From a virus, in IMG/VR virus record IMGVR_UViG_3300031673_000034, positions 1 to 63,070 of that record: DNA of 63,070 bases; one strand, 5' to 3'. The notes beneath the pieces are model-generated. The model searched no databases and was not told where the DNA came from. It worked only from the letters and a program-made list of their open reading frames with translations. The position numbers were made by a program, and so were the translations under genes. This document shows, piece by piece, positions 1-63,070 of the stretch. Every line of letters begins with the position of its first letter. Positions within the stretch are counted from its first letter, which is position 1.

Positions 1-40
1 ATATTAAAGATTCTATAGCCTAATTCATTTAATGAAACGC

Positions 41-580
41 TCATTTTAACTTAAATTTATATTCATATTGCAAAACTAATCCACTTCCCACAACATTATA
101 TCCTATTCCAAATTGGTGTTGATTAAATTGATAGCTAATAGTAGGAGCAACAAGTTGCTTACCTACTATAGCTCCAATACCAAGATTATTGTGGTCTTCA
201 ATAATACTTGTCTTTCTGTTGTTTAGAGAATATCCTTTGACTTCGTATAATCTGTTCTGAGTAACTTTAACCCTTATCCAATTTGTAATAGAAGAATCAT
301 TTCTTAAACTAATACTATCATATGATATTATTTTAAAATAATCTGTTAATATTTTAGCAGTATCTGTTGGTAAAAATACAGTATCATGTAACCATGTAAT
401 ACTATCATATGGAATAGAATCTATTCTGTATATTAATGAATCATATGTAACTTTAACAGTATCTATTTTAATATCTCCAGGAATTGTTACAATAGTTTGC
501 TTCAATAGGGTTCTTGTAAAAGATACATACATTAATATTGCTATAATTATTAAATAAATGATTCTTTCTGATTGTTTCAT
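41..580 (-). CDS. Membrane-anchored spanin-like lysis protein (putative)
   Basis: The 179-residue protein starts with a short charged segment and one hydrophobic helix (about residues 7-25), followed by a long polar region rich in D, S, T and Y. The C-terminal part has short aromatic beta-like stretches. Its stop side lies at the end of a three-gene block in the order holin, hydrolase, this gene, and its start overlaps the hydrolase stop by 4 nt. A protein with an N-terminal anchor and a large exported domain at this position fits an outer-membrane-disrupting spanin or accessory lysis protein. This is inferred from topology and neighbours; I recognise no catalytic motif. Confidence 0.5.
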   Translation of the reverse strand: MKQSERIIYLIIIAILMYVSFTRTLLKQTIVTIPGDIKIDTVKVTYDSLIYRIDSIPYDSITWLHDTVFLPTDTAKILTDYFKIISYDSISLRNDSSITNWIRVKVTQNRLYEVKGYSLNNRKTSIIEDHNNLGIGAIVGKQLVAPTISYQFNQHQFGIGYNVVGSGLVLQYEYKFKLK

Positions 581-987
581 GCTACAAGTAATTTAATATC
601 AGTTTCATCTTTACAAATCTTATTTAAAATATTAATAGCTTCTTGTGAATGTAGAATATCTTTTATTCCATCATTATTAATATCATCAACTAATCCACCA
701 AGTAATATACATCCAGCAGTATTATTATAAAAATTTCCTGAATGTATAAGAATATAATCTCTATCTTTTACATCTTTAACATGGAATGTATTAGGGTGAT
801 CTTTACTATTCCAATGCTCAACATTATATGATCCTGTTGGAATACAAGATTCATTCTTTTTATTATTTAACCAAGGTCGTTCAAGAGTAACAAATCCACC
901 TTCAAATTTACCATTCTTTAAAACAATACATGTTCCAATAACTTCTTTATTAGTGTATTTCTCCCTATAGACATTAATTTGTATCAT
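577..987 (-). CDS. Putative endolysin (DUF5675-like)
   Basis: This 136-residue protein has no signal peptide. It shows the pattern IHSGN near residue 80 followed by AGCILLG near 91, which resembles the DUF5675 family of Bacteroidota phages and is reminiscent of the His...Gly-Cys arrangement of L,D-transpeptidase-type folds. DUF5675 proteins usually sit in lysis modules. Here the gene overlaps a small membrane protein upstream and a membrane-anchored protein downstream. The bond it cuts cannot be stated from the sequence. Confidence 0.6.
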   Translation of the reverse strand: MIQINVYREKYTNKEVIGTCIVLKNGKFEGGFVTLERPWLNNKKNESCIPTGSYNVEHWNSKDHPNTFHVKDVKDRDYILIHSGNFYNNTAGCILLGGLVDDINNDGIKDILHSQEAINILNKICKDETDIKLLVA

Positions 988-1186
988 CTTTTTTAAACTT
1001 TAGTAAACCAGCAGTTAATCCTTCAAGTAAACTATCTTTTGCAGCCATAAAGGTCCAGGCTAATAACCACATTGGTATTGCTTCCCAAATACTCATTTTA
1101 TTAAACCATAAAAAAGCTAATCCAGCTAATCCTATAATTCCACCTATAATTGTAGTTAACCAACTACCTAATAATCTATTTTTCAT
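974..1186 (-). CDS. Putative holin
   Basis: This 70-residue protein has two hydrophobic segments (about residues 8-27 and 34-50) and a lysine/aspartate-rich C-terminal tail (FKKDDTN). The size, the two-helix topology and the position directly upstream of the endolysin-like gene, with a 14-nt overlap, fit a class II-type holin. Other small phage membrane proteins share this topology, so the call rests on context. Confidence 0.6.
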   Translation of the reverse strand: MKNRLLGSWLTTIIGGIIGLAGLAFLWFNKMSIWEAIPMWLLAWTFMAAKDSLLEGLTAGLLKFKKDDTN

Positions 1187-1198
1187 ATATTTTATATT

Positions 1199-1489
1199 TT
1201 AATCAGGAAATTCGTACCAAAAATTAGTTTCAAGAATATGGTTAAGTATTTGAACAAGATTCTCAATATCATCTTTGGATAATCCATTATCATCATCAGT
1301 AGGTGCTGTATCAACATCATACCTACTAAAATAACTTCTAATAGCTTCCACACAAATAGTTGCTACCTTAAACTTCCTAAGCTCCTGTTCTTTAACTTCA
1401 GTCAATAGTAAAGCATTTGCAACTTTATTTGCATAATCACAATAAGAATCTACTATACTATACTCAAATTCAGTCCTTGTTACTATCAT
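1199..1489 (-). CDS. Hypothetical protein
   Basis: A 96-residue, mostly helical acidic protein of unknown function. A polar stretch TAPTDDDNG (about residues 61-69) separates two helical halves. It overlaps the upstream 74-residue gene by 20 nt and lies just ahead of the lysis cassette, probably on the same transcript. Confidence 0.6.
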   Translation of the reverse strand: MIVTRTEFEYSIVDSYCDYANKVANALLLTEVKEQELRKFKVATICVEAIRSYFSRYDVDTAPTDDDNGLSKDDIENLVQILNHILETNFWYEFPD

Positions 1490-1694
1490 CTTTTGGTTCT
1501 TTATCTTCTAATGTTTCCATATATATTTGATAAGCATATTGTGCGTAATTTAATGCTCCTTTATGTTGATTGATCTCAGCATACTTTTTTGCAATTGCAT
1601 CTTTATTAAATTTAATGTCTTCTAACAATTGTTGATCAAATGTTAATTCTTTTTTTGTTTCATCTACCTTAGTTTCTGTTTTTTTAGTTGCCAT
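1470..1694 (-). CDS. Hypothetical lysine-rich protein
   Basis: A 74-residue, highly charged protein with a lysine/glutamate/threonine-rich N-terminus and a probable single helix. Function is not recognised. It is the first gene after a promoter-like sequence on this strand, so it probably leads the transcript that contains the lysis genes. Confidence 0.55.
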   Translation of the reverse strand: MATKKTETKVDETKKELTFDQQLLEDIKFNKDAIAKKYAEINQHKGALNYAQYAYQIYMETLEDKEPKDDSNKD

Positions 1695-1718
1695 ATTGTT
1701 CTAATTTATTAGTTTAGA

Positions 1719-1750
1719 CAAAAATATAATTAATGTATATAGTTTGCAAA
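1719..1750 (-). promoter_or_regulatory. Bacteroidota-type promoter upstream of the lysis transcript
   Basis: On the minus strand a TTTG element (1750-1747) is followed after 20 nt by TATTTTTG (1726-1719), which matches the TTTG / TAnnTTTG pattern of Bacteroidota sigma-ABfr promoters. The next start codon is at 1694, leaving a leader of about 20 nt. Confidence 0.5.
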
Positions 1751-1796
1751 TAATATTTATATACTAAAAAGATATTAAACACTCCCCTAATTATTA

Positions 1797-2435
1797 TTAC
1801 ACATATGTGCAACAACCTTTTGTTGTTAACGCTGCCCATGCGGTATTGTCGGTTACTTCTGGGATTACGGTTCCGTTTTTTAAGTGGGTACACTTCCAGT
1901 TTGCAGCCGTCCATACTTGGGTTCCAATTTTAACCGTCGGGTAAATGTTCCCATCGTAGTCGGTCATTGTTCCGGGGTCAGTTGAATCGTTTTTTATTAA
2001 TCTAACAGATGCTCCATATTTTTTATTAACAGAAGATTGAATAAATGAATATTCAGAAGAAGTAGCTAACCAGTTTTGGGCAGTATTAATATCATTTTCG
2101 GTTATAGTATTTAATCTTCCATAAGTTTTAAAATTCTGAAATATTCCACTATTGTTACGTACTCCAGCCCCCAAAAAGCTAAATCCATAAGTATCAATAG
2201 AAGGATTTGGAGGATTCCAATGAACCGTCCCAACTTCTTTAAGTATATATCCAGCATTAGTGTCTCCACCAAGATATATAACTATTAAATCTATTAATTG
2301 ATATGTTGTAGGAACAGACCATCCAGCAGGAGCAAAATTAGCATCACTAGCAGCATACCAATTGTAAAGTAGTCCATAACCTGGTTCAGATAACGCATCT
2401 TCCCCTAATTGTCTTATAAACGTTGTAGCTCTCAT
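1797..2435 (-). CDS. Tail-tip protein with a FISUMP-like domain (putative receptor binding)
   Basis: The start is placed at the ATG in the TAATG overlap with the tail-fibre stop (MRATTF...), which gives 212 residues. The body shows hallmarks of the Fibrobacter succinogenes major paralogous domain: GLLYNWYAA, APAGWSVPT, YGASVRLI, and then YDGNIYPTVKIGTQVW, NTAWAALTTKG. The order is unusual. The segment that normally opens the domain (DGN.Y.TVKIG.QVW) lies at the C-terminus, so it looks circularly permuted. The last ~190 nt (1797-1985) are clearly more GC-rich than the rest. Position after the long fibre suggests a host-recognition tip. The role is inferred. Confidence 0.65.
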   Translation of the reverse strand: MRATTFIRQLGEDALSEPGYGLLYNWYAASDANFAPAGWSVPTTYQLIDLIVIYLGGDTNAGYILKEVGTVHWNPPNPSIDTYGFSFLGAGVRNNSGIFQNFKTYGRLNTITENDINTAQNWLATSSEYSFIQSSVNKKYGASVRLIKNDSTDPGTMTDYDGNIYPTVKIGTQVWTAANWKCTHLKNGTVIPEVTDNTAWAALTTKGCCTYV

Positions 2436-5254
2436 TATGCAAATGCTTTTCCTAAATTCCAAAAATAATTCGTACCATCATAATACCATCCTAATATATC
2501 TTTAGAACTTGCAGCAGTACTTAAAGTTAACGATCCACCTTCTGTCAAATGTCCACTTGGCAAGGCTAAAGTCCAACCACCAGTACCATTTTGAATCACT
2601 GTCAAAACACCGCTATCCCCAGCAGTAGCAGCAGTACTCCAAGTGAACGTAGTAACACTTTCTGTTAATGTAACTCGTGCATTATATCCAGAGGCTATAT
2701 CCATTGTTAATGTGGATGTAGATTGAGTTAATGCTTGTGGAATTTGAGTATATGATTGTACATTTACCCCTAAAATTAATCCAAGAGAAGTTCTTCCGGT
2801 TGCGGCAACTAAACTTGTAGATCCACCATCCCATCTAAGATTATTTGTATATGCAGTATCCCATTCTGTTTGCTTTGCTGAAGTTGGTATTGCATATCCA
2901 GTGTCCATAGCTAAAGCTAATGTTCCAGAAGTTGTTATAGGAGAGCCACTTATTGCTAATCCTGTTGGAACAGTCATTGCTACAGATGTAACACTTCCAG
3001 TACCGATCAATTCTGCTAAAGTTTTTGTTCCACTAACTACATCTGTAAATGTCATATTATTTGACCCATCTTTCTGAATTCTTGTTGCAGATGAAGTTAT
3101 ATTAACTATAGTAGAGGTTACTTCATTATCTTTCAACAATACGCTATCTATAGTTACTCCGGTAGCAGAAGTTTTTTCAACAATGGTATCAACACTTATT
3201 GGAACATTTGATATTATATTTGTAGCATTTATTTGCAATGTTTCAGTTGAAGCTATATAAACTCCAATTATGTTTGTTGCAGATGCTGTTATGTAACTTA
3301 CTCCAGTATCCCATGCCAGTTTATCTCCAGTTGGGAGCAATATATCATCACCAACAGTTGCTGGACTAACTGTTTCAGAACCTCTAGTCCAATATATAGA
3401 TGAACTTAATCCACGATCTCTCCACTCTGATCCAGAATAACTGTAATACCATTCTCTATCTGCATTACCATTAATGTCTAATGTTACAGTTACAGATACG
3501 CTCGCTATAGTAGCAGATGCATCAAATGAGACAACAAAATTAGCTCCATCAAATTCAACTATATCATTATCACCAACTCCTGTAATTACACCAAAATTAC
3601 CATTTAGATTAGCTGAATCTAATATAATATATCTATCTCCAGTTGTTGGAGAAATCCCGGGGTCTAATGTATTATCCTCTTGCATTGCAAGTGCATAATC
3701 AAGCACGTCTATTGTTCCTGCAAATTCAGTAACATCTTTAAAAGTTCCATCCCATGCAAGAAATTGATTAGTAGTTCCAATAGTTGGAATATGTCCTGAA
3801 TTACCGTATAATACAGAGTGATCGTAAGCCCAATCTGAACTTATTGAATGATCAGTGTTTCCAGTAACAGGATATGTATCAATTGTCATTGGAGTTGCAG
3901 AAATAACATTATCAACAATTGTAATATTATCTCCAGCAGTAATATTAGTATCTGATATATCAATGATATCAACAGTTAATTCACTTCCAGATGCAGTAAT
4001 ATAAGTTCCGCTTCCGCTAGTTGTAATATTAGCAGTAGAATCAGTCCATTCTGGTTCATCAGAAGTATTTACCCAGAGAAATTTTCCTTGGTCTGTAGTA
4101 GGTGTTATAGTTGGTATATGCAACAATGTATCAGCAATATGCGCTGGTATTGTTGTGTTTATGTAAGTTAAATTTGCATCAGTTACATGTTTTACATCAG
4201 TAATTGCATTTGTAACCAATGAATTAATATATGCAGCCTGAACTCCAGTTGTCGTTGAAGTAGACGGTGTTGCATCAAATACTGTTGAGTTTGCAATTAT
4301 TGTTTCAAGTTCTATCCATGAATATGTTCCTGCTGATGCTCCAGATGATAAAATTGCATATTGTGCAGCCCCACTATTTGAAGGTACATGTTTATTTCCA
4401 TCTGTATTTAAATGAGTTAATACTCCACTTAATAAATTTAATGGAGAAACTACGCTTGTAATTATACCAGATGTATATGCATCATATTGAGCTTTTAATG
4501 CAGTAGTGAATGATGCAGATGTTGCATCTAATACAGCCTTATTTGAGTGTGTATGTGAGTTATCTACAGCAGAGTTAATAGATGCTCCACTTCTATCAAT
4601 AGCGTCTAAATATACCTTGTTTGTATGTGTGTGACGAGCTGCTGTATTTAATGTTACCTGATCTGATATTGCAGTAGTCAAATATTTATTTGTTCCACCC
4701 TCTGCTAAATCATCAGTAGTGAATCCAGATAAATCACTAAAGTGAATTGTTGTATCAGAAGTATGTGAAGCTAATGCATTAGTAGCCCTTAAATTAGTAA
4801 AATATAAGTTTGTTCCTTCAGTTAAATCTGTAGTAGTTTTACCACTAAAATCTGTATCAAATAAACTACTGGAGTAATATAAATTAGTTACACCTTCAGA
4901 TAAATCATCTGTATCTTTTAATGCAAATGCTGTATTAAATCTTGTTTGAGTCCAATATAAATTTGTATCTTCTGTTAAATCAGCAGTTGTTAAGTCTCCA
5001 AATCCAACAAGTTTTAATTTATTAGATACAACAGAAAATTCTCCTGTTGTTATTTTTGCACTTAAAAATCCAGGAGTAGAATCTAATGCAGTAGCAAGAA
5101 ATTTATAAGTATCTCCTACAACAATAGAACTACTTGCAACCTGTTGTTTTGTATCAAGCTGAAGTTGTTTTTGTGGTGCAGTTGATGCTGGTATAACTAT
5201 ACTACTATCATTTCCTAATGGTGGAGTATATGATTGACCTAATTGAACAGACAT
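2435..5254 (-). CDS. Long tail-fibre protein with repeated LTEGTNLY units
   Basis: This 939-residue protein is rich in T, S, D and I and poor in charged residues. The N-terminal third carries repeated units with the core DLTEGTNLYFT or DLSEGVTNLYY, typical of trimeric fibre shafts, followed by further beta-rich segments such as TGSVTSVAMTVPTGLAISG. The C-terminal ~90 residues look like a small carbohydrate-binding or tip domain (AGDSGVLTVIQNG...GWTLALPSG). It is the largest gene of the tail region and is translationally coupled (TAATG) to the FISUMP-like tip protein. Confidence 0.8.
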   Translation of the reverse strand: MSVQLGQSYTPPLGNDSSIVIPASTAPQKQLQLDTKQQVASSSIVVGDTYKFLATALDSTPGFLSAKITTGEFSVVSNKLKLVGFGDLTTADLTEDTNLYWTQTRFNTAFALKDTDDLSEGVTNLYYSSSLFDTDFSGKTTTDLTEGTNLYFTNLRATNALASHTSDTTIHFSDLSGFTTDDLAEGGTNKYLTTAISDQVTLNTAARHTHTNKVYLDAIDRSGASINSAVDNSHTHSNKAVLDATSASFTTALKAQYDAYTSGIITSVVSPLNLLSGVLTHLNTDGNKHVPSNSGAAQYAILSSGASAGTYSWIELETIIANSTVFDATPSTSTTTGVQAAYINSLVTNAITDVKHVTDANLTYINTTIPAHIADTLLHIPTITPTTDQGKFLWVNTSDEPEWTDSTANITTSGSGTYITASGSELTVDIIDISDTNITAGDNITIVDNVISATPMTIDTYPVTGNTDHSISSDWAYDHSVLYGNSGHIPTIGTTNQFLAWDGTFKDVTEFAGTIDVLDYALAMQEDNTLDPGISPTTGDRYIILDSANLNGNFGVITGVGDNDIVEFDGANFVVSFDASATIASVSVTVTLDINGNADREWYYSYSGSEWRDRGLSSSIYWTRGSETVSPATVGDDILLPTGDKLAWDTGVSYITASATNIIGVYIASTETLQINATNIISNVPISVDTIVEKTSATGVTIDSVLLKDNEVTSTIVNITSSATRIQKDGSNNMTFTDVVSGTKTLAELIGTGSVTSVAMTVPTGLAISGSPITTSGTLALAMDTGYAIPTSAKQTEWDTAYTNNLRWDGGSTSLVAATGRTSLGLILGVNVQSYTQIPQALTQSTSTLTMDIASGYNARVTLTESVTTFTWSTAATAGDSGVLTVIQNGTGGWTLALPSGHLTEGGSLTLSTAASSKDILGWYYDGTNYFWNLGKAFA

Positions 5255-5257
5255 AAT

Positions 5258-5824
5258 TTATTGTGTTAGTCTTTGTAAAACTTCTAAAGTATTTAATATT
5301 TCATCTTTTTTAGCTACATATGCATCTGCTGTCATTGAATCATATAAACATTTCTCCAATAAAATGTCATCAATTGGTTTTGTGTAATAATTATTTGCTG
5401 ATAAATATTTTACAGGAACAGAAGCTAATTTTGAATATATTACATTTTTAATCTGCATATCCAGTAATAATTCGATATTTATAGATATTTCAGATCCATC
5501 ACTTATAGTATATTCAATTTTCCAGATACCATCTGGAAATTCATTTATTCCAACAGCTGATGCATCTAATGATGGTTCAGATCCAAATACTAATGGAAAT
5601 ATTAACAATGATGCGTCTCCAGCAGCAGCAGTAAATATTGAAATAACATCTATTACTATTGGATCAGTATAATCTGTTAGGTCTGGAGTTTTGTATGAAA
5701 TTGATAAACTTGCAGATACAACAGAAGCTAATGCTGGAACACTATCGCTACCCCAAGTTGAGCCATCTGTAAGATATAATATTTTACTGTCGTTTGTTTG
5801 ACTGTTTGTTAATGTTAATGCCAT
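5258..5824 (-). CDS. Tail-associated hypothetical protein
   Basis: A 188-residue beta-rich N-terminal domain (SASLSISYKTPDLTDYTDP) is followed by a helical C-terminus with charged heptads. It ends 3 nt before the fibre start. This shape recurs in proteins encoded next to Bacteroidota phage fibres, so a fibre-connecting role is plausible but not shown. Confidence 0.55.
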   Translation of the reverse strand: MALTLTNSQTNDSKILYLTDGSTWGSDSVPALASVVSASLSISYKTPDLTDYTDPIVIDVISIFTAAAGDASLLIFPLVFGSEPSLDASAVGINEFPDGIWKIEYTISDGSEISINIELLLDMQIKNVIYSKLASVPVKYLSANNYYTKPIDDILLEKCLYDSMTADAYVAKKDEILNTLEVLQRLTQ

Positions 5825-5835
5825 AATATATATAT

Positions 5836-6114
5836 TTAATAATATTCATTCTTAGGAGATTCTTCTATCTTCGCATCTCCAATATGTGCGCTCATTCTAT
5901 TCTCAAGAACTGTTATTCTTCGTTTATCTTCAGAGACTGTTAATTCTATTCTATTAATATCATTTTTTATTTGTTTTATCTCTGTAGAATTTACTTCTGG
6001 TTTAATTAACAATGTATTAATTTTAGTAGTTAAATTCCACCATACTAATCCAACCATTACTATTGTTGGAAAATTGTTAGATAATGAACTCTTAATGTCC
6101 TTGAGTGTTAACAT
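5836..6114 (-). CDS. Small membrane/coiled-coil protein
   Basis: A 92-residue protein with one hydrophobic segment (IVMVGLVWWNL, about residues 18-28) followed by a predicted coiled coil (STEIKQIKNDINRIELTV...ITVLENRM). It resembles small phage proteins of the holin/hemolysin-XhlA-like type. Lying among tail-fibre genes, it could be a second lysis or infection-membrane protein. This is a topology-based guess. Confidence 0.5.
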   Translation of the reverse strand: MLTLKDIKSSLSNNFPTIVMVGLVWWNLTTKINTLLIKPEVNSTEIKQIKNDINRIELTVSEDKRRITVLENRMSAHIGDAKIEESPKNEYY

Positions 6115-6190
6115 ATTTTTATTAGTTAGTTGTTATTTGAATATAGTTAATGATTTGCTTTGTGAATTTTTATTTGCTTTTTTAGATAAC

Positions 6191-6284
6191 TTGAATTAAT
6201 TTACCTGTCTTTTATAAAATAATTACTTTTACGTAGTTCAGTCATTTGATTTTTTTTGTTTTTAAAATAATTTGAATTAATTTA
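6191..6284. repeat. Direct repeat TTGAATTAATTTA in a 178-nt gene-free gap
   Basis: The 13-nt sequence occurs at 6191-6203 and 6272-6284 between the SGNH-type tail gene and the small membrane protein. I see no hairpin with a T-run here. The gap probably holds a leader or promoter region for the leftward genes, without a clear consensus match. Confidence 0.35.
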
Positions 6285-6292
6285 TTTTATTT

Positions 6293-8179
6293 TTAAATAT
6301 TCAACGCCTTCATTTTTTCAATAATAAGTTTTGCAATAAATTCAATACCTACCGCACTCATGTGAATCTTATCTATTCTGAACGTTGATGCGGTTGCATC
6401 TTTTGTTTTGAAAAAATAATCAAATTCCTGAAATGCTAATGTATCCGCAGGAACAGTTTCCCCTTCAAGATACGCCCCTTCAACATCTAAACGAATTGTT
6501 AATAATGTACCCGAATCGACACTTATAACAGTGTATTGGCTATTATTAGTCATGTCACCAATTCTTATTAAGCCTGATTTTGCAGGATAATCTGTAATTG
6601 AATAGGTGTTTTCGGTAGTTAAAAACGTTGCATCAGTAACTTCAATTTGAACATTAGCCCCGACTGCTGGCTGAACAAACGGAGTAAGTGTAACAATATT
6701 ATTAAAATTATAATTATCAATTGAAAGCCTGCGATTGTTTAAAAAATGGTCTCCGTAAATGGACAAAAGGGACTCCTCTAACATTCCGTAATATGGATAA
6801 TATGGGCCATCGTTAAACGAAACACTATACCCCCCGTTTACGGTTGTCATGATTATATACCGATTATGAGTTAAATGTGAAACCATCTCAGCTATATCAG
6901 CTAATATGACATCAACAGCGGTACTATTATTTGAACCAACCCAGATTATTTGGGTTTTAGCATAATCAGCGAATAGTAAATATTTTGCTTTAATTTCCGT
7001 TGAAGTGTACCCGCCATAACCAAACACAGTGAATGTGCGATTTAATCTTTCTCCCATAGTTGGAACTGCTGACCACAACTGATTACCAAGCGAATCACCC
7101 CAACTCTGAGCGGAAAATAAATTATGATATATAACTCTTAAACGGGTAATTGCTTCCCCTACTTTAGTCTTTTTAAGATTTAGTGAAGTTGCAGAATCAA
7201 TATCTGAAAAGGTCAATTGTTTAGGCGTACCACTTTCATAAAATTCAAATACCAATTTTTTTATATCTGCATCATCAGGAAACGTAAATAGATTTTCTAA
7301 ATAATCGGTTATCCCAGACCCAGCAGGATAAGTTAATACGTTTCCATTTACATCATACCCGGGATTACTCAAGTCCGGTGGAATAATATCTGAACCAGAT
7401 AAGGAAAAACCATGTGTTAAAGCAAATGGTTCACCATCAAATACAGCATCCCGGATAGTTGATTTCGTTCCGTAAACTGTTGCATTATGTCCTAATCCTG
7501 AAACGTCTAATAAATAATCTAAACTTGATTCAAAACATAGATATTTAGCTACTAAAGCACTGTTAAAACTTAATTCTGTGTAGGCAAAATCAAATAAGGA
7601 ACCAGCTGAATACTTTGACATATAGAAGTCTGCTTCGCTTAGCCCAGTCCATTCTAATATATTTGCATTTGCGTTTATAGGAGTTCCATTTATTGTTAAA
7701 ACAGGTAAATTAACTGTAAGTCCAGTCCAATAAAATTCTACAAAACAATATTCTCCAGGTATTATTTTATCAACCATACTTCCAAAATTTCTTGAAGCAA
7801 CAGTTGTTCCATTCGATGATTGTACATACATTGTTGATAAATTCAAATACATTCCAACGCCTTTTACTGCACTAGAATTTCCACCGCATGAAAACAAATA
7901 ATTACTTGAACTATCAAAATTTAGTATTTTTATCCAACCTTTCCACGATATCGGCTGTTGCCCGGTTGACCTAATGCCTATTATTCTTAAATAATTATCC
8001 GTTCCATTTAGATGAACTGCTGTATTGTTCAGTATCGTCAAGGAATTATCGTTTCCTGAATCATCAGGGAATATGTAATCAGTTCCTGATAAAACAGGAG
8101 CAGACCCAAACACGTTTAGGATAGTCTTTAATCCATTTGTAACACTATTTGAAATTGAATTTCTTAATGTAAGCCTCAT
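6293..8179 (-). CDS. Tail protein with LamG-like and SGNH/GDSL-hydrolase-like domains
   Basis: This 628-residue protein has two recognisable parts. Residues ~50-210 look like a concanavalin/LamG-type jelly roll (DNYLRIIG, SWKGWIKILN, FDFAYTELSF). Residues ~355-628 show SGNH-hydrolase blocks: SWGDSLGNQLW (block I), WVGSNN (block III-like) and DKIHMSAVGIEFIAKLI (block V, D..H). Phage SGNH proteins typically deacetylate surface glycans, so this is a candidate depolymerase or receptor-modifying spike. Base composition is more GC-rich than its neighbours, suggesting horizontal exchange. Its start overlaps the next gene's stop by 4 nt. Confidence 0.7.
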   Translation of the reverse strand: MRLTLRNSISNSVTNGLKTILNVFGSAPVLSGTDYIFPDDSGNDNSLTILNNTAVHLNGTDNYLRIIGIRSTGQQPISWKGWIKILNFDSSSNYLFSCGGNSSAVKGVGMYLNLSTMYVQSSNGTTVASRNFGSMVDKIIPGEYCFVEFYWTGLTVNLPVLTINGTPINANANILEWTGLSEADFYMSKYSAGSLFDFAYTELSFNSALVAKYLCFESSLDYLLDVSGLGHNATVYGTKSTIRDAVFDGEPFALTHGFSLSGSDIIPPDLSNPGYDVNGNVLTYPAGSGITDYLENLFTFPDDADIKKLVFEFYESGTPKQLTFSDIDSATSLNLKKTKVGEAITRLRVIYHNLFSAQSWGDSLGNQLWSAVPTMGERLNRTFTVFGYGGYTSTEIKAKYLLFADYAKTQIIWVGSNNSTAVDVILADIAEMVSHLTHNRYIIMTTVNGGYSVSFNDGPYYPYYGMLEESLLSIYGDHFLNNRRLSIDNYNFNNIVTLTPFVQPAVGANVQIEVTDATFLTTENTYSITDYPAKSGLIRIGDMTNNSQYTVISVDSGTLLTIRLDVEGAYLEGETVPADTLAFQEFDYFFKTKDATASTFRIDKIHMSAVGIEFIAKLIIEKMKALNI

Positions 8180-8484
8180 TTTCTTTCTGCTTTAACCAAT
8201 AGACAACTTCCAGCAGACACTGTACAAGATGTTAGTCCAGGAGTTGGTAAATAATCACCAGGAACTAAAGTTAAAGTTACACTATTTAAACTACATGGAG
8301 AAGTTGTATCAAATGTTACTGTAGCTATAAAATCATCTCCAGCAAGAACTTTAATACCAGAATAATTTCCAACTGGAGCAGTTTGAGCTGCACTACATCC
8401 AATCCAACCATTTAATGCTTGATCACGTTCCTGTAATTTATCAACTACAGTTTGAGATATCTGTTGTATATCTATCTTATTCAT
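8176..8484 (-). CDS. Small tail/structural protein
   Basis: A 102-residue protein with an N-terminal helix (DIQQISQTVVDKLQERDQAL) and a beta-rich remainder ending in AERK. It lies directly upstream of, and overlaps, the SGNH-type tail protein. It may be an adaptor for that spike; no family is recognised. Confidence 0.5.
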   Translation of the reverse strand: MNKIDIQQISQTVVDKLQERDQALNGWIGCSAAQTAPVGNYSGIKVLAGDDFIATVTFDTTSPCSLNSVTLTLVPGDYLPTPGLTSCTVSAGSCLLVKAERK

Positions 8485-8561
8485 AATAAAAACTATTTAA
8501 AATTCAAAATTAACCATAACTATTCTATCTACAAAATAAAGTTTATATACGGTTAATATAT

Positions 8562-8597
8562 AAACAAAAATAGGGAGCTATTATACTCCCTATTTTC
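8562..8597 (-). terminator. Rho-independent terminator after the 414-residue structural gene
   Basis: An inverted repeat AAAATAGGGAG / CTCCCTATTTT with an 8-nt loop. On the minus strand it is followed by a T-rich run. It lies about 20 nt downstream of the stop of the 8618-9862 gene. Confidence 0.75.
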
Positions 8598-8617
8598 AAA
8601 ACAAATATTAATAAATA

Positions 8618-9862
8618 CTACAAAGTAAATCCTAAACAAGCGTCTACACCATCACCAGATAAAGCAACTTTAGTTGCAATAACCATGTGTGTACGTTTAT
8701 TAGTAGTCATTCCAGTGCTAACCCATGTGGTTACAGGATCATTAACTTCAAACGACATCACATCATATGTACCAGTTTTATCAACTTCAGCACGTACATT
8801 ATTACGTGGATATGCGCTAATAAATGGAGCTTTGTCATTGTATTGAGCATAAACTTCAAGATTAGCTAATACATATGGATTCCCAATTCCAATATAAGCA
8901 GCAGTTGAATTAGTTACAGTTGCAGTTACAAAAGACTCATTCAACAAAATTCCAAAATTAGTTAAAGAATAAGTATCAACCATTGGATCAAAAGTAGCAT
9001 TAGTCTGTCCTACAAATTTTAATCCAAAGTTTGCAATAGAAGCAGCAGGAATGACTTCAACATCATGAGTTGCAGCAGCATAAGTTCCAGATGCAACAGT
9101 AATTGGTCTATCAACTGTAATCACAGCAGCAGCAGTACTAATTCCACTAACAGCAGTTACTTTATAAACTGTGCTAGTTAAAGCAGTTCCAGCACCTACA
9201 CCACCAATACGTAAATAATCTCCTACAGCAGTTTCCGTTGATGTAGCATATTGACCAGCATCAGCAGCAGCTCCAGAGCTTTCTGCAATAGAAATAGATT
9301 TACTTCCATTAACTACAGTTGCATCTGCTAAGAAGTCATTGCTTGTTACAACAGCAGCACTGTTAATACGATCTACTACTACAAATTTAAACGGTTGACG
9401 TTTCATATTTGCATCTAACGATTGAATTAACCCTAAAGTTAATTCAGCCTGACTTGCAGTAGATGGATGGTATGTAGCTGGAACTAAAAATGGATATGAA
9501 TTATAAAATCCAGCAGTATTTTTCCATTCTACATGCATTACGAAATCTTCATTAGCAGTTGCATCAAATGAACCACTAGTTCCATTATATCCTAAATAGG
9601 ATATTTGTTGCACCGGAGCATCATAAGATTTACCAGTAAGATTCTTAATTAGAGTAGGATTAAACCAATCTGAATAGATGATTTGTCCACTTGCTAATTT
9701 TTGTGCAATTCTGTATTTTGCATTACTTGCCATAATTGTACTGGTTTGCACAGTGCCAGCTTCATTAACGATAGCAATTGATCCAGCAGCCATTGCTGCT
9801 AAAGTATCAGTGCTTCTTGCTACGTTACCTACATATAAATAGGTTGCATTTCCTTCAAACAT
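8618..9862 (-). CDS. Structural protein (putative major tail/neck or head-decoration protein)
   Basis: A 414-residue protein rich in A, T, V and G with few charged residues, beta-structure throughout and no recognisable catalytic motif. It is followed by its own strong terminator, as expected for an abundantly made virion component, and lies between ring-like proteins and tail fibres. The N-terminus (YLYVGNVARSTDTLAAMAAGSI) looks like a virion surface or sheath-type fold. Exact position in the particle is unknown. Confidence 0.6.
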   Translation of the reverse strand: MFEGNATYLYVGNVARSTDTLAAMAAGSIAIVNEAGTVQTSTIMASNAKYRIAQKLASGQIIYSDWFNPTLIKNLTGKSYDAPVQQISYLGYNGTSGSFDATANEDFVMHVEWKNTAGFYNSYPFLVPATYHPSTASQAELTLGLIQSLDANMKRQPFKFVVVDRINSAAVVTSNDFLADATVVNGSKSISIAESSGAAADAGQYATSTETAVGDYLRIGGVGAGTALTSTVYKVTAVSGISTAAAVITVDRPITVASGTYAAATHDVEVIPAASIANFGLKFVGQTNATFDPMVDTYSLTNFGILLNESFVTATVTNSTAAYIGIGNPYVLANLEVYAQYNDKAPFISAYPRNNVRAEVDKTGTYDVMSFEVNDPVTTWVSTGMTTNKRTHMVIATKVALSGDGVDACLGFTL

Positions 9863-9901
9863 GTTTATTTATTTTAAATTTAACAATATATATTATTTAT
9901 T

Positions 9902-10540
9902 TTATAATCCAGTGGTATGAATTCTGTAAGTTACATGTACAGTTAAAGTACCAGCAGCAGTTCCAGGGTTTGTAAATGCAGTGCCAGATAAATTAATTGA
10001 ACTTCCAACTGGAAGACTTGTTTCTGTAGCAATACATCCAAGCTTATATACTTTATCTCCAGTTGCTTTAATACAGTTTGTATCTGTAATTGCAGTAGAA
10101 CAATCTACTGTTCCAACTCTAAATGTCATATCATCACTACCTCCAGTATAAGCAGCAGCAGAATAATTATAAATTAATACAGCAGATACAAATTCTAATG
10201 CATAACTTGAACTTGGAGCAGCAACAACAATGGCCCCAGCAGTATGGCCAATATCTCCAGCATCAGTCCCTACTATTTCAGTTGCTGTCAATGTAACTTC
10301 AGCACTCTTTTCCCATACATTGGTAGAAATTTGCACACCCCCATCTAAAAATTTTAATCCATCAACCGTTACTCCACTTCCAGATGTTACTTCTGAAATT
10401 GTATCTACAGTTAATGTATCATCAGTATTTGATAATGCATTTAATTTATCAACGACAGGATTAAATAGTTTTCCTTTAATTATAGCATAATCAGAATCCT
10501 GATTTCTATACATCGTTTTTGGTTTCTGTAAATCACTCAT
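9902..10540 (-). CDS. Structural protein, possible head fibre
   Basis: A 212-residue protein with a charged N-terminal ~35 residues (MSDLQKPKTMYRNQDSDYAI) that could bind the capsid, followed by a beta-rich body (EVTLTATEIVGTDAGDIGHTAGAI...). This head-fibre-like architecture and its place between ring proteins and the 414-residue structural gene suggest a decoration or fibre protein. Confidence 0.5.
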   Translation of the reverse strand: MSDLQKPKTMYRNQDSDYAIIKGKLFNPVVDKLNALSNTDDTLTVDTISEVTSGSGVTVDGLKFLDGGVQISTNVWEKSAEVTLTATEIVGTDAGDIGHTAGAIVVAAPSSSYALEFVSAVLIYNYSAAAYTGGSDDMTFRVGTVDCSTAITDTNCIKATGDKVYKLGCIATETSLPVGSSINLSGTAFTNPGTAAGTLTVHVTYRIHTTGL

Positions 10541-10557
10541 ATTTTTAAAATATTAAA

Positions 10558-11187
10558 TTATTTATTTTGTTTTTCTTCTATTGATTGAATTTGATATCCA
10601 ACTTGTTCTTGTTTAGCAGCTAATATTAATTTAACTGCTCCTTTAACTATATTATAATGTACACTCTCATGCAATTCACAGTTTTGATTAACGCTTATTC
10701 CTAGTGGTGTTTTTACATAATCTATACTCAATTTAGTCAATGTTACACTTGGAGTTAATATAATGTGTATTCCCAATCCATCCAATCGTAAAAATTTATC
10801 AATTCTTGGTTGTCTGAATGGATTATCTCTACTTACATTGTATTCGTCATATGATATTGGTTTAACAAAAACATCTGAATTAGCCCTCTCATTTAACACA
10901 TATAATACACCATCTGGTAATGTTACAACATATGAACTTGGATAAAATGTACTTGATGCAATGTCTCCCCCAGTTATAGTTGAAGTTAATAATAAACCAC
11001 CTAATTTTTTCTTATTTTTTTCATTCTTATCAATACCTTCATCATATATTTCTTGTACATAATCTCTTTCTGATCTTGATAAAAAATAGAATATTTCTTT
11101 AGATTCAAGTTTATGTTTAACTTCATAATCTGGATCACGCTGTCTCAATTCAATTTCAACAGCTTCTTGCATCTCAATAGCATTCAT
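10558..11187 (-). CDS. Ring/neck-like connector protein 3
   Basis: 209 residues. The N-terminal helices carry the pattern LSRSERDYVQEIYDEG, which resembles ILSRAQKDYIEVNF in the upstream gene, followed by a beta domain (VVTLPDGVLYVL) and a C-terminal amphipathic helix. Three consecutive genes share this layout. In crAss-like phages the genes after the capsid encode stacked ring proteins below the portal, so a connector role is inferred. Overlaps the preceding gene by 1 nt. Confidence 0.55.
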   Translation of the reverse strand: MNAIEMQEAVEIELRQRDPDYEVKHKLESKEIFYFLSRSERDYVQEIYDEGIDKNEKNKKKLGGLLLTSTITGGDIASSTFYPSSYVVTLPDGVLYVLNERANSDVFVKPISYDEYNVSRDNPFRQPRIDKFLRLDGLGIHIILTPSVTLTKLSIDYVKTPLGISVNQNCELHESVHYNIVKGAVKLILAAKQEQVGYQIQSIEEKQNK

Positions 11188-11885
11188 TATCCGTTAGCTT
11201 TTTTATTAATTTGACCTAATAAAAACTTGTATTCTTTTATAAATATATCTACAGCAATTTTTACTATATCAATATGTGTAGATAATGCTAATTCTGAATC
11301 ATTTGAACCATCAATTCCAGTTGGATATGCTAAATATACAATATTAAATGTTGCTGAGTTTATAGTAGCTCCAACAGCATCATACATTGTTTTATCTATA
11401 TAGAATACAAATCCATTTGTTCCTTCAAGAACTATTGGTACGTATTTATATACTGGTTCATTATTGATAGTCCTTATTTTCTTCTGCAAATTATAATGAT
11501 TGATTAAATCAAGTTCATATACTTTTAAAGAAGAACCTTTATCATTGGTAACAAAACTTGAGTGAGCTATTGTGCCAGACATAAACATCCAGTAATCACT
11601 TGCGCTAAATACAGCAGAATATCCACCATCTGTTAATAATGTATGTGTTCCTGTTGTAGTAGTTCTTTTTATAATATTCCTTAATACATCTGAGCGTTTT
11701 CTAATTGCATTAACATTATCTTGAATAGAATCTCCATTTAAGAAATTTACTTCAATATAATCTTTTTGTGCTCTTGATAATATAGAATATACTAAATCTG
11801 TGTTAATTGTTATATCAAATTCTAAATCAGGATTTGTAGTTCTTATTAGTTCTTCAAAGAAGACCAACATCTCTCTTCCAGTCAT
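11187..11885 (-). CDS. Ring/neck-like connector protein 2
   Basis: 232 residues with the same helix-beta-helix plan as its neighbours (N-terminal helical block with ILSRAQKDYIEVNF, central beta part, C-terminal helix IDIVKIAVDIFIKEYKFLL). Single-nucleotide overlaps with the genes on both sides suggest coupled translation in fixed ratio. Likely paralogous to 10558-11187. Confidence 0.55.
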   Translation of the reverse strand: MTGREMLVFFEELIRTTNPDLEFDITINTDLVYSILSRAQKDYIEVNFLNGDSIQDNVNAIRKRSDVLRNIIKRTTTTGTHTLLTDGGYSAVFSASDYWMFMSGTIAHSSFVTNDKGSSLKVYELDLINHYNLQKKIRTINNEPVYKYVPIVLEGTNGFVFYIDKTMYDAVGATINSATFNIVYLAYPTGIDGSNDSELALSTHIDIVKIAVDIFIKEYKFLLGQINKKANG

Positions 11886-12568
11886 TATTCTGTTTTATTT
11901 AATTGTGATTGACTAACCTGAGCTTTTTGTGGAGTTACAATCGAAATTGCAGTATCTACAGTTGCTCTTACTATTTCATGATATACATCTATATTAAAAT
12001 CATCTAATGTAGTTCCATCTGCTACTGAAGTTAAATCTGTAGGAAGTTTAATATACATTATTTGACATCCACTAGTTGTTTGTATCGTAGTTTCAGTTGC
12101 ATCATAGTAAAAAATCCTTAATAATTTATTTCCTGAAGAATCAGATATAAAATTAAATTTTGGACTATGTACTACAGGACCTGTATTTCTTAATGAGTCA
12201 CTAAATCTCATTGCAGCTTTAATTGATACTTGTTCTGCTACATTATATACTCCATTAGTATTTTTTACTCTTACTTCATATATATGTAAATAATCTGCTG
12301 GTAGTTGAACCAAATATTCATTTACATTGCCAGTTTGATTGAGATCCAAATCAGTTAGTATAAGTAAACTTAATAAATCATCAATACGTTTTTGAGTGTC
12401 TGGAAATTTAGTATGATAGATATCATTACCCTGAAATCTTTGATTTATGAGTTTATATTGCTCTATATCAAGCAATTTCCTAATTTCATCATCTTCAAAT
12501 CCAGGTAATCCGAGGCTCCCTATTTCATAAAGAACCTCGAATTCTGAAACTAAATCAACTATTGTCAT
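11885..12568 (-). CDS. Ring/neck-like connector protein 1
   Basis: 227 residues. The N-terminal helices (DDEIRKLLDIEQYKLINQRF) are followed by a beta domain that begins YLVQLPADYLHIYEVRV, typical of gp10/ring-type adaptor proteins, and a C-terminal helix (IDVYHEIVRATVDTAI). It is the first of three similar genes after the capsid block. Confidence 0.55.
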   Translation of the reverse strand: MTIVDLVSEFEVLYEIGSLGLPGFEDDEIRKLLDIEQYKLINQRFQGNDIYHTKFPDTQKRIDDLLSLLILTDLDLNQTGNVNEYLVQLPADYLHIYEVRVKNTNGVYNVAEQVSIKAAMRFSDSLRNTGPVVHSPKFNFISDSSGNKLLRIFYYDATETTIQTTSGCQIMYIKLPTDLTSVADGTTLDDFNIDVYHEIVRATVDTAISIVTPQKAQVSQSQLNKTE

Positions 12569-13476
12569 TGTTTTTTATTAAATTCTTCTATACGAGCAAC
12601 TAATTTAAAATATTCATCATCATCTTCATTCTTCCAATTATGAATAGTTTTTGTAATTTCATTAAATGTAAACGTGGCTTCATCACCAACAAATACATAT
12701 GTATCAACATCTGTCTTTTTAATTATACCAGCATTAATAGCTTGTAGTACAGTTTTCTTAATTGGAAATGTTTTATCTTCTACAATTGATAAAAGTTTAT
12801 TTCTTGCATTTTTATCTTCAGAAATAGTATTTAATTCTTTCATTAATACATTCTTAGGATCTTCATTACTAATAGTTTTATTTGAACTTATAGATCCATA
12901 ATAAATTTTTAGTAAATCCCTCATATCTGGAGTAGTAGCAGCATATTTACCCATAAGCATACCAAACTCAATTTTAGAATCAAATTCAACTTCTGCTTCT
13001 TTACCAATTTGTGATTCATCAACTAATGCCCATCTATAAGTATTTTTCTTCTTACGATCATCCCATGATGGAGCTACTTTATCTGAATTTGCCCTAATTA
13101 TTCTCAATCTTAAATTATCTGTTGGATTAGACATATCAAATGATTCACCATCTTTTAATAATTGTCTGTCCATTGTTATTTTAACAAGCATACTTTCAAA
13201 TAAATTACCAGGTTTAAATGGATTTAAATTTGCACCAAGTTCATTTTCAAAATATAATCTTTCTTCTTCATCCTTAAATACATTTACCAAATCTCCTCTT
13301 GAAGTACGTGGTAAGCTAAAAAATGTAGAACATTGATCATGTTGAAAGAATGCTATATGTTCTGGAGCGGTAATTCCCATTAATCCTACTCTGGGAGATG
13401 GTTTAACTACTATTTTTTTATTCTCTAAATATCCACGTTTAACTGCTTCTTCTTTTGTAATTAATTCTTTTACCAT
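12565..13476 (-). CDS. Conserved phage protein next to the capsid gene
   Basis: 303 residues, mixed alpha/beta, strongly charged. Motifs such as FSLPRTSRGDLVNVF and YRWALVD are visible, but I recognise no family. Its position between capsid and ring proteins suggests head assembly or DNA-ejection function. The start overlaps nothing; the stop overlaps the next gene start by 4 nt. Confidence 0.55.
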   Translation of the reverse strand: MVKELITKEEAVKRGYLENKKIVVKPSPRVGLMGITAPEHIAFFQHDQCSTFFSLPRTSRGDLVNVFKDEEERLYFENELGANLNPFKPGNLFESMLVKITMDRQLLKDGESFDMSNPTDNLRLRIIRANSDKVAPSWDDRKKKNTYRWALVDESQIGKEAEVEFDSKIEFGMLMGKYAATTPDMRDLLKIYYGSISSNKTISNEDPKNVLMKELNTISEDKNARNKLLSIVEDKTFPIKKTVLQAINAGIIKKTDVDTYVFVGDEATFTFNEITKTIHNWKNEDDDEYFKLVARIEEFNKKQ

Positions 13477-13503
13477 AAATCTTTTTATTTTTTCTGTTGT
13501 TAG

Positions 13504-13542
13504 TAAATAAAGGATAGTTGAGAGGTCAATCCCAACTATCCT
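13504..13542 (-). terminator. Rho-independent terminator after the capsid gene
   Basis: A perfect 10-bp inverted repeat AGGATAGTTG / CAACTATCCT with a 12-nt loop, followed on the minus strand by a T-rich stretch. It lies 11 nt beyond the capsid stop, so capsid mRNA can be ended before the ring-protein genes. Confidence 0.8.
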
Positions 13543-13552
13543 AATAAATTTA

Positions 13553-15034
13553 TTATCTCAAGGCGTTTGGTAACAAACGACCAGTTTTCTTAATATTACG
13601 GATACGAATTCCACCCCAGAATGCTTTACCTAAAGTATAACCATCTACAAGAGACGATGTAATTCCAGGAGTATCTCCAAGTCCAGCAGGACTATAAGGA
13701 TCACGTAATCCAGGAACAACTTTATAAACTTCAGGAGAACCTTTTAAGGAAACTCTTTCAATATTTGCAGAACCATTAGTTGTACCAAAGTCCCAAATAT
13801 CATATGAGTAAGAACTAGCTAATCCATCTTTCCAAGTAATGGTATTGATAATCGGATCATCTTTCATTGGGTCAATCATAACATGGAATTTAATTCCATT
13901 TACAAAAGTATAAGTAGTAATTTGAACTTCGTTTAATTCTTTACCGCCACCTTGGAAATTATGATCTGAACGCAACCATGTGTAAGAAGAAGCTTTTTCA
14001 GAAGCTGCTTTATGGAACTCAAATGCTCCACGTTCACCAGTAGACAATACAAACTCACGTTTATCTTCAGCAATACGTCCAATAGATAAATCTAATGCAA
14101 ATGTTGAAAGCATATCTAAACTGAATGTGTTGAAGAATAACAAGTTACTTGCTTCCATTTGTTCATATAATCCAAATCCAGAACGTATAGTGTTACCAGA
14201 TTCTCCTTTATGCACAAATGTACCATCAGCCATTTTGTTAGATTTTCCATACATATAAAGACGAGCTTTATCACGTCTAAATTGTACAAAGAAATCCCAT
14301 TCTTGCTTATTAATCCATTTGGTTTGAACTGATTTTCCATCAGTTGCTTGCATACCCATAACAGGGTTTTTTGCACCCATTAAACTTCCGGTAACTTCAT
14401 AATTCTTACGAATCATAGAAAGAATATTCTCAAGTTCAAAATGCGATGCATGGTGAATTGTGTTTCCACGATGAGAAAACTCCTGTTCTGTTTGTGCAAA
14501 TAATTCTTTGAAACGAATGCCAGCAGCCAATTCATCAATTGGAGCAAAGGCATCTGGATCATTACCAAACAACTGTACTTTACACCTGTATAATGTACCA
14601 TCCTGAACCGGATCTTCCATAACCCTATATTGCAATCCTTCAGGATTATCACCACAGATATTTGAAGTAGCAGCAAAATAATTTTCACTAAACCACAAAT
14701 AGAATGGAGTAAAGTTTAATCCAGCTTGATCAGTTCCACTAACCTGACTACCAGAAGTGGTCAATGCAGCTTTTACCAATGGAATATTACGCTCATCTGC
14801 ACCCATTAGTTTCCATCTGAAAGGAACATCTTCGTCTACTTCAACTACAGGAATCTTATTAATAAAAGATACCAGGTTATCGTCTCCATAGTTAAGTTCA
14901 TAGACCTTCTCAATTTTTTCATCAATATATTGATAGGTCTTGTTTCCAAGCCATGCCATATGGCTTTCTCTTGTTAAACCAGACCAATATTTTGGATCAA
15001 TGATCTGGAGTTTTGAATGTTGAATATTACTCAT
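13553..15034 (-). CDS. Major capsid protein (putative, crAss-like size)
   Basis: 493 residues, close to the ~490-500 residues of crAss-like major capsid proteins. It begins MSNIQHSKLQIIDPKYWSGL and is evenly composed, without low-complexity segments. It follows portal and a charged scaffold-like gene and has its own terminator, as expected for the most abundant virion protein. HK97-fold membership is inferred from context; no sequence signature can prove it by eye. Confidence 0.75.
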   Translation of the reverse strand: MSNIQHSKLQIIDPKYWSGLTRESHMAWLGNKTYQYIDEKIEKVYELNYGDDNLVSFINKIPVVEVDEDVPFRWKLMGADERNIPLVKAALTTSGSQVSGTDQAGLNFTPFYLWFSENYFAATSNICGDNPEGLQYRVMEDPVQDGTLYRCKVQLFGNDPDAFAPIDELAAGIRFKELFAQTEQEFSHRGNTIHHASHFELENILSMIRKNYEVTGSLMGAKNPVMGMQATDGKSVQTKWINKQEWDFFVQFRRDKARLYMYGKSNKMADGTFVHKGESGNTIRSGFGLYEQMEASNLLFFNTFSLDMLSTFALDLSIGRIAEDKREFVLSTGERGAFEFHKAASEKASSYTWLRSDHNFQGGGKELNEVQITTYTFVNGIKFHVMIDPMKDDPIINTITWKDGLASSYSYDIWDFGTTNGSANIERVSLKGSPEVYKVVPGLRDPYSPAGLGDTPGITSSLVDGYTLGKAFWGGIRIRNIKKTGRLLPNALR

Positions 15035-15055
15035 TTTTATCTAAATTTAATATTT

Positions 15056-16189
15056 TTATAATGACTCAAAAAGATCAACTTCTTTTGACTCTTTATCAGT
15101 AAAGCTTCTATTCATAGACTTCATTACATCTCTACCTTTATTGTCATTAAGAAATTCTGCTAATCTTGTAGTGCTTTTTGTTTCTGCTTTTTTAATGAAC
15201 TTGTCTAATGGTTTGTTATCAAAGAATCCTATTGAATCTAAATAAGCAACTTTTGCATCAAATGAAATAGGATTTTCTGCTCTTTTTGCCCATACATGAT
15301 TAGTAACTACACCATTTTCAAGTTTAACTGGATCTAATAATGCTTTTTGAATTTTCTCTTTAATTTGTTTAGAAACTTTTTCTCCTGCAAAATATTCATC
15401 AGTTTTATCTATATATGATTTATAATCATTAACCATTTTTTCCTGAGCTTTTTGAGCATCTATTTTGGCTTGTTCAGCCCTTTGTTTAATAGATTGTTTT
15501 TCTTCAGTAACATAAGCATTAAGGTTTGTTAATGCTTCATCTACTTCATCAAGATCAGATCCTTCATCAACTGATTTTTCAATGTATTTCTGAATTTTAT
15601 CTTCAGACCATTTAGTAGTTAACCTATAATGTAGTGTTAATAAATTTTTTCTTGCATCAATATTATCATCTGATTTTAAATCTAAATCTTTAATTGATTT
15701 TTGATAATTATCAAGTTGATTAATACCTACAGCTTCTTCTTTAGTAGCTCCACCTTGAATCATATTAAGATATTCCTTATATCCTTCATCATAAGTGGAT
15801 TTAATTTCTTCATTAATAGCACTAGCTTGTGATTCAAACATCTTCATTATTGCAGCATCTTCACCTTGCTCTTGTGCTATCTTTGAAATTTCTTCTTCAT
15901 CAAAAGATGAAAGAACTCCCCTCTCCATCAAATCTTGACCTAGTGCAACAGAAAAAACAGATTTTAAAGACTCATCTTTTTTATTCTTAATTTCATCAGG
16001 AGAAAGGGAGTTTTCATCAGATTCTTTTGTAATGTCTTTATTTTCTTTATCTGGTTTTTCATCCAGGTCAAAAATAGTATCGTTAAATAAGTTTAACTTT
16101 TCAGCTTTTTCATCAGTCTTTTGTTCTGTACTTGCCCCAACTATTTGCGTAGGATCAAATACAAAATCTTCTTTTTCTTGTTCACTCAT
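15056..16189 (-). CDS. Putative capsid scaffolding/assembly protein
   Basis: 377 residues dominated by K, E, D and Q with long predicted coiled coils (for example EEKQSIKQRAEQAKIDAQKA) and almost no aromatic residues in the N-terminal half. Such composition, directly between portal and capsid genes, is typical of phage scaffolds. It has its own promoter-like sequence upstream. No protease motif is visible. Confidence 0.65.
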   Translation of the reverse strand: MSEQEKEDFVFDPTQIVGASTEQKTDEKAEKLNLFNDTIFDLDEKPDKENKDITKESDENSLSPDEIKNKKDESLKSVFSVALGQDLMERGVLSSFDEEEISKIAQEQGEDAAIMKMFESQASAINEEIKSTYDEGYKEYLNMIQGGATKEEAVGINQLDNYQKSIKDLDLKSDDNIDARKNLLTLHYRLTTKWSEDKIQKYIEKSVDEGSDLDEVDEALTNLNAYVTEEKQSIKQRAEQAKIDAQKAQEKMVNDYKSYIDKTDEYFAGEKVSKQIKEKIQKALLDPVKLENGVVTNHVWAKRAENPISFDAKVAYLDSIGFFDNKPLDKFIKKAETKSTTRLAEFLNDNKGRDVMKSMNRSFTDKESKEVDLFESL

Positions 16190-16214
16190 TGTTTTTATCT
16201 GTTTTTAGGTTTAA

Positions 16215-16245
16215 CAAAAATATATAATATTCAAATTCTCATCAA
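16215..16245 (-). promoter_or_regulatory. Bacteroidota-type promoter for scaffold and capsid
   Basis: On the minus strand TTG (16245-16243), 20 nt, then TATTTTTG (16222-16215). The scaffold start codon is at 16189. Confidence 0.5.
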
Positions 16246-16277
16246 GATAATAGGTTTGTTTGTATATTCCGCCATAA

Positions 16278-18641
16278 CTATTTCTTAACATTTTGTTTAG
16301 ATCTCTGTATAGATTCCATCATTTGATTATGTCTTTTATCTTCATTAAGTTTGTTCTCAGCTAATTTTAAGTCTGATTTAATTTTATCTTCCTGAATTCT
16401 TAATTTTTCAAGTTCTACAGAGTTGTCTTGTCCAGATTGTTTAATTAACTCAATCTGTTGTGCATTATTTAATTCCATCTCCTTCAATAATCTTTCATGC
16501 TCCATCCTGGCTGCTTCAATTTTTTCTGCTGATGCAATTTGTGCTTGTTGTGCTTCCATTTGTCTTTTTTCAGTCTGATCAGCCCTTTGAGCTTTATCAT
16601 CATCATATTGTTCAAGTTTGCGCTGTAATGTTGCTGGGTCTTTAGTTTTATACACCATAGCTACTTCAGCAAGAGTAGAGCCATTTTGTAATATATATGG
16701 AGCTAATCCTTTAATGTCATTCATCATATTTGTAACATCAGAAGAAGTTGTAGTTGCTACACCGTACACACCTTGTTTAAATGATTCTCCATCAAAATCC
16801 AATACTGTTTTTGTTCCATCATCTAAAACAAATGAACGTTTTTCTTTTTTATCTTTCCAAGCAACTTTAGCCGTTTCTACTATTGTTCTCAAGCATCTTA
16901 ACCTAAAATTATCATGTAGTCCATAATATTTCTCAGTATTATTGCTTGATTGCATTACAGAACGCTCAACTCCACCAACAGTTTCTCTATTTGATATAGA
17001 ACCTTTACGCTGTGGACTTACTCCAGAAATATCTGCAATACGTTGTTCTAAAAATTCAAGCATTTGGATATTCATAAGAATTAAATTATGATCTCCAATT
17101 TGCATACTTCCAGGATTATGTCCTAATGCTCCACCTAGTTTACCAGTAGCAGCTCCTTCTTGTCCTTCATTAAATGGATCTTCTACATATATACCAAATT
17201 GTTGCATATAGTACATAACTTTATCAACTGACCATTTATCGGGCTTAGTTGCTAAATTAAATCTTGCTATATGTCCTTGATATTTCATTATATCTTGTTG
17301 TAATCTATACATAAAAAAGTTATACAAAAGCTGATATGGTTTCATATAACTCATTAGTGATTTAGATTTTGCGGAATTTGTATTTAAAATATTACCTACT
17401 ATACCAGGATGGCATATAGATGGATTATCTGGATCTCTGAATTGAATTGGTCTTGGACCATATTTTACATATATATCATTACCAATCTTAGTTCCTTCAT
17501 TCCATTCTGATATATACTCCCATTTAATTTTTTCTCCATTTTCTGCATCTGCTTTATATTGTTCAGATACATATTTTTTTTGCATTGTTCCATCAACGTC
17601 TTTATATTCAAGAATACCAATTTTACGTTGACCCTTCCACAATACTCTGGTTACACGTACGTTACCCTGCTCATCATAATTCCTGTTATGAGTAACTAAT
17701 AGTTTATCAGTTCCTAAATAAGAATTACCATCAGCTCCCATCATCTCAAGAGTTTTATTAATATCCCAAGTTTCACTTCTTAATTGACCATCGGGAAATA
17801 AACTGCTTGATGATGTTCTTGACATATAAATTTCTTCAAGATAATCTCTATTAGGTTTTGACAAATAATCATGATAACCATCAATTACCTGTCCAATTGG
17901 CAGAAATCTTGAAATAACAATCCAATCTGAATCTTCTATTCTATAACTGTCTCCAGATCTAAATGTATATACGTTTAATGGATTTAATCTTTCAAATACT
18001 AATTCACCACCAAGAATATCTATAGATGCAATTTCTTCACCTTGTATAAGTAAGTCTTCAAAATTTTTACTCCAATGTTCTCGTATTTCAGTTGTATTTA
18101 AGAAGTATTGGATAATCTGATTAGACATCCTTTCATACTGATCCTGATAAGTATATTTTTTCCATTTATCAAGATTCATTATTTCTTTCTTGGCTTGTTC
18201 TTCAGTTAATTGTTCTGAAAATAATTGCTCTTTTAGTAATTCTCTGAATTTATCAGAAATAATATCTTGGTCTGTATTTATAGAATCAGAATTAACTACA
18301 TATGCTATTGGATTAAATAAACGTTTACGTTCTTCTCCAAATAACAAATTAAGGTTACTGTTAGCTATTGGATAATTCTTATATGTATCTGGAAATTTAC
18401 CAGACAGATTAAATGGATTAATGGCAATCTCAATCTCTCTTGGATCTACTTCATCATTAAATAATCTAACATTAGATATTTTTTCTTCTCTACTTGCTCT
18501 TAATCCAGATTCTCTCCTATAATTAACAAGAGAGACACCTGTCTCTATATTTTTTTTATACCATTCAGCATTCTTTTGTGAATCACTAATCGCCTGTTTT
18601 GGGAAAAACGGAGACTGTAGATCAACCATTGGACCTTCCAT
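16278..18641 (-). CDS. Portal protein (putative)
   Basis: 787 residues, close to the ~800 residues of crAss-like portals. The N-terminus has a helical segment with NLNLLFGEERKRLFNPIAYV, the centre has beta-rich portal-like segments (GGELVFERLNPLNVYTFRSG), and residues ~690-787 form a long K/E/Q-rich coiled coil, as in portal barrels. It lies immediately downstream of TerL and upstream of the scaffold, the standard head-module order. Confidence 0.8.
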   Translation of the reverse strand: MEGPMVDLQSPFFPKQAISDSQKNAEWYKKNIETGVSLVNYRRESGLRASREEKISNVRLFNDEVDPREIEIAINPFNLSGKFPDTYKNYPIANSNLNLLFGEERKRLFNPIAYVVNSDSINTDQDIISDKFRELLKEQLFSEQLTEEQAKKEIMNLDKWKKYTYQDQYERMSNQIIQYFLNTTEIREHWSKNFEDLLIQGEEIASIDILGGELVFERLNPLNVYTFRSGDSYRIEDSDWIVISRFLPIGQVIDGYHDYLSKPNRDYLEEIYMSRTSSSSLFPDGQLRSETWDINKTLEMMGADGNSYLGTDKLLVTHNRNYDEQGNVRVTRVLWKGQRKIGILEYKDVDGTMQKKYVSEQYKADAENGEKIKWEYISEWNEGTKIGNDIYVKYGPRPIQFRDPDNPSICHPGIVGNILNTNSAKSKSLMSYMKPYQLLYNFFMYRLQQDIMKYQGHIARFNLATKPDKWSVDKVMYYMQQFGIYVEDPFNEGQEGAATGKLGGALGHNPGSMQIGDHNLILMNIQMLEFLEQRIADISGVSPQRKGSISNRETVGGVERSVMQSSNNTEKYYGLHDNFRLRCLRTIVETAKVAWKDKKEKRSFVLDDGTKTVLDFDGESFKQGVYGVATTTSSDVTNMMNDIKGLAPYILQNGSTLAEVAMVYKTKDPATLQRKLEQYDDDKAQRADQTEKRQMEAQQAQIASAEKIEAARMEHERLLKEMELNNAQQIELIKQSGQDNSVELEKLRIQEDKIKSDLKLAENKLNEDKRHNQMMESIQRSKQNVKK

Positions 18642-18661
18642 AATAAAATAAATTTAAAAAA

Positions 18662-18693
18662 CAAAATTATAGGTTAAAATTCATTAACACAAA
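18662..18693 (-). promoter_or_regulatory. Bacteroidota-type promoter upstream of portal
   Basis: On the minus strand TTTG (18693-18690), 20 nt, TAATTTTG (18669-18662). It lies in the TerL-portal gap, 21 nt before the portal start. Confidence 0.5.
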
Positions 18694-18714
18694 TTAATTT
18701 CATATACATAATTA

Positions 18715-21027
18715 TTATCCAACCCAATGCTTGCTAAAAAATTCATCATCTGCTGCTGTGTTAATTCTTTTTTTAATTGATGTTACAAATCTTCTTTTAT
18801 CTTCAAATGCTATCAATAGCATAATTAATGCAGAAATTCTATCAAAGTTTCCACCTGGTTTGAAACTCATAAATTCCTTTAATAATGCAGGAGATTTTAT
18901 TGTTTGTAAAATTGTTAATTGAGATCCTTCAGATTGATTTTCAACTCTCTCCTGAAGCCATTGAACAGCTAACTCAAGTCCCCATGATACAACTTCTGCT
19001 GTTGCATTTGTTCCCAAGGATTTATTGCCAACTCCCCTGGATTTCTGCATATCTTTCTGTAATAATATTTCAGGAGTTTCCATTAGTAAATACAATGATG
19101 CCCTATTCATCATATGAGCATAGAACCCTTTTTTATTATTTTCATAATTACATCTTGCATTGTAATATAACATGGCTAATCTACATTGTTCATAAAATTC
19201 AGAAGCTAATTCTGTTCTACCAGTATATTCAAATACAATCTCTTTAGTTAATCTATTTCCTATAAAGAAAGATTGTAATGATCTTTGTATATCTGAATTA
19301 TCATCATCATCAATGGGGTCAAATCCAGCTAAATAAATTCCACTTGGAACAGTTCCATCATCAGCCCTTGCTGGCATACTGAATATCTCTGGACATCCAT
19401 TTAAATCCAAACCTTCTTCTTTTTTAGATATTAATGGGAACTCTCTTATTGGTTTTCTTACATGAGTATTTCTAAAATCAACCTTACCATTGTCTTCCCT
19501 GACATAAAATTCAACTTTATAACTTTGATCAAGCATCTTTTTATTACCCATTATTCTTGCATAATGATGCTTTATCTGGCTAACTGGAAATATATTAGAT
19601 TCAGCATTAACAAACATCTCAGATGGAACTAATGGATAATTCATTTTCTCTATCTCATAAGATCTTTTTGATGGCGATTTTGCAGCTTTTAATCTACGTT
19701 TTTCAAAAAAAGCATATGCTTCTTTAATTTTTGTATTACCATTTTCATCTTTAAATCTTCTTGCCATATATGGAGCTGGAATAAACCATCCTATTTTATC
19801 TTTATGCTCTGGTTCCCATATATTGTCAAAAGTTAACATATCAAATCCTTCTGGATTATTAAATATTATCTCAGCCTCACGTATTTTCTCAACTGAACCA
19901 GCAGTTCCAATGTATAATGAAGATCCAAATTTTATTCCACTATCATTTTGTGCAGCAACGTTTCCACCATGAATACTTATTAAGTTTGGCGTTAATCCCT
20001 GTTCTTCAACTATAATAGTTCCAGGTCTTCCACCGGCAGCGGCTTCTGGATTTTCAGATGTAAATACTCTATGTTTAATTATAGCTCCAGTGCCAACATC
20101 CTTCATCTCTCCACCAATCTTCTTCTTGTATTTATGCTCATAATCTTTATTTGCACCAATACTTCCAGTCATTGTTTTATAGAATGGACATGGTATTTCA
20201 TTTTTAGTACCTTTATTGTATTTACCAGGTAAATTTTCCATAATAAATACAACCTTTTTTAATAAATCTCTTGATTTATCAGACATACCAGAACCAACTA
20301 CAACTTCTGCTACTGGTAAATCGCCTTTATTTTTCTCATAATCTCTCTGTCCATCAAATAGTATTTCAGGCACAACTACTTCACCAGCAGTTAAATACGA
20401 TTTACCACCATCCCTTGTACCTAACAAATCTAAGTTTTCAGGTATGTTTCCATAAATTGGTCTTCCTAATGGTTTATCAAATAATTGTCTTATATATTGT
20501 CTTACTGTAACATATGTTTTACGCTGACCTTTTTTGTTAAAATAATTATAATATAATAAATCTACTCTATTTCCATCTTTGTCTATACAAGTTTGTTCTA
20601 ATTCTAAGTCTGTATAATCTTTTATTAACCTTATATTGCATGAATATTCTTCATCAAATTCAAAACCACTGAATCCCCTTGCTTCTGTCCAATTATATCC
20701 AAATTCCCATTCTACATCATCTAAAGATGGTCTTGATGGTACTTTAGCAGAAGATGATGCTCCACCTTTATTAACTAATATAGTTCCAAAATTGACATAA
20801 AAATAACATCCTGGAGGCATATATCTCCAGGAGTTGCTTTGTGGAAAATCTGGTTGTTCTGGTAAAATATCTACATCAACTCCAGCTTCATCAATTGACC
20901 AAAAACCATTTATTGATCGCTTCTTCTGTTCGCCCCACCATTTTATATATTTCTTAGAAGCTGGATTAATTGTAGGTATTTCTCTAAGTAGAAAGTTTTT
21001 TCTGTTGTTTATTCGTATAAATTCCAT
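18715..21027 (-). CDS. terL: Terminase large subunit
   Basis: 770 residues. Walker A is GTRDGGKS at residues 203-210 and a Walker B-like TIIVEE at 337-342. The C-terminal nuclease domain begins near YLAGFDPIDDDDNSD, where the aspartates fit the RNase H-type metal site of terminases. It powers DNA packaging through the portal, whose gene follows. The size matches crAss-like TerL proteins. Confidence 0.9.
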   Translation of the reverse strand: MEFIRINNRKNFLLREIPTINPASKKYIKWWGEQKKRSINGFWSIDEAGVDVDILPEQPDFPQSNSWRYMPPGCYFYVNFGTILVNKGGASSSAKVPSRPSLDDVEWEFGYNWTEARGFSGFEFDEEYSCNIRLIKDYTDLELEQTCIDKDGNRVDLLYYNYFNKKGQRKTYVTVRQYIRQLFDKPLGRPIYGNIPENLDLLGTRDGGKSYLTAGEVVVPEILFDGQRDYEKNKGDLPVAEVVVGSGMSDKSRDLLKKVVFIMENLPGKYNKGTKNEIPCPFYKTMTGSIGANKDYEHKYKKKIGGEMKDVGTGAIIKHRVFTSENPEAAAGGRPGTIIVEEQGLTPNLISIHGGNVAAQNDSGIKFGSSLYIGTAGSVEKIREAEIIFNNPEGFDMLTFDNIWEPEHKDKIGWFIPAPYMARRFKDENGNTKIKEAYAFFEKRRLKAAKSPSKRSYEIEKMNYPLVPSEMFVNAESNIFPVSQIKHHYARIMGNKKMLDQSYKVEFYVREDNGKVDFRNTHVRKPIREFPLISKKEEGLDLNGCPEIFSMPARADDGTVPSGIYLAGFDPIDDDDNSDIQRSLQSFFIGNRLTKEIVFEYTGRTELASEFYEQCRLAMLYYNARCNYENNKKGFYAHMMNRASLYLLMETPEILLQKDMQKSRGVGNKSLGTNATAEVVSWGLELAVQWLQERVENQSEGSQLTILQTIKSPALLKEFMSFKPGGNFDRISALIMLLIAFEDKRRFVTSIKKRINTAADDEFFSKHWVG

Positions 21028-21031
21028 ATTT

Positions 21032-21580
21032 TTAAATTAACCCTTGTTCTCCAGCACTTTCAATTTTTCCACCTTTTGTGAGTCCTTGATCTTCTGTAAG
21101 CAATACTGCTGCTCTTAATCTATCAAGTTCTTTAGCTATATCAGCATTACGTTTAATAGATTCGTCAAGAGCTTTCATTGTTTCAAAACTTAATTCTTCC
21201 TGTTGTTCTTCAAGAAATCTACGTCTTTTTTCTATATATTGTTCAAGTATAAACAAATTCCTCTCATCTTCAGTCATTAATATCTTCTGAGCATAATCAA
21301 TTACTGGCTTATATTTTGACCAATCAAAGTCAAAATCATCCATTATATCTTCATTAATTAATTCTACTCTTTCATTAGAATCCATATTTCTCCAAGGATT
21401 TTCTGGAGATTTCTCAAACATATGAACTATTCCCCACATTATAAGACTTGATTTTGATTTATCTTTAGATTTATCAGAATCATATAAGTCTTTAAATATT
21501 TTAGGAGTTTTCCATGTTGGATATATTTTCCAGAAGTTCTTTGGATTATCTATATCAAAATTAGCTAGTAGGCTTTCCAT
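21032..21580 (-). CDS. Possible small terminase subunit or packaging accessory protein
   Basis: 182 residues. The N-terminal part (NFWKIYPTWKTPKIFKDLYD) is aromatic. The C-terminal half is a long coiled coil (IEKRRRFLEEQQEELSFETM) ending in a glycine-rich tail. It ends 4 nt before TerL, the usual place for TerS, and the helical region could oligomerise. No helix-turn-helix is obvious, so this is a positional call. Confidence 0.4.
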   Translation of the reverse strand: MESLLANFDIDNPKNFWKIYPTWKTPKIFKDLYDSDKSKDKSKSSLIMWGIVHMFEKSPENPWRNMDSNERVELINEDIMDDFDFDWSKYKPVIDYAQKILMTEDERNLFILEQYIEKRRRFLEEQQEELSFETMKALDESIKRNADIAKELDRLRAAVLLTEDQGLTKGGKIESAGEQGLI

Positions 21581-21870
21581 TATTTAATGAACTTTAAATT
21601 TGGTTCTGGAAATTTATATCTAATAATCTTAGTTGATAACATTGGTATATCAAATTCTTCATCTTCTACTATTGTAATCATAAGCCCACTAATAAATACA
21701 TCTTTACTATAATCTGAATTTATCCATTCCAATTTTGGTTCTGCAACTACTTTATCAAATGTATCTTTAAATTCCTTATTACAATATAATGTAAATTCCC
21801 TCTCATCAGATTTAATAGTTCCAACTGATGAATTGCACATTAATTTTGTTATTTTATCTATAATATTCAT
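21580..21870 (-). CDS. Hypothetical protein
   Basis: The ATG at 21870 (MNIIDKITKLMC) is preferred to one 60 nt upstream because it avoids overlap with the preceding gene. The result is a 96-residue protein with mixed alpha/beta character. The stop overlaps the next start by 1 nt. Function unknown. Confidence 0.55.
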   Translation of the reverse strand: MNIIDKITKLMCNSSVGTIKSDEREFTLYCNKEFKDTFDKVVAEPKLEWINSDYSKDVFISGLMITIVEDEEFDIPMLSTKIIRYKFPEPNLKFIK

Positions 21871-21877
21871 ATTACTA

Positions 21878-22210
21878 TTAATCCTTACTACTATTTTTAA
21901 ATATATCCATATATACCAATGGTAAATCATTCATCTTAGATATCACATATCCACCAACTATATTAGTATGGCAATATACATTTAGTTCAAATCCTTTAAA
22001 CTTAACAGTACCTTCTCTATAAGGAGTTTTACCATCTTCATCAGCATGTCTCCATAATGATGCTGGAACCTGTTTTTCTTTAATACTATATTCTTCACTA
22101 AGTAATTTCTGTAAGTTTTTAAATTCTCTTAAAGACAATACCATAATGTACTTCTTAATTCCTTTATTATCTTTATGTAGTTCTATTAAATTATCAATAT
22201 CTTCTTTCAT
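21878..22210 (-). CDS. Hypothetical protein
   Basis: 110 residues. A helical N-terminus is followed by a C-terminal part with strand-like segments (RDGTV-like EGTVKFKGFELNVYCHTNIV). No family recognised. Part of the tight small-gene operon upstream of the terminase. Confidence 0.55.
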   Translation of the reverse strand: MKEDIDNLIELHKDNKGIKKYIMVLSLREFKNLQKLLSEEYSIKEKQVPASLWRHADEDGKTPYREGTVKFKGFELNVYCHTNIVGGYVISKMNDLPLVYMDIFKNSSKD

Positions 22211-22228
22211 CTGTTATAGTGTTTATTA

Positions 22229-22672
22229 TTAATTTTCAATTATAAATTCTACTGCATTTTCCACTTTACCAAATATTGGAAAATTTGAAGCAAATAATAT
22301 ACTGTTCATATTACAAGTTCTACCTACTCCAATAAATCCCTGATTTACCCAATAAAATAAATCACCTTCCTTAAGTTCAACTTCATCACTTGTTGTATAT
22401 AAAATAGGTAGGTCTGCAAAATCTCCTTGAGATAAAATAAATCCATTTGTTCCTTTAATTAAGTCTAAAGCTTCTTCTTTAGTTAATCTAATTTGAGATG
22501 ATACTTCAAAATCACAAAATTCTTCTAACAATATCTTTTTTCCTCTAACAAATACTACAACTTTATCGTTTTCTTTATTGATAGCATATTGTCTAGCTCC
22601 ATCAATTATTCCAAAAAGGAATGGAGTAAATCTATAATTATAACTTTTATATTCTTTATTCTTCTTTTCCAT
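22229..22672 (-). CDS. Hypothetical protein
   Basis: 147 residues, alpha/beta, with an N-terminal MEKKNKEYKSYNYRFTPFLF and a C-terminal FPIFGKVENAVEFIIEN. It overlaps the upstream gene by 17 nt. No recognised family. Confidence 0.55.
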   Translation of the reverse strand: MEKKNKEYKSYNYRFTPFLFGIIDGARQYAINKENDKVVVFVRGKKILLEEFCDFEVSSQIRLTKEEALDLIKGTNGFILSQGDFADLPILYTTSDEVELKEGDLFYWVNQGFIGVGRTCNMNSILFASNFPIFGKVENAVEFIIEN

Positions 22673-22970
22673 AATTCTTCTTTAATTTATGTATTAAATT
22701 TTCCAATTGTAAATTATTTTCAATACTACATTTAAATTCTGGAGTATCACTCCATATATTTGGGCCTTTAGTAAAAGATGTAAATACTGTTAAATTATTT
22801 TTACGTTTATGTTTACTAAACATTAACATAACTTCACCAAATTCATCATTGCCTCTTTCTAATGTTATTCCAGTATAAAACCATGTTGAATCTTCATTAT
22901 TATATTTATATTTTATTTTAAGCAATTCAGCATCATCTTTTGTTGGTATATATTTATTCTTTATTTCCAT
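22656..22970 (-). CDS. Hypothetical protein
   Basis: 104 residues, beta-rich in the middle (STWFYTGITLERGNDEFGEV), with a helical lysine-rich end. It overlaps the IHF-like gene by 17 nt. Unknown function. Confidence 0.5.
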   Translation of the reverse strand: MEIKNKYIPTKDDAELLKIKYKYNNEDSTWFYTGITLERGNDEFGEVMLMFSKHKRKNNLTVFTSFTKGPNIWSDTPEFKCSIENNLQLENLIHKLKKNYGKEE

Positions 22971-23178
22971 AATTAACTTTCTTACCTGGTTTTACAAAAA
23001 ATAATCCAAAGTTCATTAATCTTATTGTTGGATAATTCTCATCTGACAGACTATATTCAGCCATTTTTTTAAGCAATACTCTAAACTGACTCTTAACTAT
23101 TTCTAATGCTTGATCGTTTGTTATGTTATATCTACGATATAAATCTCCAAGTATAGCTTTACTCGTCTGGCTGTTCAT
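22954..23178 (-). CDS. IHF/HU-like DNA-bending protein
   Basis: 74 residues. After two helices it shows IRLMNFGLFFVKPGKK, which parallels the IHF/HU signature (I.L.GFG.F.V..R/K) at the start of the DNA-binding arm; the protein is shorter than full IHF (~95). crAss-like phages commonly encode IHF-like subunits in this part of the genome. A role in DNA bending during packaging or replication is inferred. Confidence 0.65.
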   Translation of the reverse strand: MNSQTSKAILGDLYRRYNITNDQALEIVKSQFRVLLKKMAEYSLSDENYPTIRLMNFGLFFVKPGKKVNYGNKE

Positions 23179-23350
23179 CTAATATATCATCTAAATGTTC
23201 ACTTCTTAATACTTTCTTGTGCATTCTACAAACTGGAATTAAATCACCATTAAACTTCTCAAAATATTCTGCTTTATTTGGTTTACTTCTACTTCCAATT
23301 TCTACTTCAGTTTCACATACAATACAGTATTTAGGTTCATTCGTCTTCAT
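23159..23350 (-). CDS. Small zinc-binding protein
   Basis: 63 residues with CIVC near the N-terminus and CRMH about 30 residues later, a CxxC...CxxH set that can bind one zinc ion. Overlaps the IHF-like gene. Function unknown. Confidence 0.55.
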   Translation of the reverse strand: MKTNEPKYCIVCETEVEIGSRSKPNKAEYFEKFNGDLIPVCRMHKKVLRSEHLDDILDEQPDE

Positions 23351-23612
23351 AGTTTACAATATTTGTAAGTCCACCATCTATCTTTGAAATCTGAGGAGAT
23401 CCATCTTCTTTAAATAGTATTTTATAAATTCCTTCAATTAAACTTCTTTCAGTGCCATTAAATACTTTCTTAAATCCAGACTTCTTTGATTCAGTATTAC
23501 ATTTTTTAATTACTTCTGCAAAAGTCTCAAGTTCATTAACTCCAGTTTCATGATCATTCTCAAGACTAATATTAAACATTTCTACATTTATTCTCTCCTT
23601 AGATAGTTGCAT
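23337..23612 (-). CDS. Hypothetical protein
   Basis: 91 residues with a central helical segment (ETFAEVIKKCNTESKKSGF). It overlaps the zinc-binding gene by 14 nt. No recognised family. Confidence 0.5.
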   Translation of the reverse strand: MQLSKERINVEMFNISLENDHETGVNELETFAEVIKKCNTESKKSGFKKVFNGTERSLIEGIYKILFKEDGSPQISKIDGGLTNIVNYEDE

Positions 23613-23615
23613 ATA

Positions 23616-23762
23616 TTAAAAGTTTTCAATCCTTTCAACTAAAATAGTAAAATAATACTTCATTGCTATTAATTGTTGTTTAAGTCTAATTTGCTCGTCA
23701 ATAGCAACTGTTTTAAAAATAGGACTTTCTTCAATCAATTTTACTCCTATATATTTTTCCAT
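23616..23762 (-). CDS. Small hypothetical protein
   Basis: A 48-residue ORF (MEKYIGVKLIEESPIFKTVA...) fills an otherwise empty gap between two operon genes on the same strand. It ends 4 nt before the next start. It has a plausible helical C-terminus (EQIRLKQQLIAMKYYFTILV). Unknown function. Confidence 0.5.
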   Translation of the reverse strand: MEKYIGVKLIEESPIFKTVAIDEQIRLKQQLIAMKYYFTILVERIENF

Positions 23763-23846
23763 TCTTTTATCTATTAATTAACTATTTTGTTTTTATCAAA
23801 ATATAGTTTTTTTCTAGTTCATTTATTATTTCAAAATCTTCCACGT

Positions 23847-24962
23847 CTATATATTTAAACTATAATTAGCAATTTGTCCTCTATTTTTATCAAATACAGT
23901 AGCTTCCATTGTTCTCGGAATTCCAACAAACATATTGTCATCATGCCATTGATCTGTAACGCTTATACTTCTTAAAAACTGAACTGTACATCCAGGATTA
24001 TCTTTTGTTCTAAAAAATTTAAACTCTTGTTTATGGTGTATATCTCCAAGATAAAATATTCTATATTTAGTATCAGCCCACAACTTTGGTTCTGTAGTTG
24101 CCATTATTAATGGAAGTTTATCAATATTTCTCTTTTCTAAATCACCGTGACCAAATCCAAATAAATTATCTCCAAACTTATGATATTTTCTTGATAATTT
24201 ATCATTGTTTATAATTACATGATCATTATTTTCATATAATACTTCAAGTGCAACACCTAAATACCACACTGCATCTGCATCATGATTTCCGTATATAATT
24301 GGTATATAAACATCTCCATACTTAGATAATTCATCAATCATTGCTCTAATTAACGATAAACCTTCTCTAAATACAATTTCATGTGGTACTATTGGGTCTT
24401 GTGGAGTTCCTTTTTTAGTTGACTTATCAAAACCATTTGTACAAAAAATATCATTCCCAACTGGCATTATATATGTGCTTGGGTTATTTGTATTTATTGA
24501 AGACAATAAATCAGAAAATCCATTTATTATTTCTTCAGATATTTTTTCAAGTTGATTTTTATTGTCTGACCTAATATCTCTCTTGTCTAAGTGTATGTCA
24601 TAAATGTTTATGACTGCGCATGTTTGGTCTAATTTTTTAACTTTAATAAAATTATTATATTTTGGTGCAATTAATTTACATTCATCCAATAATGTCTTAA
24701 ATTGTATTTCTGGAGACAATTGTTGATTATCAACATGTAAACTATAGTGAGTCCCCTTATGCCAATAGTGATTTACGTTATTTGGATCAACTCCATTTAT
24801 TTCACAATATTCATTAAATTGATTTTTTCCACTTCTTATTATTTTTTTAACTGTTTTAATATCATCTTCACTACACTTAAATATTTTACTTAAACTACCT
24901 TTTCCCATTGACATAAGATAAGGTTTACTTTTAAACTTTTCTACTATTTGTTGTATATCCAT
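23847..24962 (-). CDS. Calcineurin-like metallophosphoesterase
   Basis: 371 residues. The dimetal-site motifs appear in order: D122-x-H124 (YDIH), GND 169-171, GNHD 225-228, GHGD 271-274 and GDIHH 306-310. This is the complete set for the calcineurin/Mre11-type fold. The first ~110 residues form an extra N-terminal domain. Phage members are usually nucleases or phosphatases. No SbcC-like partner is seen in the window, so the substrate is unknown. Confidence 0.85.
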   Translation of the reverse strand: MDIQQIVEKFKSKPYLMSMGKGSLSKIFKCSEDDIKTVKKIIRSGKNQFNEYCEINGVDPNNVNHYWHKGTHYSLHVDNQQLSPEIQFKTLLDECKLIAPKYNNFIKVKKLDQTCAVINIYDIHLDKRDIRSDNKNQLEKISEEIINGFSDLLSSINTNNPSTYIMPVGNDIFCTNGFDKSTKKGTPQDPIVPHEIVFREGLSLIRAMIDELSKYGDVYIPIIYGNHDADAVWYLGVALEVLYENNDHVIINNDKLSRKYHKFGDNLFGFGHGDLEKRNIDKLPLIMATTEPKLWADTKYRIFYLGDIHHKQEFKFFRTKDNPGCTVQFLRSISVTDQWHDDNMFVGIPRTMEATVFDKNRGQIANYSLNI

Positions 24963-25453
24963 TATTTAATATTTAGCATTTTTAGTAACATTTTTAATTC
25001 TGATTTATTCTTTACGCGTCCTCTAAATAACATATCTTCAAATCCAATTCCACAATTAACTATTCTCTCTATAATTAGAAAGTTGTCTGGGAAGTGATAT
25101 ATTGTCCAAGCTGTATTTATTGGTTCTAATTGTTTATCTAATACATATACTAATGAATATCCATGTTCATCAAATAATGATGGTGATTCTTCTCCACTTT
25201 CATTGCCATCCTGAACAAACCCACATTCTTCTATATCAGATTTATCAAGGTATTTAGTTCTATATGTTTTATCAAAATCGTTAGTTTCAAAACAAATATC
25301 TATAGCAACTTGAACATCTCTAGCGTCTAATTCTCTTGTGTACCAATCGTTTCTTAATGAAAACATTTCACATTCAAATCCAACATGAAATTCTGATAAT
25401 TCTGGTACATAATATTTACTTTCTTCCATATTAATCTTTAATTTCAAGTACAA
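24962..25453 (-). CDS. Hypothetical protein
   Basis: 163 residues, acidic, with strands in the middle (LVYVLDKQLEPINTAWTIYH) and a C-terminal helix with leucine repeats (SELKMLLKMLNIK). Overlaps the phosphoesterase by 1 nt. Not recognised. Confidence 0.55.
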   Translation of the reverse strand: MYLKLKINMEESKYYVPELSEFHVGFECEMFSLRNDWYTRELDARDVQVAIDICFETNDFDKTYRTKYLDKSDIEECGFVQDGNESGEESPSLFDEHGYSLVYVLDKQLEPINTAWTIYHFPDNFLIIERIVNCGIGFEDMLFRGRVKNKSELKMLLKMLNIK

Positions 25454-25814
25454 ATGTAATATTATTATCTAAATTATCAAATAGTGTTAAGAATTTATCA
25501 ACTATTTTTCTATTCTTAAGTAATCCTTTTTTTCTAAGTTTGGTAGTATAATTCCTAACATTATTCATAGTAACTTGAGTATCAGTCTTTTTACTTAATA
25601 CATCAGATATTCTTTTAGTAAAATCATATTCAAATAATAGTTCAAATATTTTCTCTCTATCATATTTATGTCTCAATGCAAGATATCCTTCTGCATATAT
25701 AGCAAATATCTCCTTCTCTCTAATAGATAAATTAGAGAATGGTGGCATACATGAGAATATATCTATTATCTTATACACAAAATCTTTCTTCTTAATCGGC
25801 ATCAGATACTCCAT
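25431..25814 (-). CDS. Putative helical DNA-binding protein
   Basis: 127 residues, all helical. LSIREKEIFAIYAEGY resembles the start of LuxR/sigma-4-type helix-turn-helix regions, followed by a second helical unit (MNNVRNYTTKLRKKGLL) with the look of a winged-helix recognition helix. It could be a phage transcription regulator. This is a composition- and pattern-based guess. Confidence 0.4.
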   Translation of the reverse strand: MEYLMPIKKKDFVYKIIDIFSCMPPFSNLSIREKEIFAIYAEGYLALRHKYDREKIFELLFEYDFTKRISDVLSKKTDTQVTMNNVRNYTTKLRKKGLLKNRKIVDKFLTLFDNLDNNITFVLEIKD

Positions 25815-26058
25815 ATCCTCCTATTGATTTAGTTGTCCATGCCCAGAATCCTTTTAAGAATATCTCATTATGAATATTGAAAGACTCTGGATTATAATCA
25901 TCTACTCTTGTATCATCATTTAATACTGTTTTATGAATAATAATTGGTTCATTGAACATATCTATCTTAATCATATTTCCATATTGATCAAATGATGTTT
26001 CTCCAATCCCAGGAAATTCTTCTTCTAATGGTATTGAGTTATATTTATAGTATTTCAT
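25792..26058 (-). CDS. Hypothetical protein
   Basis: 88 residues, mixed, with FDQYGNMIKIDMFNEP in the first half. Overlaps both neighbours by a few bases. Unknown function. Confidence 0.5.
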   Translation of the reverse strand: MKYYKYNSIPLEEEFPGIGETSFDQYGNMIKIDMFNEPIIIHKTVLNDDTRVDDYNPESFNIHNEIFLKGFWAWTTKSIGGYGVSDAD

Positions 26059-26273
26059 ATTTTCTTATTTTTATTCTTTGATTCATTATGAATCTCTTGT
26101 AGATGTTGTAAATACATAAATACACTTTCAATAGTTTCTCCTGCTAAATCCTTTTTATATGGTCCTGTTTTAATGATGATTGGTTGTCCATTAGCATGTT
26201 TATCTACCTCAAGAAAATTAGGATAAAAAAACTTAGCTGTTGATCTTGGTTTTTGTACTGCTTTATAGCTCAT
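26055..26273 (-). CDS. Hypothetical protein
   Basis: 72 residues with a basic N-terminus (SYKAVQKPRSTAKFF) and a helical C-terminus ending ESKNKNKKI. Overlaps its neighbours on both sides. Not recognised. Confidence 0.5.
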   Translation of the reverse strand: MSYKAVQKPRSTAKFFYPNFLEVDKHANGQPIIIKTGPYKKDLAGETIESVFMYLQHLQEIHNESKNKNKKI

Positions 26274-26619
26274 AATTATCTGTATTAATTGCGAATTCGA
26301 TGTTATTCATGTGAATAGTAGCTATTCTTTTTTCTAAACTTTCAATACCAGCAGCAACCGAATCAAGAACTTCATAGTTAAATCTAACTCCTTGTTTTAA
26401 TACTACATGTTGTCCTACATTGAATACAACGTTTTCTCCTTTAGCTAGAATAGTCATATCTAATACTTCCTGAGTTTTTTCAGTATATTCTTTCTTAGAT
26501 TTATCATCCATAGCACTTAGGTCAAGTCCAGATGATTTCTTAACCTTAACCATTGCTTCAATGAGAACATCTTCTTTGTTTAATGTTACTTTACTTAAAT
26601 CTTTAACTTTTTTAATCAT
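26263..26619 (-). CDS. Possible GroES-like co-chaperonin
   Basis: 118 residues. The order VLIEAMVKVKKSSGLDL, then ILAKGENV, then VGQHVVLKQG, then a C-terminal strand with FAI parallels GroES (VIVKR...KSAGGIVL, AVGNG, VGDIVIFNDG, ILAI). Phage-encoded co-chaperonins (for example T4 gp31) help fold the capsid protein, which would suit the structural arm. The resemblance is by eye only. Confidence 0.45.
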   Translation of the reverse strand: MIKKVKDLSKVTLNKEDVLIEAMVKVKKSSGLDLSAMDDKSKKEYTEKTQEVLDMTILAKGENVVFNVGQHVVLKQGVRFNYEVLDSVAAGIESLEKRIATIHMNNIEFAINTDNYEL

Positions 26620-26622
26620 TTT

Positions 26623-26895
26623 CTACTGTTTTAAATTATGTTTTTTATTGTATTTATTTCCTAAAAATTCTTCTAAATCTTCATATTTAAATGTTAATAA
26701 TTCTCCAGCATATGAAATATTACCAATGTATAAATGAGATTTTGGTACATCTATTGATAGATTATTTGATTCAACGTTTTTAATAAATTTATTTATTTCA
26801 TTACATAATACTAAATCTTCACTATTTTCACCAAGTAATTGGTACATCTTTGTTTTGAACTTATTTAATAGTTCTTTTGATAATTCAATATTCAT
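26623..26895 (-). CDS. Hypothetical protein
   Basis: 90 residues, helical at both ends with a short beta centre (KSHLYIGNISYAGELLTF). Three nt separate it from the GroES-like gene. Unknown function. Confidence 0.5.
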   Translation of the reverse strand: MNIELSKELLNKFKTKMYQLLGENSEDLVLCNEINKFIKNVESNNLSIDVPKSHLYIGNISYAGELLTFKYEDLEEFLGNKYNKKHNLKQ

Positions 26896-26905
26896 ACTTG
26901 TTATT

Positions 26906-27154
26906 TTAAATATTTGCTTTATTGATTAAATTTTTAACAATTGATACTATTTGCTTATCTTTTAATAAAAATTCTAAATGTGATTGAGTTATCATACTAC
27001 TCCATCTTTTTCTATCATAAATCTCTTTCAACATAACATCTAATTCTTTTTTATATATTGAATCTTCTGAAATATACTTTACTATAGTTTTAAGTGCTTT
27101 GTTTTCTTCTTCCAATGAAGCAATCTGTTGTTTTAGTTTTTTATTCCCAATCAT
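26906..27154 (-). CDS. Coiled-coil protein
   Basis: 82 residues. The first ~30 form a strong coiled coil (KKLKQQIASLEEENKALKTI), followed by helices. It is the first gene after a promoter-like sequence. Unknown function. Confidence 0.5.
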   Translation of the reverse strand: MIGNKKLKQQIASLEEENKALKTIVKYISEDSIYKKELDVMLKEIYDRKRWSSMITQSHLEFLLKDKQIVSIVKNLINKANI

Positions 27155-27183
27155 GCTTTTATTGTTTTAAATATTTATTCAAC

Positions 27184-27216
27184 AAAGATATGGTATTATT
27201 GTTATACAATCCAAAT
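27184..27216 (-). promoter_or_regulatory. Bacteroidota-type promoter
   Basis: On the minus strand TTTG (27216-27213), 21 nt, TATCTTTG (27191-27184), 30 nt upstream of the coiled-coil gene start. It lies just beyond a terminator, so it probably restarts leftward transcription. Confidence 0.55.
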
Positions 27217-27309
27217 TAATCTTAACATTTATTTATATGTTGTAAAACATTTTGTAAATTAGAATCTATTAACTATATTTGCATTGTCATACTTTCATTT
27301 TTAATTGTT

Positions 27310-27347
27310 AATAAAAAAGCCCCAATGATTAAGTTCAAAGGGGCTTT
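27310..27347 (-). terminator. Rho-independent terminator
   Basis: AAAGCCCC / GGGGCTTT stem with a 16-nt loop, followed on the minus strand by TTTTTTA. It lies 24 nt beyond the stop of the 27371-27688 gene. Confidence 0.85.
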
Positions 27348-27370
27348 AGTAATTTAACTTATTTAGTTAA

Positions 27371-27688
27371 TTATTCTTCTAGTTGTTTTAGTTCCTGTTT
27401 TTTATCATCTAGTTTTTTTAACTGTTCCGCTAATGCTTTGTTATAATACTTAATCTTATCTTCATATTCAATATTTACTAATCTCAATACTTCAATCTCA
27501 CTCTTTAATCTATTAATCTTAGCATCTTTTTTCTCAACTAAATCATGAGTTTCTGGATTGTAGGTTGGTAGAAAGTTTGTTGAGAAACTAACAACCCTAG
27601 TATGTCCATCCCAAATATAACCATTTCCTACTATATTGTCATAATACCTAAGCCCACCAAACAATGTGTAAATACTTTTATTTTCCAT
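27371..27688 (-). CDS. Hypothetical coiled-coil protein
   Basis: 105 residues. The N-terminal half is aromatic and glycine-rich (YTLFGGLRYYDNIVGNGYIW). The C-terminal half is a long coiled coil (KINRLKSEIEVLRLVNIEYE). Last gene before a terminator. Function unknown. Confidence 0.5.
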   Translation of the reverse strand: MENKSIYTLFGGLRYYDNIVGNGYIWDGHTRVVSFSTNFLPTYNPETHDLVEKKDAKINRLKSEIEVLRLVNIEYEDKIKYYNKALAEQLKKLDDKKQELKQLEE

Positions 27689-27730
27689 ATTTCTAATTTT
27701 TAAAGTTTAACAATATTATTTCTATTCAAA

Positions 27731-28129
27731 TTAAGTACCAAGTTGTTTATCTGTTATTTTGGCAGTATAAGTCTCTCTCAATTTATTAATTTTGTCATTC
27801 ATCTCATTTTGTAATTGTGGAAAGTACTTATTTTTAAAGTAAGCAATGTCTTCTTCATCTAAATCTATTAGTTTAGTAAGTCCATCTCCACTATAATTTG
27901 CTATTCTAATATGCATACTGTCAGTACTATAGTACTCTCCACATTCAGTACATAATTTAAATACATTGTTTGAGTATTTTTTAGCATATTCTGTAAATGT
28001 ATCATCATCAGTATTCTTTGTGCAACTCTTACACATAACAATCCCAGCTAAATTAGGTGTATTAACATCTACAGCTTCTTTTATTGGATATTCTTTAGAA
28101 CATCCATCGCATATGAATTTATTCATCAC
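27731..28129 (-). CDS. Protein with two zinc-ribbon-like motifs
   Basis: 132 residues. CDGC (near residue 7) pairs with CKSC (near 34), and a CTEC follows near 59 ahead of a helical C-terminus. The first pair can form a zinc ribbon. Possibly a transcription-associated small protein. It overlaps the upstream gene by 11 nt. Confidence 0.55.
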   Translation of the reverse strand: MMNKFICDGCSKEYPIKEAVDVNTPNLAGIVMCKSCTKNTDDDTFTEYAKKYSNNVFKLCTECGEYYSTDSMHIRIANYSGDGLTKLIDLDEEDIAYFKNKYFPQLQNEMNDKINKLRETYTAKITDKQLGT

Positions 28130-28445
28130 TTCTAATTTTATTAATTACTTCCTGTGGCATTAGTCTAATGCATGTTTCAACAACTTCTTTAAAATACTTT
28201 GGATTAAAAATAAATAATTCTTTTCTAAATCTAAAATAATCACCATCATTTTCTTTAATTGGTTTATCTGCTTGTTTATTAAATTCCTTTAATAATCCAG
28301 CATTAATTTCTTTATTCATTAACTCATCAAAATAATCTTCTTGTAAAACTGGATTATCCTTTTGAATACAATATTCAGAAGTGATTTTAGATCTGGATAT
28401 TAATAACTCCCCAAAGAAATTTCTTAATCTTTTATCTTCTATCAT
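28119..28445 (-). CDS. Hypothetical protein
   Basis: 108 residues, helical, charged, with MIEDKRLRNFFGELLISRSK at the N-terminus. No family recognised. Confidence 0.5.
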   Translation of the reverse strand: MIEDKRLRNFFGELLISRSKITSEYCIQKDNPVLQEDYFDELMNKEINAGLLKEFNKQADKPIKENDGDYFRFRKELFIFNPKYFKEVVETCIRLMPQEVINKIRSDE

Positions 28446-28451
28446 AACTCA

Positions 28452-28652
28452 TCAATTTTCTATTAAATTAGGAATTCTATATCCAGTCATTGAATCAATT
28501 TGAACTGACTCTATTTCAAAAAATTTATCTCTTCTGGAATCCCAAATGATATTATTTTTCCTATATTTTTGACCTGGAAACATTATTAATAATTTGTCAC
28601 CATATTTTTCTTCATAATCTATCAACTTTATAAATCCTTCTGGTATATCCAT
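28452..28652 (-). CDS. Hypothetical protein
   Basis: 66 residues, probably a small beta-barrel-like fold (NNIIWDSRRDKFFEIESVQI). Unknown function. Confidence 0.45.
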   Translation of the reverse strand: MDIPEGFIKLIDYEEKYGDKLLIMFPGQKYRKNNIIWDSRRDKFFEIESVQIDSMTGYRIPNLIEN

Positions 28653-28674
28653 AACTCATTATTTTTCAGCAAAA

Positions 28675-28842
28675 TTATAACTTTGTTTTCTTTATTATGT
28701 TTTGATAATTCTCAAACATTCTTTCTTTAGTTACACACATAGCTAAGAACTTTCTTCTGCTCATACCTTTTAGAGCAGCTTGTTTTTTAGCCCACTCTAG
28801 ATCTACTACATCAAACTCTATATCTACTCTTTGTTTATTCAT
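28675..28842 (-). CDS. Ribbon-helix-helix-like DNA-binding protein (putative)
   Basis: A 55-residue ORF. The start RVDIEFDVVDLEWAKKQAAL followed by KGMSRRKFLAMCVTK has the strand-helix-helix layout of Arc/MetJ-type ribbon-helix-helix proteins, with alternating hydrophobic residues in the strand and a basic second helix. Such small proteins usually act as dimeric repressors. No operator is identified. Confidence 0.5.
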   Translation of the reverse strand: MNKQRVDIEFDVVDLEWAKKQAALKGMSRRKFLAMCVTKERMFENYQNIIKKTKL

Positions 28843-28849
28843 TTTTATA

Positions 28850-29059
28850 CTATAAGCTAATTAATGAAGATGCAGTTGTATAAGTAATAATAGGAGCTTC
28901 TACTGGATAATATGGATAATAATACCATTCTACATTATTTGTAATACTCCATTCTTTTAACTTATAATTATGATCATTCAAATAATCATACAGTTCTTTA
29001 AGATTAGTTAATTCTTTAACTTTAATTGTTTTGTTTGTTTCGTCAATTTCTAGTTTCAT
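28850..29059 (-). CDS. Hypothetical protein
   Basis: 69 residues. The N-terminal strand-helix (MKLEIDETNKTIKVKELTNL) is a common small phage fold. The C-terminal half is tyrosine- and proline-rich. Its ATG overlaps the TGA of the upstream ORF (ATGA), which supports both. Confidence 0.5.
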   Translation of the reverse strand: MKLEIDETNKTIKVKELTNLKELYDYLNDHNYKLKEWSITNNVEWYYYPYYPVEAPIITYTTASSLISL

Positions 29060-29229
29060 AATTGTTGTTTTAAAATTTCATTAAATAAGTCTATATTCTT
29101 TTTTTTAATACAATACTGTTCAATAGTTAAGTTATTTAAGTAATTTAAATATTTTTTAATTTCATTTTCATAAAATAATTTTTGTTTTTTTAATGTACTT
29201 TCTTCTTGAAGTGGATATTTTTTCTTCAT
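29056..29229 (-). CDS. Small helical protein
   Basis: A 57-residue ORF (MKKKYPLQEESTLKKQKLFY...) fills the gap between two genes and shares an ATGA overlap with the downstream one. Lysine-rich and helical; unknown function. Confidence 0.5.
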   Translation of the reverse strand: MKKKYPLQEESTLKKQKLFYENEIKKYLNYLNNLTIEQYCIKKKNIDLFNEILKQQL

Positions 29230-29232
29230 AAT

Positions 29233-29445
29233 TTAAATTTCTAATATTTTAGCATTCTCACTATATTGTTTTCTATACGAATCATTAAATATAATTTTAT
29301 CTTCATTACTTATTTTTCTTGCAAAACCAAATGTCCATGCCATACATTCTTTATAATGTTTAAATGCCATCAGAAAATTCCATTCTTTAAAATCAATCCA
29401 GGTATTAGTTGTTTCCTTATTAAAGTTAAGTTTTACTTCATCCAT
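29233..29445 (-). CDS. Hypothetical protein
   Basis: 70 residues with tryptophans in WIDFKEWNFLMAF and CMAWTFGFA. First gene after a promoter-like element. Not recognised. Confidence 0.45.
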   Translation of the reverse strand: MDEVKLNFNKETTNTWIDFKEWNFLMAFKHYKECMAWTFGFARKISNEDKIIFNDSYRKQYSENAKILEI

Positions 29446-29469
29446 AATTCAATTGTATTATATTCGATG

Positions 29470-29504
29470 CAAATATAGGTATTTTTCATATATTATAATA
29501 CAAA
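29470..29504 (-). promoter_or_regulatory. Promoter-like element with TATATTTGCATCG
   Basis: The minus strand reads TATATTTG (29477-29470) followed by CATCG, the same 13 nt found at the 30451 promoter. The nearest upstream TTTG (29504-29501) is 23 nt away, slightly long for the consensus. Confidence 0.45.
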
Positions 29505-29530
29505 ATAACAAATTATTTTATATGTTATAC

Positions 29531-29570
29531 AAAATAAAAAAACCATCTACTCAATTAAGAATAGATGGTA
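29531..29570 (-). terminator. Rho-independent terminator after tRNA-Thr
   Basis: ACCATCTA / TAGATGGT stem with a 12-nt loop, followed on the minus strand by TTTTTTTATTTT. It ends the transcript carrying the tRNA and the 134-residue gene. Confidence 0.8.
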
Positions 29571-29624
29571 AAATTTTAAATGAAACAATTAAACATAGTT
29601 AGCAAAAATTGCTAGTTTATTTTG

Positions 29625-29696
29625 AGCTTCTACAAAGAATCGAACTCTGTTCTCTGGAGTACAAATCCAGTGCATCACCATTTATGCTTTAGAAGC
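29625..29696 (-). tRNA. tRNA-Thr (anticodon UGU)
   Basis: On the minus strand a 7-bp acceptor stem GCTTCTA/TAGAAGC is perfect. The D arm is GCAT/ATGC, the anticodon arm CTGGA/TCCAG with loop TTTGTAC (anticodon TGU), and the T arm has loop TTCGATT. CCA is not encoded. It lies between a terminator and a 134-residue gene on the same strand. Confidence 0.9.
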
Positions 29697-29740
29697 AAGT
29701 AACTTATTTATTTAATAAGGTTTTTGTTATATTTAAACAA

Positions 29741-30145
29741 TTATTTTTTATTGTAATAGATTAAACATTTTGATCCCTTTATATAAGATTCAGTAAATCC
29801 TAAATCTTTCAGTCCCCATTGATATGCTTTTAATCTTTTATTATTATCTGCATAAATAATAATTTTATCTTTACCTTTAAGTTTATTATTGATAAAATAT
29901 TTAATACATTCTTTTGCCCACAGTAAAGACTTTAATCCATCCTTACCAGTTTGTTTTAAATATTGATAACCCTGTTTTCTTTTTGTTGTTATATAAAACT
30001 GGACTGAGTAAGTTGCATCTATATTAAATTCAGACCAATCTACATTATATATAAAAAAGTGTAAGAATTGATTAAACTCATTTTTTACTTTAAAATAATA
30101 TGAATCTACATATCTATTATCTTTGTTAATTTCTAGTTTATACAT
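29741..30145 (-). CDS. Hypothetical protein (first leftward gene)
   Basis: 134 residues, alpha/beta, aromatic and lysine-rich. DKIIIYADNNKRLKAYQWGL followed by LGFTESY resembles small alpha/beta folds such as GNAT-like or nuclease-like domains, but no motif is decisive. It is preceded by a ~295-nt structured leader and a strong promoter. Confidence 0.5.
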   Translation of the reverse strand: MYKLEINKDNRYVDSYYFKVKNEFNQFLHFFIYNVDWSEFNIDATYSVQFYITTKRKQGYQYLKQTGKDGLKSLLWAKECIKYFINNKLKGKDKIIIYADNNKRLKAYQWGLKDLGFTESYIKGSKCLIYYNKK

Positions 30146-30258
30146 AATAATTAATTGGAATGCACATAGCTTCCGTGATATTTAAGTAAATTACTGCTTT
30201 AATGCTTTTTTAGTATCCTGTTCAGTTGTTAATTAACTTATTAATTAAACAGATCATG

Positions 30259-30386
30259 AAAGACTATCTCCTTCCAGTCTTGTTTGTCAGCCCAAACAAA
30301 AAATGGTTTTCACCACCAAAAACAAATGTCACCTCCGTTTTAGCATTTGATTTTTGAGTGTGCGTAAGAAATATCTTAGACACACT
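30259..30386 (-). ncRNA. Five-hairpin structured leader in the divergent control region
   Basis: Five inverted repeats follow one another in 128 nt: AAGACT/AGTCTT (30260-30281), GTTTG/CAAAC (30282-30297), TGGT/ACCA (30304-30315), CAAATG/CATTTG (30323-30349), and AGTGTG..TAAGA/TCTTA..CACACT (30357-30386). A promoter at 30451-30482 would transcribe it leftwards, so it is probably the 5' leader of the leftward operon. The strand is inferred. It could also be an origin or protein-binding region. The remaining 30146-30258 holds no further gene. Confidence 0.5.
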
Positions 30387-30450
30387 TAAAGTACCTGATC
30401 CAACAATCTTCCATTATTTATAGGGGATTGAAGTTTGTACTAAGACGATG

Positions 30451-30482
30451 CAAATATAAATCATAGTTTTTAATTTTCCAAA
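30451..30482 (-). promoter_or_regulatory. Leftward Bacteroidota-type promoter in the divergent region
   Basis: Minus strand TTTG (30482-30479), 20 nt, TATATTTG (30458-30451), followed by CATCG. It is one of the best consensus matches in the window and starts the leftward arm. I see no equally good match for the rightward arm; an AGTGT...ACACT inverted repeat lies at 30502-30521. Confidence 0.65.
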
Positions 30483-30595
30483 TTTTTTTTATATATTTTT
30501 TAGAGTGTTGCAATTGTTACACTTTATTATTGTTAAGTGTGTTTAAATATTTTTTATAAAAATATTTTTTTCATCTATAACTATGTGTTTATTAG

Positions 30596-30668
30596 GTTAC
30601 TACCAATAACCCTCCCCACCCCTCAGAAATTTGGGCAGATACCGGGTTGGTATTTGTAAACTAGTAAC
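30596..30668 (+). ncRNA. Structured 5' leader of the first rightward gene
   Basis: GTTACTA (30596-30602) pairs with TAGTAAC (30662-30668), and an overlapping inner pair TACCAA/TTGGTA with CCC/GGG lies inside, so two alternative folds are possible. It ends about 20 nt before the ATG of the first rightward gene, a position suited to translational or attenuation control. Confidence 0.4.
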
Positions 30669-30689
30669 TAACTTTTAAACTTTCTACAT

Positions 30690-30941
30690 ATGAAATTCGG
30701 AAAATCACTTTCAGTTAATGCTTTTAAACAAGAGCATAACGCAGATTCACTGCTAATTGTTAAAAACCCCAAGAATGATAAATTGTTTGTCACTGCTAAT
30801 GGGACAACAGTTGCAGCAGTAAGTAAGAATTATGATTCATCAAAGCCTGCTGAATTCGTCCAATTAATATTGGAAGATACAGGAGAAATCCTTTGGTGTC
30901 TTCATAATCCATCTGAAGAAAACGTAGTAGGGACTTTATAG
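30690..30941 (+). CDS. First rightward (early) gene, hypothetical
   Basis: 83 residues, beta-rich (KFGKSLSVNAFKQEHNADSL...). Its start resembles that of the 130-residue protein at 38727 (SVNAFKQEHN versus SVSEFRKAGHE). Function unknown. It ends with TAG, a rare stop in this arm, and is followed at once by structured RNAs. Confidence 0.6.
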   Translation: MKFGKSLSVNAFKQEHNADSLLIVKNPKNDKLFVTANGTTVAAVSKNYDSSKPAEFVQLILEDTGEILWCLHNPSEENVVGTL

Positions 30942-30962
30942 TCTCTACTATTTGCATACAAT

Positions 30963-31003
30963 AATCCAAGCAAGACTACATGTTAGTGAATGATACTTGG
31001 ATT
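30963..31003 (+). ncRNA. Hairpin element AATCCAAG/CTTGGATT
   Basis: A perfect 8-bp stem encloses 25 nt in the gene-free stretch 30942-31256, which otherwise holds RNA elements A1 and B1. Orientation follows the surrounding genes. Confidence 0.35.
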
Positions 31004-31017
31004 AGTTTTAAGACTTA

Positions 31018-31103
31018 ACAGGCTCTTATCTCCCCGGTGATAATAACCAAGCTAGTTAAACTATGGCAGGAATAATTAGCTCTTGAGAGGAGTCTGTTTT
31101 TTA
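31018..31103 (+). ncRNA. Structured RNA family A, copy 1
   Basis: Outer stem ACAGGCTC (31018-31025) / GAGTCTGT (31090-31097) followed by a T-run. The inner hairpin AGCTAGTT (31050-31057) / AATTAGCT (31074-31081) has the 16-nt loop AAACTATGGCAGGAAT. A second copy lies at 33970-34052, with the loop unchanged and the outer stem kept (G-U here, A-U there). The loop also contains a tiny ORF, MAGIISS (31063-31086). Confidence 0.6.
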
Positions 31104-31111
31104 CACTTAAT

Positions 31112-31200
31112 AAACTCTCATCCAATTACAGGACAGTAGAAATAACCCTATATCAAGTGAGCCAATCTAACCTTATTTATAAAGGAGACAAAGATGAGAA
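31112..31200 (+). ncRNA. Structured RNA family B, divergent copy 1
   Basis: It begins AAACTCTCATCCAATTACAGG like the other B copies and closes with CTCATC (31117-31122) / GATGAG (31193-31198). It lacks the AAGGCGCAACCTT hairpin of copies 2-4, so it is degenerate or a variant. Confidence 0.4.
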
Positions 31201-31256
31201 TATAAAAATACTGTTAGCTATTTATTTTTAATTAAAACCAACTAAAACTATATATT

Positions 31257-31502
31257 ATGAAAGTAGAAAAATTTAGATATAACGGTTTTGTTGTAAGTCC
31301 CCCAAAAGGAGGATGGAATCAATTTGAATCTTATACAGCAACATTTAAAGAATGGACAAATGATCCAGGTATAGTAATATGTACTTGTTCAGACAATGTT
31401 GAAAGAATGATACCAACATGTTGCTTACATGATGTAACTGAACCTTTACCAATACAAGATCTGACAAATAAAATATTATTTGGTACTCCTTGTAAATCTT
31501 AA
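31257..31502 (+). CDS. Hypothetical protein
   Basis: 81 residues, compact, beta-rich (YNGFVVSPPKGGWNQF) with four cysteines in CTCSDNVERMIPTCC and FGTPCKS. It could bind metal. It sits alone between RNA elements B1 and B2. Confidence 0.5.
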   Translation: MKVEKFRYNGFVVSPPKGGWNQFESYTATFKEWTNDPGIVICTCSDNVERMIPTCCLHDVTEPLPIQDLTNKILFGTPCKS

Positions 31503-31514
31503 TTAATTAACCTA

Positions 31515-31626
31515 AAACTCTCATCCAATTGCAGGTATCATAACTTGGTATTACAATCGTGTAAGTAATTAAGTTGAAAGCATCTGATGAAGTAATATAT
31601 AATAAGGCGCAACCTTGTGAGAGTTT
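31515..31626 (+). ncRNA. Structured RNA family B, copy 2
   Basis: Outer stem AAACTCTCA (31515-31523) / TGAGAGTTT (31618-31626). Conserved strand TCCAATTGCAGG follows the 5' arm and hairpin AAGGCGCAACCTT (31604-31616) precedes the 3' arm; about 75 nt of variable sequence lies between. TTGC and GCAA could form a pseudoknot. Followed by TTATTTTT. Confidence 0.65.
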
Positions 31627-31634
31627 ATTTTTAC

Positions 31635-31748
31635 ACCTATATATAATAGGTATCATTTTATGTTATATCTTCTACAAGATGGTTCACTTGGCTCTATTGA
31701 AGACAGGGTGAATTATGATGCTAACTAGGTTAGTAATTATATATAGGT
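31635..31748 (+). ncRNA. Structured RNA type C, copy 1
   Basis: A perfect 13-bp stem ACCTATATATAAT (31635-31647) / ATTATATATAGGT (31736-31748) encloses hairpins ATCTT/AAGAT, TTCAC/GTGAA and CTAAC/GTTAG. It follows B2 directly, as C elements follow the B copies at 31803 and 35641. Confidence 0.5.
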
Positions 31749-31763
31749 TAATGTTTATCCTAT
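31743..31763 (+). ncRNA. Short hairpin D, copy 1
   Basis: ATAGG/CCTAT with loop TTAATGTTTAT, followed by CAAAACCATTCAA. The same arrangement recurs at 35950-35970 with loop TTTATGGTTAT. The 5' arm overlaps the 3' arm of the C element, so the two folds compete. Confidence 0.35.
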
Positions 31764-31802
31764 GCATCTAAGCAAAACCATTCAACAAGACATTTAAGAT
31801 AT

Positions 31803-31913
31803 AAACTCTCATCCAATTGCAGGTAACTATAAAAAATGCTAATGATTGGGCACTAAAGCTAATAGCAGGCAAATGGTGTTCCTGTTGTCAAGGCGCAACC
31901 TTGTGAGAAGTTT
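31803..31913 (+). ncRNA. Structured RNA family B, copy 3
   Basis: Outer stem AAACTCTCA (31803-31811) / TGAGAAGTTT (31904-31913, one bulged A), conserved TCCAATTGCAGGTA and hairpin AAGGCGCAACCTT (31890-31902). The central variable part differs from copy 2. Confidence 0.65.
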
Positions 31914-31921
31914 ATTTATTT

Positions 31922-32015
31922 GTAATTATAGTGTAATAAAGCCATATCATATCCTATGCAGTGTAAGGAGAAATCCCCATTCTGTTGGTTGAGGTTAATA
32001 AAGCACTATAATTAC
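31922..32015 (+). ncRNA. Structured RNA type C, copy 2
   Basis: A perfect 12-bp stem GTAATTATAGTG (31922-31933) / CACTATAATTAC (32004-32015) encloses CATA/TATG and GGA-GAAA-TCC hairpins, the latter with a GNRA tetraloop. It is followed within 32 nt by a tiny membrane-protein gene. Confidence 0.5.
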
Positions 32016-32046
32016 TTTTATTAATTACACCTATTATTATATATGT

Positions 32047-32124
32047 ATGAAAAAACATTTACCTTTTATTCTTGCAAGTATAGTATTTGTAGGGGCTTTT
32101 ATTGTGTCATTTTTAATTAGTTGA
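32047..32124 (+). CDS. Tiny single-span membrane protein, copy 1
   Basis: 25 residues: MKKHLP, then a hydrophobic helix ending SFLIS. A relative of the same length and plan (MKKYLP...) lies at 35853-35930. Both directly follow a B-C pair of structured RNAs, which supports each of them being real. Function unknown; it could be a toxin-like or membrane-perturbing peptide. Confidence 0.55.
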   Translation: MKKHLPFILASIVFVGAFIVSFLIS

Positions 32125-32126
32125 TT

Positions 32127-32312
32127 ATGATTACTATTACTAAATATAAAGAGCAACGTAGCTCTACAATTGGTGCTTATTTATATTGGCACTTAATTCA
32201 ATACTCTGAAGATGGTTATAAATATGACTGTACTATGAGTGATGAGGGTATGGGTAATTTAATTTCAGCTCTTAAGAAAGCTGGTAATGAGGTTAAATTT
32301 ATAAGTAATTAA
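32127..32312 (+). CDS. Hypothetical protein
   Basis: 61 residues from the ATG at 32127 (MITITKYKEQRSSTIGAYLY). The C-terminal helix ISALKKAGNEVKFI follows a strand, a common small phage fold. Not recognised. Confidence 0.45.
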   Translation: MITITKYKEQRSSTIGAYLYWHLIQYSEDGYKYDCTMSDEGMGNLISALKKAGNEVKFISN

Positions 32313-32341
32313 CCATTTAGTTTAACCATTTGGTTAATGCT

Positions 32342-32427
32342 GAAGTGTTGATATTAGTGGGTTAGGGGAGTTGATTGATTGATGGAGTTAGTCTATCCCA
32401 CTCCCTAACTAATCATCAATATTCTTC
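32342..32427 (+). ncRNA. Long imperfect hairpin E
   Basis: The strand starting GAAGTGTTGATATTAG (32342) pairs with the strand ending CATCAATATTCTTC (32427), and TTAGGG/CCCTAA plus GTGGG/CCCAC lie inside. It lies in the gap between two short genes. No T-run follows directly. Confidence 0.4.
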
Positions 32428-32475
32428 AATCTTATATATACAACTATTATTAATATATAACTTAAACATACAATT

Positions 32476-32712
32476 ATGAAACCAGGCAATGTCATTTATT
32501 ATAATCCTAATCATCCATCATTTAATTGGGATAAGGGATTATTTGTAATATTAGAAATAAAAGGAACTACATTATATATGTGTAAAATATCAAATAATAA
32601 AGAAGCATTAGAGCTATTTAATAATGGAAGATGTATAACAACATGCATTGAAATTAGTGGACCAATTGAATTAACAAAATTAGTTGTAGATATAACTAAT
32701 TTAACATGGTAA
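32476..32712 (+). CDS. Hypothetical protein
   Basis: 78 residues, probably a small beta-barrel (MKPGNVIYYNPNHPSF...TLYMCKISNN). Its tone resembles the 66-residue protein at 28452 and the 53-residue one at 37127. Unknown function. Confidence 0.5.
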   Translation: MKPGNVIYYNPNHPSFNWDKGLFVILEIKGTTLYMCKISNNKEALELFNNGRCITTCIEISGPIELTKLVVDITNLTW

Positions 32713-32823
32713 TTAACTGATTATCAACGTTTTATCATCATTCCCTACTTATCCCCATTATTTCAACCATTTAAATTACAACCTTATTGAATAATCATAA
32801 CTAAATCATTAGTCGACTAACTA

Positions 32824-32947
32824 AGAGTTTTGGGATTTATTTAAAATAAAAATCAACTGTATTCCTGTATTTTGAGTAAATCAGATTGTGCTTTCATAAG
32901 TGAATATATCAACAGTATTTATAAATAGGAACTTGATTTTTAACTCT
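32824..32947 (+). ncRNA. Structured RNA F
   Basis: AGAGTT (32824-32829) / AACTCT (32942-32947), then AAAAATCAA / TTGATTTTT, then ACTGT/ACAGT nest in order. It lies in the 613-nt stretch 32713-33325 that has no protein gene and holds this element, a 12-bp hairpin, element L and tRNA-like element M. Confidence 0.45.
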
Positions 32948-32970
32948 ATCAATATAAGGAGAACTTTTAT

Positions 32971-33004
32971 ACAATAGATTAAGATAAGGGTTAATCTCTA
33001 TTGT
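32971..33004 (+). ncRNA. Hairpin ACAATAGATTAA
   Basis: ACAATAGATTAA (32971-32982) pairs with TTAATCTCTATTGT (32991-33004) apart from a two-base bulge, with an 8-nt loop. Part of the same RNA-rich gap. Confidence 0.4.
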
Positions 33005-33039
33005 GAAGTAACCTTGAAAAACACACTAAATATTGATAT

Positions 33040-33158
33040 GACACTCAGAGTTTATTTGGTTATGCATGAGGTACCATATCTGCCCCTGATAGTTTAAATC
33101 AATGGTAACGGATAGCAGACACCAATAGAGCCACACAATCAAATTTTAGGAAAGTGTC
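33040..33158 (+). ncRNA. Structured RNA L with possible pseudoknot
   Basis: GACACT (33040-33045) / AGTGTC (33153-33158) encloses TACCAT/ATGGTA, which encloses TGAT/ATCA. TCTGC inside the second stem's loop can pair with GCAGA downstream, forming a pseudoknot. It ends 5 nt before tRNA-like element M. Confidence 0.45.
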
Positions 33159-33163
33159 TTTAC

Positions 33164-33267
33164 GGGGATATTTGCTTAATTGGAAAAGTATAGTTTAACC
33201 TAAACTAGTGGACTTAGATAGGTTGGTATTGTTTGAAGTCTTGCAGGTTCGAGTCCTGTTATCCCCA
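33164..33267 (+). ncRNA. Aberrant tRNA-like RNA M
   Basis: 7-bp acceptor GGGGATA/TATCCCC, D arm TGCT/AGTA with GG in the loop, and T arm GCAGG-TTCGAGT-CCTGT are all standard. The middle is not: TAGTT/AACTA has loop TAACCTA without U33, and a further GACTT...AAGTC arm of ~30 nt follows. Total 104 nt. It may be a decoy, a degenerate type II tRNA or a tRNA with an insertion. Confidence 0.55.
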
Positions 33268-33325
33268 CTAATTAATAATCAAATATTAAAACAATTAAAT
33301 ATAGTATAAACTAAAATTTAAAATT

Positions 33326-33532
33326 ATGAAAACAGCTTTAATCATTAGTTTAATTGTAATATATCTATTAATAGCCTTTATTTCAGTTAGACCATTTAGA
33401 ATATTAAACAACCAAGGGCATTTAGATCACCCAAATTTTGCAGCTATACTTTGGCCTATAATGTGGGCAATACTTACAATAGCTATAATTATTGCGGAGT
33501 ATATTGAATTGTTTAAAGAACCTAATAAATAA
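33326..33532 (+). CDS. Small two-span membrane protein
   Basis: 68 residues with two hydrophobic helices (about 3-20 and 38-56) and the loop RPFRILNNQGHLDHPNF between them. Typical early phage membrane protein; function unknown. Confidence 0.5.
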   Translation: MKTALIISLIVIYLLIAFISVRPFRILNNQGHLDHPNFAAILWPIMWAILTIAIIIAEYIELFKEPNK

Positions 33533-33544
33533 AAACATGTATCT

Positions 33545-33598
33545 ATGACAACATTATTAATTGTACTGGGGATATTGGTTTATCATTTAATTCATTAA
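33545..33598 (+). CDS. Tiny hydrophobic peptide
   Basis: A 17-residue ORF (MTTLLIVLGILVYHLIH), all hydrophobic, starting 12 nt after the two-span gene. It may be a real peptide like the 25-residue ones nearby, or chance. Confidence 0.3.
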   Translation: MTTLLIVLGILVYHLIH

Positions 33599-33602
33599 TC
33601 CA

Positions 33603-33656
33603 AAACTTATTTGAGTAAGTTTCCAAACCTGAGATAATATCAACGGGGAGGAAACT
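33603..33656 (+). ncRNA. Switch-like pair of competing hairpins G
   Basis: AAACTTA/TAAGTTT (33603-33622) and AGTTTCC/GGAAACT (33618-33656) share the AGTTT segment, so only one can form. It lies 40 nt upstream of the 98-residue gene at 33696, a suitable place for leader control. Confidence 0.35.
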
Positions 33657-33695
33657 ATTTTCTTAGCTAAACATTTAAACAAACGATAAAATACT

Positions 33696-33992
33696 ATGGA
33701 AACAACAAATCAAATTAAAGGATTCCCTCAAGAAATTATTGATAAAATGATTGAGAGACAAGTTGAACAGGGAAATAAACGAAGTGTTTCTGTTTTTAAA
33801 AGAAACAAACGTGCAGGAGAAGCAGAAAAGACTACATCTACTCTAAGTTGGCAATATGCCAAAGATATTGATACTAAGAAAGAATCAATTCCTGAATATA
33901 CAATGGATCAATTATTCGAAAAACTTGGAGAGAAATTTATAATTAAAAATAGATCTCTCTTAAAACACAACAGACTCTCACCACCGTGTTAA
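33696..33992 (+). CDS. Hypothetical protein, 3' end inside RNA element A2
   Basis: 98 residues, basic and polar (EQGNKRSVSVFKRNKRAGEA), with a helical segment YTMDQLFEKLGEKFI. The last residues (NRLSPPC) and the stop are encoded by the 5' part of structured RNA A2, so the native end may have been replaced when A2 arrived. Confidence 0.5.
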   Translation: METTNQIKGFPQEIIDKMIERQVEQGNKRSVSVFKRNKRAGEAEKTTSTLSWQYAKDIDTKKESIPEYTMDQLFEKLGEKFIIKNRSLLKHNRLSPPC

Positions 33993-34052
33993 TAACAGCA
34001 AGCTAGTCAAACTATGGCAGGAATAATTAGCTATTGATGGGAGTCTGTTTCT
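33970..34052 (+). ncRNA. Structured RNA family A, copy 2
   Basis: Outer stem ACAGACTC (33970-33977) / GAGTCTGT (34041-34048), middle hairpin TGTT/AACA (different sequence but same place as GGT/ACC in copy 1), and the conserved 16-nt loop AAACTATGGCAGGAAT within AGCTAGTC/AATTAGCT. Contains the tiny ORF MAGIISY (34014-34037). Confidence 0.6.
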
Positions 34053-34079
34053 TGATTTATTAACTTAAAATTTGTTATT

Positions 34080-39905: not shown

Positions 39906-41920
39906 ATGTAGAAATTAAAACAAAAGATAATCTAATTAGGATATTAGATTGGTTATATGATAATTACGAGACTACAAGTAATGATGGTAGATATAGAGAA
40001 AGATTAACTCAATATACATCATTGATGAACAATTGCCCTAGAGATAACAATTTAGGTATATTAGAAGATTTTTCTAATTGTAAAAGTGGTAAATATAAAG
40101 AATTAAAAACAATTACAGAAGAAGAATTTATTGCTAAATATATTGATAAACAATTAACTGCTGAGGATTTAGTTGAAGGAGAAGTTTATTATGCAATTGG
40201 AGGAGATAAATCAGATAATGATTATGTATTTAAAAATTATAATAAAGGTGGTTATTATGAATATATTTGCATACAAAAAAGAACTTCCTTATATTATAAA
40301 GATGATTTAACAAAGTCATTTGACTGGGGAGGATGGAAATTAAGATTAGCAACTCCTGAAGAAAAACATTGGCTTAAAGCTTGTATAAAAGCAAATGAAT
40401 TCATTGATAAAGAAACAGCATTAAAAGATTTTAATATGAATGATCAAGATAAATATTGGAGAGTAGCTTTAGTAGATGGTTGTCAAGGAATAGATGGTTC
40501 TAAAAAAGGAGACATATTTAAGTCTAAAAGCAACGGTCAATGGTCTAAACTTAATAAAAATGATTATCACTATGTATTAAGTGATAACTTACAATCTAAA
40601 CCATTTACTTCATTAAAAGAAGCTCAAGCATTTTCAGATTCTATGAAAGAGTTTGTATTGCCAGAATATTATAAAATAAGAGTAACTAAAGAAAGTAAAA
40701 AAGCTTTAGGTGAATGGAGAACTGGTGGGGAACTTTCAATTAATACAAATGATGGATATTGCTGTAATGGGCCAAATACAACTATTGGATATCATTGTGC
40801 CATTGAACAAGATGGTCATAAAAAATATACAGAAATAACATTTAATCAATTTAAGGAATATGTTTTGAAAGAAGAAGTCAAAGATGATTCTAAGTTTAAA
40901 GTTGGTAGATGGTATAAAAATATTGGATCAGATAATTCATATATTGTTAGATTTAATGGCATAGATGATACTGGATGTTTTTGTACAAATACAGGATATA
41001 TTGATAATGGAAAATATAGACTTGATACTTTAGAAGGAAGAATAACAAATCATTTTAGTGAAGCTATAGAATGTTCATTGGAAGAAATTCAACAATATTT
41101 ACCATTTAGTCATTCTAATAAGATATCAACTAAATCTATTGAAAAATGGAGCGTTGGAAGTTATGTTGTATTTTTAGAAGATAATGTTGGATTTAATAAA
41201 TACAAAAAAGGCGAATATCAAGAAATATCTGAATTTAAAAAGAATAGATTTGATAATGGAGGAATAAGATATAAAAATGGAACAGAAAATGACATTAAAT
41301 GGGAAAATATAGGAAAGATTAAATGGTTTGCAACTAAACAAGAAGCTGAAGGATTTGCTACAACTTTAATAAACAAATCTAAGTATGAATATCCTAAATA
41401 TGTTGAATGTATTAAAGGATATTCAAATCAATTTACTAAAGGTAAAGTTTATAAAGTTAAAAAGTTAGAAGGAAAAGATATTACTTTAGAATTAGATGAT
41501 GCTGGAAGTCAAAAAAATGGATTTTCTGATTATTTAATTTATTTTAAACCATCAACAAAAGAAGCTTATGATGCTCAACTTGAAGATTTTATTATGCAAA
41601 CAAGTATTGATGAACAAAATGGAATTTGTAAATTATGCACAGAGAATCATTCTGATGAATTTATTTTTCAACATGGTCATTCTTTGTGTGAAGGCTGTAG
41701 ATGTGATGAAGCTGAAGAAGAATATTATGAATATAAACAGAAAGAACATTTTAATGAATCTGATTCTGATTTAATAGAGATTAATATATTCAACTTTGTT
41801 AATCAAACTCAACCAATAATTAATAAAGAATTAAATGTTCATAAAGTTGTTCCATTTCAAATGATAAACAAAAAATCTGTTAAAAAAACAATTGAATTTG
41901 CTAAAATAAATCTAATATAA
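39902..41920 (+). CDS. Large repeat protein with zinc-knuckle-like segment
   Basis: 672 residues of repeated small beta domains. Pairs such as KFKVGRWYKNIGSDNSYIVR / SVGSYVVFLEDN and PKYVECIKGYSNQFTKGKVY / PEYYKIRVTKESKK recur, along with KWFATKQEAEGFATTLIN / PFTSLKEAQAFSDSMKE. Near residue 580 CKLC...CEGCRC may bind zinc. No enzyme motif is seen. The repeats suggest a binding scaffold. Confidence 0.55.
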   Translation: MNVEIKTKDNLIRILDWLYDNYETTSNDGRYRERLTQYTSLMNNCPRDNNLGILEDFSNCKSGKYKELKTITEEEFIAKYIDKQLTAEDLVEGEVYYAIGGDKSDNDYVFKNYNKGGYYEYICIQKRTSLYYKDDLTKSFDWGGWKLRLATPEEKHWLKACIKANEFIDKETALKDFNMNDQDKYWRVALVDGCQGIDGSKKGDIFKSKSNGQWSKLNKNDYHYVLSDNLQSKPFTSLKEAQAFSDSMKEFVLPEYYKIRVTKESKKALGEWRTGGELSINTNDGYCCNGPNTTIGYHCAIEQDGHKKYTEITFNQFKEYVLKEEVKDDSKFKVGRWYKNIGSDNSYIVRFNGIDDTGCFCTNTGYIDNGKYRLDTLEGRITNHFSEAIECSLEEIQQYLPFSHSNKISTKSIEKWSVGSYVVFLEDNVGFNKYKKGEYQEISEFKKNRFDNGGIRYKNGTENDIKWENIGKIKWFATKQEAEGFATTLINKSKYEYPKYVECIKGYSNQFTKGKVYKVKKLEGKDITLELDDAGSQKNGFSDYLIYFKPSTKEAYDAQLEDFIMQTSIDEQNGICKLCTENHSDEFIFQHGHSLCEGCRCDEAEEEYYEYKQKEHFNESDSDLIEINIFNFVNQTQPIINKELNVHKVVPFQMINKKSVKKTIEFAKINLI

Positions 41921-41940
41921 ACAATTAAAATTCAAAAATT

Positions 41941-42267
41941 ATGTCAAAGTATGTAGAATTGGTCGTAAAAAACGCAAAAGAAGAAGGTGATGTTAAAAAA
42001 CAAGCTGAACAATATGGTGCTATTTTAGCATCTAAAGTTGAAGCTCAAATTAAAGCCCAAGAAGCTCAAATTATTGAAAAAACTATTGAATTAAACCAAG
42101 CAGAAGAAGATGTTGTTAAAGCTCAAATTACTTTAACAAAACATGTAGATACTTATTTGGGTGGAGTTAAGAAAGCTTGGGAAGTTAGAGATATTGCAGC
42201 AGAAGATTTACAAGTTGCAAATGATAATTTGGATAAATTGAAAGAATTATTTAAGATTTTTTCATAG
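41941..42267 (+). CDS. Coiled-coil protein
   Basis: 108 residues, almost entirely helical with regular A/E/K/Q heptads (VEAQIKAQEAQIIEKTIELN). Codon use and composition suit a soluble, abundant protein. Function unknown. Ends with TAG. Confidence 0.55.
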   Translation: MSKYVELVVKNAKEEGDVKKQAEQYGAILASKVEAQIKAQEAQIIEKTIELNQAEEDVVKAQITLTKHVDTYLGGVKKAWEVRDIAAEDLQVANDNLDKLKELFKIFS

Positions 42268-42296
42268 ATTAGTGAGGTTTGGGGTTAGATGATTGG

Positions 42297-42322
42297 ATAT
42301 AGGGCATTGATTTGCCCTATAT
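42297..42322 (+). promoter_or_regulatory. 10-bp hairpin between operons
   Basis: ATATAGGGCA / TGCCCTATAT with a 6-nt loop. No clear T-run follows, so it may be a weak terminator or a processing/stability hairpin upstream of the helicase gene. Confidence 0.4.
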
Positions 42323-42352
42323 TACTATGTTGTAAAACAAATAAAATAAATT

Positions 42353-43537
42353 ATGATTTCAAGAGATGAATCTCAACAAAAGTTTATAGACTTGTGGATT
42401 AAGAATAATTATTATGGAACATTAACTGCAATCACCTCATGGGGGAAAACCACGTGTTCTATTAAAGCAGCTATACAATGTAGAGCAGAATCTATTATAG
42501 TTATAGTCCCCACAAAAGAGCTTCAAAAGCAATGGCAGCTATCTCTTAAATCATGGAAAGTTAAGAATTATATAGTTTATGTAGTTAATACTGCTGTAAA
42601 TAAAGAGATAAATTGTGATTTATTAATTATAGATGAAGCTCATTCAACAGCTTCAGCAGATTGGTTTAGTCTATCTTGGAAGAATGCTAAATTTAATAAG
42701 ATTATAGCATTATCAGCAACTATGATTAGGAATGATAATAAGCATAAAGTTATACTTGAAGTTGCTCCTATATTAATGACAGTTACTTTTGAAGAAGCTT
42801 TAGAAAATAATTGGATTTCCAATTATACTATCTACAATATAGCTTTAGAATTTACAATAGAAGAAAGAGAAGTCTATAATCATATTGAATATAATCTTAA
42901 TAAAATCTTTAGAGATGTTTCTGAAATTGAGAAATTAGACTTAGAGTATGTAGAAAAGAATATGTTTAATTTATCTTCAAAGTATATAAGTCAATATAAA
43001 AAGACTAAAGATAATAAGGAATTATACTTATTAGCAATATCTTACAATAGATTAATAGGTTATAGAAAGAAGCTAATATATAATGCTCAAGCTAAAAAAG
43101 ACAAAACATTATGGTTCTTGAAAGATTCTAAACTTAATAAAGAACAAACTATTGTATTTTCTCAAACTCAGGAATTTGCTGATTATATCTATGAAAACTT
43201 TAAATCAGAAACAGAAGTAATCCATTCTGGGATGAAAGATAAAGATAGGGAATTAGCATTAAAAAGATTTAAAGATAAACATACTAAGAAACGTATTTTA
43301 AGCACTGTAAAAGCATTTAATGAAGGAATAGATATTCCACAGCTTAAAGTAGCTATAAATGCTTCCTATACATCAAGTAAAAGAGAGTCTATTCAAAAAC
43401 TGGGTCGAATAGGAAGACTATTTGGAGATAATAATGTTATTTTTATCAATCTATACATTAAAGATTCTCAAGAAGTATATTGGTTAAGAAATAGTCAATA
43501 TGGATTGTTTAAAGATAAAATCAAATGGTTAAATTAA
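42353..43537 (+). CDS. SF2 DNA/RNA helicase
   Basis: 394 residues. Motif I is reduced to ITSWGKTT (residues 27-34; GKT kept, the first glycine missing), motif II is DEAH (94-97), motif III SAT (121-123), then IVFSQT (motif IV), STVKAFNEGIDIPQ (V) and QKLGRIGRLF (VI). The set is that of UvsW/RecG-like SF2 helicases frequent in crAss-like phages. Likely acts in replication or recombination. Confidence 0.85.
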   Translation: MISRDESQQKFIDLWIKNNYYGTLTAITSWGKTTCSIKAAIQCRAESIIVIVPTKELQKQWQLSLKSWKVKNYIVYVVNTAVNKEINCDLLIIDEAHSTASADWFSLSWKNAKFNKIIALSATMIRNDNKHKVILEVAPILMTVTFEEALENNWISNYTIYNIALEFTIEEREVYNHIEYNLNKIFRDVSEIEKLDLEYVEKNMFNLSSKYISQYKKTKDNKELYLLAISYNRLIGYRKKLIYNAQAKKDKTLWFLKDSKLNKEQTIVFSQTQEFADYIYENFKSETEVIHSGMKDKDRELALKRFKDKHTKKRILSTVKAFNEGIDIPQLKVAINASYTSSKRESIQKLGRIGRLFGDNNVIFINLYIKDSQEVYWLRNSQYGLFKDKIKWLN

Positions 43538-43549
43538 AGAGAAATAATT

Positions 43550-43699
43550 ATGAAACATCTCAAAAAACAATCTATCAAAATGATCAAGAAAAAACCAGTT
43601 AAAATGGTTCCTAAAATTGAGAATTTTGAAGATGAAGATAGGAAACATGAATATATGTTAAAAATGATACAATTAGGAGAGTTTAACTACTCTTATTGA
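43550..43699 (+). CDS. Small basic protein
   Basis: 49 residues. A lysine-rich start (MKHLKKQSIKMIKKKPVKMV) is followed by an acidic helix. It lies 12 nt after the helicase gene. Unknown function. Confidence 0.45.
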   Translation: MKHLKKQSIKMIKKKPVKMVPKIENFEDEDRKHEYMLKMIQLGEFNYSY

Positions 43700-43720
43700 A
43701 ATAATTCTAAAAATAAAGTT

Positions 43721-43927
43721 ATGTCAAAAGAATATTGTCCAGATTGTATAGAACCTCTAGTTAAAGATAGAAAGAAATTAGGTAGGTATTCTGTATGGTT
43801 AATATGTCCTAAATGTGGATATAGAAAAAGACCTAAATCATTTTTAGAGAATGCTGTAGAAAAAGAAAAATTCTTTGAATATAAAAAACAAATTAATCAA
43901 AACTTAAATAATCAATATGAAGAATAA
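43721..43927 (+). CDS. Zinc-ribbon protein
   Basis: 68 residues with CPDC (residues 6-9) and CPKCGYRKRPKS ~25 residues later, a classic zinc ribbon, followed by a helical tail. Possibly a nucleic-acid-binding accessory of the helicase region. Confidence 0.65.
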   Translation: MSKEYCPDCIEPLVKDRKKLGRYSVWLICPKCGYRKRPKSFLENAVEKEKFFEYKKQINQNLNNQYEE

Positions 43928-44105
43928 AGTTATAATTAATAGCATAGAAACGTCCAAAAGATTCTATGCTGCTTGTGCAGTTATGCAAGGAATATTAGCA
44001 AGTTATGCTGGAATTCAAATTGAACAATTTCCACATGAATGGATTGTTGAACAATCTTATTTATTAGCAGATAAACTATTAGCTCAAGAAAATGTGGAGA
44101 ATTAA
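43917..44105 (+). CDS. Hypothetical protein
   Basis: 62 residues, helical (SKRFYAACAVMQGILASYAG). The ATG overlaps the upstream stop and the stop overlaps the next start. Not recognised. Confidence 0.5.
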   Translation: MKNKVIINSIETSKRFYAACAVMQGILASYAGIQIEQFPHEWIVEQSYLLADKLLAQENVEN

Positions 44106-44469
44106 AATATTTATAACTGGAATTAAAAATCTAATCTATTATTTACCTGTTATTTGGAAAGATAGAGATTGGGATTTTGCATATGTAAATGATATATTAG
44201 AAGTTAAACTTAAAAAGGTATATAAAAGATATTCTACTAAAGAATACTTTGAAAATCAAGATAAAAATACCAATAAACCATTAAGAATATGTTTAGAATT
44301 ACTCAAGAGAGAACATAATAGATTTTATTGGAAGACTTCTAATTATGATAAAAGAAGCTATTCAGAAGATTCTAAATTTAAATACTGTAATGCAGATAAT
44401 TGTGAATATAGAAATAAAGAATGGTTATTTGATATACTTAAAAAGTATTATGTTTATTGGTGGGATTAA
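44092..44469 (+). CDS. Hypothetical protein
   Basis: 125 residues, aromatic and charged, with CNADNCEYRNKEWLFDILKK near the end. Small proteins of this type occur in many phages without known role. Start overlaps the upstream gene. Confidence 0.5.
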   Translation: MWRIKIFITGIKNLIYYLPVIWKDRDWDFAYVNDILEVKLKKVYKRYSTKEYFENQDKNTNKPLRICLELLKREHNRFYWKTSNYDKRSYSEDSKFKYCNADNCEYRNKEWLFDILKKYYVYWWD

Positions 44470-44480
44470 AATTATATTAT

Positions 44481-44636
44481 ATGGAAATAAGAACATGGTG
44501 TTGTTGGTCAAGATTGAGTTGGATTGATTTTTATATACTTCCAACTATTGTTATAAATAACTTTGAAGGATTTGCAATAGAATTTAAGTTTTTATTGTTG
44601 GAGATTGGAATATTAATTTATAAAAGACAATTATGA
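44481..44636 (+). CDS. Small hydrophobic protein
   Basis: 51 residues (MEIRTWCCWSRLSWIDFYIL...). Its TGA overlaps the following ATG (ATGA). Possibly membrane-associated. Confidence 0.45.
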   Translation: MEIRTWCCWSRLSWIDFYILPTIVINNFEGFAIEFKFLLLEIGILIYKRQL

Positions 44637-44800
44637 AATGTTCATACAAATAGAAGAAAGACTGTAAGCATATTGATACATCTGGAATGACTATGTTAAA
44701 AGAATGCGTAGATTGTGATTGGTATGATAATGGCGTTATAGAAACAGGTAGTATGCCTATTTTAGAGTGGTTCTTAAATCTATTTAAAACATGGAAATAG
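44633..44800 (+). CDS. Zinc-finger-like protein with in-frame TAG at codon 7
   Basis: The frame opens with an ATGA overlap and runs 55 codons to a stop that overlaps the next gene's start, so the gene's borders look intact. Codon 7 (44651-44653) is TAG. If it were read as an amino acid the product would have C3, C11, C25 and C28 (CSYK..., CKH, CVDC), a plausible zinc site. It may be read through, or a nonsense mutant. Confidence 0.45.
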
Positions 44801-45324
44801 CAATTAAAGATCTACAAGAATTAAAACTATCTCCATCTCTAATTTGTTTACTTAAAGCTATACATAATAAAAATAATGAATATCTGTCTGAACTTAATAA
44901 AGTATCAGATATATTTATAATGGCTAAGTTTCTTGAACGGAATATGATTTTAAAGATAATAGATGATAAGATTGATTATAATTCTTTTGAGATTAGAAAA
45001 TTATCTATTATTGATTATTTAAATGATACAGAATATACAGTTGATGATGTTGTTGAAGTTATTAATTACTTCAAACAAAAAACAGGTAAGTTAAGAGTAT
45101 CAAATAAATCGGTTTCTAATAGAAAATTTATATCAGCAAGATTAAAAGAATATTCTGTTCAAGACTTAAAAGATGTTATTGATTTAAAATATTCTCATTG
45201 GGTAAATGACCCTAAAATGAGACAATACCTTAGAATAGAAACGCTTATGAATGAAACTAAATTCCAAGGATATATTGGAGAACTAGAAACTAACGATATA
45301 AAAGATTTTTCAGATGATATTTAA
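44791..45324 (+). CDS. Replication-initiation/helicase-loader-like protein
   Basis: 177 residues. The C-terminal half (residues ~88-165) reads like the conserved phage C-terminal domain found in replisome organisers: FKQKTGKLR, ISARLKEYSVQDLKDVIDLK, HWVNDPKMRQYLRIETL, KFQGYI. It directly precedes, and overlaps by 11 nt, a DnaB-like helicase gene, the standard loader-helicase pair. Confidence 0.75.
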   Translation: MEIAIKDLQELKLSPSLICLLKAIHNKNNEYLSELNKVSDIFIMAKFLERNMILKIIDDKIDYNSFEIRKLSIIDYLNDTEYTVDDVVEVINYFKQKTGKLRVSNKSVSNRKFISARLKEYSVQDLKDVIDLKYSHWVNDPKMRQYLRIETLMNETKFQGYIGELETNDIKDFSDDI

Positions 45325-46387
45325 CCTAGGATTGCAAGAAATAGAATCTGGTATTAAGGGTGAGAATAATGGCTTAAATTTAGGACTAGAAAGATTACAA
45401 GAATATATACCAGGACTACAACCAGGAAATATTTATTTATGTGGTGGTAGCACGGGTTCAGGAAAGTCAATGTTTGTTATAAATAATTTCATATATACTC
45501 CTTATGAAGACTATATAAAGAATTATAAAGACTCAATGAATCTCAAAATCTTTATATATAGTGCAGAGATGAGTAAACCTGCTCTTGGAGTTAGAGCTAT
45601 CGCAAGAAAACTTTATTTAGATTATGGTATTATTGCAGATACTAATTATATATTATCAAGAGGTAAAAATAGAGTTTCTAAAGAAATTTATGAAAAAACT
45701 AAAACTCTAGCTAAATATTTTGAACAAATGTCAGAATATATAGAAGTATTTAGCAATGAAAATCCTACTGGAATTAGGAATACTGTATTAAGGTATATTA
45801 ATGATAATGGTACGACTTATACTAAAACAGTACAAGCTCATGATGGAGAAAAAGAAGTATTTGATTATTATAAACCACATAAAAAACAATTAGTAGTAGT
45901 TGCATCAGACCATTTAGGAATTATCAAAAGAGAAAGAGGTTTTTCTAAGAAAGAGAATATTGATAAATATATGTCTTATCAGATTGATTTAAGAGATATG
46001 TTTGGAGTTTCATTTGTAAATGTTCAACAATTAAATAGAGGAATAGGTTCAACAGATAGAATGAAACTAGATGCAGTTACGCCAACTCTTGATGATTTTA
46101 AAGAAACAAGTGATACAACTGATGCTGCTAATTATGTAGTATCAATATTTAGTCCACAAAGACATGAACTTGCTAATTTTAGAGGCTATCTTATAAATAA
46201 GAGAGATGGTGGAATTGGAGATAGATTTAGAGCTATTAGCATACTTAAAAACAGAGAAGGTGCTGCTGATAAAATATTAGGTACAATGTTTTTAGGAGAA
46301 TCTGGAATTATTAAAGAATTACCTAAAGCTGATGATATGAAGCCTGAATATTATGTAGCAATAAATAAACTTACAAAAATTAATTAA
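45314..46387 (+). CDS. DnaB-like replicative helicase (RecA-fold)
   Basis: 357 residues. Walker A GGSTGSGKS at 44-52 and IFIYSAEMSK (typical DnaB E-M-S/G motif) near residue 78-87. VVVASDHLGII is the Walker B strand, and VNVQQLNRGIG resembles the Q-L-N/S-R motif of DnaB C-terminal domains. The N-terminal domain is short (~30 residues), as in phage DnaB-like proteins. Confidence 0.85.
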   Translation: MIFNLGLQEIESGIKGENNGLNLGLERLQEYIPGLQPGNIYLCGGSTGSGKSMFVINNFIYTPYEDYIKNYKDSMNLKIFIYSAEMSKPALGVRAIARKLYLDYGIIADTNYILSRGKNRVSKEIYEKTKTLAKYFEQMSEYIEVFSNENPTGIRNTVLRYINDNGTTYTKTVQAHDGEKEVFDYYKPHKKQLVVVASDHLGIIKRERGFSKKENIDKYMSYQIDLRDMFGVSFVNVQQLNRGIGSTDRMKLDAVTPTLDDFKETSDTTDAANYVVSIFSPQRHELANFRGYLINKRDGGIGDRFRAISILKNREGAADKILGTMFLGESGIIKELPKADDMKPEYYVAINKLTKIN

Positions 46388-46388
46388 A

Positions 46389-46739
46389 ATGGAAAATAAA
46401 AATTGTATTTTATTAAAAAATAAAGAATATATTGAATTAATTAAACAAGCTAATGAAAAAAAACCAGATTATATTAATTTAAGCTATACAATAGATGAAT
46501 ATTGGATGGGGAAAATAAGATATAGTTCAAAAATTAATTCTAGTTTAGACTTACATCATAAACTACACTATCAAATACAAAATATTGTAGATTTACATGG
46601 AGAAGTTATTAGTAAACAAATAGAAGAAAATAATTCAAAAGTAACAGAATTAACAAAATCTGAAATTGAAGATGAAATCAAACGCAAAACATTCTTAGAA
46701 TTATATAAATATTGGAAACTACTTAAAAAGAATAAATAA
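46389..46739 (+). CDS. Hypothetical protein
   Basis: 116 residues, helical with a DLHHKLHYQIQNIVDLHGEV segment. It follows the helicase by 1 nt. Not recognised. Confidence 0.5.
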   Translation: MENKNCILLKNKEYIELIKQANEKKPDYINLSYTIDEYWMGKIRYSSKINSSLDLHHKLHYQIQNIVDLHGEVISKQIEENNSKVTELTKSEIEDEIKRKTFLELYKYWKLLKKNK

Positions 46740-46894
46740 TGTTAATAAAATTATTATTAATTAGCTTCGGAATAATTATATTTGCAATCTTTAAGATATT
46801 TCAGATTAGAATAGAGATTAATGATTGGAATATATTTATATTTTATTGGAACTTAAATAAGAAAAAACGTATGAATATAATTTTAAAATTGTGA
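46739..46894 (+). CDS. Small single-span membrane protein
   Basis: 51 residues (MLIKLLLISFGIIIFAIFKI...) with an N-terminal transmembrane helix. Start overlaps the upstream stop (TAATG). Confidence 0.45.
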   Translation: MLIKLLLISFGIIIFAIFKIFQIRIEINDWNIFIFYWNLNKKKRMNIILKL

Positions 46895-46897
46895 ATT

Positions 46898-47095
46898 ATG
46901 TTAGATATTACACTTTGTTCAGGAGAGCATAAGAATAGAGGAATCTGTCCCAAAAGAGATATATGTAAGAGATTTATATTAGGAGTTAATAATAAATCTA
47001 TTATTGTATCTTGGATAGAAGCTCCTTTTATAAATAAGCTAACAGGAACATCTTGTGATTTATTTTGGCATTATCAATTAGATAAAGAAAATTAA
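46898..47095 (+). CDS. Cysteine-rich small protein
   Basis: 65 residues with LCSGEHKNRGICPKRDICKRF, the C...C..C...C pattern of a small metal-binding phage protein, and a conserved-looking C-terminal half. Last gene before the cassette array. Confidence 0.55.
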   Translation: MLDITLCSGEHKNRGICPKRDICKRFILGVNNKSIIVSWIEAPFINKLTGTSCDLFWHYQLDKEN

Positions 47096-47097
47096 TT

Positions 47098-47334
47098 ATG
47101 GAAAAACTAGAATTTGTATATGAGTTTCTTTATAATTCAGATTGTCATGATAGTGCAGCAACTACTATAAGTATTCACAAAACAAAGAAAGGTGCTGAAA
47201 TGGCTATGGAATTTCACAAGGCTGAAAAACTAAAAGAGTGGGAAAATGAATGCAAAGAATATCCTCCTGCAAAAGAATATCCATTTGATTATGATCAATG
47301 GTGGGAAGTTCATGAATGCGAGTTACTTCCTTAA
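47098..47334 (+). CDS. Hypothetical protein, first ORF of the cassette array
   Basis: 78 residues (MEKLEFVYEFLYNSDCHDSA..., WWEVHECELLP). It ends just before attC-like site 1. No attC-like site precedes it, so it is either the first cassette or a resident phage gene at the insertion point. Function unknown. Confidence 0.6.
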   Translation: MEKLEFVYEFLYNSDCHDSAATTISIHKTKKGAEMAMEFHKAEKLKEWENECKEYPPAKEYPFDYDQWWEVHECELLP

Positions 47335-47340
47335 TATTGG

Positions 47341-47474
47341 TGCTAACGGCTGGCGGTATGCGGTCGTTGCCGATTTATCAAATTAGTAATAACTTAAATA
47401 CGAGGACAAAACTATGAACACAGAAAAAAGTATCAATGAAGCGGAAGGCAATGCCGTATTACCGCTTGTTATAA
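47341..47474 (+). repeat. attC-like site 1
   Basis: R''-like GCTAAC at 47342 and R'-like GTTATAA at 47468. The arms GCGGTATGCGGTCGTTGCC (47353-47371) and 47447-47465 are near complementary. The ATG of the 47414 ORF lies between the arms. Confidence 0.75.
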
Positions 47475-47632
47475 ACTGGGCGTTTTTCCCAGAAGATAAA
47501 CCCAACTACGGTGATGAAATATTAATTTATCCACCACCTGAACAACTTGCAAAGAAAGAAGTGTTGATTTACGGGCGATATACTGACCTTATAGACGGTA
47601 CAAAATGGGCGTTGCTTACGCCTTGTTTATAA
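47414..47632 (+). CDS. Cassette ORF 2, hypothetical
   Basis: 72 residues (MNTEKSINEAEGNAVLPLVI..., DLIDGTKWALLTPCL). It starts inside site 1 and its TAA is part of the R'' box of site 2. No family recognised; its codon use is richer in GC than that of the phage genes. Confidence 0.6.
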   Translation: MNTEKSINEAEGNAVLPLVINWAFFPEDKPNYGDEILIYPPPEQLAKKEVLIYGRYTDLIDGTKWALLTPCL

Positions 47633-47727
47633 CGGCTGGCGGTATGGTTTAGTAAAGGCTGACCACTACCGACCAATCAAAGAATAAAACTTAATTCAGC
47701 CTTTATTAACTATACCGCTTGTTAGCG
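47627..47727 (+). repeat. attC-like site 2
   Basis: R'' TTATAAC, R' GTTAGCG (47721-47727). The arms GCGGTATGGTTTAGTAAAGG.. (47639-47662) and 47696-47718 pair almost perfectly over ~23 bp. This is the clearest classical-looking site. Confidence 0.85.
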
Positions 47728-47765
47728 TTTCGTTTTGAGCGTGGGCGGTGCAAAACTTAAATAAA

Positions 47766-47939
47766 ATGGAAGCAACACATCAAGTATTAGATTTGGTTTA
47801 TACACCAGACGAAGGACAAGAATGCTTTGAAGGAACAGAGCAAGAATGTTATGATTTTATACAGCAACAAGGTGGAGCAACTTTTATGTATAAAGTAGTT
47901 CCGATTGTGCGTAAGAGTGCGTTGGCAAATGAACGCTAA
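47766..47939 (+). CDS. Cassette ORF 3, hypothetical
   Basis: 57 residues from the ATG at 47766 (MEATHQVLDLVYTPDEGQEC...). Its cassette begins TTAGCGTT and ends AACGCTAA, exact complements as expected for one circular cassette. Function unknown. Confidence 0.6.
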   Translation: MEATHQVLDLVYTPDEGQECFEGTEQECYDFIQQQGGATFMYKVVPIVRKSALANER

Positions 47940-48065
47940 CGGCTCAGATAAGATACGTTGCGATTTAGAATTACAAATTTTCAAACTAAAAATAATATTG
48001 ATATGAAACAGAAAACCAATAAATTAACACAATTTAAGCAATGGATTTTATCTATTGTTACCACC
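47934..48065 (+). repeat. attC-like site 3
   Basis: R'' CGCTAAC (47934-47940), R' GTTACCACC (48057-48065). Arms include AGATAAGAT / ATTTTATCT. The start of ORF 4 is inside. Confidence 0.7.
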
Positions 48066-48287
48066 CGTTTATTCTATTTCGAGAAAACACAAAGCAGCGT
48101 AGATTGGTATTTATGGTATTATAAGATAAAACGTAGGACACCTGTACAGGATGAAGAAAAACGTGGTAAATACAAAGAAGTATCGTTAATAAATTACAGG
48201 CGTTCCTTTATGAAAGGATATGCTTATATAACGATAACTTTTTTCCATTACATTACAATAAACATAGACTTGCACCGCCCTCTTTAA
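48003..48287 (+). CDS. Cassette ORF 4, hypothetical
   Basis: 94 residues from the ATG at 48003, basic and aromatic (SVDWYLWYYKIKRRTPV), with a hydrophobic C-terminal segment (YAYITITFFHYITINI) that may span a membrane. Confidence 0.55.
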   Translation: MKQKTNKLTQFKQWILSIVTTRLFYFEKTQSSVDWYLWYYKIKRRTPVQDEEKRGKYKEVSLINYRRSFMKGYAYITITFFHYITINIDLHRPL

Positions 48288-48290
48288 ATG

Positions 48291-48423
48291 GGTGGTAACG
48301 TTGAATGTAAGGTGTCGTGGCGGATTTAAGACCACAAAACTATCAAACTAAACAAAAATAAAAAGGTAAAATAAATGTTAAACCACGCACAAAACCGCCA
48401 TTAACTATACATATTGTTAGGCG
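48291..48423 (+). repeat. attC-like site 4
   Basis: R'' GGTGGTAAC (matches this cassette's TTACCACC start), R' GTTAGGC (consensus GTTRRRY). Arms include GTGGCGG / CCGCCA and GAATGTA / TACATATT. Confidence 0.75.
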
Positions 48424-48446
48424 TATGTGCTTTAATTCAAATTGTT

Positions 48447-48626
48447 ATGAAAACAGAAAGAGAAATAAAGATTGAAATTAAAGACCAAGAGTTATTGGCT
48501 GAAAAACTTAACAAAGAACTATGTAACATGAGCCAAATGGCAAGTATTGAATATGGAGACAAAGTTCAAAATAGAATGAATATTGCCAACGGTAAAGTAG
48601 AAGCTTTAAAGTGGATGCTTTCTTAG
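48447..48626 (+). CDS. Cassette ORF 5, hypothetical
   Basis: 59 residues from the ATG at 48447, helical (REIKIEIKDQELLAEKLNKE...). Its cassette begins TTAGGC and ends GCCTAA. Unknown function. Confidence 0.6.
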   Translation: MKTEREIKIEIKDQELLAEKLNKELCNMSQMASIEYGDKVQNRMNIANGKVEALKWMLS

Positions 48627-48630
48627 CATT

Positions 48631-48759
48631 ACGCCTAACGGATACGTGTATAGCACATTGCTTACACAAAACTTTAATAGAATTACAAACTTTAAAATAT
48701 ATTAAAAATGGAAAATGCGAAGAACGAAAAGCAATGTGCTATACACGATGTTATACGCT
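48631..48759 (+). repeat. attC-like site 5
   Basis: R'' GCCTAAC (48633-48639), R' GTTATACGC. The arms CGTGTATAGCACATTGCTT (48645-48663) and 48729-48747 are perfectly complementary over 19 bp although the 3' arm is coding sequence of ORF 6. Confidence 0.85.
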
Positions 48760-48920
48760 GTACTTTCAATGATTCTATCAACGAAAGAAAAGTAATATTC
48801 CATAGTGATGCACCACAAGCAACGATTGATGCACTGGAATTTAATGGTGAATGGTATGTAGTTAAAGAAATATTACTTGACTGGGGTTATAAGGTAATTG
48901 AACATCCGATTGTCAATTAG
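48708..48920 (+). CDS. Cassette ORF 6, hypothetical
   Basis: 70 residues. The first ~17 codons lie inside the palindrome of site 5, so this N-terminus is fixed by the recombination site. The rest (ERKVIFHSDAPQATIDALEF...WYVVKEILLDWGYKVIE) is a small alpha/beta domain. Confidence 0.65.
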   Translation: MENAKNEKQCAIHDVIRCTFNDSINERKVIFHSDAPQATIDALEFNGEWYVVKEILLDWGYKVIEHPIVN

Positions 48921-48923
48921 TAT

Positions 48924-49056
48924 AGCGTATAACGTTAAAAATATGAAATGTACGGGATTAAAAGCGGTATCCTATCCCGATACACAACACTTGATTAAAG
49001 GTAATACCGTTCAAACACGCACAATACCCGTATATTTTATATTTAGTGTTATGGGC
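48924..49056 (+). repeat. attC-like site 6
   Basis: R'' AGCGTATAAC (complement of its cassette's TTATACGCT start), R' GTTATGGGC. Arms AAATATGAAATGTACGGG / CCCGTATATTTTATATTT. Confidence 0.8.
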
Positions 49057-49082
49057 TGGCGTTTATAATAGGAGGGCTTAAT

Positions 49083-49253
49083 ATGCCAAAAGATGAATGG
49101 GGAAACATTGTTTCCGAAGCCGAATATTACGGCAGAGATACTGATTTTTACACATCAAAAGATGAGTGGGGGAATATCGTTGATAGGAACTCGGATGGGG
49201 TGGAAAGAAGTATAGATGAAAACGGTGATGTAAAATACACAGATACCAAGTAA
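49083..49253 (+). CDS. Cassette ORF 7, internally duplicated small protein
   Basis: 56 residues with two copies of the unit KDEWGNIV (residues 3-10 and 29-36) followed by SEAEYYGR or DRNSDG. A purine-rich AGGAGGG precedes the ATG, unlike the phage genes. Function unknown. Confidence 0.6.
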   Translation: MPKDEWGNIVSEAEYYGRDTDFYTSKDEWGNIVDRNSDGVERSIDENGDVKYTDTK

Positions 49254-49286
49254 TTTAAACAGGTGAGCGTGGGATTTCTTACACTT

Positions 49287-49320
49287 GCCCATGACGTGCC
49301 GCAGCTAAACGCTGTTGGCG
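49287..49320 (+). repeat. attC-like site 7 (short form)
   Basis: Only ~34 nt: R'' GCCCATGAC (matches its cassette's TTATGGGC start), then GCCGCAGC / GCTGTTGGC hairpin, R' GTTGGCG. Much shorter than the ~100-133-nt sites around it. Confidence 0.55.
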
Positions 49321-49359
49321 ATTTGAAACGCAATTTATCAACATGAAAATAAAGTAACA

Positions 49360-49617
49360 ATGGAACACGAAAATTTGAATACAGAAGAAACCGCCAATAG
49401 CGATTTAGGTGCTGTTATGGGCAGTTATAATGATGGAATTTTATTTGGAATACGCAACTGCAATGCTGAATTTCAGGTAATACTCCAAGAAATATACACT
49501 GAATTTAACAACCTGAAAAGAATCAACAAGGGGGATATTGTTAAAATTTTAATGAAGCATAGCAGTAAAGAACTTGGCGAAGATGTCAATCCATTTTTGG
49601 AAGAAGCGTCTGAATAA
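49360..49617 (+). CDS. Cassette ORF 8, hypothetical
   Basis: 85 residues, acidic and helical (NTEETANSDLGAVMGSYNDG...LQEIYTEFNNLKRINKGDIV). No family recognised. Confidence 0.6.
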   Translation: MEHENLNTEETANSDLGAVMGSYNDGILFGIRNCNAEFQVILQEIYTEFNNLKRINKGDIVKILMKHSSKELGEDVNPFLEEASE

Positions 49618-49619
49618 TT

Positions 49620-49741
49620 GCGCATAACGGCTGAGTATATGGTGCGTTGCATCACAAATATTAATTAAAATACAAAAGATTATGATTTACGAAGATGATA
49701 AATTGAAACAAGACAGCAATGCACTATATACTTTGTTAGAG
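49620..49741 (+). repeat. attC-like site 8
   Basis: R'' GCGCATAAC, R' GTTAGAG. Arms GTATATGGTGCGTTGC / GCAATGCACTATATAC pair with two G-U positions; the 3' arm is coding for ORF 9. Confidence 0.8.
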
Positions 49742-49882
49742 TGCGTTGATAAAGAAATTAACTTTAACGCATTGTTAGATAAATATGGACCAGAAGGTTT
49801 ATATATGATTGCTGATAAGTTAAAAGAACTTGCTGATGAGGATATGAGAAATGCGTTAGACCAATGCAATAATGCCCTATAA
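49682..49882 (+). CDS. Cassette ORF 9, hypothetical
   Basis: 66 residues, helical (LLECVDKEINFNALLDKYGP...LADEDMRNALDQCNNAL). Its first ~18 codons overlap site 8. It resembles the 113-residue phage protein at 51386 in the short stretch INFNALLDKYGPEG versus INFDALTEFETEE, which may be chance. Confidence 0.6.
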   Translation: MIYEDDKLKQDSNALYTLLECVDKEINFNALLDKYGPEGLYMIADKLKELADEDMRNALDQCNNAL

Positions 49883-50005
49883 CGTTGAGTATAAGAAACG
49901 TAGCGTTTTGAAATACTGAACAACAATAACTTACAAATGTAAAATTGAAATAGAAACTTAATATTAACCACAGGCTCAGCTATGTTTTTTATACATTGTT
50001 ACCGC
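49875..50005 (+). repeat. attC-like site 9
   Basis: R'' CCCTATAAC, R' GTTACCGC. Arms GTATAAGAAACGTAGC / GCTATGTTTTTTATAC pair over 16 bp with two G-U positions. Confidence 0.8.
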
Positions 50006-50022
50006 CCGTTAATTTTGATATC

Positions 50023-50238
50023 ATGATACCAACAGTAAAAGAGACTAAAGATATGTACGAAAATACAGGTGTGTACGAACGCTGCTACTTTTGCAAGCAA
50101 CCTACCAATACTTGGCATTGGAGAACAAACCAACCAGTATGCACCGACTGTGCAAAAACGCACAAAGAAGAACTCAAAAGATGTGCCGATTCAAACGCAT
50201 GGGTTGAAACGTTGCTCGGTTCTTTAGCTTGCGTATAA
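50023..50238 (+). CDS. Cassette ORF 10, zinc-finger-like protein
   Basis: 71 residues from the ATG at 50023. CYFC and CTDC (about 23 residues apart, with HWRTNQPV between) form a probable zinc-binding treble-clef or ribbon. The only cassette product with a recognisable structural motif. Confidence 0.65.
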   Translation: MIPTVKETKDMYENTGVYERCYFCKQPTNTWHWRTNQPVCTDCAKTHKEELKRCADSNAWVETLLGSLACV

Positions 50239-50362
50239 CGATTACAGATAAACACAGTTGCGAATTTAATAAACAAAATTATGATAACAGAAGACGATTA
50301 TAAAAAAGCACAAACCACAATAGATGAATACAACAAGCAATTGTTTTTATCTGGTGTTAGCG
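50231..50362 (+). repeat. attC-like site 10
   Basis: R'' GCGTATAAC, R' GTTAGCG. Arms CAGATAAACACAGTTGC / GCAATTGTTTTTATCTG. Confidence 0.8.
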
Positions 50363-50490
50363 ATATGTTGCTACAAAAAGAAGCAATAGATTTCGTTATG
50401 TGGTGTAAAAATAATAGTGAATTTGTGTATCAGTACGAATGTAATAGACATTACAACGAAATATTGTACGCAAAGTTTAAAAGCAATTAA
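50281..50490 (+). CDS. Cassette ORF 11, hypothetical
   Basis: 69 residues, helical (TEDDYKKAQTTIDEYNKQLF). Its cassette begins TTAGCG and ends CGCTAA. The first ~25 codons lie in site 10. Confidence 0.6.
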   Translation: MITEDDYKKAQTTIDEYNKQLFLSGVSDMLLQKEAIDFVMWCKNNSEFVYQYECNRHYNEILYAKFKSN

Positions 50491-50623
50491 CGCTAACGTT
50501 ATTATAAGAATAGTAGCAGCTTTGAAACTGACACTTTGAAATAATTACAAACTTAAATACAGCGGTAGCAGCTAACAAGTACCACATAACCTGCTATTAT
50601 TTTTTATAAATTGTTATGTGGCG
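50491..50623 (+). repeat. attC-like site 11
   Basis: R'' CGCTAAC (50491-50497), R' GTTATGTGGC. Arms TTATAAGAATAGTAGCAG / CTGCTATTATTTTTTATAA. Confidence 0.8.
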
Positions 50624-50632
50624 TTATTAATT

Positions 50633-50788
50633 ATGAACAATAAATATAAAATTACAGTAGAAGCACCATTATTACGTGCAGGAATTAGGTTAGAAACAAC
50701 TTGTAGTGAAAAGTATGTGCCAAAGGTTATGGAAAAGATTATGGAAATGGTGCGTGAAATAAATACACCGAAGCCTAATGCCACATAA
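50633..50788 (+). CDS. Cassette ORF 12, hypothetical
   Basis: 51 residues (MNNKYKITVEAPLLRAGIRL..., VMEKIMEMVREINTPKPNAT). Its cassette begins TTATGTGGC and ends GCCACATAA, a 9-nt exact complement. Confidence 0.55.
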   Translation: MNNKYKITVEAPLLRAGIRLETTCSEKYVPKVMEKIMEMVREINTPKPNAT

Positions 50789-50789
50789 C
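50780..50789 (+). repeat. attC-like half site 12 (array end)
   Basis: R''-type GCCACATAAC closes the last cassette, but no matching arm and R' box follow clearly. A weak TAATGT/ACATTA hairpin lies just downstream. Confidence 0.5.
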
Positions 50790-50858
50790 TATTGTATAAA
50801 CATCATTAATGTGTAATAAATAACATTATTACTATGATTTACAACGACATAATTAGAA

Positions 50859-51176
50859 ATGATGGGAACTTATAAAGATAGAGTTGTTGCAAATGATGTA
50901 ATTAATGGAGTAACAATTGATACTGCATTAGTAACAGATTCCGATCAACCATATGAAACAGGAATATGTAGTAAAGAATATAATAATGGGAATTGGATTA
51001 TAGTGGAATTATATGACACTAAAGAATTATCAATAATTGGTCATAATAAATAGGTAGATACATTTAAAAAAGAATTCCCAGAAAAATTGCAAGATGTTGG
51101 ATCTTCAGATGTACATAAATTTGTAAAATTATTTAAGAAAGAGGATGATTCTGATATATATGTAAAACATGAATAG
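50859..51176 (+). CDS. Hypothetical protein with in-frame TAG
   Basis: 64 codons from ATG to TAG at 51051-51053, then the same frame continues for 40 more codons (VDTFKKEFPEKLQDVGSSDV...) to TAG at 51174, overlapping the next gene's ATG at 51169 as neighbouring phage genes do. So the gene looks about 105 codons long with an internal TAG. Read-through or a recent nonsense mutation are both possible. The N-terminal part is beta-rich. Confidence 0.5.
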
Positions 51177-51402
51177 ACAAGAGTTTGTAAAAAAATTAAA
51201 AGATAATACTTGGTTTGATAATCCAGAAGAATTAGCCAAACATAGATTACCAGTTATTCAATACTATTTAGATTCAATAATAGATTTGAATATTAATGGA
51301 ATTAGTTTACGTGGATTAAGGGTTATTTATGAAGAAAAAGATTTTGCATTGTTAAATCAGGCATTTGAAAGTTTACGTAAAAAGTATGGATATGACAAAT
51401 AA
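51169..51402 (+). CDS. Hypothetical protein
   Basis: 77 residues, helical (MNRQEFVKKLKDNTWFDNPE...), with the C-terminus FALLNQAFESLRKKYGYDK. Overlaps both neighbours. Not recognised. Confidence 0.55.
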   Translation: MNRQEFVKKLKDNTWFDNPEELAKHRLPVIQYYLDSIIDLNINGISLRGLRVIYEEKDFALLNQAFESLRKKYGYDK

Positions 51403-51706
51403 GCAAAAATTAGCTCAAAACAGAAATTATTTTAAATATATTCTTTCTGGAATACAAAAACCAATTAATTTTGATGCATTAACAGAATTTGAAACAGAAG
51501 AATGGGCTACTATCTTAAATATAAAAGATGAATTATTAGATAAATTTGATAATAATTCAAAAATATTAGGATTAAATGTTCCAGAACATAGATGCTATTT
51601 TTCACCATGTAGAAATAAAGTTAAATATAGTGGAGAATTATATGGAGAAAAAGTTTGGTTTTGTAAAAAACATTTTAACGAATATTTAGAAGCATATGAC
51701 AAATGA
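51386..51706 (+). CDS. Hypothetical protein with cysteine/histidine cluster
   Basis: 106 residues from the ATG at 51386 (another ATG at 51392 is possible). The C-terminal half has CYFSPCRN and FCKKH, a possible zinc site. Overlaps the preceding gene's end. Confidence 0.5.
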   Translation: MDMTNKQKLAQNRNYFKYILSGIQKPINFDALTEFETEEWATILNIKDELLDKFDNNSKILGLNVPEHRCYFSPCRNKVKYSGELYGEKVWFCKKHFNEYLEAYDK

Positions 51707-51794
51707 TTGGGATGATTATGACTTATGGGTTGAACAACAGTTCAAATTAATAGAAGAAAGTATATATAATTTTAATTTAATAATAGAAGAGTGA
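51696..51794 (+). CDS. Short ORF at the IS edge, possibly truncated
   Basis: 32 residues, acidic (MTNDWDDYDLWVEQQFKLIE...). Its TGA lies at the very edge of the inserted tnpB element (GTGAACTACC), so the stop is supplied by the insertion and the original gene may have been longer. Confidence 0.4.
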   Translation: MTNDWDDYDLWVEQQFKLIEESIYNFNLIIEE

Positions 51795-51900
51795 ACTACC
51801 CACCCACGCCAAAGGCGATGGGTTTGGCTTCAAGAGTCATTACTCCTACTAATGTAGGCAGTTCGTCTTGACTTTTAAGTCTGTGTTCCCCAGACAAAAT
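51782..51900 (-). ncRNA. Probable omega-RNA region of tnpB
   Basis: In the IS200/IS605 family the guide RNA scaffold comes from the 3' end of tnpB and the right end of the element. Here that region holds the CCCACGCC/GGCGATGGG hairpin. The guide would be the ~16-20 nt just outside, around 51765-51781. Inferred from family knowledge. Confidence 0.45.
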
Positions 51901-52968
51901 ATTTTTTAAAGCAAATGATTTTATGTTACAAGCAGCATTAACATCTCGGTCTAAAACAGTAGAACAACTGCCACAAGTCCATTCACGGTCTTTTAGTTGT
52001 AGTTCATTGTTGATAGCCCCACAGTTTGAACAAGTTTTTGAAGATGGTGCAAATTGTCCTATTCGTAGGATATTTTTACCATACCAACCAGCTTTATATT
52101 CCAACATAGAAACAAAAGTTGACCAACTTACATCATTAATTGCTTGTGCTAAATTGTGGTTTTTAACCATATTTTTAACCGCTAAAGTTTCAAGGGCTAT
52201 CGTTTGGTTCTCACGAATTAATTTAGTTGAAACTTTGTGTAAAAAATCTTTGCGTTTGTTTACTACATCTTCATGTAATTTGGCAAGTTTCTTTTTAGTT
52301 CGCTTGCCTTTGTGTTTTGAGTATTTACGTTGTACATATTTTAATTTACTTTGTGCTTTACGAAGAAATTTAGGATTATCAAATACCTCTCCATCTGAGG
52401 TAATGGCAAAGTCTTTTATTCCAAGGTCAATACCTATTGTGGTGTTTTCATTAATAGAAACCTTAATTGGCATATCTTCTTTAGTATCACAAAGTATTGA
52501 CACGAAGTATTTACCTGTAGGTGTTACACTGATAGTTCCACTTTTTACAATACCTTGTGTAGGTTTATGTAAAAATATTTTAATACCCTCTTTAAACTTT
52601 GGTATTATCAAAAGATTATTTTCAACTATTACATTTTGTGGTATTGAAAAAGATTGTCTATCTCTTTTAGACTTAAATTTTGGAAAACCAGCTCCTTTAA
52701 AGAATTTCTTAAAAGCAATATCCATATTTTGTATAGATTGTTGTAAGCTTTGTGAGTTTACTTCTTTTAGCCAAGGACATTCTTTTTTAAGTTCTGGTAA
52801 TTGTTTAATTAAATCGAAAGGGCTGTAGTTATGTTTGTTACCAATATATGCAGCGTTTTTAGTTTCCAACGCAAGATTAAACACAAAACGACTACTACCA
52901 ATATGTTTGGCAATAAGCTCTTTTTGTGGCTCGGTTGGGTAAATTCTGTATTTGAACGATTTAAACAT
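51796..52968 (-). CDS. tnpB: TnpB RNA-guided nuclease
   Basis: 390 residues, full length for the family. RuvC-I GIDLGIKDFA (D181), RuvC-II ALETLAVKN (E260), zinc finger C313/C316 and C332/C335, RuvC-III LDRDVNAACN (D342) are all present, so it looks catalytically intact. The N-terminus FKSFKYRIYPTEPQKELI is the usual helix-turn-helix start. Higher GC and opposite orientation mark it as acquired. Confidence 0.9.
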   Translation of the reverse strand: MFKSFKYRIYPTEPQKELIAKHIGSSRFVFNLALETKNAAYIGNKHNYSPFDLIKQLPELKKECPWLKEVNSQSLQQSIQNMDIAFKKFFKGAGFPKFKSKRDRQSFSIPQNVIVENNLLIIPKFKEGIKIFLHKPTQGIVKSGTISVTPTGKYFVSILCDTKEDMPIKVSINENTTIGIDLGIKDFAITSDGEVFDNPKFLRKAQSKLKYVQRKYSKHKGKRTKKKLAKLHEDVVNKRKDFLHKVSTKLIRENQTIALETLAVKNMVKNHNLAQAINDVSWSTFVSMLEYKAGWYGKNILRIGQFAPSSKTCSNCGAINNELQLKDREWTCGSCSTVLDRDVNAACNIKSFALKNILSGEHRLKSQDELPTLVGVMTLEAKPIAFGVGG

Positions 52969-53111
52969 AGTTTATATATTACAAAAATTATGCCAATTTA
53001 TACAAAACAAACAAAATGTCAAAATGTGAGTGTAAAGGAGTCGCTTACATCCAACCCACACTTCGTAATGAGTTGGTTTTACGCTCCGTCATATAAATTT
53101 TAAATAAAAAT

Positions 53112-53903
53112 ATGGAATTAGTAACAGAAGAAAGAAAGCAAAAGTTTGTTAATCCAAGAGTGCATATGATATATTCTGTACCCAAGGCGGGAAAGACAAA
53201 TATTGTTGCTCAATTAAAAAATCATCTTATATTAGAATTAGAACCAGGTGGTGCTGATTATATTGAAGGTAGAGTTCAAGAAATATATAAAGCTTCAGAA
53301 TTTAATGAAGTATTGAATTTAATTAAGAATTCTGAAACAAAAGTATGTGAATTCTTAATTATAGATACTGTAACAAAACTTGATGAATGGTCAGAAATTG
53401 TTGGTACATATAATTATATGAATAAACCTCAAGGTAAGAAGTTTAATAGAGTTGGGGAAGTTGAAACTGGTGCTGTTATATATCATACAGATCCAAAATT
53501 TGAAACAGTTCATGATTTAGGTCAAGGATATGGATATAAACACTCAAGAGAAGCAATGACTACTTGGTACGATAAATTACTTGAATTGATATCATTAGAT
53601 AAAGTAACTTATGTTATATTATTAGCTCATGTTAAGGATAAATTAGTAGAATCAAGAAATGGAGATTCAGTAGAATCAATTGACATTAATTTAACTGGTA
53701 AAGTTAAATCTATTTATTCCTCAAGAGTTGATGCAGTTGGACATTTTTATAGAGAGGATGGTAAGGGTTATTTAAGTTATAACAATGAATACAAAGTCGT
53801 ATGTGGCGGAAGATGCCCCCATTTAGATGGAAGTATTTTAATATCTGAAAAGATGGAAGACAAATCTATTAAAACTTATTGGGATAAAATATATTTAAAA
53901 TAA
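53112..53903 (+). CDS. Sak4/AAA_24-like RecA-fold ATPase
   Basis: 263 residues. Walker A SVPKAGKTN (residues 22-30) and Walker B CEFLIIDTVTKLDEW, then VTYVILLAHVKDK. This is the phage nucleotide-binding protein family (AAA_24), whose members include single-strand-annealing partners such as Sak4. It is followed by an SSB-like protein and a primase, so it probably serves recombination-dependent replication. Confidence 0.8.
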   Translation: MELVTEERKQKFVNPRVHMIYSVPKAGKTNIVAQLKNHLILELEPGGADYIEGRVQEIYKASEFNEVLNLIKNSETKVCEFLIIDTVTKLDEWSEIVGTYNYMNKPQGKKFNRVGEVETGAVIYHTDPKFETVHDLGQGYGYKHSREAMTTWYDKLLELISLDKVTYVILLAHVKDKLVESRNGDSVESIDINLTGKVKSIYSSRVDAVGHFYREDGKGYLSYNNEYKVVCGGRCPHLDGSILISEKMEDKSIKTYWDKIYLK

Positions 53904-53911
53904 ATAATAAT

Positions 53912-54094
53912 ATGAATAGATATGTAAAAGTTCCTTTAAAAAGGATAATGGATTTATTAAGCAGTGAAACTACATTAATGGAACTAGAAGCTGCTGGAGT
54001 TGACAATTGGCCAGGAATGGAAGAATGTGGAGAATTATATCCAGAAATAAGTGATGTAGATATTGAGAATGAATTTGTAATTTTTGAAGAATAA
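53912..54094 (+). CDS. Small acidic protein
   Basis: 60 residues. Basic start (NRYVKVPLKRIMDLL) and a strongly acidic end (IENEFVIFEE), with WPGMEECGELYP in the middle. Function unknown. Confidence 0.5.
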   Translation: MNRYVKVPLKRIMDLLSSETTLMELEAAGVDNWPGMEECGELYPEISDVDIENEFVIFEE

Positions 54095-54112
54095 TAATTA
54101 AAAAAATAAAGT

Positions 54113-54622
54113 ATGGAATTAAATTTCAGTTTTAAGAAACAAAAAGAAGAAAAAGTAGACAAATATCCAGATTTACCAGTATTAACATATATTGGTAGTT
54201 CTGATGGTAAAACTAAAAAATGGCAAATTAATCAAAAAGCTGCTGAATTATTAAATTATAGTAATTCTCAAATAACTGGTAAAATGATTAGTTATGGTCC
54301 ATTAAATGAATTATTATTTATTGCTAATACAACTGGTGTAGAAACTCAGAATGATGCAAAAATTAACTTAGATAATAGTTTCTCAAATTCTAAATTCGCA
54401 GACAGAATAATTAAGGAATATGGAGTTGAATTATACAATGGTAGGGAATTCTTATTAAAAGTACCAGATGTTAAAGCAGACTATGCGTATTTGATTATTC
54501 TTAATGATTCATACCCAGGAAGCTTAACAAGAGATGATTTTGCAGAATTTCCTGATAATGCGTTCACTAAAGAAGATGAAGTAGATGAACCAAAAGTTTA
54601 TGTAGAATATGGCGAATTATAA
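54113..54622 (+). CDS. Hypothetical protein of the recombination/replication operon
   Basis: 169 residues, beta-rich N-terminal part (LPVLTYIGSSDGKTKKWQIN) with an acidic C-terminus. It lies between the RecA-like ATPase and the SSB-like gene. No family recognised. Confidence 0.55.
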   Translation: MELNFSFKKQKEEKVDKYPDLPVLTYIGSSDGKTKKWQINQKAAELLNYSNSQITGKMISYGPLNELLFIANTTGVETQNDAKINLDNSFSNSKFADRIIKEYGVELYNGREFLLKVPDVKADYAYLIILNDSYPGSLTRDDFAEFPDNAFTKEDEVDEPKVYVEYGEL

Positions 54623-54648
54623 TTAGAAACAATTAAAAACAAATATAT

Positions 54649-55284
54649 ATGTTTAGTACAAAAGAAGCAAAAGTAGATTCAGGGTTTAAAACTCCACAAT
54701 TCATTAACATTGGCCCTAATGAGTTAAAGGTTACAGGATTTGAAATAACACAATCAAATAACGGAGAAAAGTTTAAAGTGCAAGCCAATCTTGAAACTAA
54801 ACCATTAGGTGGAGATTTTGAAGGGTTTGAAGGAGCAGTGGGGCAAATTGGAAGAGTAGATTTAGGTATCTATATTACAGGTAAGCAAGATGATAAAGCT
54901 ACAAATGATTTTATAGATATTATTGCAACTATTGCTACAGCAATGGGTGTAAAAGAGCAAGTAGATGCTATTAAAGCAGATAGTATTGAAGATTTTCTTA
55001 ATCAAGTAAAAAGAGTATTTAATAACAAATATACTTGGTTTTTGATTGGAGCAGTAGAATATATGGGTAAGGATAAGGATGGAAGTCCTAAAGTTAAAAT
55101 GTTGATTAATTTACCCAGATATGGTTATGTAGCAGCAACAGAAGCAGAATTACAAGCAAGACAGAAGGATAATACATGGCCTGATAAAACTAATAAGTAT
55201 TTTTATAAAGCATTAGTTAAGATGGATGAAGATCCCCAACAATCAACTGATACTCAATCTATTAAGGACGATCTTCCATTTTAA
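54649..55284 (+). CDS. ssDNA-binding protein (putative)
   Basis: 211 residues. The beta-rich body with EFKVQANLETKP-like strands is followed by a linker and a C-terminal acidic tip DDLPF, the hallmark tail by which SSB proteins contact partners. Position next to the Sak4-like ATPase and the primase supports this. The OB fold itself cannot be proven by eye. Confidence 0.65.
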   Translation: MFSTKEAKVDSGFKTPQFINIGPNELKVTGFEITQSNNGEKFKVQANLETKPLGGDFEGFEGAVGQIGRVDLGIYITGKQDDKATNDFIDIIATIATAMGVKEQVDAIKADSIEDFLNQVKRVFNNKYTWFLIGAVEYMGKDKDGSPKVKMLINLPRYGYVAATEAELQARQKDNTWPDKTNKYFYKALVKMDEDPQQSTDTQSIKDDLPF

Positions 55285-55452
55285 ATGAAGAAAATTGATG
55301 AATGGGTAAAAACATGTTTACATAAGAAAAAACTAAAAGAATCATGGGCAGATAATATCATAAAAAGAGCTTTAAAAGATAATAAAGTTCTTTATAAATA
55401 TTATTGTCCACATTGTTTTGGTTGGCATTTAACTAGTAAAAACAATAAATAA
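55285..55452 (+). CDS. Small zinc-binding-like protein
   Basis: A 55-residue ORF beginning directly after the SSB-like stop. Helical N-terminus (DEWVKTCLHKKKLKESWADN) and CPHCFGWHLT near the end; a single CxxC plus C10 and H13 could form a metal site. Confidence 0.5.
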   Translation: MKKIDEWVKTCLHKKKLKESWADNIIKRALKDNKVLYKYYCPHCFGWHLTSKNNK

Positions 55453-55453
55453 T

Positions 55454-55675
55454 ATGAACGTCCTAATTAGAAAATTAGAAGAAGCAGAAAATCCACTTCA
55501 TCCAAACAATATAGAAGTTGGATTTGAAAAAATTGGAAAATTTGTAGAAAATCCAGAAATTGGCAAGGGATTTTTTGTAGGATATAATTGGGTAACGTCA
55601 AGAGTTACTGAAATAATATCTGAAAACAAATTCAGAACATTAAATTCTATATATGAATGGAAGTTAATTAGTTAA
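55454..55675 (+). CDS. Hypothetical protein
   Basis: 73 residues, probably a small beta-barrel (KGFFVGYNWVTSRVTEIISE). Lies between the zinc-like ORF and the primase. Unknown. Confidence 0.5.
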   Translation: MNVLIRKLEEAENPLHPNNIEVGFEKIGKFVENPEIGKGFFVGYNWVTSRVTEIISENKFRTLNSIYEWKLIS

Positions 55676-55679
55676 TTGA

Positions 55680-56702
55680 ATGTTTAAAACAAATGGACTA
55701 TTAACAATAGAAAATATTCTTGAAAGAGTTAGTCCATTAGATATATATAAGAAATATTCAAAGTATTTTCAAAAGATAGGAAAACATTTTAAAGCTGAAT
55801 TTAGAAATGATCCAAATCCAAGTGCTGTTATCTCATATTTTAATGGCACTTATTTATATAAAGACTTTGGTGAAGATGGGGCTTTAAATTGTTTCCAATT
55901 TGTTAGTAGAAAATATGGATTAACTTTTAAAGAAGTATTAGAAAAAATAAATATTGATTTTAATCTGTATTTAAGAGGTTCAGGAAGTAATAATTATACT
56001 AAGTATTCAGAACAACAAATTCATACAGTTGAATATGAGGATTACAAAACAATATTAACAATTAAAAAGAGAGAACTTCTTCAGCATGATTTAGAATGGT
56101 GGGGTAGTCAGTCATGGGCTGAAAATATGCTTATTAAAGCTAATATAAATCCAATTTCTTATTTCAGATTAACTTCTGAAAAAAAGAATATATATGAAAA
56201 ATTATATGTATGTGATGATTATTCATATAGTATGGATTATTATTGGCATAATGGAATATTCAGAAGGAAGTTGTATTTTCCACAAAAACCATCTTATAGA
56301 AAGTGGTTGTCAAATGTTGATAATACAATCGTACAGGGATGGGATTTATTGCCAAAAAGTGGAGATATATGCTTTATAACAAGTAGTTTTAAAGATACAG
56401 GGCCATTTTGGAGAATATATAATAAACCAATAGCAATAGCTCCAAATAATGAAGGATCTTGGATACCAGACAAAGTATTCTATAAACTTAAAAAAAGATA
56501 TCCAAATCTTGTAATTTATTTTGATAATGATGAAGCTGGAATAAAATATGCAAAGAAGTTTTCTCAAATTTATCAAATACCATACATACATAATCCATTA
56601 CGTGCACCAAAAGACCCCACAGACATGTGGTATAAAGATGGTGGACGTGAGTTTAATTTTTATTTACAAAATCAGTTAACAGATTTAAAAATCAAATTAT
56701 GA
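55680..56702 (+). CDS. DnaG-like primase with TOPRIM domain
   Basis: 340 residues. The N-terminal ~95 residues read like the CHC2 primase domain (FRNDPNPSAVISYFNGTYLY, FQFVSRKYGLTFKEVLEKI) but lack the zinc ligands. The TOPRIM part has ICFITSSFKDTGPF, IAIAPNNEGSW and VIYFDNDEAGIKYAK (DND near residue 280). This variant of the acidic triad is seen in phage/plasmid primases. Stop and next start overlap (ATGA). Confidence 0.8.
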   Translation: MFKTNGLLTIENILERVSPLDIYKKYSKYFQKIGKHFKAEFRNDPNPSAVISYFNGTYLYKDFGEDGALNCFQFVSRKYGLTFKEVLEKINIDFNLYLRGSGSNNYTKYSEQQIHTVEYEDYKTILTIKKRELLQHDLEWWGSQSWAENMLIKANINPISYFRLTSEKKNIYEKLYVCDDYSYSMDYYWHNGIFRRKLYFPQKPSYRKWLSNVDNTIVQGWDLLPKSGDICFITSSFKDTGPFWRIYNKPIAIAPNNEGSWIPDKVFYKLKKRYPNLVIYFDNDEAGIKYAKKFSQIYQIPYIHNPLRAPKDPTDMWYKDGGREFNFYLQNQLTDLKIKL

Positions 56703-57235
56703 CAACAAAAAGAACAATTAAATTAAAGTTATTAACTCAAACTGAGTTAGTGAAAGTAGAAACATCAGCTCGTACATTAGGTGAGTTAAAAGAAGAAATT
56801 ACTGAATTAGGTATTGATTGGAGTTCATCAAAGCTAATTGACAGAGCTTCTAAAGCTTCATTTGAAGTAGACCAAGCAGTATTACCAGAAATTGATTCAG
56901 TAATGTTTGTAATGCCAACTAAATCAAAAGCAGGAGCATTAGGTTATTGGGAAGCAAGAGATGCAGTTAAAGAATATAAAGATAATGGTGGTGATGTTCC
57001 ATTTAATTATACTCATAAAACTACTCAAGAACTGAATGAATTTCTTGATACGATTGAAAAAAACAATAATCAAGCAGAAGAAGTAGATGAAATTCATTTA
57101 TATCCAGGAACTTATATTTTAAAGGTTATGAGTAATGAAACTGAACCAAAAGCCACTAATAAAGTAAAATTATTGGATGAAACGACTGAAGACGACATAG
57201 ATTTTGAAGCACAACAATTATTAAATTTGTTTTAA
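56699..57235 (+). CDS. Ubiquitin-like (beta-grasp, PRTRC-C-like) protein with C-terminal extension
   Basis: 178 residues. Residues ~6-75 follow the beta-grasp order: IKLKLLTQ, VKVETSARTLGELKEEITEL (strand then helix), then SVMFVMPTKSKAG, close in style to PRTRC protein C, a predicted ubiquitin-like protein. A ~100-residue extension follows G79. The next genes encode a JAMM peptidase and an E1-like protein, so it is the obvious modifier of this set. Confidence 0.6.
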   Translation: MTTKRTIKLKLLTQTELVKVETSARTLGELKEEITELGIDWSSSKLIDRASKASFEVDQAVLPEIDSVMFVMPTKSKAGALGYWEARDAVKEYKDNGGDVPFNYTHKTTQELNEFLDTIEKNNNQAEEVDEIHLYPGTYILKVMSNETEPKATNKVKLLDETTEDDIDFEAQQLLNLF

Positions 57236-57241
57236 CCAAAT

Positions 57242-57264
57242 AGAGGGGAGAAATCCCCTCTTTT
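57242..57264 (+). terminator. Rho-independent terminator
   Basis: AGAGGGG / CCCCTCT with a short loop followed by TTTT, right after the ubiquitin-like gene and before the rest of the cluster; partial termination would make this protein more abundant than its enzymes. Confidence 0.75.
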
Positions 57265-57279
57265 AAAAAATATTAATGT

Positions 57280-58491
57280 ATGGTACTTCCAGAAGAAATA
57301 TTAAGACTTTCTGATAAAGAATTAGATAAATTACCAAATAATGTTTATCAAAGTAAATATGTAATGTATAACAAACAATATATTTTCAAGAAAGAAGGAA
57401 GAGTAGCAAATAAAATGTATTATTCGGATGTAAATAATAAAGTGTCACCTATTGCATTTTCAATTAAAGATTTAAGTAGTCAAGTTAAACCATTAACTAA
57501 AAAAGAAGTTCATGATATAAAATTAAATAATATCATAGATTCTGTAGACAAAATGTCTGATGAAAAACTTAGAACATTTTATTTGAATAAAGCAATAGAA
57601 GTATTTGGTGAAGAATATGTAGATTTACAAAATGATAATAGCTACAAAGATGGTTATAGATATAGTATAATTATATGGATTCCTTCTGTAATAATTTCAA
57701 ATTCATTTGAACAATCTCTTGAGATGAAAGATTTATATATGAAATTAACATTTAGTAATAAAAGATTACATTATTTACAGTTTGCAAGAACTACAGTGTC
57801 GGAAAGAGAATTAAGAAATAGTTATATATTTTCACATCTATCTCACTCACACATTGGAACATATGATAATGATTTATGTATGGGAGATACTCAAATAAAA
57901 AATGTATTTGATAGAACTAGAAATTCAACAAAACATTGTTTTTTAAATATTGTTCCATTCTATTACTTATTAAAAGAATATATTTCTTGGGAAAGTATTG
58001 AGGGAGTTCCATATAGAAAGATTGATAATGTACTATGTGATGAAAATAGATTTAAAGAAGCAGACATTGAATATTTTTATGATGCAAATACAGTTTATTT
58101 ATTATTGTTATCGCATATCAATGATTTTAGTTTTATTTATAATATAAATGATATTGATTATTATGATATTAAATTATCAGATGATTCTAAAGATCATATT
58201 CGTAAAGTTTTAAATGAGATTGTTCCTGAACATTATTTATATTCTTATAGGAATGGAATTTCAGTAACTGAAAATTTTGAACAGAATTATTTTTATAAAA
58301 GATATAATGATACAGGTTCTGAAGTAATGTTTAAGGAAGAAAATATCAAAAACATAGTAATTCCAGATGATGATTTAGAAAATAATTTAGAAAAATCAAT
58401 ACATGTTGATATATTAAATGAAGTTATTAGTAAGATAGAAGAAGAATTTTCACAATATATAATTAATAAAAAACTAAAACAACGTGGATAA
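57280..58491 (+). CDS. PRTRC-B/E2-like protein of the ubiquitin-like cluster (tentative)
   Basis: 403 residues. The middle part (residues ~125-215) has a beta-rich segment IIIWIPSVIISN, then FARTTVSERELRNSYIFSHL, then HSHIGTYDNDLCMGD. A histidine followed by a C in an L-C-x-G context recalls the E2/PRTRC-B region of bacterial ubiquitin-like operons. Flanking helical segments are unassigned. Its place between modifier and peptidase supports an E2-like or adaptor role, but it is unproven. Confidence 0.4.
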   Translation: MVLPEEILRLSDKELDKLPNNVYQSKYVMYNKQYIFKKEGRVANKMYYSDVNNKVSPIAFSIKDLSSQVKPLTKKEVHDIKLNNIIDSVDKMSDEKLRTFYLNKAIEVFGEEYVDLQNDNSYKDGYRYSIIIWIPSVIISNSFEQSLEMKDLYMKLTFSNKRLHYLQFARTTVSERELRNSYIFSHLSHSHIGTYDNDLCMGDTQIKNVFDRTRNSTKHCFLNIVPFYYLLKEYISWESIEGVPYRKIDNVLCDENRFKEADIEYFYDANTVYLLLLSHINDFSFIYNINDIDYYDIKLSDDSKDHIRKVLNEIVPEHYLYSYRNGISVTENFEQNYFYKRYNDTGSEVMFKEENIKNIVIPDDDLENNLEKSIHVDILNEVISKIEEEFSQYIINKKLKQRG

Positions 58492-59560
58492 AAAAACTCA
58501 AGAATTAGGAACAATAGGTAAAATAGTATTAGATGAAGAAATTATTAATGTAATAGATAATCTTCATTCTGCTATTGGTAGTACAGAATGGTCTGGAATA
58601 TTATTTTACAAATTAACAAAAGGTAACTTGTTTCAAATGAAAGATTTGGAATTTACAGTTGATTTTATATTTCCAATGAATATTGGTAGTCATACATATA
58701 CTGAATTCGAATATTCTGGTAAAGTAATGGATGCTTATGATATTAATGAAAATTTAATTAATAGTAATAGTGGTATGGTGCATACGCATCATAATATGCA
58801 AGCGTTTTTTAGTAACACCGATTCTGATGAATTATTATCAAATGCTACAAACTTTAATTATTATTTATCATTGATTGTTAGTTTTGATAGAAAATATAAA
58901 TGTAAAGTTGCATTTCCATCTAAAACTAAAGTATTGTATAATTCATCCATTAAATGTACGGATGGTAAATTAATTAATATTAAATCATCTACAGAAGAAG
59001 ATATTATTCTTATTGGAGATTTAGATATTGATATGCCTACAAAATTCAATAGTATTAATTGGTTGAATAAAAGAATTGATGAACTTAAAAAAGAAAAAAC
59101 AGCAATTAAACCAGTACAAACATTTGGTCAGCAATCTTGGCAAAAACAATATAATTTCAAAGAAGATTGGAATGATGATTATAATGCAGGATGGCTAAAT
59201 CAAGGTGGGAATAGTGATTTACAAACATTAACAAAGACTTATAAGAAAACAGGAACTGTTGATAATTTTCTTAAAAAGTTAATTTCATTAAATTCTGGTA
59301 AATATTATTCAAGTATTGGAGATGCAATGGAGAAAATTAATAATGAATTATCAAAAGATGAAGAAATTGCTTATGATGAATACGAAGTTGCTATGGAAAC
59401 TAATTTAGAAATTATTCATGATTTTGAATTTGGATCAGATTCTAATTTACGTAAAAATTGCCTTGAAGCATGTTCTAAAATGGAAGATTTAAGAGATAAA
59501 TTTGAAACTAATCCAATATTTGATATAACTATTAATAATTTACTTTATGGAATACAATGA
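58484..59560 (+). CDS. JAMM/MPN+ metallopeptidase (JAB domain)
   Basis: 358 residues starting at GTG 58484 (no nearby ATG), overlapping the upstream stop. E35 (STEWSG), H100-T-H102, S110 and D113 complete the JAMM zinc site E...HxHx7SxxD, so the enzyme looks active. JAB proteins cut ubiquitin-like modifiers from precursors or targets. The C-terminal ~180 residues are an unassigned helical region. PRTRC protein A is a comparable family. Confidence 0.8.
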   Translation: MDKKTQELGTIGKIVLDEEIINVIDNLHSAIGSTEWSGILFYKLTKGNLFQMKDLEFTVDFIFPMNIGSHTYTEFEYSGKVMDAYDINENLINSNSGMVHTHHNMQAFFSNTDSDELLSNATNFNYYLSLIVSFDRKYKCKVAFPSKTKVLYNSSIKCTDGKLINIKSSTEEDIILIGDLDIDMPTKFNSINWLNKRIDELKKEKTAIKPVQTFGQQSWQKQYNFKEDWNDDYNAGWLNQGGNSDLQTLTKTYKKTGTVDNFLKKLISLNSGKYYSSIGDAMEKINNELSKDEEIAYDEYEVAMETNLEIIHDFEFGSDSNLRKNCLEACSKMEDLRDKFETNPIFDITINNLLYGIQ

Positions 59561-60206
59561 TAGATTTAAAGATGCTCCTTGGTATGAAAAAAGTTCAAAT
59601 GAGCATATAATATTAGTTGGAACTGGTGGAATTGGATCAAATGCATTATTTGCATTAACCAAAACAGTTCCAGCAACTTATTGGATATATGATCCAGATA
59701 AAGTTGAAGCTATAAATATTGGAACTCAAAATTTCAAAAAAAATCAAATTGGTAAATATAAAGTTAGTTCTATTTTACAAAATTGTCAAGAACAATCTAA
59801 TTGTTCAATAAGGCAATTCAATTCAAAATATAATAATGAGTATTTTCCAATTATGATTACTGGATTGGATAATATGGCTACCAGAAAACAAGTATTTGAA
59901 AAATGGAGTAAACAGGATAATAGAGAATTGCTGATTGACGGGAGATTAAGAGCGAACCTATATGAAGTATATGTAGTTACTAAAGGTAGGGAAGAACAAT
60001 ATGAGGCTACATTATTTGATGATTCAGAAGTAGATGATGGACCATGTACATTTAAACAAACTGCTTATTTTGGAATGCTAATAGGAGCTAGAATTACTCA
60101 TGTATTGGTTAATTATTTAATTAATAAATATGCAAATGAAGAAATATGTAATCTTCCATTTAAAATAAGCGAATTTGGAGAACCATTTTTAATTGAAGTA
60201 TTATGA
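59547..60206 (+). CDS. E1/ThiF-like adenylating protein
   Basis: 219 residues. GTGGIGSN at residues 25-32 is the nucleotide-binding loop, D49/D51 (IYDPDKV) the strand-end aspartates, N57/Q61 the usual NxxxQ, and GPCTFKQTAY carries a candidate catalytic cysteine. Single-domain E1-like proteins of this size activate the C-terminus of small beta-grasp proteins. Overlaps the JAMM gene and the next gene. Confidence 0.85.
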   Translation: MEYNDRFKDAPWYEKSSNEHIILVGTGGIGSNALFALTKTVPATYWIYDPDKVEAINIGTQNFKKNQIGKYKVSSILQNCQEQSNCSIRQFNSKYNNEYFPIMITGLDNMATRKQVFEKWSKQDNRELLIDGRLRANLYEVYVVTKGREEQYEATLFDDSEVDDGPCTFKQTAYFGMLIGARITHVLVNYLINKYANEEICNLPFKISEFGEPFLIEVL

Positions 60207-60718
60207 TTATACAAAAGACAAAAGAATATATTCCATATTGTTTTAATCAAAGGGGATTTAAAACCAGAAAATATTTTCAGATTAATTCTAATACTAAACG
60301 TAGATATGTTCATGATTTAAAAGATAAATTCAACTTTGAAGAAATATTATCTGTAGATGGAAGCCTTATTACAAACAATTCAACAGCAGAGTATTATGTT
60401 GGTAATGGGATCATACGTAATAGCCTTGATGCAATGGGACTAATTGTTTGTTATAATAGAAATAATCTAGAACTTCCAATGGCTTTAATTGATAAATCAA
60501 ACTTATCTAGTGGTGATTATAGAAGAATCATTACTGCAATTAACAAATTTGGATGGAGCAGTAGAAAGCAGGTTATTAATATGAGAAATCTTAATGATAT
60601 ATTTGGAGTTGATTTATTAAAGTCTACTATGGAAGATTATGACAAAGAAAAACAATTAAATCTTAGTAAAGAATTTATAGAATATGCAAGACCAACAGAA
60701 GAAGTTAGTATTAGTTGA
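60203..60718 (+). CDS. Hypothetical protein coupled to the ThiF-like gene
   Basis: 171 residues, mixed alpha/beta. The segment VGNGIIRNSLDAMGLIVCYN has some regularity but no known motif. Its ATGA overlap with the E1-like gene suggests it belongs to the same functional unit, perhaps as target or adaptor. Also overlaps the following nuclease gene. Confidence 0.5.
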   Translation: MIIQKTKEYIPYCFNQRGFKTRKYFQINSNTKRRYVHDLKDKFNFEEILSVDGSLITNNSTAEYYVGNGIIRNSLDAMGLIVCYNRNNLELPMALIDKSNLSSGDYRRIITAINKFGWSSRKQVINMRNLNDIFGVDLLKSTMEDYDKEKQLNLSKEFIEYARPTEEVSIS

Positions 60719-61577
60719 TGCAGATGGACTAGTTTATCATAGTAGTAAAAATACATTAGAGGAAAGTATAAATATTCTGGATGAAAAAATCCAGAATATT
60801 TTTATTAAAACAGAAGCAACTCATTATGTATTTTTTATTAGTAAAGATAAATATTTTCGTCACAACATTGATCCATTATATAAGTCAAATCGAAGTAAGT
60901 ATCCAACTCAATTAAAATGGATTAAAACACTTAAATCTTATTTAATAGAGAATTGGAATGCTCAATGGATGGATTTAATGGAATCCGATGATTTGATAGC
61001 ATATTGGATAAATAATGATTTGAAAGAAAATATCTTAGATGATGATATAACATATTTTGATAAAATATTAGTTTCTCCAGATAAAGATTTATTACAAAGT
61101 ATTCCAGGCAAAAATTTTAATTATACCTATAAGCTAAAAGATGATATTAAAGCATTAGTTAAAGAAGATGTAATGTATCAGATTCAAGAGGAAGATGTAA
61201 TTAAAGGTTGGTGGATTGAAACTTCAATAGAAGATTCTTTAAAATGGCAAAGTTTTCAATTAATATCTGGAGATGCTGGAGATAATGTTATAACTCCATT
61301 CCCTGAGAATTGTGGAATATTCAATAATAAATTAGATTCACATGAAATACTACATGGATATATATGGGGAATGTACTATGAAACACCAAGTGGACAAAAG
61401 AAAACAATTGATGGACTTGGTAGATCAAAAGGAGTTTATGAATTTCAAAAGAATTATCGACTTTTACATTTATTAGATTGCAATGATGATTTCATGCGAG
61501 AAATTGGCCGATTACCAGAATTTCCAATAATAACAGAAATACAAAAACTGAATGAAGAAATAAAAATAGACTTTTAA
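60684..61577 (+). CDS. FEN/T5-type 5'-3' exonuclease
   Basis: 297 residues. LVDADGLVYHSS (N-terminal D), MESDDLIAYW, ILVSPDKDLLQ and LISGDAGDN are the metal-binding acid motifs of the flap-nuclease/PIN-like 5' exonuclease family used by phages to remove RNA primers. crAss-like phages carry such enzymes next to the primase. Confidence 0.85.
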   Translation: MQDQQKKLVLVDADGLVYHSSKNTLEESINILDEKIQNIFIKTEATHYVFFISKDKYFRHNIDPLYKSNRSKYPTQLKWIKTLKSYLIENWNAQWMDLMESDDLIAYWINNDLKENILDDDITYFDKILVSPDKDLLQSIPGKNFNYTYKLKDDIKALVKEDVMYQIQEEDVIKGWWIETSIEDSLKWQSFQLISGDAGDNVITPFPENCGIFNNKLDSHEILHGYIWGMYYETPSGQKKTIDGLGRSKGVYEFQKNYRLLHLLDCNDDFMREIGRLPEFPIITEIQKLNEEIKIDF

Positions 61578-62374
61578 TGGATAAAAAGCAAGCGTTAGAG
61601 AACTATGGAGTGAGTTTTACTCCAATAAATATTTGTGAGATGATGATTACATTTCCAAATAGCAATTATATAATTAACAAAGACAATAGAATCATAAGTT
61701 CAATAGAATTTAATGATTCTATTCTTCAGCTTGGAGATATGTATAATTGTTCTGTAAATAACTTTGATATCCAGTATAAAACTAATCATATAATAGAAAG
61801 CAAAAAAGATTTAAAAACATTTTATGTTTTAGAATCTATTTATAATAAAACTTCACTATTTATAATTCCACTTATATTCAAAAATAAAACGCTTGCTTCC
61901 TATATTGAATATAATAGTGGAAATATTGGATATTTAATGAATGGATATTTAGATTGTAATTTTATAGAACATAAAGCAGAAAATTCTATATTTATATTGT
62001 TGAAATTTTCCAAGTCTTCAAGATTTAAAGCTCAAGAGGAATATTTAATCAAACATGAATGTTTTGTAAGAACAATAGATATCAATAATAGATATGTACT
62101 ATATGAATTTATAATTCCAGATAACTTCATAGAAGATTATAAATTATTGTTAGATGGTAAATATTCATTAATTAGTAAACAAGCTAAAGAAAGAATAATT
62201 ACATTCCATTATAATTCTCAAGAAGGTGGTTTAATAAAGAAGATTCTCATTAGAGAAGAATCATTAATTAAGCATTATGAGAAAGAATTAGATGTTAATA
62301 TGAATTATCCAGATAGAATAGAATTATATAGTAAGTTTGATGAAAATGATATTTTAATACAAGATATATTATGA
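61577..62374 (+). CDS. Hypothetical protein
   Basis: 265 residues, mixed alpha/beta with a long beta-rich centre (SLFIIPLIFKNKTLASYIEY). No motif recognised. 1-nt overlap with the exonuclease stop. Confidence 0.55.
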   Translation: MDKKQALENYGVSFTPINICEMMITFPNSNYIINKDNRIISSIEFNDSILQLGDMYNCSVNNFDIQYKTNHIIESKKDLKTFYVLESIYNKTSLFIIPLIFKNKTLASYIEYNSGNIGYLMNGYLDCNFIEHKAENSIFILLKFSKSSRFKAQEEYLIKHECFVRTIDINNRYVLYEFIIPDNFIEDYKLLLDGKYSLISKQAKERIITFHYNSQEGGLIKKILIREESLIKHYEKELDVNMNYPDRIELYSKFDENDILIQDIL

Positions 62375-62742
62375 CACAAGAAGAAATATTAGAAGGAAAT
62401 AAGCTAATTGCTGAATTTATGGGGGGACAATCTAAGGAAAAATGTTCTCCTTGGATTCGAGGGTATATATCTGAAGAAGAAATTAATTTTCAAGAAGAAG
62501 ATTATCCAGAAAATCCCCATGATGGAAGTTGTTGGAAATTCAGTGAACTAAAATATCATTCATCTTGGGATTGGTTAATACCTTGTATTAATAAAATATA
62601 TCAAAGTAATGAATATTATAAATGGAAAGATGCTTCTGGACAATTTGAAAATGAAGTTTTTATAAATACAAAATTTATAGAAGTAACTTGGAGCGCAGTA
62701 GTTGAATTTATTAAATGGTACAACAAACATAAAAATGATTAG
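62371..62742 (+). CDS. Hypothetical protein
   Basis: 123 residues, tryptophan-rich (CSPWIRGYIS, CWKFSELKYHSSWDWLIPCI, VTWSAVVEFIKWY), a composition common in small phage proteins of unknown role. Start overlaps the previous stop (ATGA); ends with TAG inside the next start region. Confidence 0.5.
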   Translation: MTQEEILEGNKLIAEFMGGQSKEKCSPWIRGYISEEEINFQEEDYPENPHDGSCWKFSELKYHSSWDWLIPCINKIYQSNEYYKWKDASGQFENEVFINTKFIEVTWSAVVEFIKWYNKHKND

Positions 62743-62947
62743 TGTATTAAGTTATTTAATGGATCTTATGGAAGAAAATAAAGAACCAACAGAAGATGGT
62801 AACAGTATATGTTGTCTAAATCAAGACAATCATATAACTAGTAATAGGTATGATACTCATCCCAATGGAGATGATTATACTGTTACTATATGTAAAGAGT
62901 GTGGTAAAATGATAACGTGTAAATTACTTACAGAAAATGATAAATAA
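62735..62947 (+). CDS. Zinc-finger-like small protein
   Basis: 70 residues from the ATG at 62735. CCLNQDNHITSN and later CKECGKMITCK (plus the first CC) make a four-cysteine zinc-binding set. Confidence 0.55.
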   Translation: MISVLSYLMDLMEENKEPTEDGNSICCLNQDNHITSNRYDTHPNGDDYTVTICKECGKMITCKLLTENDK

Positions 62948-63070
62948 ACTAGAATTAGAGTTTAATGGTACTGGAGAAGTTTCTGAGTTTAAGTTTATAC
63001 AAATAAAATCTAATGAATATTCAAAAATTTATAAAGTATTTAATGAATTTGGTGATTCATGGTATGAAGT
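62937..63070 (+). CDS. Partial gene running off the window end
   Basis: Starts at ATG 62937, overlapping the previous stop, and stays open to the last base: MINKLELEFNGTGEVSEFKF then a strand-turn-helix. Beta-rich start like other small early proteins. Incomplete. Confidence 0.5.
   Translation, partial: MINKLELEFNGTGEVSEFKFIQIKSNEYSKIYKVFNEFGDSWYE

Follow-up and report, generated by a model that had tools for sequence, protein, structure and literature searches.

The window analyzed here is the whole 63,070-nucleotide stretch of the virus record IMGVR_UViG_3300031673_000034 (IMG/VR), and the locus of interest within it consists of 12 short ORFs at 47098-50788, all on the plus strand. Between them lie 11 near-palindromic sites with AAC...GTTA ends, and a single unpaired box ends at 50789. 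The features are listed below, with matches to two covariance models, R1 and the independent R2.

47098..47334, + strand: ORF1 (78 aa), remnant cassette; retains the gene body but has lost its attC and the N-terminus encoded there, phage sequence standing in their place
about 47098-47112, + strand: ORF1 scar, phage sequence in place of the lost attC end
47341..47474, + strand: s1, attC of cassette 2, holds the ORF2 start; R1 80.8 bits, R2 34.7 bits
47414..47632, + strand: ORF2, 72 aa; ATG within s1, which encodes the first 18 residues
47627..47727, + strand: s2 (short class), attC of cassette 3; R1 and R2; copies 92-96% identical in other phage contigs
47766..47939, + strand: ORF3, 57 aa; start 3' of s2
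47934..48063, + strand: s3, holds the ORF4 start; R1 and R2
48003..48287, + strand: ORF4, 94 aa; ATG within s3, which encodes 18 residues
48293..48422, + strand: s4, attC-type site; R1 101 bits, R2 50 bits
48447..48626, + strand: ORF5, 59 aa; start 3' of s4
48633..48756, + strand: s5, 19-bp perfect stem, holds the ORF6 start; R1 and R2
48708..48920, + strand: ORF6, 70 aa; ATG within s5, which encodes 14 residues
48927..49054, + strand: s6, attC-type site; R1 94 bits, R2 61 bits
49083..49253, + strand: ORF7, 56 aa; start 3' of s6
49289..49420, + strand: s7, holds the ORF8 start; R1 and R2
49360..49617, + strand: ORF8, 85 aa; ATG within s7
49622..49741, + strand: s8, holds the ORF9 start; R1 and R2
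49682..49882, + strand: ORF9, 66 aa; ATG within s8
49877..50004, + strand: s9, attC-type site; R1 and R2
50023..50238, + strand: ORF10, 71 aa, CxxC...CxxC motif; start 3' of s9; sole cassette with non-matching own R boxes (2/8)
50233..50362, + strand: s10, holds the ORF11 start; R1 and R2
50281..50490, + strand: ORF11, 69 aa; ATG within s10, which encodes 25 residues
50491..50619, + strand: s11, attC of cassette 12; R1 and R2
50633..50788, + strand: ORF12, 51 aa; start 3' of s11
50780..50789, + strand: cassette 12 free end, GCCACATAAC; complements the R' box of cassette 12 at 50613; right end of the array; no R1 or R2 match

All 11 sites were recovered, on the plus strand only and with E values of 1e-12 to 2e-6, by a covariance model whose training sites all came from bacterial chromosomes, with zero sites from the window included; the same model gave no further match in the 63 kb up to E = 10. 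In a palindrome scan 8 of the 11 sites reached the threshold within 6 kb, and a single match came from both strands of nine further 6-kb blocks in the window. Outer boxes of the R''(..AAC)/R'(GTT..) type and inner L boxes are present at every one of the 11 sites, as is GTTA, with strict GTTRRRY found at one, and the site stem has 14 pairs, each with compensatory changes across 43 sites. An Rfam search returned nothing at the array, no DNA similar to it was found in plasmids, and the only match in a huge phage was of 80 bp. With at least two attC sites and IntI not nearby the array is a CALIN; it is not a complete integron, which would have an IntI gene and attI beside the array. We conclude that it is an integrase-less CALIN of true integron cassettes, and not an artifact.

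Much of what the preliminary description had proposed is therefore upheld: the 12 one-strand ORFs and 11 palindromic sites by ORF positions, covariance model and palindrome scan, the strong attC-model matches at all sites that it had suggested looking for, the higher GC of the cassettes (34.4% in the array vs 26-27% in the flanks), and the attC-type cluster on a contig without integrase, to which true cassette boundaries in a phage can be added. It had counted a lack of attC hits, with related phages keeping the same ORF order between diverged spacers, as contrary evidence; the sites match strongly, and the ORF order recurs in just one contig, which is a copy of this phage at 99.99% identity. 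Its half site stands as far as the box at 50789 exists, but this is cassette 12's free end and has no model match.

Gene content identifies the contig as a crAss-like phage of Bacteroidota. Its major head protein has a full-length match to crAss-like phages at 29-33% identity, and portal and terminase PHROGs were matched on the contig. The near-identical copy, a contig of 95.7 kb (3 mismatches over 44 kb; 99.99% identical), overlaps itself by 127 bp and is apparently closed; the crass-like head, portal and terminase and the genome of near 97 kb by which Crassvirales are recognized are all found. Since the array is co-directional with the flanking phage genes (66:14), its neighbors being early genes, the cassette ORFs are likely to be read by the phage's own transcription. 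Searching with the helicase retrieved the identical phage and otherwise just relatives at 33%, which have no sites, so there is no empty insertion site to compare.

The polarity of the cassettes can be read from the ends of homology between arrays. Among 59 matches covering a single site, none runs more than 20 nt left of AAC, whereas 23 run more than 20 nt past GTT, and one cassette is common to arrays over its full length, from AAC to AAC. The breakpoints lie at AA|C on the plus strand, equivalent to G|TT on the minus strand, which places the crossover in a single box, at its G|TT. The plus strand folds better in 82 of 98 phage sites (p = 1.7e-10) and in 75 of 82 host sites, with strand-specific G.T pairs at 182 v 21 in phage sites and 142 v 62 in host sites; that is, folding of the bottom strand is preferred. 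At nine bacterial loci adjoining an IntI gene, the polarity of the sites is such as to make the phage ORFs inverted. Breakpoints, folding strand and IntI-adjacent arrays together indicate that the cassette unit is a site plus its downstream ORF, and the ORFs consequently run counter to normal cassette polarity, in which attC lies at the 3' end of the gene; in every window cassette it lies 5'. The preliminary description had drawn the opposite, with R'' at the stop codon, R' near the next start, and an ORF grouped with the site that follows it, and these three lines of evidence reverse it. That polarity was the one we tried first; it implied that six ORFs starting in the preceding site took their N-terminus from an upstream cassette, and was refuted by the breakpoints, which assign each site to its downstream ORF and so remove the puzzle. 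Inverted orientation was seen at 108 of the 112 sites of the phage set, a ratio that describes one motif family, as this set was gathered with the window motif. The host set contains 43 cases of normal orientation only, 8 of inverted only and 16 of both.

Cassette boundaries are also visible in the outer boxes. The R' box complements the R'' box located at the opposite end of its own cassette (63 matches vs 27 for the same site; 0/100,000 permutations), with 5-7 of 8 positions matching in nine of ten scored intervals and cassette 10 failing at 2 of 8. Such pairing, present in other phage and bacterial arrays too, is what true cassettes with a circular history would show. ORF1 has no site of its own, and its residues 6-78 are 82-85% identical to ORFs of three further contigs, all from phages (L209, L210, L211), where each relative starts in its own attC as a full attC-plus-ORF cassette, beside different sites. 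Judged by these relatives, ORF1 is a cassette gene whose site has been lost. The array comprises eleven complete cassettes and one remnant, each cassette being an attC followed by one small ORF, with the crossover at AA|C (G|TT on the minus strand) of the box right after each stop codon.

In six of the eleven complete cassettes (ORF2, 4, 6, 8, 9 and 11) the start codon lies within the cassette's own attC, and the reading frames predict attC-encoded leaders of 14-25 residues. Across such cassettes about half of the ORFs start in their own attC, the leader encoded there usually being 13-23 residues long, and a start within the site is found at 34 of 65 long phage sites vs 6 of 80 host sites. The internal ATGs are probably used as starts. 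The attC would act as a 5' module and not a 3' tail: because its loop holds the start codon, it would supply the translation start together with a short leader peptide.

Cassettes of the inverted type were found in several phage lineages, including the cultured phage P12002L, which has the same inverted, start-in-attC layout; one class-B motif search of viral contigs gave no match. This shared layout in unrelated Bacteroidota phages suggests that a separate pool of small, exchangeable genes is maintained among phages. Sites are also present in 178 of 396 Bacteroidota genomes. Chromosomal cassettes are mostly of normal polarity and carry larger genes, several of which are defense genes (AIPR, Shedu, DndB-like, SMODS-associated 4TM, restriction-modification). 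Some cassettes of phages other than the window phage encode DNA methyltransferases, whose catalytic domain begins right after the site, the leader being encoded in the site. Neither Pfam nor PHROGs assigned a function to any window ORF; the predicted structure of ORF1 is of moderate confidence (pLDDT 70, beta-beta-alpha-beta) and had no match in the PDB. We suggest that the small cassette proteins may help the phage against host defenses.

Several other readings of the locus were weighed against these data. An ordinary CALIN from a host integron, with each ORF followed by its own attC in normal polarity, fits at first sight, since stop codons abut the box and phage CALINs are already known (PMC9892861), but inter-array homology begins at AAC and passes GTT into the next ORF, never the reverse, the folding strand and IntI-adjacent arrays point to the opposite polarity, and ORF1 moves together with the site 5' of it, which makes this origin quite unlikely. 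Palindromic, intergenic sites at stop codons could also be hairpins between phage genes, serving as terminators or regulatory stems and not in recombination. This is very improbable: the outer boxes pair across the cassette and not within the site, the same sites border unrelated genes in IntI-bearing bacteria, homology breaks at AA|C, and a 17 kb-scale swap of unrelated cassettes among unrelated phages is unexpected for terminators. As for an assembly chimera or bacterial contamination belonging to the host chromosome, to which an array GC above that of the phage might point, its probability is close to nil, as the 95.7-kb self-overlapping contig reproduces the locus and such arrays are also present in the cultured isolate P12002L and in at least seven further phage contigs that bear portal, terminase or head genes.

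A further alternative concerns the enzyme. PF00589 had no match in the window and TIGR02249 none in the 95.7-kb copy; IntI was absent from all 23 virus records searched, and 12 of 14 phage records searched had no tyrosine recombinase. Co-occurrence of the sites and IntI in the 396 Bacteroidota genomes was not above chance (43 shared, odds ratio 0.69, p = 0.12). As the two are unassociated across genomes, a recombinase common to the phages was sought and none was found: no protein of at least 100 aa is common to at least four of eleven phage contigs. A full IntI match is missing in three quarters of the site-bearing Bacteroidota genomes, the phage-derived model gives low scores to most attC adjacent to IntI, and the top-scoring Bacteroidota IntI loci (L083-L102) have almost no sites by this model. 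The lack of IntI enrichment among the site-bearing genomes, and the many without a full match, would fit attC-like cassettes moved by a non-IntI recombinase, of phage or host, that recognizes the same folded sites. We regard this as unlikely, because the G|TT crossover, R-box rules and strand asymmetry are traits of IntI substrates, arrays adjoining IntI genes share the architecture, the search for a common phage protein was negative with most phages lacking a tyrosine recombinase, and a site of P12002L, its attC2, recombined with IntI1 in E. coli (PMC9892861). The mobilizing enzyme is probably a host IntI, which would act in trans on single-stranded phage DNA, and by which cassettes would be gained, lost and shuffled. 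Taken together, the locus is very probably an integrase-less array of a crAss-like phage, with each attC joined to an inverted small ORF as its 5' module, on which a host IntI would act in trans.

More tentatively, and with slightly less than even confidence, we propose that unrelated Bacteroidota phage lineages keep a dedicated pool of inverted cassettes, in which attC is a 5' translation module adding a leader, which host integrases shuffle in trans, and whose counter-defense genes, such as methyltransferases, stand opposite a host pool of defense cassettes with like sites. If so, phages and hosts use the same recombination machinery for opposite ends, the chromosome having defense cassettes and the phage having cassettes that are small or encode methyltransferases. 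Scattered reports of phage attC come together as one recurring system whose gene polarity is its own, and the likely reason for this polarity is that the genes are read from a phage operon while the translation start comes from the recombination site. Small uncharacterized phage ORFs beside such sites are candidate counter-defense genes that can be tested in bulk, and integron finders and annotators that assume a 3' attC will misassign cassettes and start codons here.

Clusters of attC lacking an integrase were already published for virulent phages in 2023, with P12002L of Bacteroidota among them (Qi et al., PMC9892861), so that the novelty claimed in the preliminary description for such cassettes in a lytic phage had been anticipated. 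The present array resembles those phage CALINs, of which Polaribacter phage P12002L is a Bacteroidota example, in its integrase-less attC in a lytic phage; methyltransferase cassettes occur in those CALINs as they do in other phages with inverted cassettes, and CALIN sites of that study were shown to recombine with IntI1 (PMC9892861). They have few sites per phage, whereas there are eleven in the crAss-like phage here, and their authors described normal or 'divergent' directions where we find an inverted start-in-attC rule that P12002L also fits. What is new here is this cassette type, its phage bias and its crAss-like carrier. The sedentary chromosomal integrons of Bacteroidota share site architecture, crossover and R-box rules with the phage cassettes, and a model of their sites matches the phage sites; they hold larger genes in normal polarity, in contrast to small, inverted cassettes in phages without IntI. 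As with the attI1-encoded ORF-11 and fused cassettes of class 1 integrons (PMC8876359; PMC4670013), recombination-site DNA appears to give translation signals. In class 1 integrons, however, the signal lies in attI or arises from attC loss and couples translation to the next gene (PMC8876359; PMC4670013), while in the window cassettes the predicted start codon and leader lie within the cassette's own attC.

Twelve short ORFs (ORF1 to ORF12, left to right), all on the + strand, are interspersed in the array with eleven near-palindromic attC-type sites (s1 to s11), each 101-134 nt long. Each site opens with ..AACG, at or close to an ORF's stop codon, and closes with ..GTTA, which falls either inside the following ORF or ahead of it. 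The array and other features of the window are as follows.

47098-50789, + strand, array of twelve ORFs and eleven sites
49998-50239, cassette 10 of the array
51796-52968, - strand, 390-aa ORF, TnpB-type (IS200/IS605 OrfB) by eye
39255-39328, + strand, tRNA gene (Rfam RF00005)
29625-29696, - strand, tRNA gene (Rfam RF00005)

Compensatory change was found at 14 of 14 predicted stem pairs among 43 sites of the window-type family, 11 of them from the window. In order to avoid circularity, a second covariance model was trained on 30 bacterial chromosomal sites only, some of them adjoining genes for the integron integrase IntI. This model recovered each of the eleven window sites on the + strand (E 1.1e-12 to 2.4e-6) and gave no further match in the window up to E = 10, and the preliminary description of these sites as attC is upheld by it. 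An 80-bp stretch of a 462-kb uncultured phage (LR756500.1, 49018-49097) is 80% identical to the inside of s7; no full site was detected there by the covariance model.

An integron cassette is inserted as a circle, and the box at one of its ends therefore matches the box at its own other end rather than the one across the site, while for terminators or generic hairpins pairing is expected inside one site. Beyond the fixed GTT, the outer box R' of each window site matches R'' of the next site at 63 of 80 positions, and R'' across the same site at 27; a count as high as 63 arose in none of 100,000 permutations (site 9 was not located in this run and was scored zero throughout; its corrected value is 2/8). 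Some pairs are long, for example the GTTACCACCCG / CGGGTGGTAAC-like ends at 48057 and 48299. Own-cassette pairing extends to bacterial arrays and to those of other phages. Because R' pairs with R'' at the far end of its own cassette and not within the site, the window sites are cassette ends. Cassette 10 is the only one with non-matching own R boxes, and may be a hybrid of two cassettes.

The asymmetry of attC settles to which ORF each site belongs. The preliminary description joined each ORF to the site that follows it, and four observations reverse this assignment. Single-site matches of phage type between contigs begin at AAC and often continue beyond GTT; an overhang of more than 20 nt is seen on the left in 0 of 59 and on the right, past GTT, in 23 of 59. 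Two of the loci compared, L038 and L050, share a whole 502-bp cassette that spans one AAC to the following AAC. Folding favours the + strand over the - strand in 82/98 phage-type and 75/82 chromosomal sites, and arm mismatches occur as G.T pairs 182 versus 21 times (+ versus -) in the former and 142 versus 62 times in the latter. Sites are found 5' of IntI, always with the same polarity, at nine bacterial loci that contain an IntI gene: with IntI on the + strand, sites to its left match the model on the + strand, and with IntI on the - strand the arrangement is the mirror image. Given that polarity, genes read away from IntI, as is usual, at eight of the nine. The strand matched by the bacterial-site model is that of the ORFs at window sites and opposite to that of the genes at chromosomal sites. 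Because breakpoints, strand folding, IntI-adjacent loci and model strand all agree, we conclude from sequence comparison that the recombining unit in phages is a site plus the following ORF, with predicted crossover at AA|C on the + strand (G|TT on the - strand). The window ORFs are, on this evidence, inverted relative to normal cassettes, with attC at their 5' rather than 3' end. At one locus (L136, G009:C1:1199000-1218900), an IntI gene lies between two window-family sites, co-directional with the cassette genes and not in the usual divergent layout.

Six reading frames (ORFs 2, 4, 6, 8, 9 and 11) begin within the attC of their own cassette, and five others (ORFs 3, 5, 7, 10 and 12) just downstream of it. 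An ORF that continues past GTT has its start within the site at 34 of 65 long sites in the phage set, versus 6 of 80 sites in the chromosomal set; the phage set was gathered with the window motif, so its counts describe the window site family and not all phages. Among bounded cassettes, 30 of 66 have a start inside the site, mostly with 13-23 site-encoded residues. In methyltransferase cassettes the conserved domain begins directly after the site; in one C5 methyltransferase cassette, MTELNNIPELEANTNTAIDYSTC is encoded by the site and is followed by YRQYGINVLSLFDGMSCG. Judging from the reading frames, attC-internal ATGs are probably used, and the right arm of attC appears to be translated as a leader.

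ORF1 has homologs at 82-85% identity in three other phage contigs (L209, L210, L211), all of them complete cassettes that include an attC (88, 65 and 92 bits with the model). The start clearly lies inside this attC in L209 and L211; no ATG was found in L210, where TTG is possible as a start. Each ORF1 cassette is joined downstream to a different next site, exactly at the GTGCTAA|C box. This junction is evident in the window and in L209 and L211; in L210 the box has diverged. In the window the site and first codons of ORF1 are gone, and phage sequence (MEKLE) replaces the start, joining at residue 6. Since ORF1 has lost what the other contigs keep, the window array consists of eleven complete cassettes and one fixed in place.

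Matches to phage families were found for the major head, portal and terminase proteins of the window contig, and the head protein is 29-33% identical to those of crAss-like phages over the full length. The window sequence recurs in a 95,689-bp contig, IMGVR_UViG_3300031578_000009, with three mismatches over 44 kb. At its ends the mapping overlaps itself by 127 bp, which suggests that the phage genome is closed, measures about 95.6 kb and includes the array. No tyrosine recombinase was found in the window and no IntI match in the 95,689-bp copy, in agreement with the earlier statement that the array lacks an integrase. About 1 kb beyond the right end of the array is the TnpB-like ORF, which reads against the direction of its neighbours.

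A motif from s1 and s2, TAACGGCTGGCGGTATG, matched 38 IMG/VR stretches, most with model-like sites, and gave a single match in 396 Bacteroidota genomes, on a MAG contig of phage-like look. Ten array-bearing contigs were examined over long stretches, and seven besides this phage (G403, G408, G409, G412, G417, G420 and G002:C57) carry genes for head, portal or terminase proteins that belong to different families. In a set of eleven contigs that counts the window phage and its copy as two, no protein of at least 100 aa is common to four or more. The arrays were therefore not inherited from one phage ancestor. Inverted ORFs alone occur at 108 of 112 sites in the phage set; in the chromosomal set 43 sites have normal polarity alone and 8 inverted polarity alone, while polarity is ambiguous at 16 and unassigned at another 16. 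Only five viral contigs were matched by two k-mers characteristic of chromosomal sites, with normal polarity at both scorable sites (n = 2). The inverted type is not strictly confined to phages, as a chromosomal integron (L097, G290:C13:160000-177742) has IntI and inverted cassettes, including a phage-type Dam methyltransferase; these are what phage-host integron traffic would leave. Its inverted cassettes are proximal and partly duplicated. Two virus records (G401 and G404) each have two site clusters near contig ends, on opposite strands.

The cargo of chromosomal cassettes with window-family sites is largely defence: AIPR, an Eco57I-type methylase, Shedu, a DndB-like protein, a SMODS-associated 4TM effector, a kinase and a PLD protein. 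Inverted phage cassettes encode C5, N6/N4 and Dam DNA methyltransferases and many small proteins of no known function; no function was assigned to the window ORFs. In many nearly closed Bacteroidota genomes, attC-like arrays that carry defence genes are present and IntI matches are absent.

We propose that a host IntI could act in trans on the folded + strand while phage DNA is single-stranded, and that cassettes would be inserted, excised or shuffled at AA|C. Upstream phage promoters would read the array, with attC supplying each gene's own start; arrays are co-directional with adjoining phage genes in 66 of 80 comparisons, in which the window phage and its copy are both counted. IntI is favoured as the mobiliser by the crossover and pairing rules, because the architecture is common to IntI-adjacent arrays, and because tyrosine recombinase is absent from 12 of 14 virus records and phage attC sites, including one of P12002L, recombine with IntI1 (PMC9892861). 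Two results count against IntI: no integrase fitting the window site family was found, and across 396 Bacteroidota genomes the family and IntI are unassociated (odds ratio 0.69, p = 0.12), with window-family sites in 178, full-length IntI in 109 and co-occurrence not above chance.

The main point of the preliminary description, an integrase-less cassette array in a phage, is not new, because both IntI1 recombination and 17 phage CALINs (attC clusters without an integrase) were already reported by Qi et al. 2023 (PMC9892861). In the literature searched, which took in few subscription journals, neither inverted cassettes with a start codon in attC nor crAss-like phages with integron cassettes were found to be described. 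P12002L shares the inverted layout of the window, with methyltransferase genes; the active attC2 may be any one of its sites. Phage CALINs are thus known, and what is new here is the inverted cassette with its start in attC and the presence of integron cassettes in a crAss-like phage.

Follow-up and report, generated by a model that had tools for sequence, protein, structure and literature searches.

The crAss-like phage record IMGVR_UViG_3300031673_000034 was analysed over a window of 63,070 nucleotides, the whole stretch of DNA considered here. Five co-directional genes occupy positions 56699-60718 on the + strand and encode, in order, a ubiquitin-like protein (UBL), an E2-like protein, a JAMM peptidase, a minimal E1 and a fifth protein, called protein X below (Table 1). 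All five open reading frames reported by the first-pass annotation of this DNA were present at their coordinates. The overlapping starts that it described were found at every junction save one, since the UBL and E2-like genes are separated by a gap of 44 nt. Its placement of the cluster between a primase and a 5' exonuclease was borne out by a PHROG primase match on one side and a Pfam exonuclease match on the other.

Table 1. Features of the cassette and its flanks (positions in the window)
Feature	Positions	Strand	Length	Residues and evidence
DNA primase	55680..56702	+		Upstream flank; PHROG DNA primase 3.3e-30; Pfam Toprim_2 6e-5
UBL precursor	56699..57235	+	178 aa	Ubiquitin-fold domain, residues 1-79; helical C-terminal extension, residues 80-178
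Predicted mature UBL	56699..56935	+		Ends ...PTKSKAG79; Gly79 conservation, stops in relatives; codon checked
C-terminal extension, predicted to be removed	56936..57232	+		Forms a small ORF of its own in many of the short-UBL relatives
E2-like protein	57280..58491	+	403 aa	UBC-like core ~94-235; His186 (57835-57837), Cys200 (57877-57879)
JAMM (JAB) metallopeptidase	58484..59560	+	358 aa	GTG start; E35, H100, H102, S110, D113
Minimal E1 (ThiF fold)	59547..60206	+	219 aa	GxGGIG 25-30, D49, D51, K72, D108, R113, Cys167 (60045-60047)
Protein X (ORF5)	60203..60718	+	171 aa	Fifth cassette gene; distant relative of crAss001 gp75
5'-3' exonuclease	60684..61577	+		Downstream flank; Pfam 5_3_exonuc_N 7e-11

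The order primase-UBL-E2-JAMM-E1 was found again in more than 200 loci, with complete nr cassettes numbering 125, and the loci with the four-gene order include those of the cultured phages crAss001 and DAC15 and of the Flavobacterium Fpv phages. Because this order recurs in so many loci with near-invariant catalytic residues, the clustering is far beyond chance. In most relatives the primase precedes the cassette, and the downstream flank in crAss001 and many others is a uracil-DNA glycosylase (UDG). Nucleotide-metabolism genes surround the slot. According to reviews, the replication genes of crAss001 are expressed before the onset of replication. Protein X shows a distant relationship to crAss001 gp75 and to Fpv families (hhalign E 2.6e-6), and in about 160 of 211 loci the gene behind E1 belongs to one of these families.

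The cassette genes are under purifying selection, with median dN/dS values of 0.18-0.49. When pairwise distances were compared, the correlations between cassette proteins (0.32-0.53) in most cases did not exceed those with the primase (0.32-0.42), and therefore they do not demonstrate transfer as a unit. A search of bacterial genomes for a cellular home of the cassette returned only two weak matches to ThiF and three short contigs from Spirochaetia MAGs, the latter probably phage DNA that had been binned with the bacteria.

The modifier precursor and the JAMM peptidase

The 178-residue protein had been called a beta-grasp protein, and structure prediction agreed. In the AlphaFold model, strands at residues 5-10 and 17-22, a helix at 27-33 and strands at 44-48 and 67-73 form the beta-beta-alpha-beta-beta arrangement of the ubiquitin fold, with pLDDT 94-98 over residues 1-70. 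Foldseek against the PDB matched the model to ubiquitin, UBX and NEDD8 at probability 1.00 (TM on the target up to 0.73). The protein also matches PHROG 15560 (2e-7). In a Pfam scan of 76 UBL proteins there were only scattered matches, which we took as noise, and searching PDB sequences with alignment profiles of the UBL and of the JAMM protein returned nothing credible.

Gly79, in the motif K-h-K-S-G, is conserved in 99% of 151 nr UBLs, and in 19 of these the ORF ends 1-5 residues past it. Gene fissions with a TAATG stop/start overlap, in which the extension forms an ORF of its own, were seen for example in loci L195, L109, L042, L118, L059 and L196. We considered whether the short ORFs were frameshift artefacts and rejected this reading: L159, L218 and L213 have no extension after the stop, and in many others the extension is read from a fresh ATG that overlaps the stop codon. 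Because natural ORFs stop so close behind the conserved glycine, Gly79 is predicted to mark the C-terminus of the mature UBL, and the JAMM protein is likely its maturase and deconjugase.

The 358-aa protein carries the E ... HxH(x)7SxxD signature of JAMM/JAB peptidases. All five active-site residues named in the first-pass annotation were present when the codons were checked, and they are conserved in 92-94% of 163 nr sequences, split fragments counted. The Prok-JAB model matched eight of 11 JAMM family members, the best at 6.5e-5. Some JAMM genes are split, and these were suspected to be broken genes; both inserts tested turned out to hold group I introns, located at active-site codons.

The E1 and the E2-like protein

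The 219-aa protein matches Pfam ThiF (3.7e-13), in agreement with its earlier description as E1/ThiF-like, and its profile matches MccB, UBA6, UBA5, E1s and Cap2. The GxGGxG motif, the Asp/Lys/Arg signature and the catalytic Cys of the ThiF/MoeB superfamily are all present, and Cys167 is conserved in 95% of relatives. The protein has four cysteines in all and no CxxC zinc motif.

In the E2-like protein, residues S185, H186, C200 and G202 are conserved in 96-98% of 159 nr sequences, and its model has the topology alpha-beta4-loop(H,C)-alpha-alpha with a mean pLDDT of 86. About 20 of the top 50 Foldseek matches in the PDB were E2 or UEV proteins, none of them significant, and against viral models Foldseek returned uncharacterised crAss-like proteins and no named E2. 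PDB sequences searched with its alignment profile gave nothing credible, and the scattered Pfam matches of 75 E2-like proteins were taken as noise. The hhalign comparison with PRTRC_B was weak (E 0.056), yet the Cys motifs align. A possible E2, as had been suggested, thus stands on the conserved His/Cys motif, the predicted UBC-like topology and the gene position, but has no significant database or fold match.

The lack of a significant match, together with a median dN/dS of 0.49 that makes this gene the fastest evolving of the four, would also fit a variant of conjugation in which E1 transfers the UBL directly and the 403-aa protein serves as scaffold or substrate. We consider this variant doubtful, for a near-invariant His/Cys pair, a UBC-like topology and a gene position matching that of the E2 in PRTRC cassettes (see below) all argue for an E2.

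Exchange with an amide-ligase cassette and proposed function

In some relatives, the same slot beside the primase is occupied by a cassette of COOH-NH2 ligase, ATP-grasp and amidotransferase (GATase) genes. There were 142 nr loci of the UBL type and 23 of the ligase type, and the two were found together in none; the families of protein X, gp75 and Fpv are absent from ligase-type loci. The primase tree requires at least eight switches between cassette types, five of which are forced by supported branches. Since two unrelated amide-forming systems replace each other, protein modification is supported as the job of the cassette, suggesting that crAss-like phages tag proteins chemically while copying DNA.

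We think it probable that the cassette encodes a full system for ubiquitin-like conjugation, reversible and acting around phage DNA replication. We infer the following steps. The JAMM peptidase would cut the UBL precursor behind Gly79. E1 would use ATP to adenylate Gly79 and then hold the UBL as a thioester on Cys167, from which it would be handed to Cys200 of the E2-like protein. The E2-like protein, for which protein X is perhaps an adaptor, would attach the UBL through an amide linkage to lysine residues in proteins of the phage or the host, presumptive substrates in the replication or host machinery, and the JAMM peptidase would also take it off the conjugates. Several observations count against conjugation: the usual Arg of the E1 N-x-x-R-Q motif is absent, with T60 in its place, no E3 was identified, and the E2-like protein has no significant match to E2s. 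The earlier proposal that a phage replication operon houses a conjugation cluster is well supported by gene order, catalytic residues and the ubiquitin fold. Modification of replisome or host proteins, also proposed, would fit the fixed primase-side position and the exchange with the amide-ligase cassette.

More tentatively, the replication operon may contain an exchangeable amide-tagging slot, filled either by UBL conjugation or by peptide tagging through COOH-NH2 ligases. Both would act on one shared class of targets, proteins of replication or of the host, and reversible tagging would be a core step of the life cycle; we offer this as a possibility that could well prove wrong.

Bacterial antiphage systems are built from the same kinds of parts, and PADLOC E1-E2 models match the cassette E1 weakly, so that a role against host Bil- or CBASS-type defences can be imagined, with the UBL as a decoy, with hijacking of E1 or E2, or with the JAMM peptidase stripping defence conjugates. 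We judge this unlikely. A decoy needs neither an active E1 nor an E2; the cassette is a fixed primase-side block in phages of many sources and not a variable accessory gene; and it swaps with an amide-ligase cassette, for which we know of no link to such defences.

Quite unlikely, in our estimate, is a sulfur relay in which the UBL is a ThiS/MoaD-type carrier, E1 forms the acyl-adenylate, sulfur is loaded onto Gly79 and passed on to a tRNA, a nucleotide or a base in DNA, and the JAMM peptidase only processes the precursor. The homology of E1 to ThiF/MoeB, the ThiS/MoaD-like terminal Gly of the UBL, the JAMM enzymes of sulfur-assimilation clusters and the position of the slot amid nucleotide-metabolism genes would be accommodated. 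However, no sulfurtransferase, thiamine or molybdopterin genes are annotated near the cassette in relatives, where most neighbours are hypothetical; the window E1 has the cysteine content described above, without CxxC; the accompanying E2-like gene keeps its near-invariant His/Cys; and the replacement cassette forms amide bonds.

It is very improbable that both cassettes make an amide-linked group destined for a cofactor or for the bases of DNA, for instance as protection of the phage genome. Both adjoin the primase near uracil-DNA glycosylase, and base hypermodification employs glutamine amidotransferases and ligases, but a small-molecule group is unlikely to be donated by a folded UBL of 79 residues that is accompanied by an E2-like protein.

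Comparison with known systems

Work on ubiquitin-like conjugation in prokaryotes has mostly concerned host defence, apart from reports of its presence on plasmids, and among the open-access papers searched we found none that connects it with the replication operon of these phages. Here the cassette is a conserved part of that operon across many Bacteroidota phages, some of them cultured relatives of the viruses that are most abundant in the human gut. Its role is testable in crAss001, possibly in existing proteomics data, and the amide-ligase swap is a natural experiment on the purpose of the tag. Cassettes of phiEco32-type COOH-NH2 ligase/amidoligase occupy the primase-side slot in related crAss-like phages, with enzymes unrelated to those of the UBL cassette and without a Ubl.

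A relation to the PRTRC cassettes of plasmids (C, B, A, ThiF) had been noted at first pass. Homology of the E1 (hhalign probability 98.7) and gene order support it, since Ubl, E2-like protein, JAB and E1 share the same relative order (C-F-B-A-ThiF), and the JAMM motif is alike. No PRTRC model, however, reached its NCBIfam cut-off (PRTRC_ThiF 40.8 bits against 144.75 needed, PRTRC_A 12.4 against 101.8), and hhalign gave no significant match between the phage UBL and PRTRC_C. Unlike PRTRC, the phage UBL has a long, apparently removable extension and the cassette sits in a replication operon.

The Bil system (BilA-BilB-BilC-BilD) is likewise a four-part set of Ubl, E2, JAMM and E1, a likeness of composition to the system as a review describes it; according to the review, the JAMM protein BilC trims the BilA precursor and exposes its glycine. 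BilA is a tandem Ubl, whereas the phage UBL has one Ubl domain, and BilD has a pseudodimer and a Cys-domain insert, neither of which is found in the small phage E1. The cassette is thus outside Bil as the review defines it, and it is phage-encoded, whereas Bil belongs to host defence. CBASS Cap2/Cap3 have E1-type activation and JAMM deconjugation in common with the cassette. Cap2, however, is an E1-E2 fusion that acts on a cGAS-like enzyme, its modifier being cGAS, whereas the phage has separate E1 and E2-like genes and a dedicated Ubl, which places it outside this class as well.

In phages themselves, a Ubl adjoins a JAB peptidase in the tail assembly cluster of lambda-type phages (TAPI/TAPK; Iyer 2006, PMC1779556). 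No E1 or E2 is described there, whereas the crAss-like cassette is a full set in a replication operon, and if it does conjugate, these phages would encode a ubiquitin-like system that brings a modifier of its own.

Composition of the cassette

The window, an IMG/VR virus record, spans 63 kb. Its terminase, portal, and major head protein match PHROG head and packaging families, and its E1 and gene order match those of Crassvirales and of the Flavobacterium psychrophilum Fpv phages. A 95.7 kb IMG/VR contig carries a 100% identical copy of the E1. Between primase and 5'-3' exonuclease lie five ORFs, at exactly the coordinates of the first-pass annotation. The overlapping starts it described were found at every junction except UBL-E2, where 44 nt separate the genes. 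A TnpB-like ORF (PHROG transposase, 3e-121) lies at 51796-52968 (-), on the strand opposite to the replication operon.

Genes of the cassette and basis of their assignment
Gene	Position	Strand	Basis
UBL precursor	56699-57235	+	AlphaFold model and Foldseek
E2-like	57280-58491	+	conserved His/Cys motif, model in UBC order; no family match
JAMM	58484-59560	+	full JAMM signature; weak Prok-JAB matches among relatives
E1	59547-60206	+	Pfam ThiF, 3.7e-13
Protein X	60203-60718	+	hhalign to crAss001 gp75 and Fpv families, E 2.6e-6

The first gene had been read as a beta-grasp protein, and structure prediction from an alignment of 76 window and IMG/VR sequences bore this out: residues 1-70 of the UBL adopt ubiquitin topology at pLDDT 94-98, and Foldseek paired the model at probability 1.00 with structures of ubiquitin, NEDD8, SUMO, and UBX. 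The last strand is followed by a K-h-K-S-G motif, whose glycine (Gly79 in the window, the predicted end of the mature modifier) is kept in 150 of 151 non-redundant relatives, and then by a variable, partly helical extension (residues 80-178). In 19 relatives the ORF stops 1-5 residues past this glycine; the extension is absent downstream in three loci (L159, L218, L213), and in many others it resumes immediately as its own ORF, typically at TAATG. In L074 (after 4012) and L131 (after 6406), a homing-endonuclease-like ORF directly follows the KSG/KAG motif; by eye, these ORFs were HNH-like and GIY-YIG-like. Because ORFs stop or restart just past the glycine, the UBL gene is naturally cut at the expected end of the mature modifier.

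The E1 is a minimal ThiF-fold enzyme, and its family profile matched MccB, UBA6, UBA5, ubiquitin E1, and CBASS Cap2 in the PDB. Key ATP-site residues and Cys167 are conserved at 91-98% among 144 non-redundant relatives, fragments counted; the four cysteines of the window E1 form no CxxC motif. Large phages, Xanthomonas phage PhiXhv-15 (L251, 5953-6636) and Erwinia phage Ep032, encode a ThiF that is only distantly related (about 26% identity); in PhiXhv-15 it lies near DNA topoisomerase genes, with no recognisable UBL, E2, or JAMM partners there.

All five annotated active-site residues of the JAMM protein are present (E35...H100-x-H102-x7-S110-xx-D113), and 8 of 11 relatives matched Pfam Prok-JAB weakly. 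In L012 (5716-8008), L079 (5278-7558), and about eight more loci, the JAMM gene is broken at or near the active-site HSH codons. Group I introns were identified in the two inserts that were tested, one scoring under the Rfam gathering threshold (E 1.6e-9) and the other over it (2.3e-16). A LAGLIDADG endonuclease-like ORF is present in most of the inserts, usually on the opposite strand.

Database searches gave no family match for the 403-aa E2-like protein. S185-H186 and C200-x-G202 are conserved at 96-98% in 159 relatives, and the model runs in UBC order: a helix, four strands, a loop carrying the His and Cys, and helices. Foldseek returned nothing significant for this model; by our count, some 20 of its 50 highest-ranking PDB matches were E2 or UEV domains, none significant. 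The protein is likely an E2.

Protein X is a distant relative of the crAss001 gp75 and Fpv families. Among 211 loci, about 160 have a member of these families after E1, whereas the ligase-type loci described below have none. Protein X appears to be part of the cassette, possibly as an adaptor.

Distribution and exchange with a ligase cassette

Profile scans of IMG/VR gave 178 E1, 89 E2, and 110 JAMM relatives, of which at most 80 per profile were carried forward. The predominant gene order is primase-UBL-E2-JAMM-E1, and all five genes are unsplit in 201 loci (125 once near-copies were removed); loci were gathered via E1, E2, or JAMM, so these counts are no measure of cassette frequency among crAss-like phages. 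The cassette is widespread in crAss-like phages, and named E1 carriers include crAss001, DAC15, DAC17, crAssBcn isolates, Kehishuvirus 'tikkala', Kolpuevirus 'frurule', and Fpv phages. Since 84,980 bacterial and archaeal genomes gave only three short contigs (Spirochaetia MAGs) and two weak ThiF matches, the family seems phage-specific at the sensitivity of the scan. All four genes compared are under purifying selection, with median dN/dS of 0.18 for E1, 0.26 for JAMM, 0.32 for UBL, and 0.49 for E2 (11-12 pairs each). The faster evolution of the E2-like gene relative to E1 might reflect diversifying targets.

E1 is absent genome-wide from two Steigviridae, Cellulophaga phage phi14:2 and crAss-like cr108_1. 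Both carry a replacement cassette downstream of primase, in phi14:2 also upstream of UDG, with ATP-grasp, COOH-NH2 ligase, and glutamine amidotransferase domains; GGACT, Peptidase C26, and amidoligase domains are each found in one or the other. A scan for the ligase yielded 63 loci, none with UBL-cassette genes; many of the 63 lack a nearby primase of the family used here and belong to other phages. With near-copies removed by primase, 142 loci were UBL-type versus 23 ligase-type and none had both, within compared spans of at most 19 kb, beyond which a second cassette would escape notice. A quick-search tree of 96 primases required at least 8 state changes, 5 of them forced by strongly supported branches. 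The whole genomes of Suoliviridae cr113_1 and Intestiviridae crAss002 lack E1, and the region examined in them holds neither cassette.

Proposed function

JAMM would trim the UBL precursor at Gly79, as a review describes for the Ubl precursor of Bil. E1 would then adenylate the trimmed UBL and hold it as a thioester on Cys167, and the UBL would pass to Cys200 of the E2 and onto target lysines, from which JAMM could remove it again. Both the UBL and ligase cassettes should form amide bonds, and each, we infer, holds a kind of enzyme able to undo them (JAMM; GGACT or C26), which argues for reversible amide modification as the role of the slot. The position in the replication module, which in crAss001 is expressed ahead of replication according to a review, points to candidate substrates among the proteins of replication or among host proteins commandeered at that time.

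Relation to known systems

The cluster described in the first-pass annotation is confirmed; its interpretation is supported in part, namely as a Ubl-type conjugation set in a phage replication operon. In GenBank, crAss001 gp76 is named 'ThiF', gp77 is entered as a protein with a metalloprotease domain, and another crAss-like record carries 'E1 enzyme family protein'. Among the openly available papers searched, none linked ubiquitin or ThiF to crAss phages; an earlier mention may exist in preprints, in supplements, or in subscription journals. Among prokaryotic ubiquitin-like conjugation systems, the cassette stands as a new variant carried by phages. Its processing site is open to testing, and its exchange for a second cassette was unexpected. 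Phage Ubl/JAB pairs described earlier were located in tail clusters (Iyer 2006, PMC1779556). PRTRC ThiF resembled the phage E1 family in profile comparison (probability 98.7), but it keeps the Arg of N-x-x-R-Q, which is replaced in the phage family (residue 60 in the window), and PRTRC_B gave a weak match to the E2-like family (E 0.056) in which the Cys motifs align.
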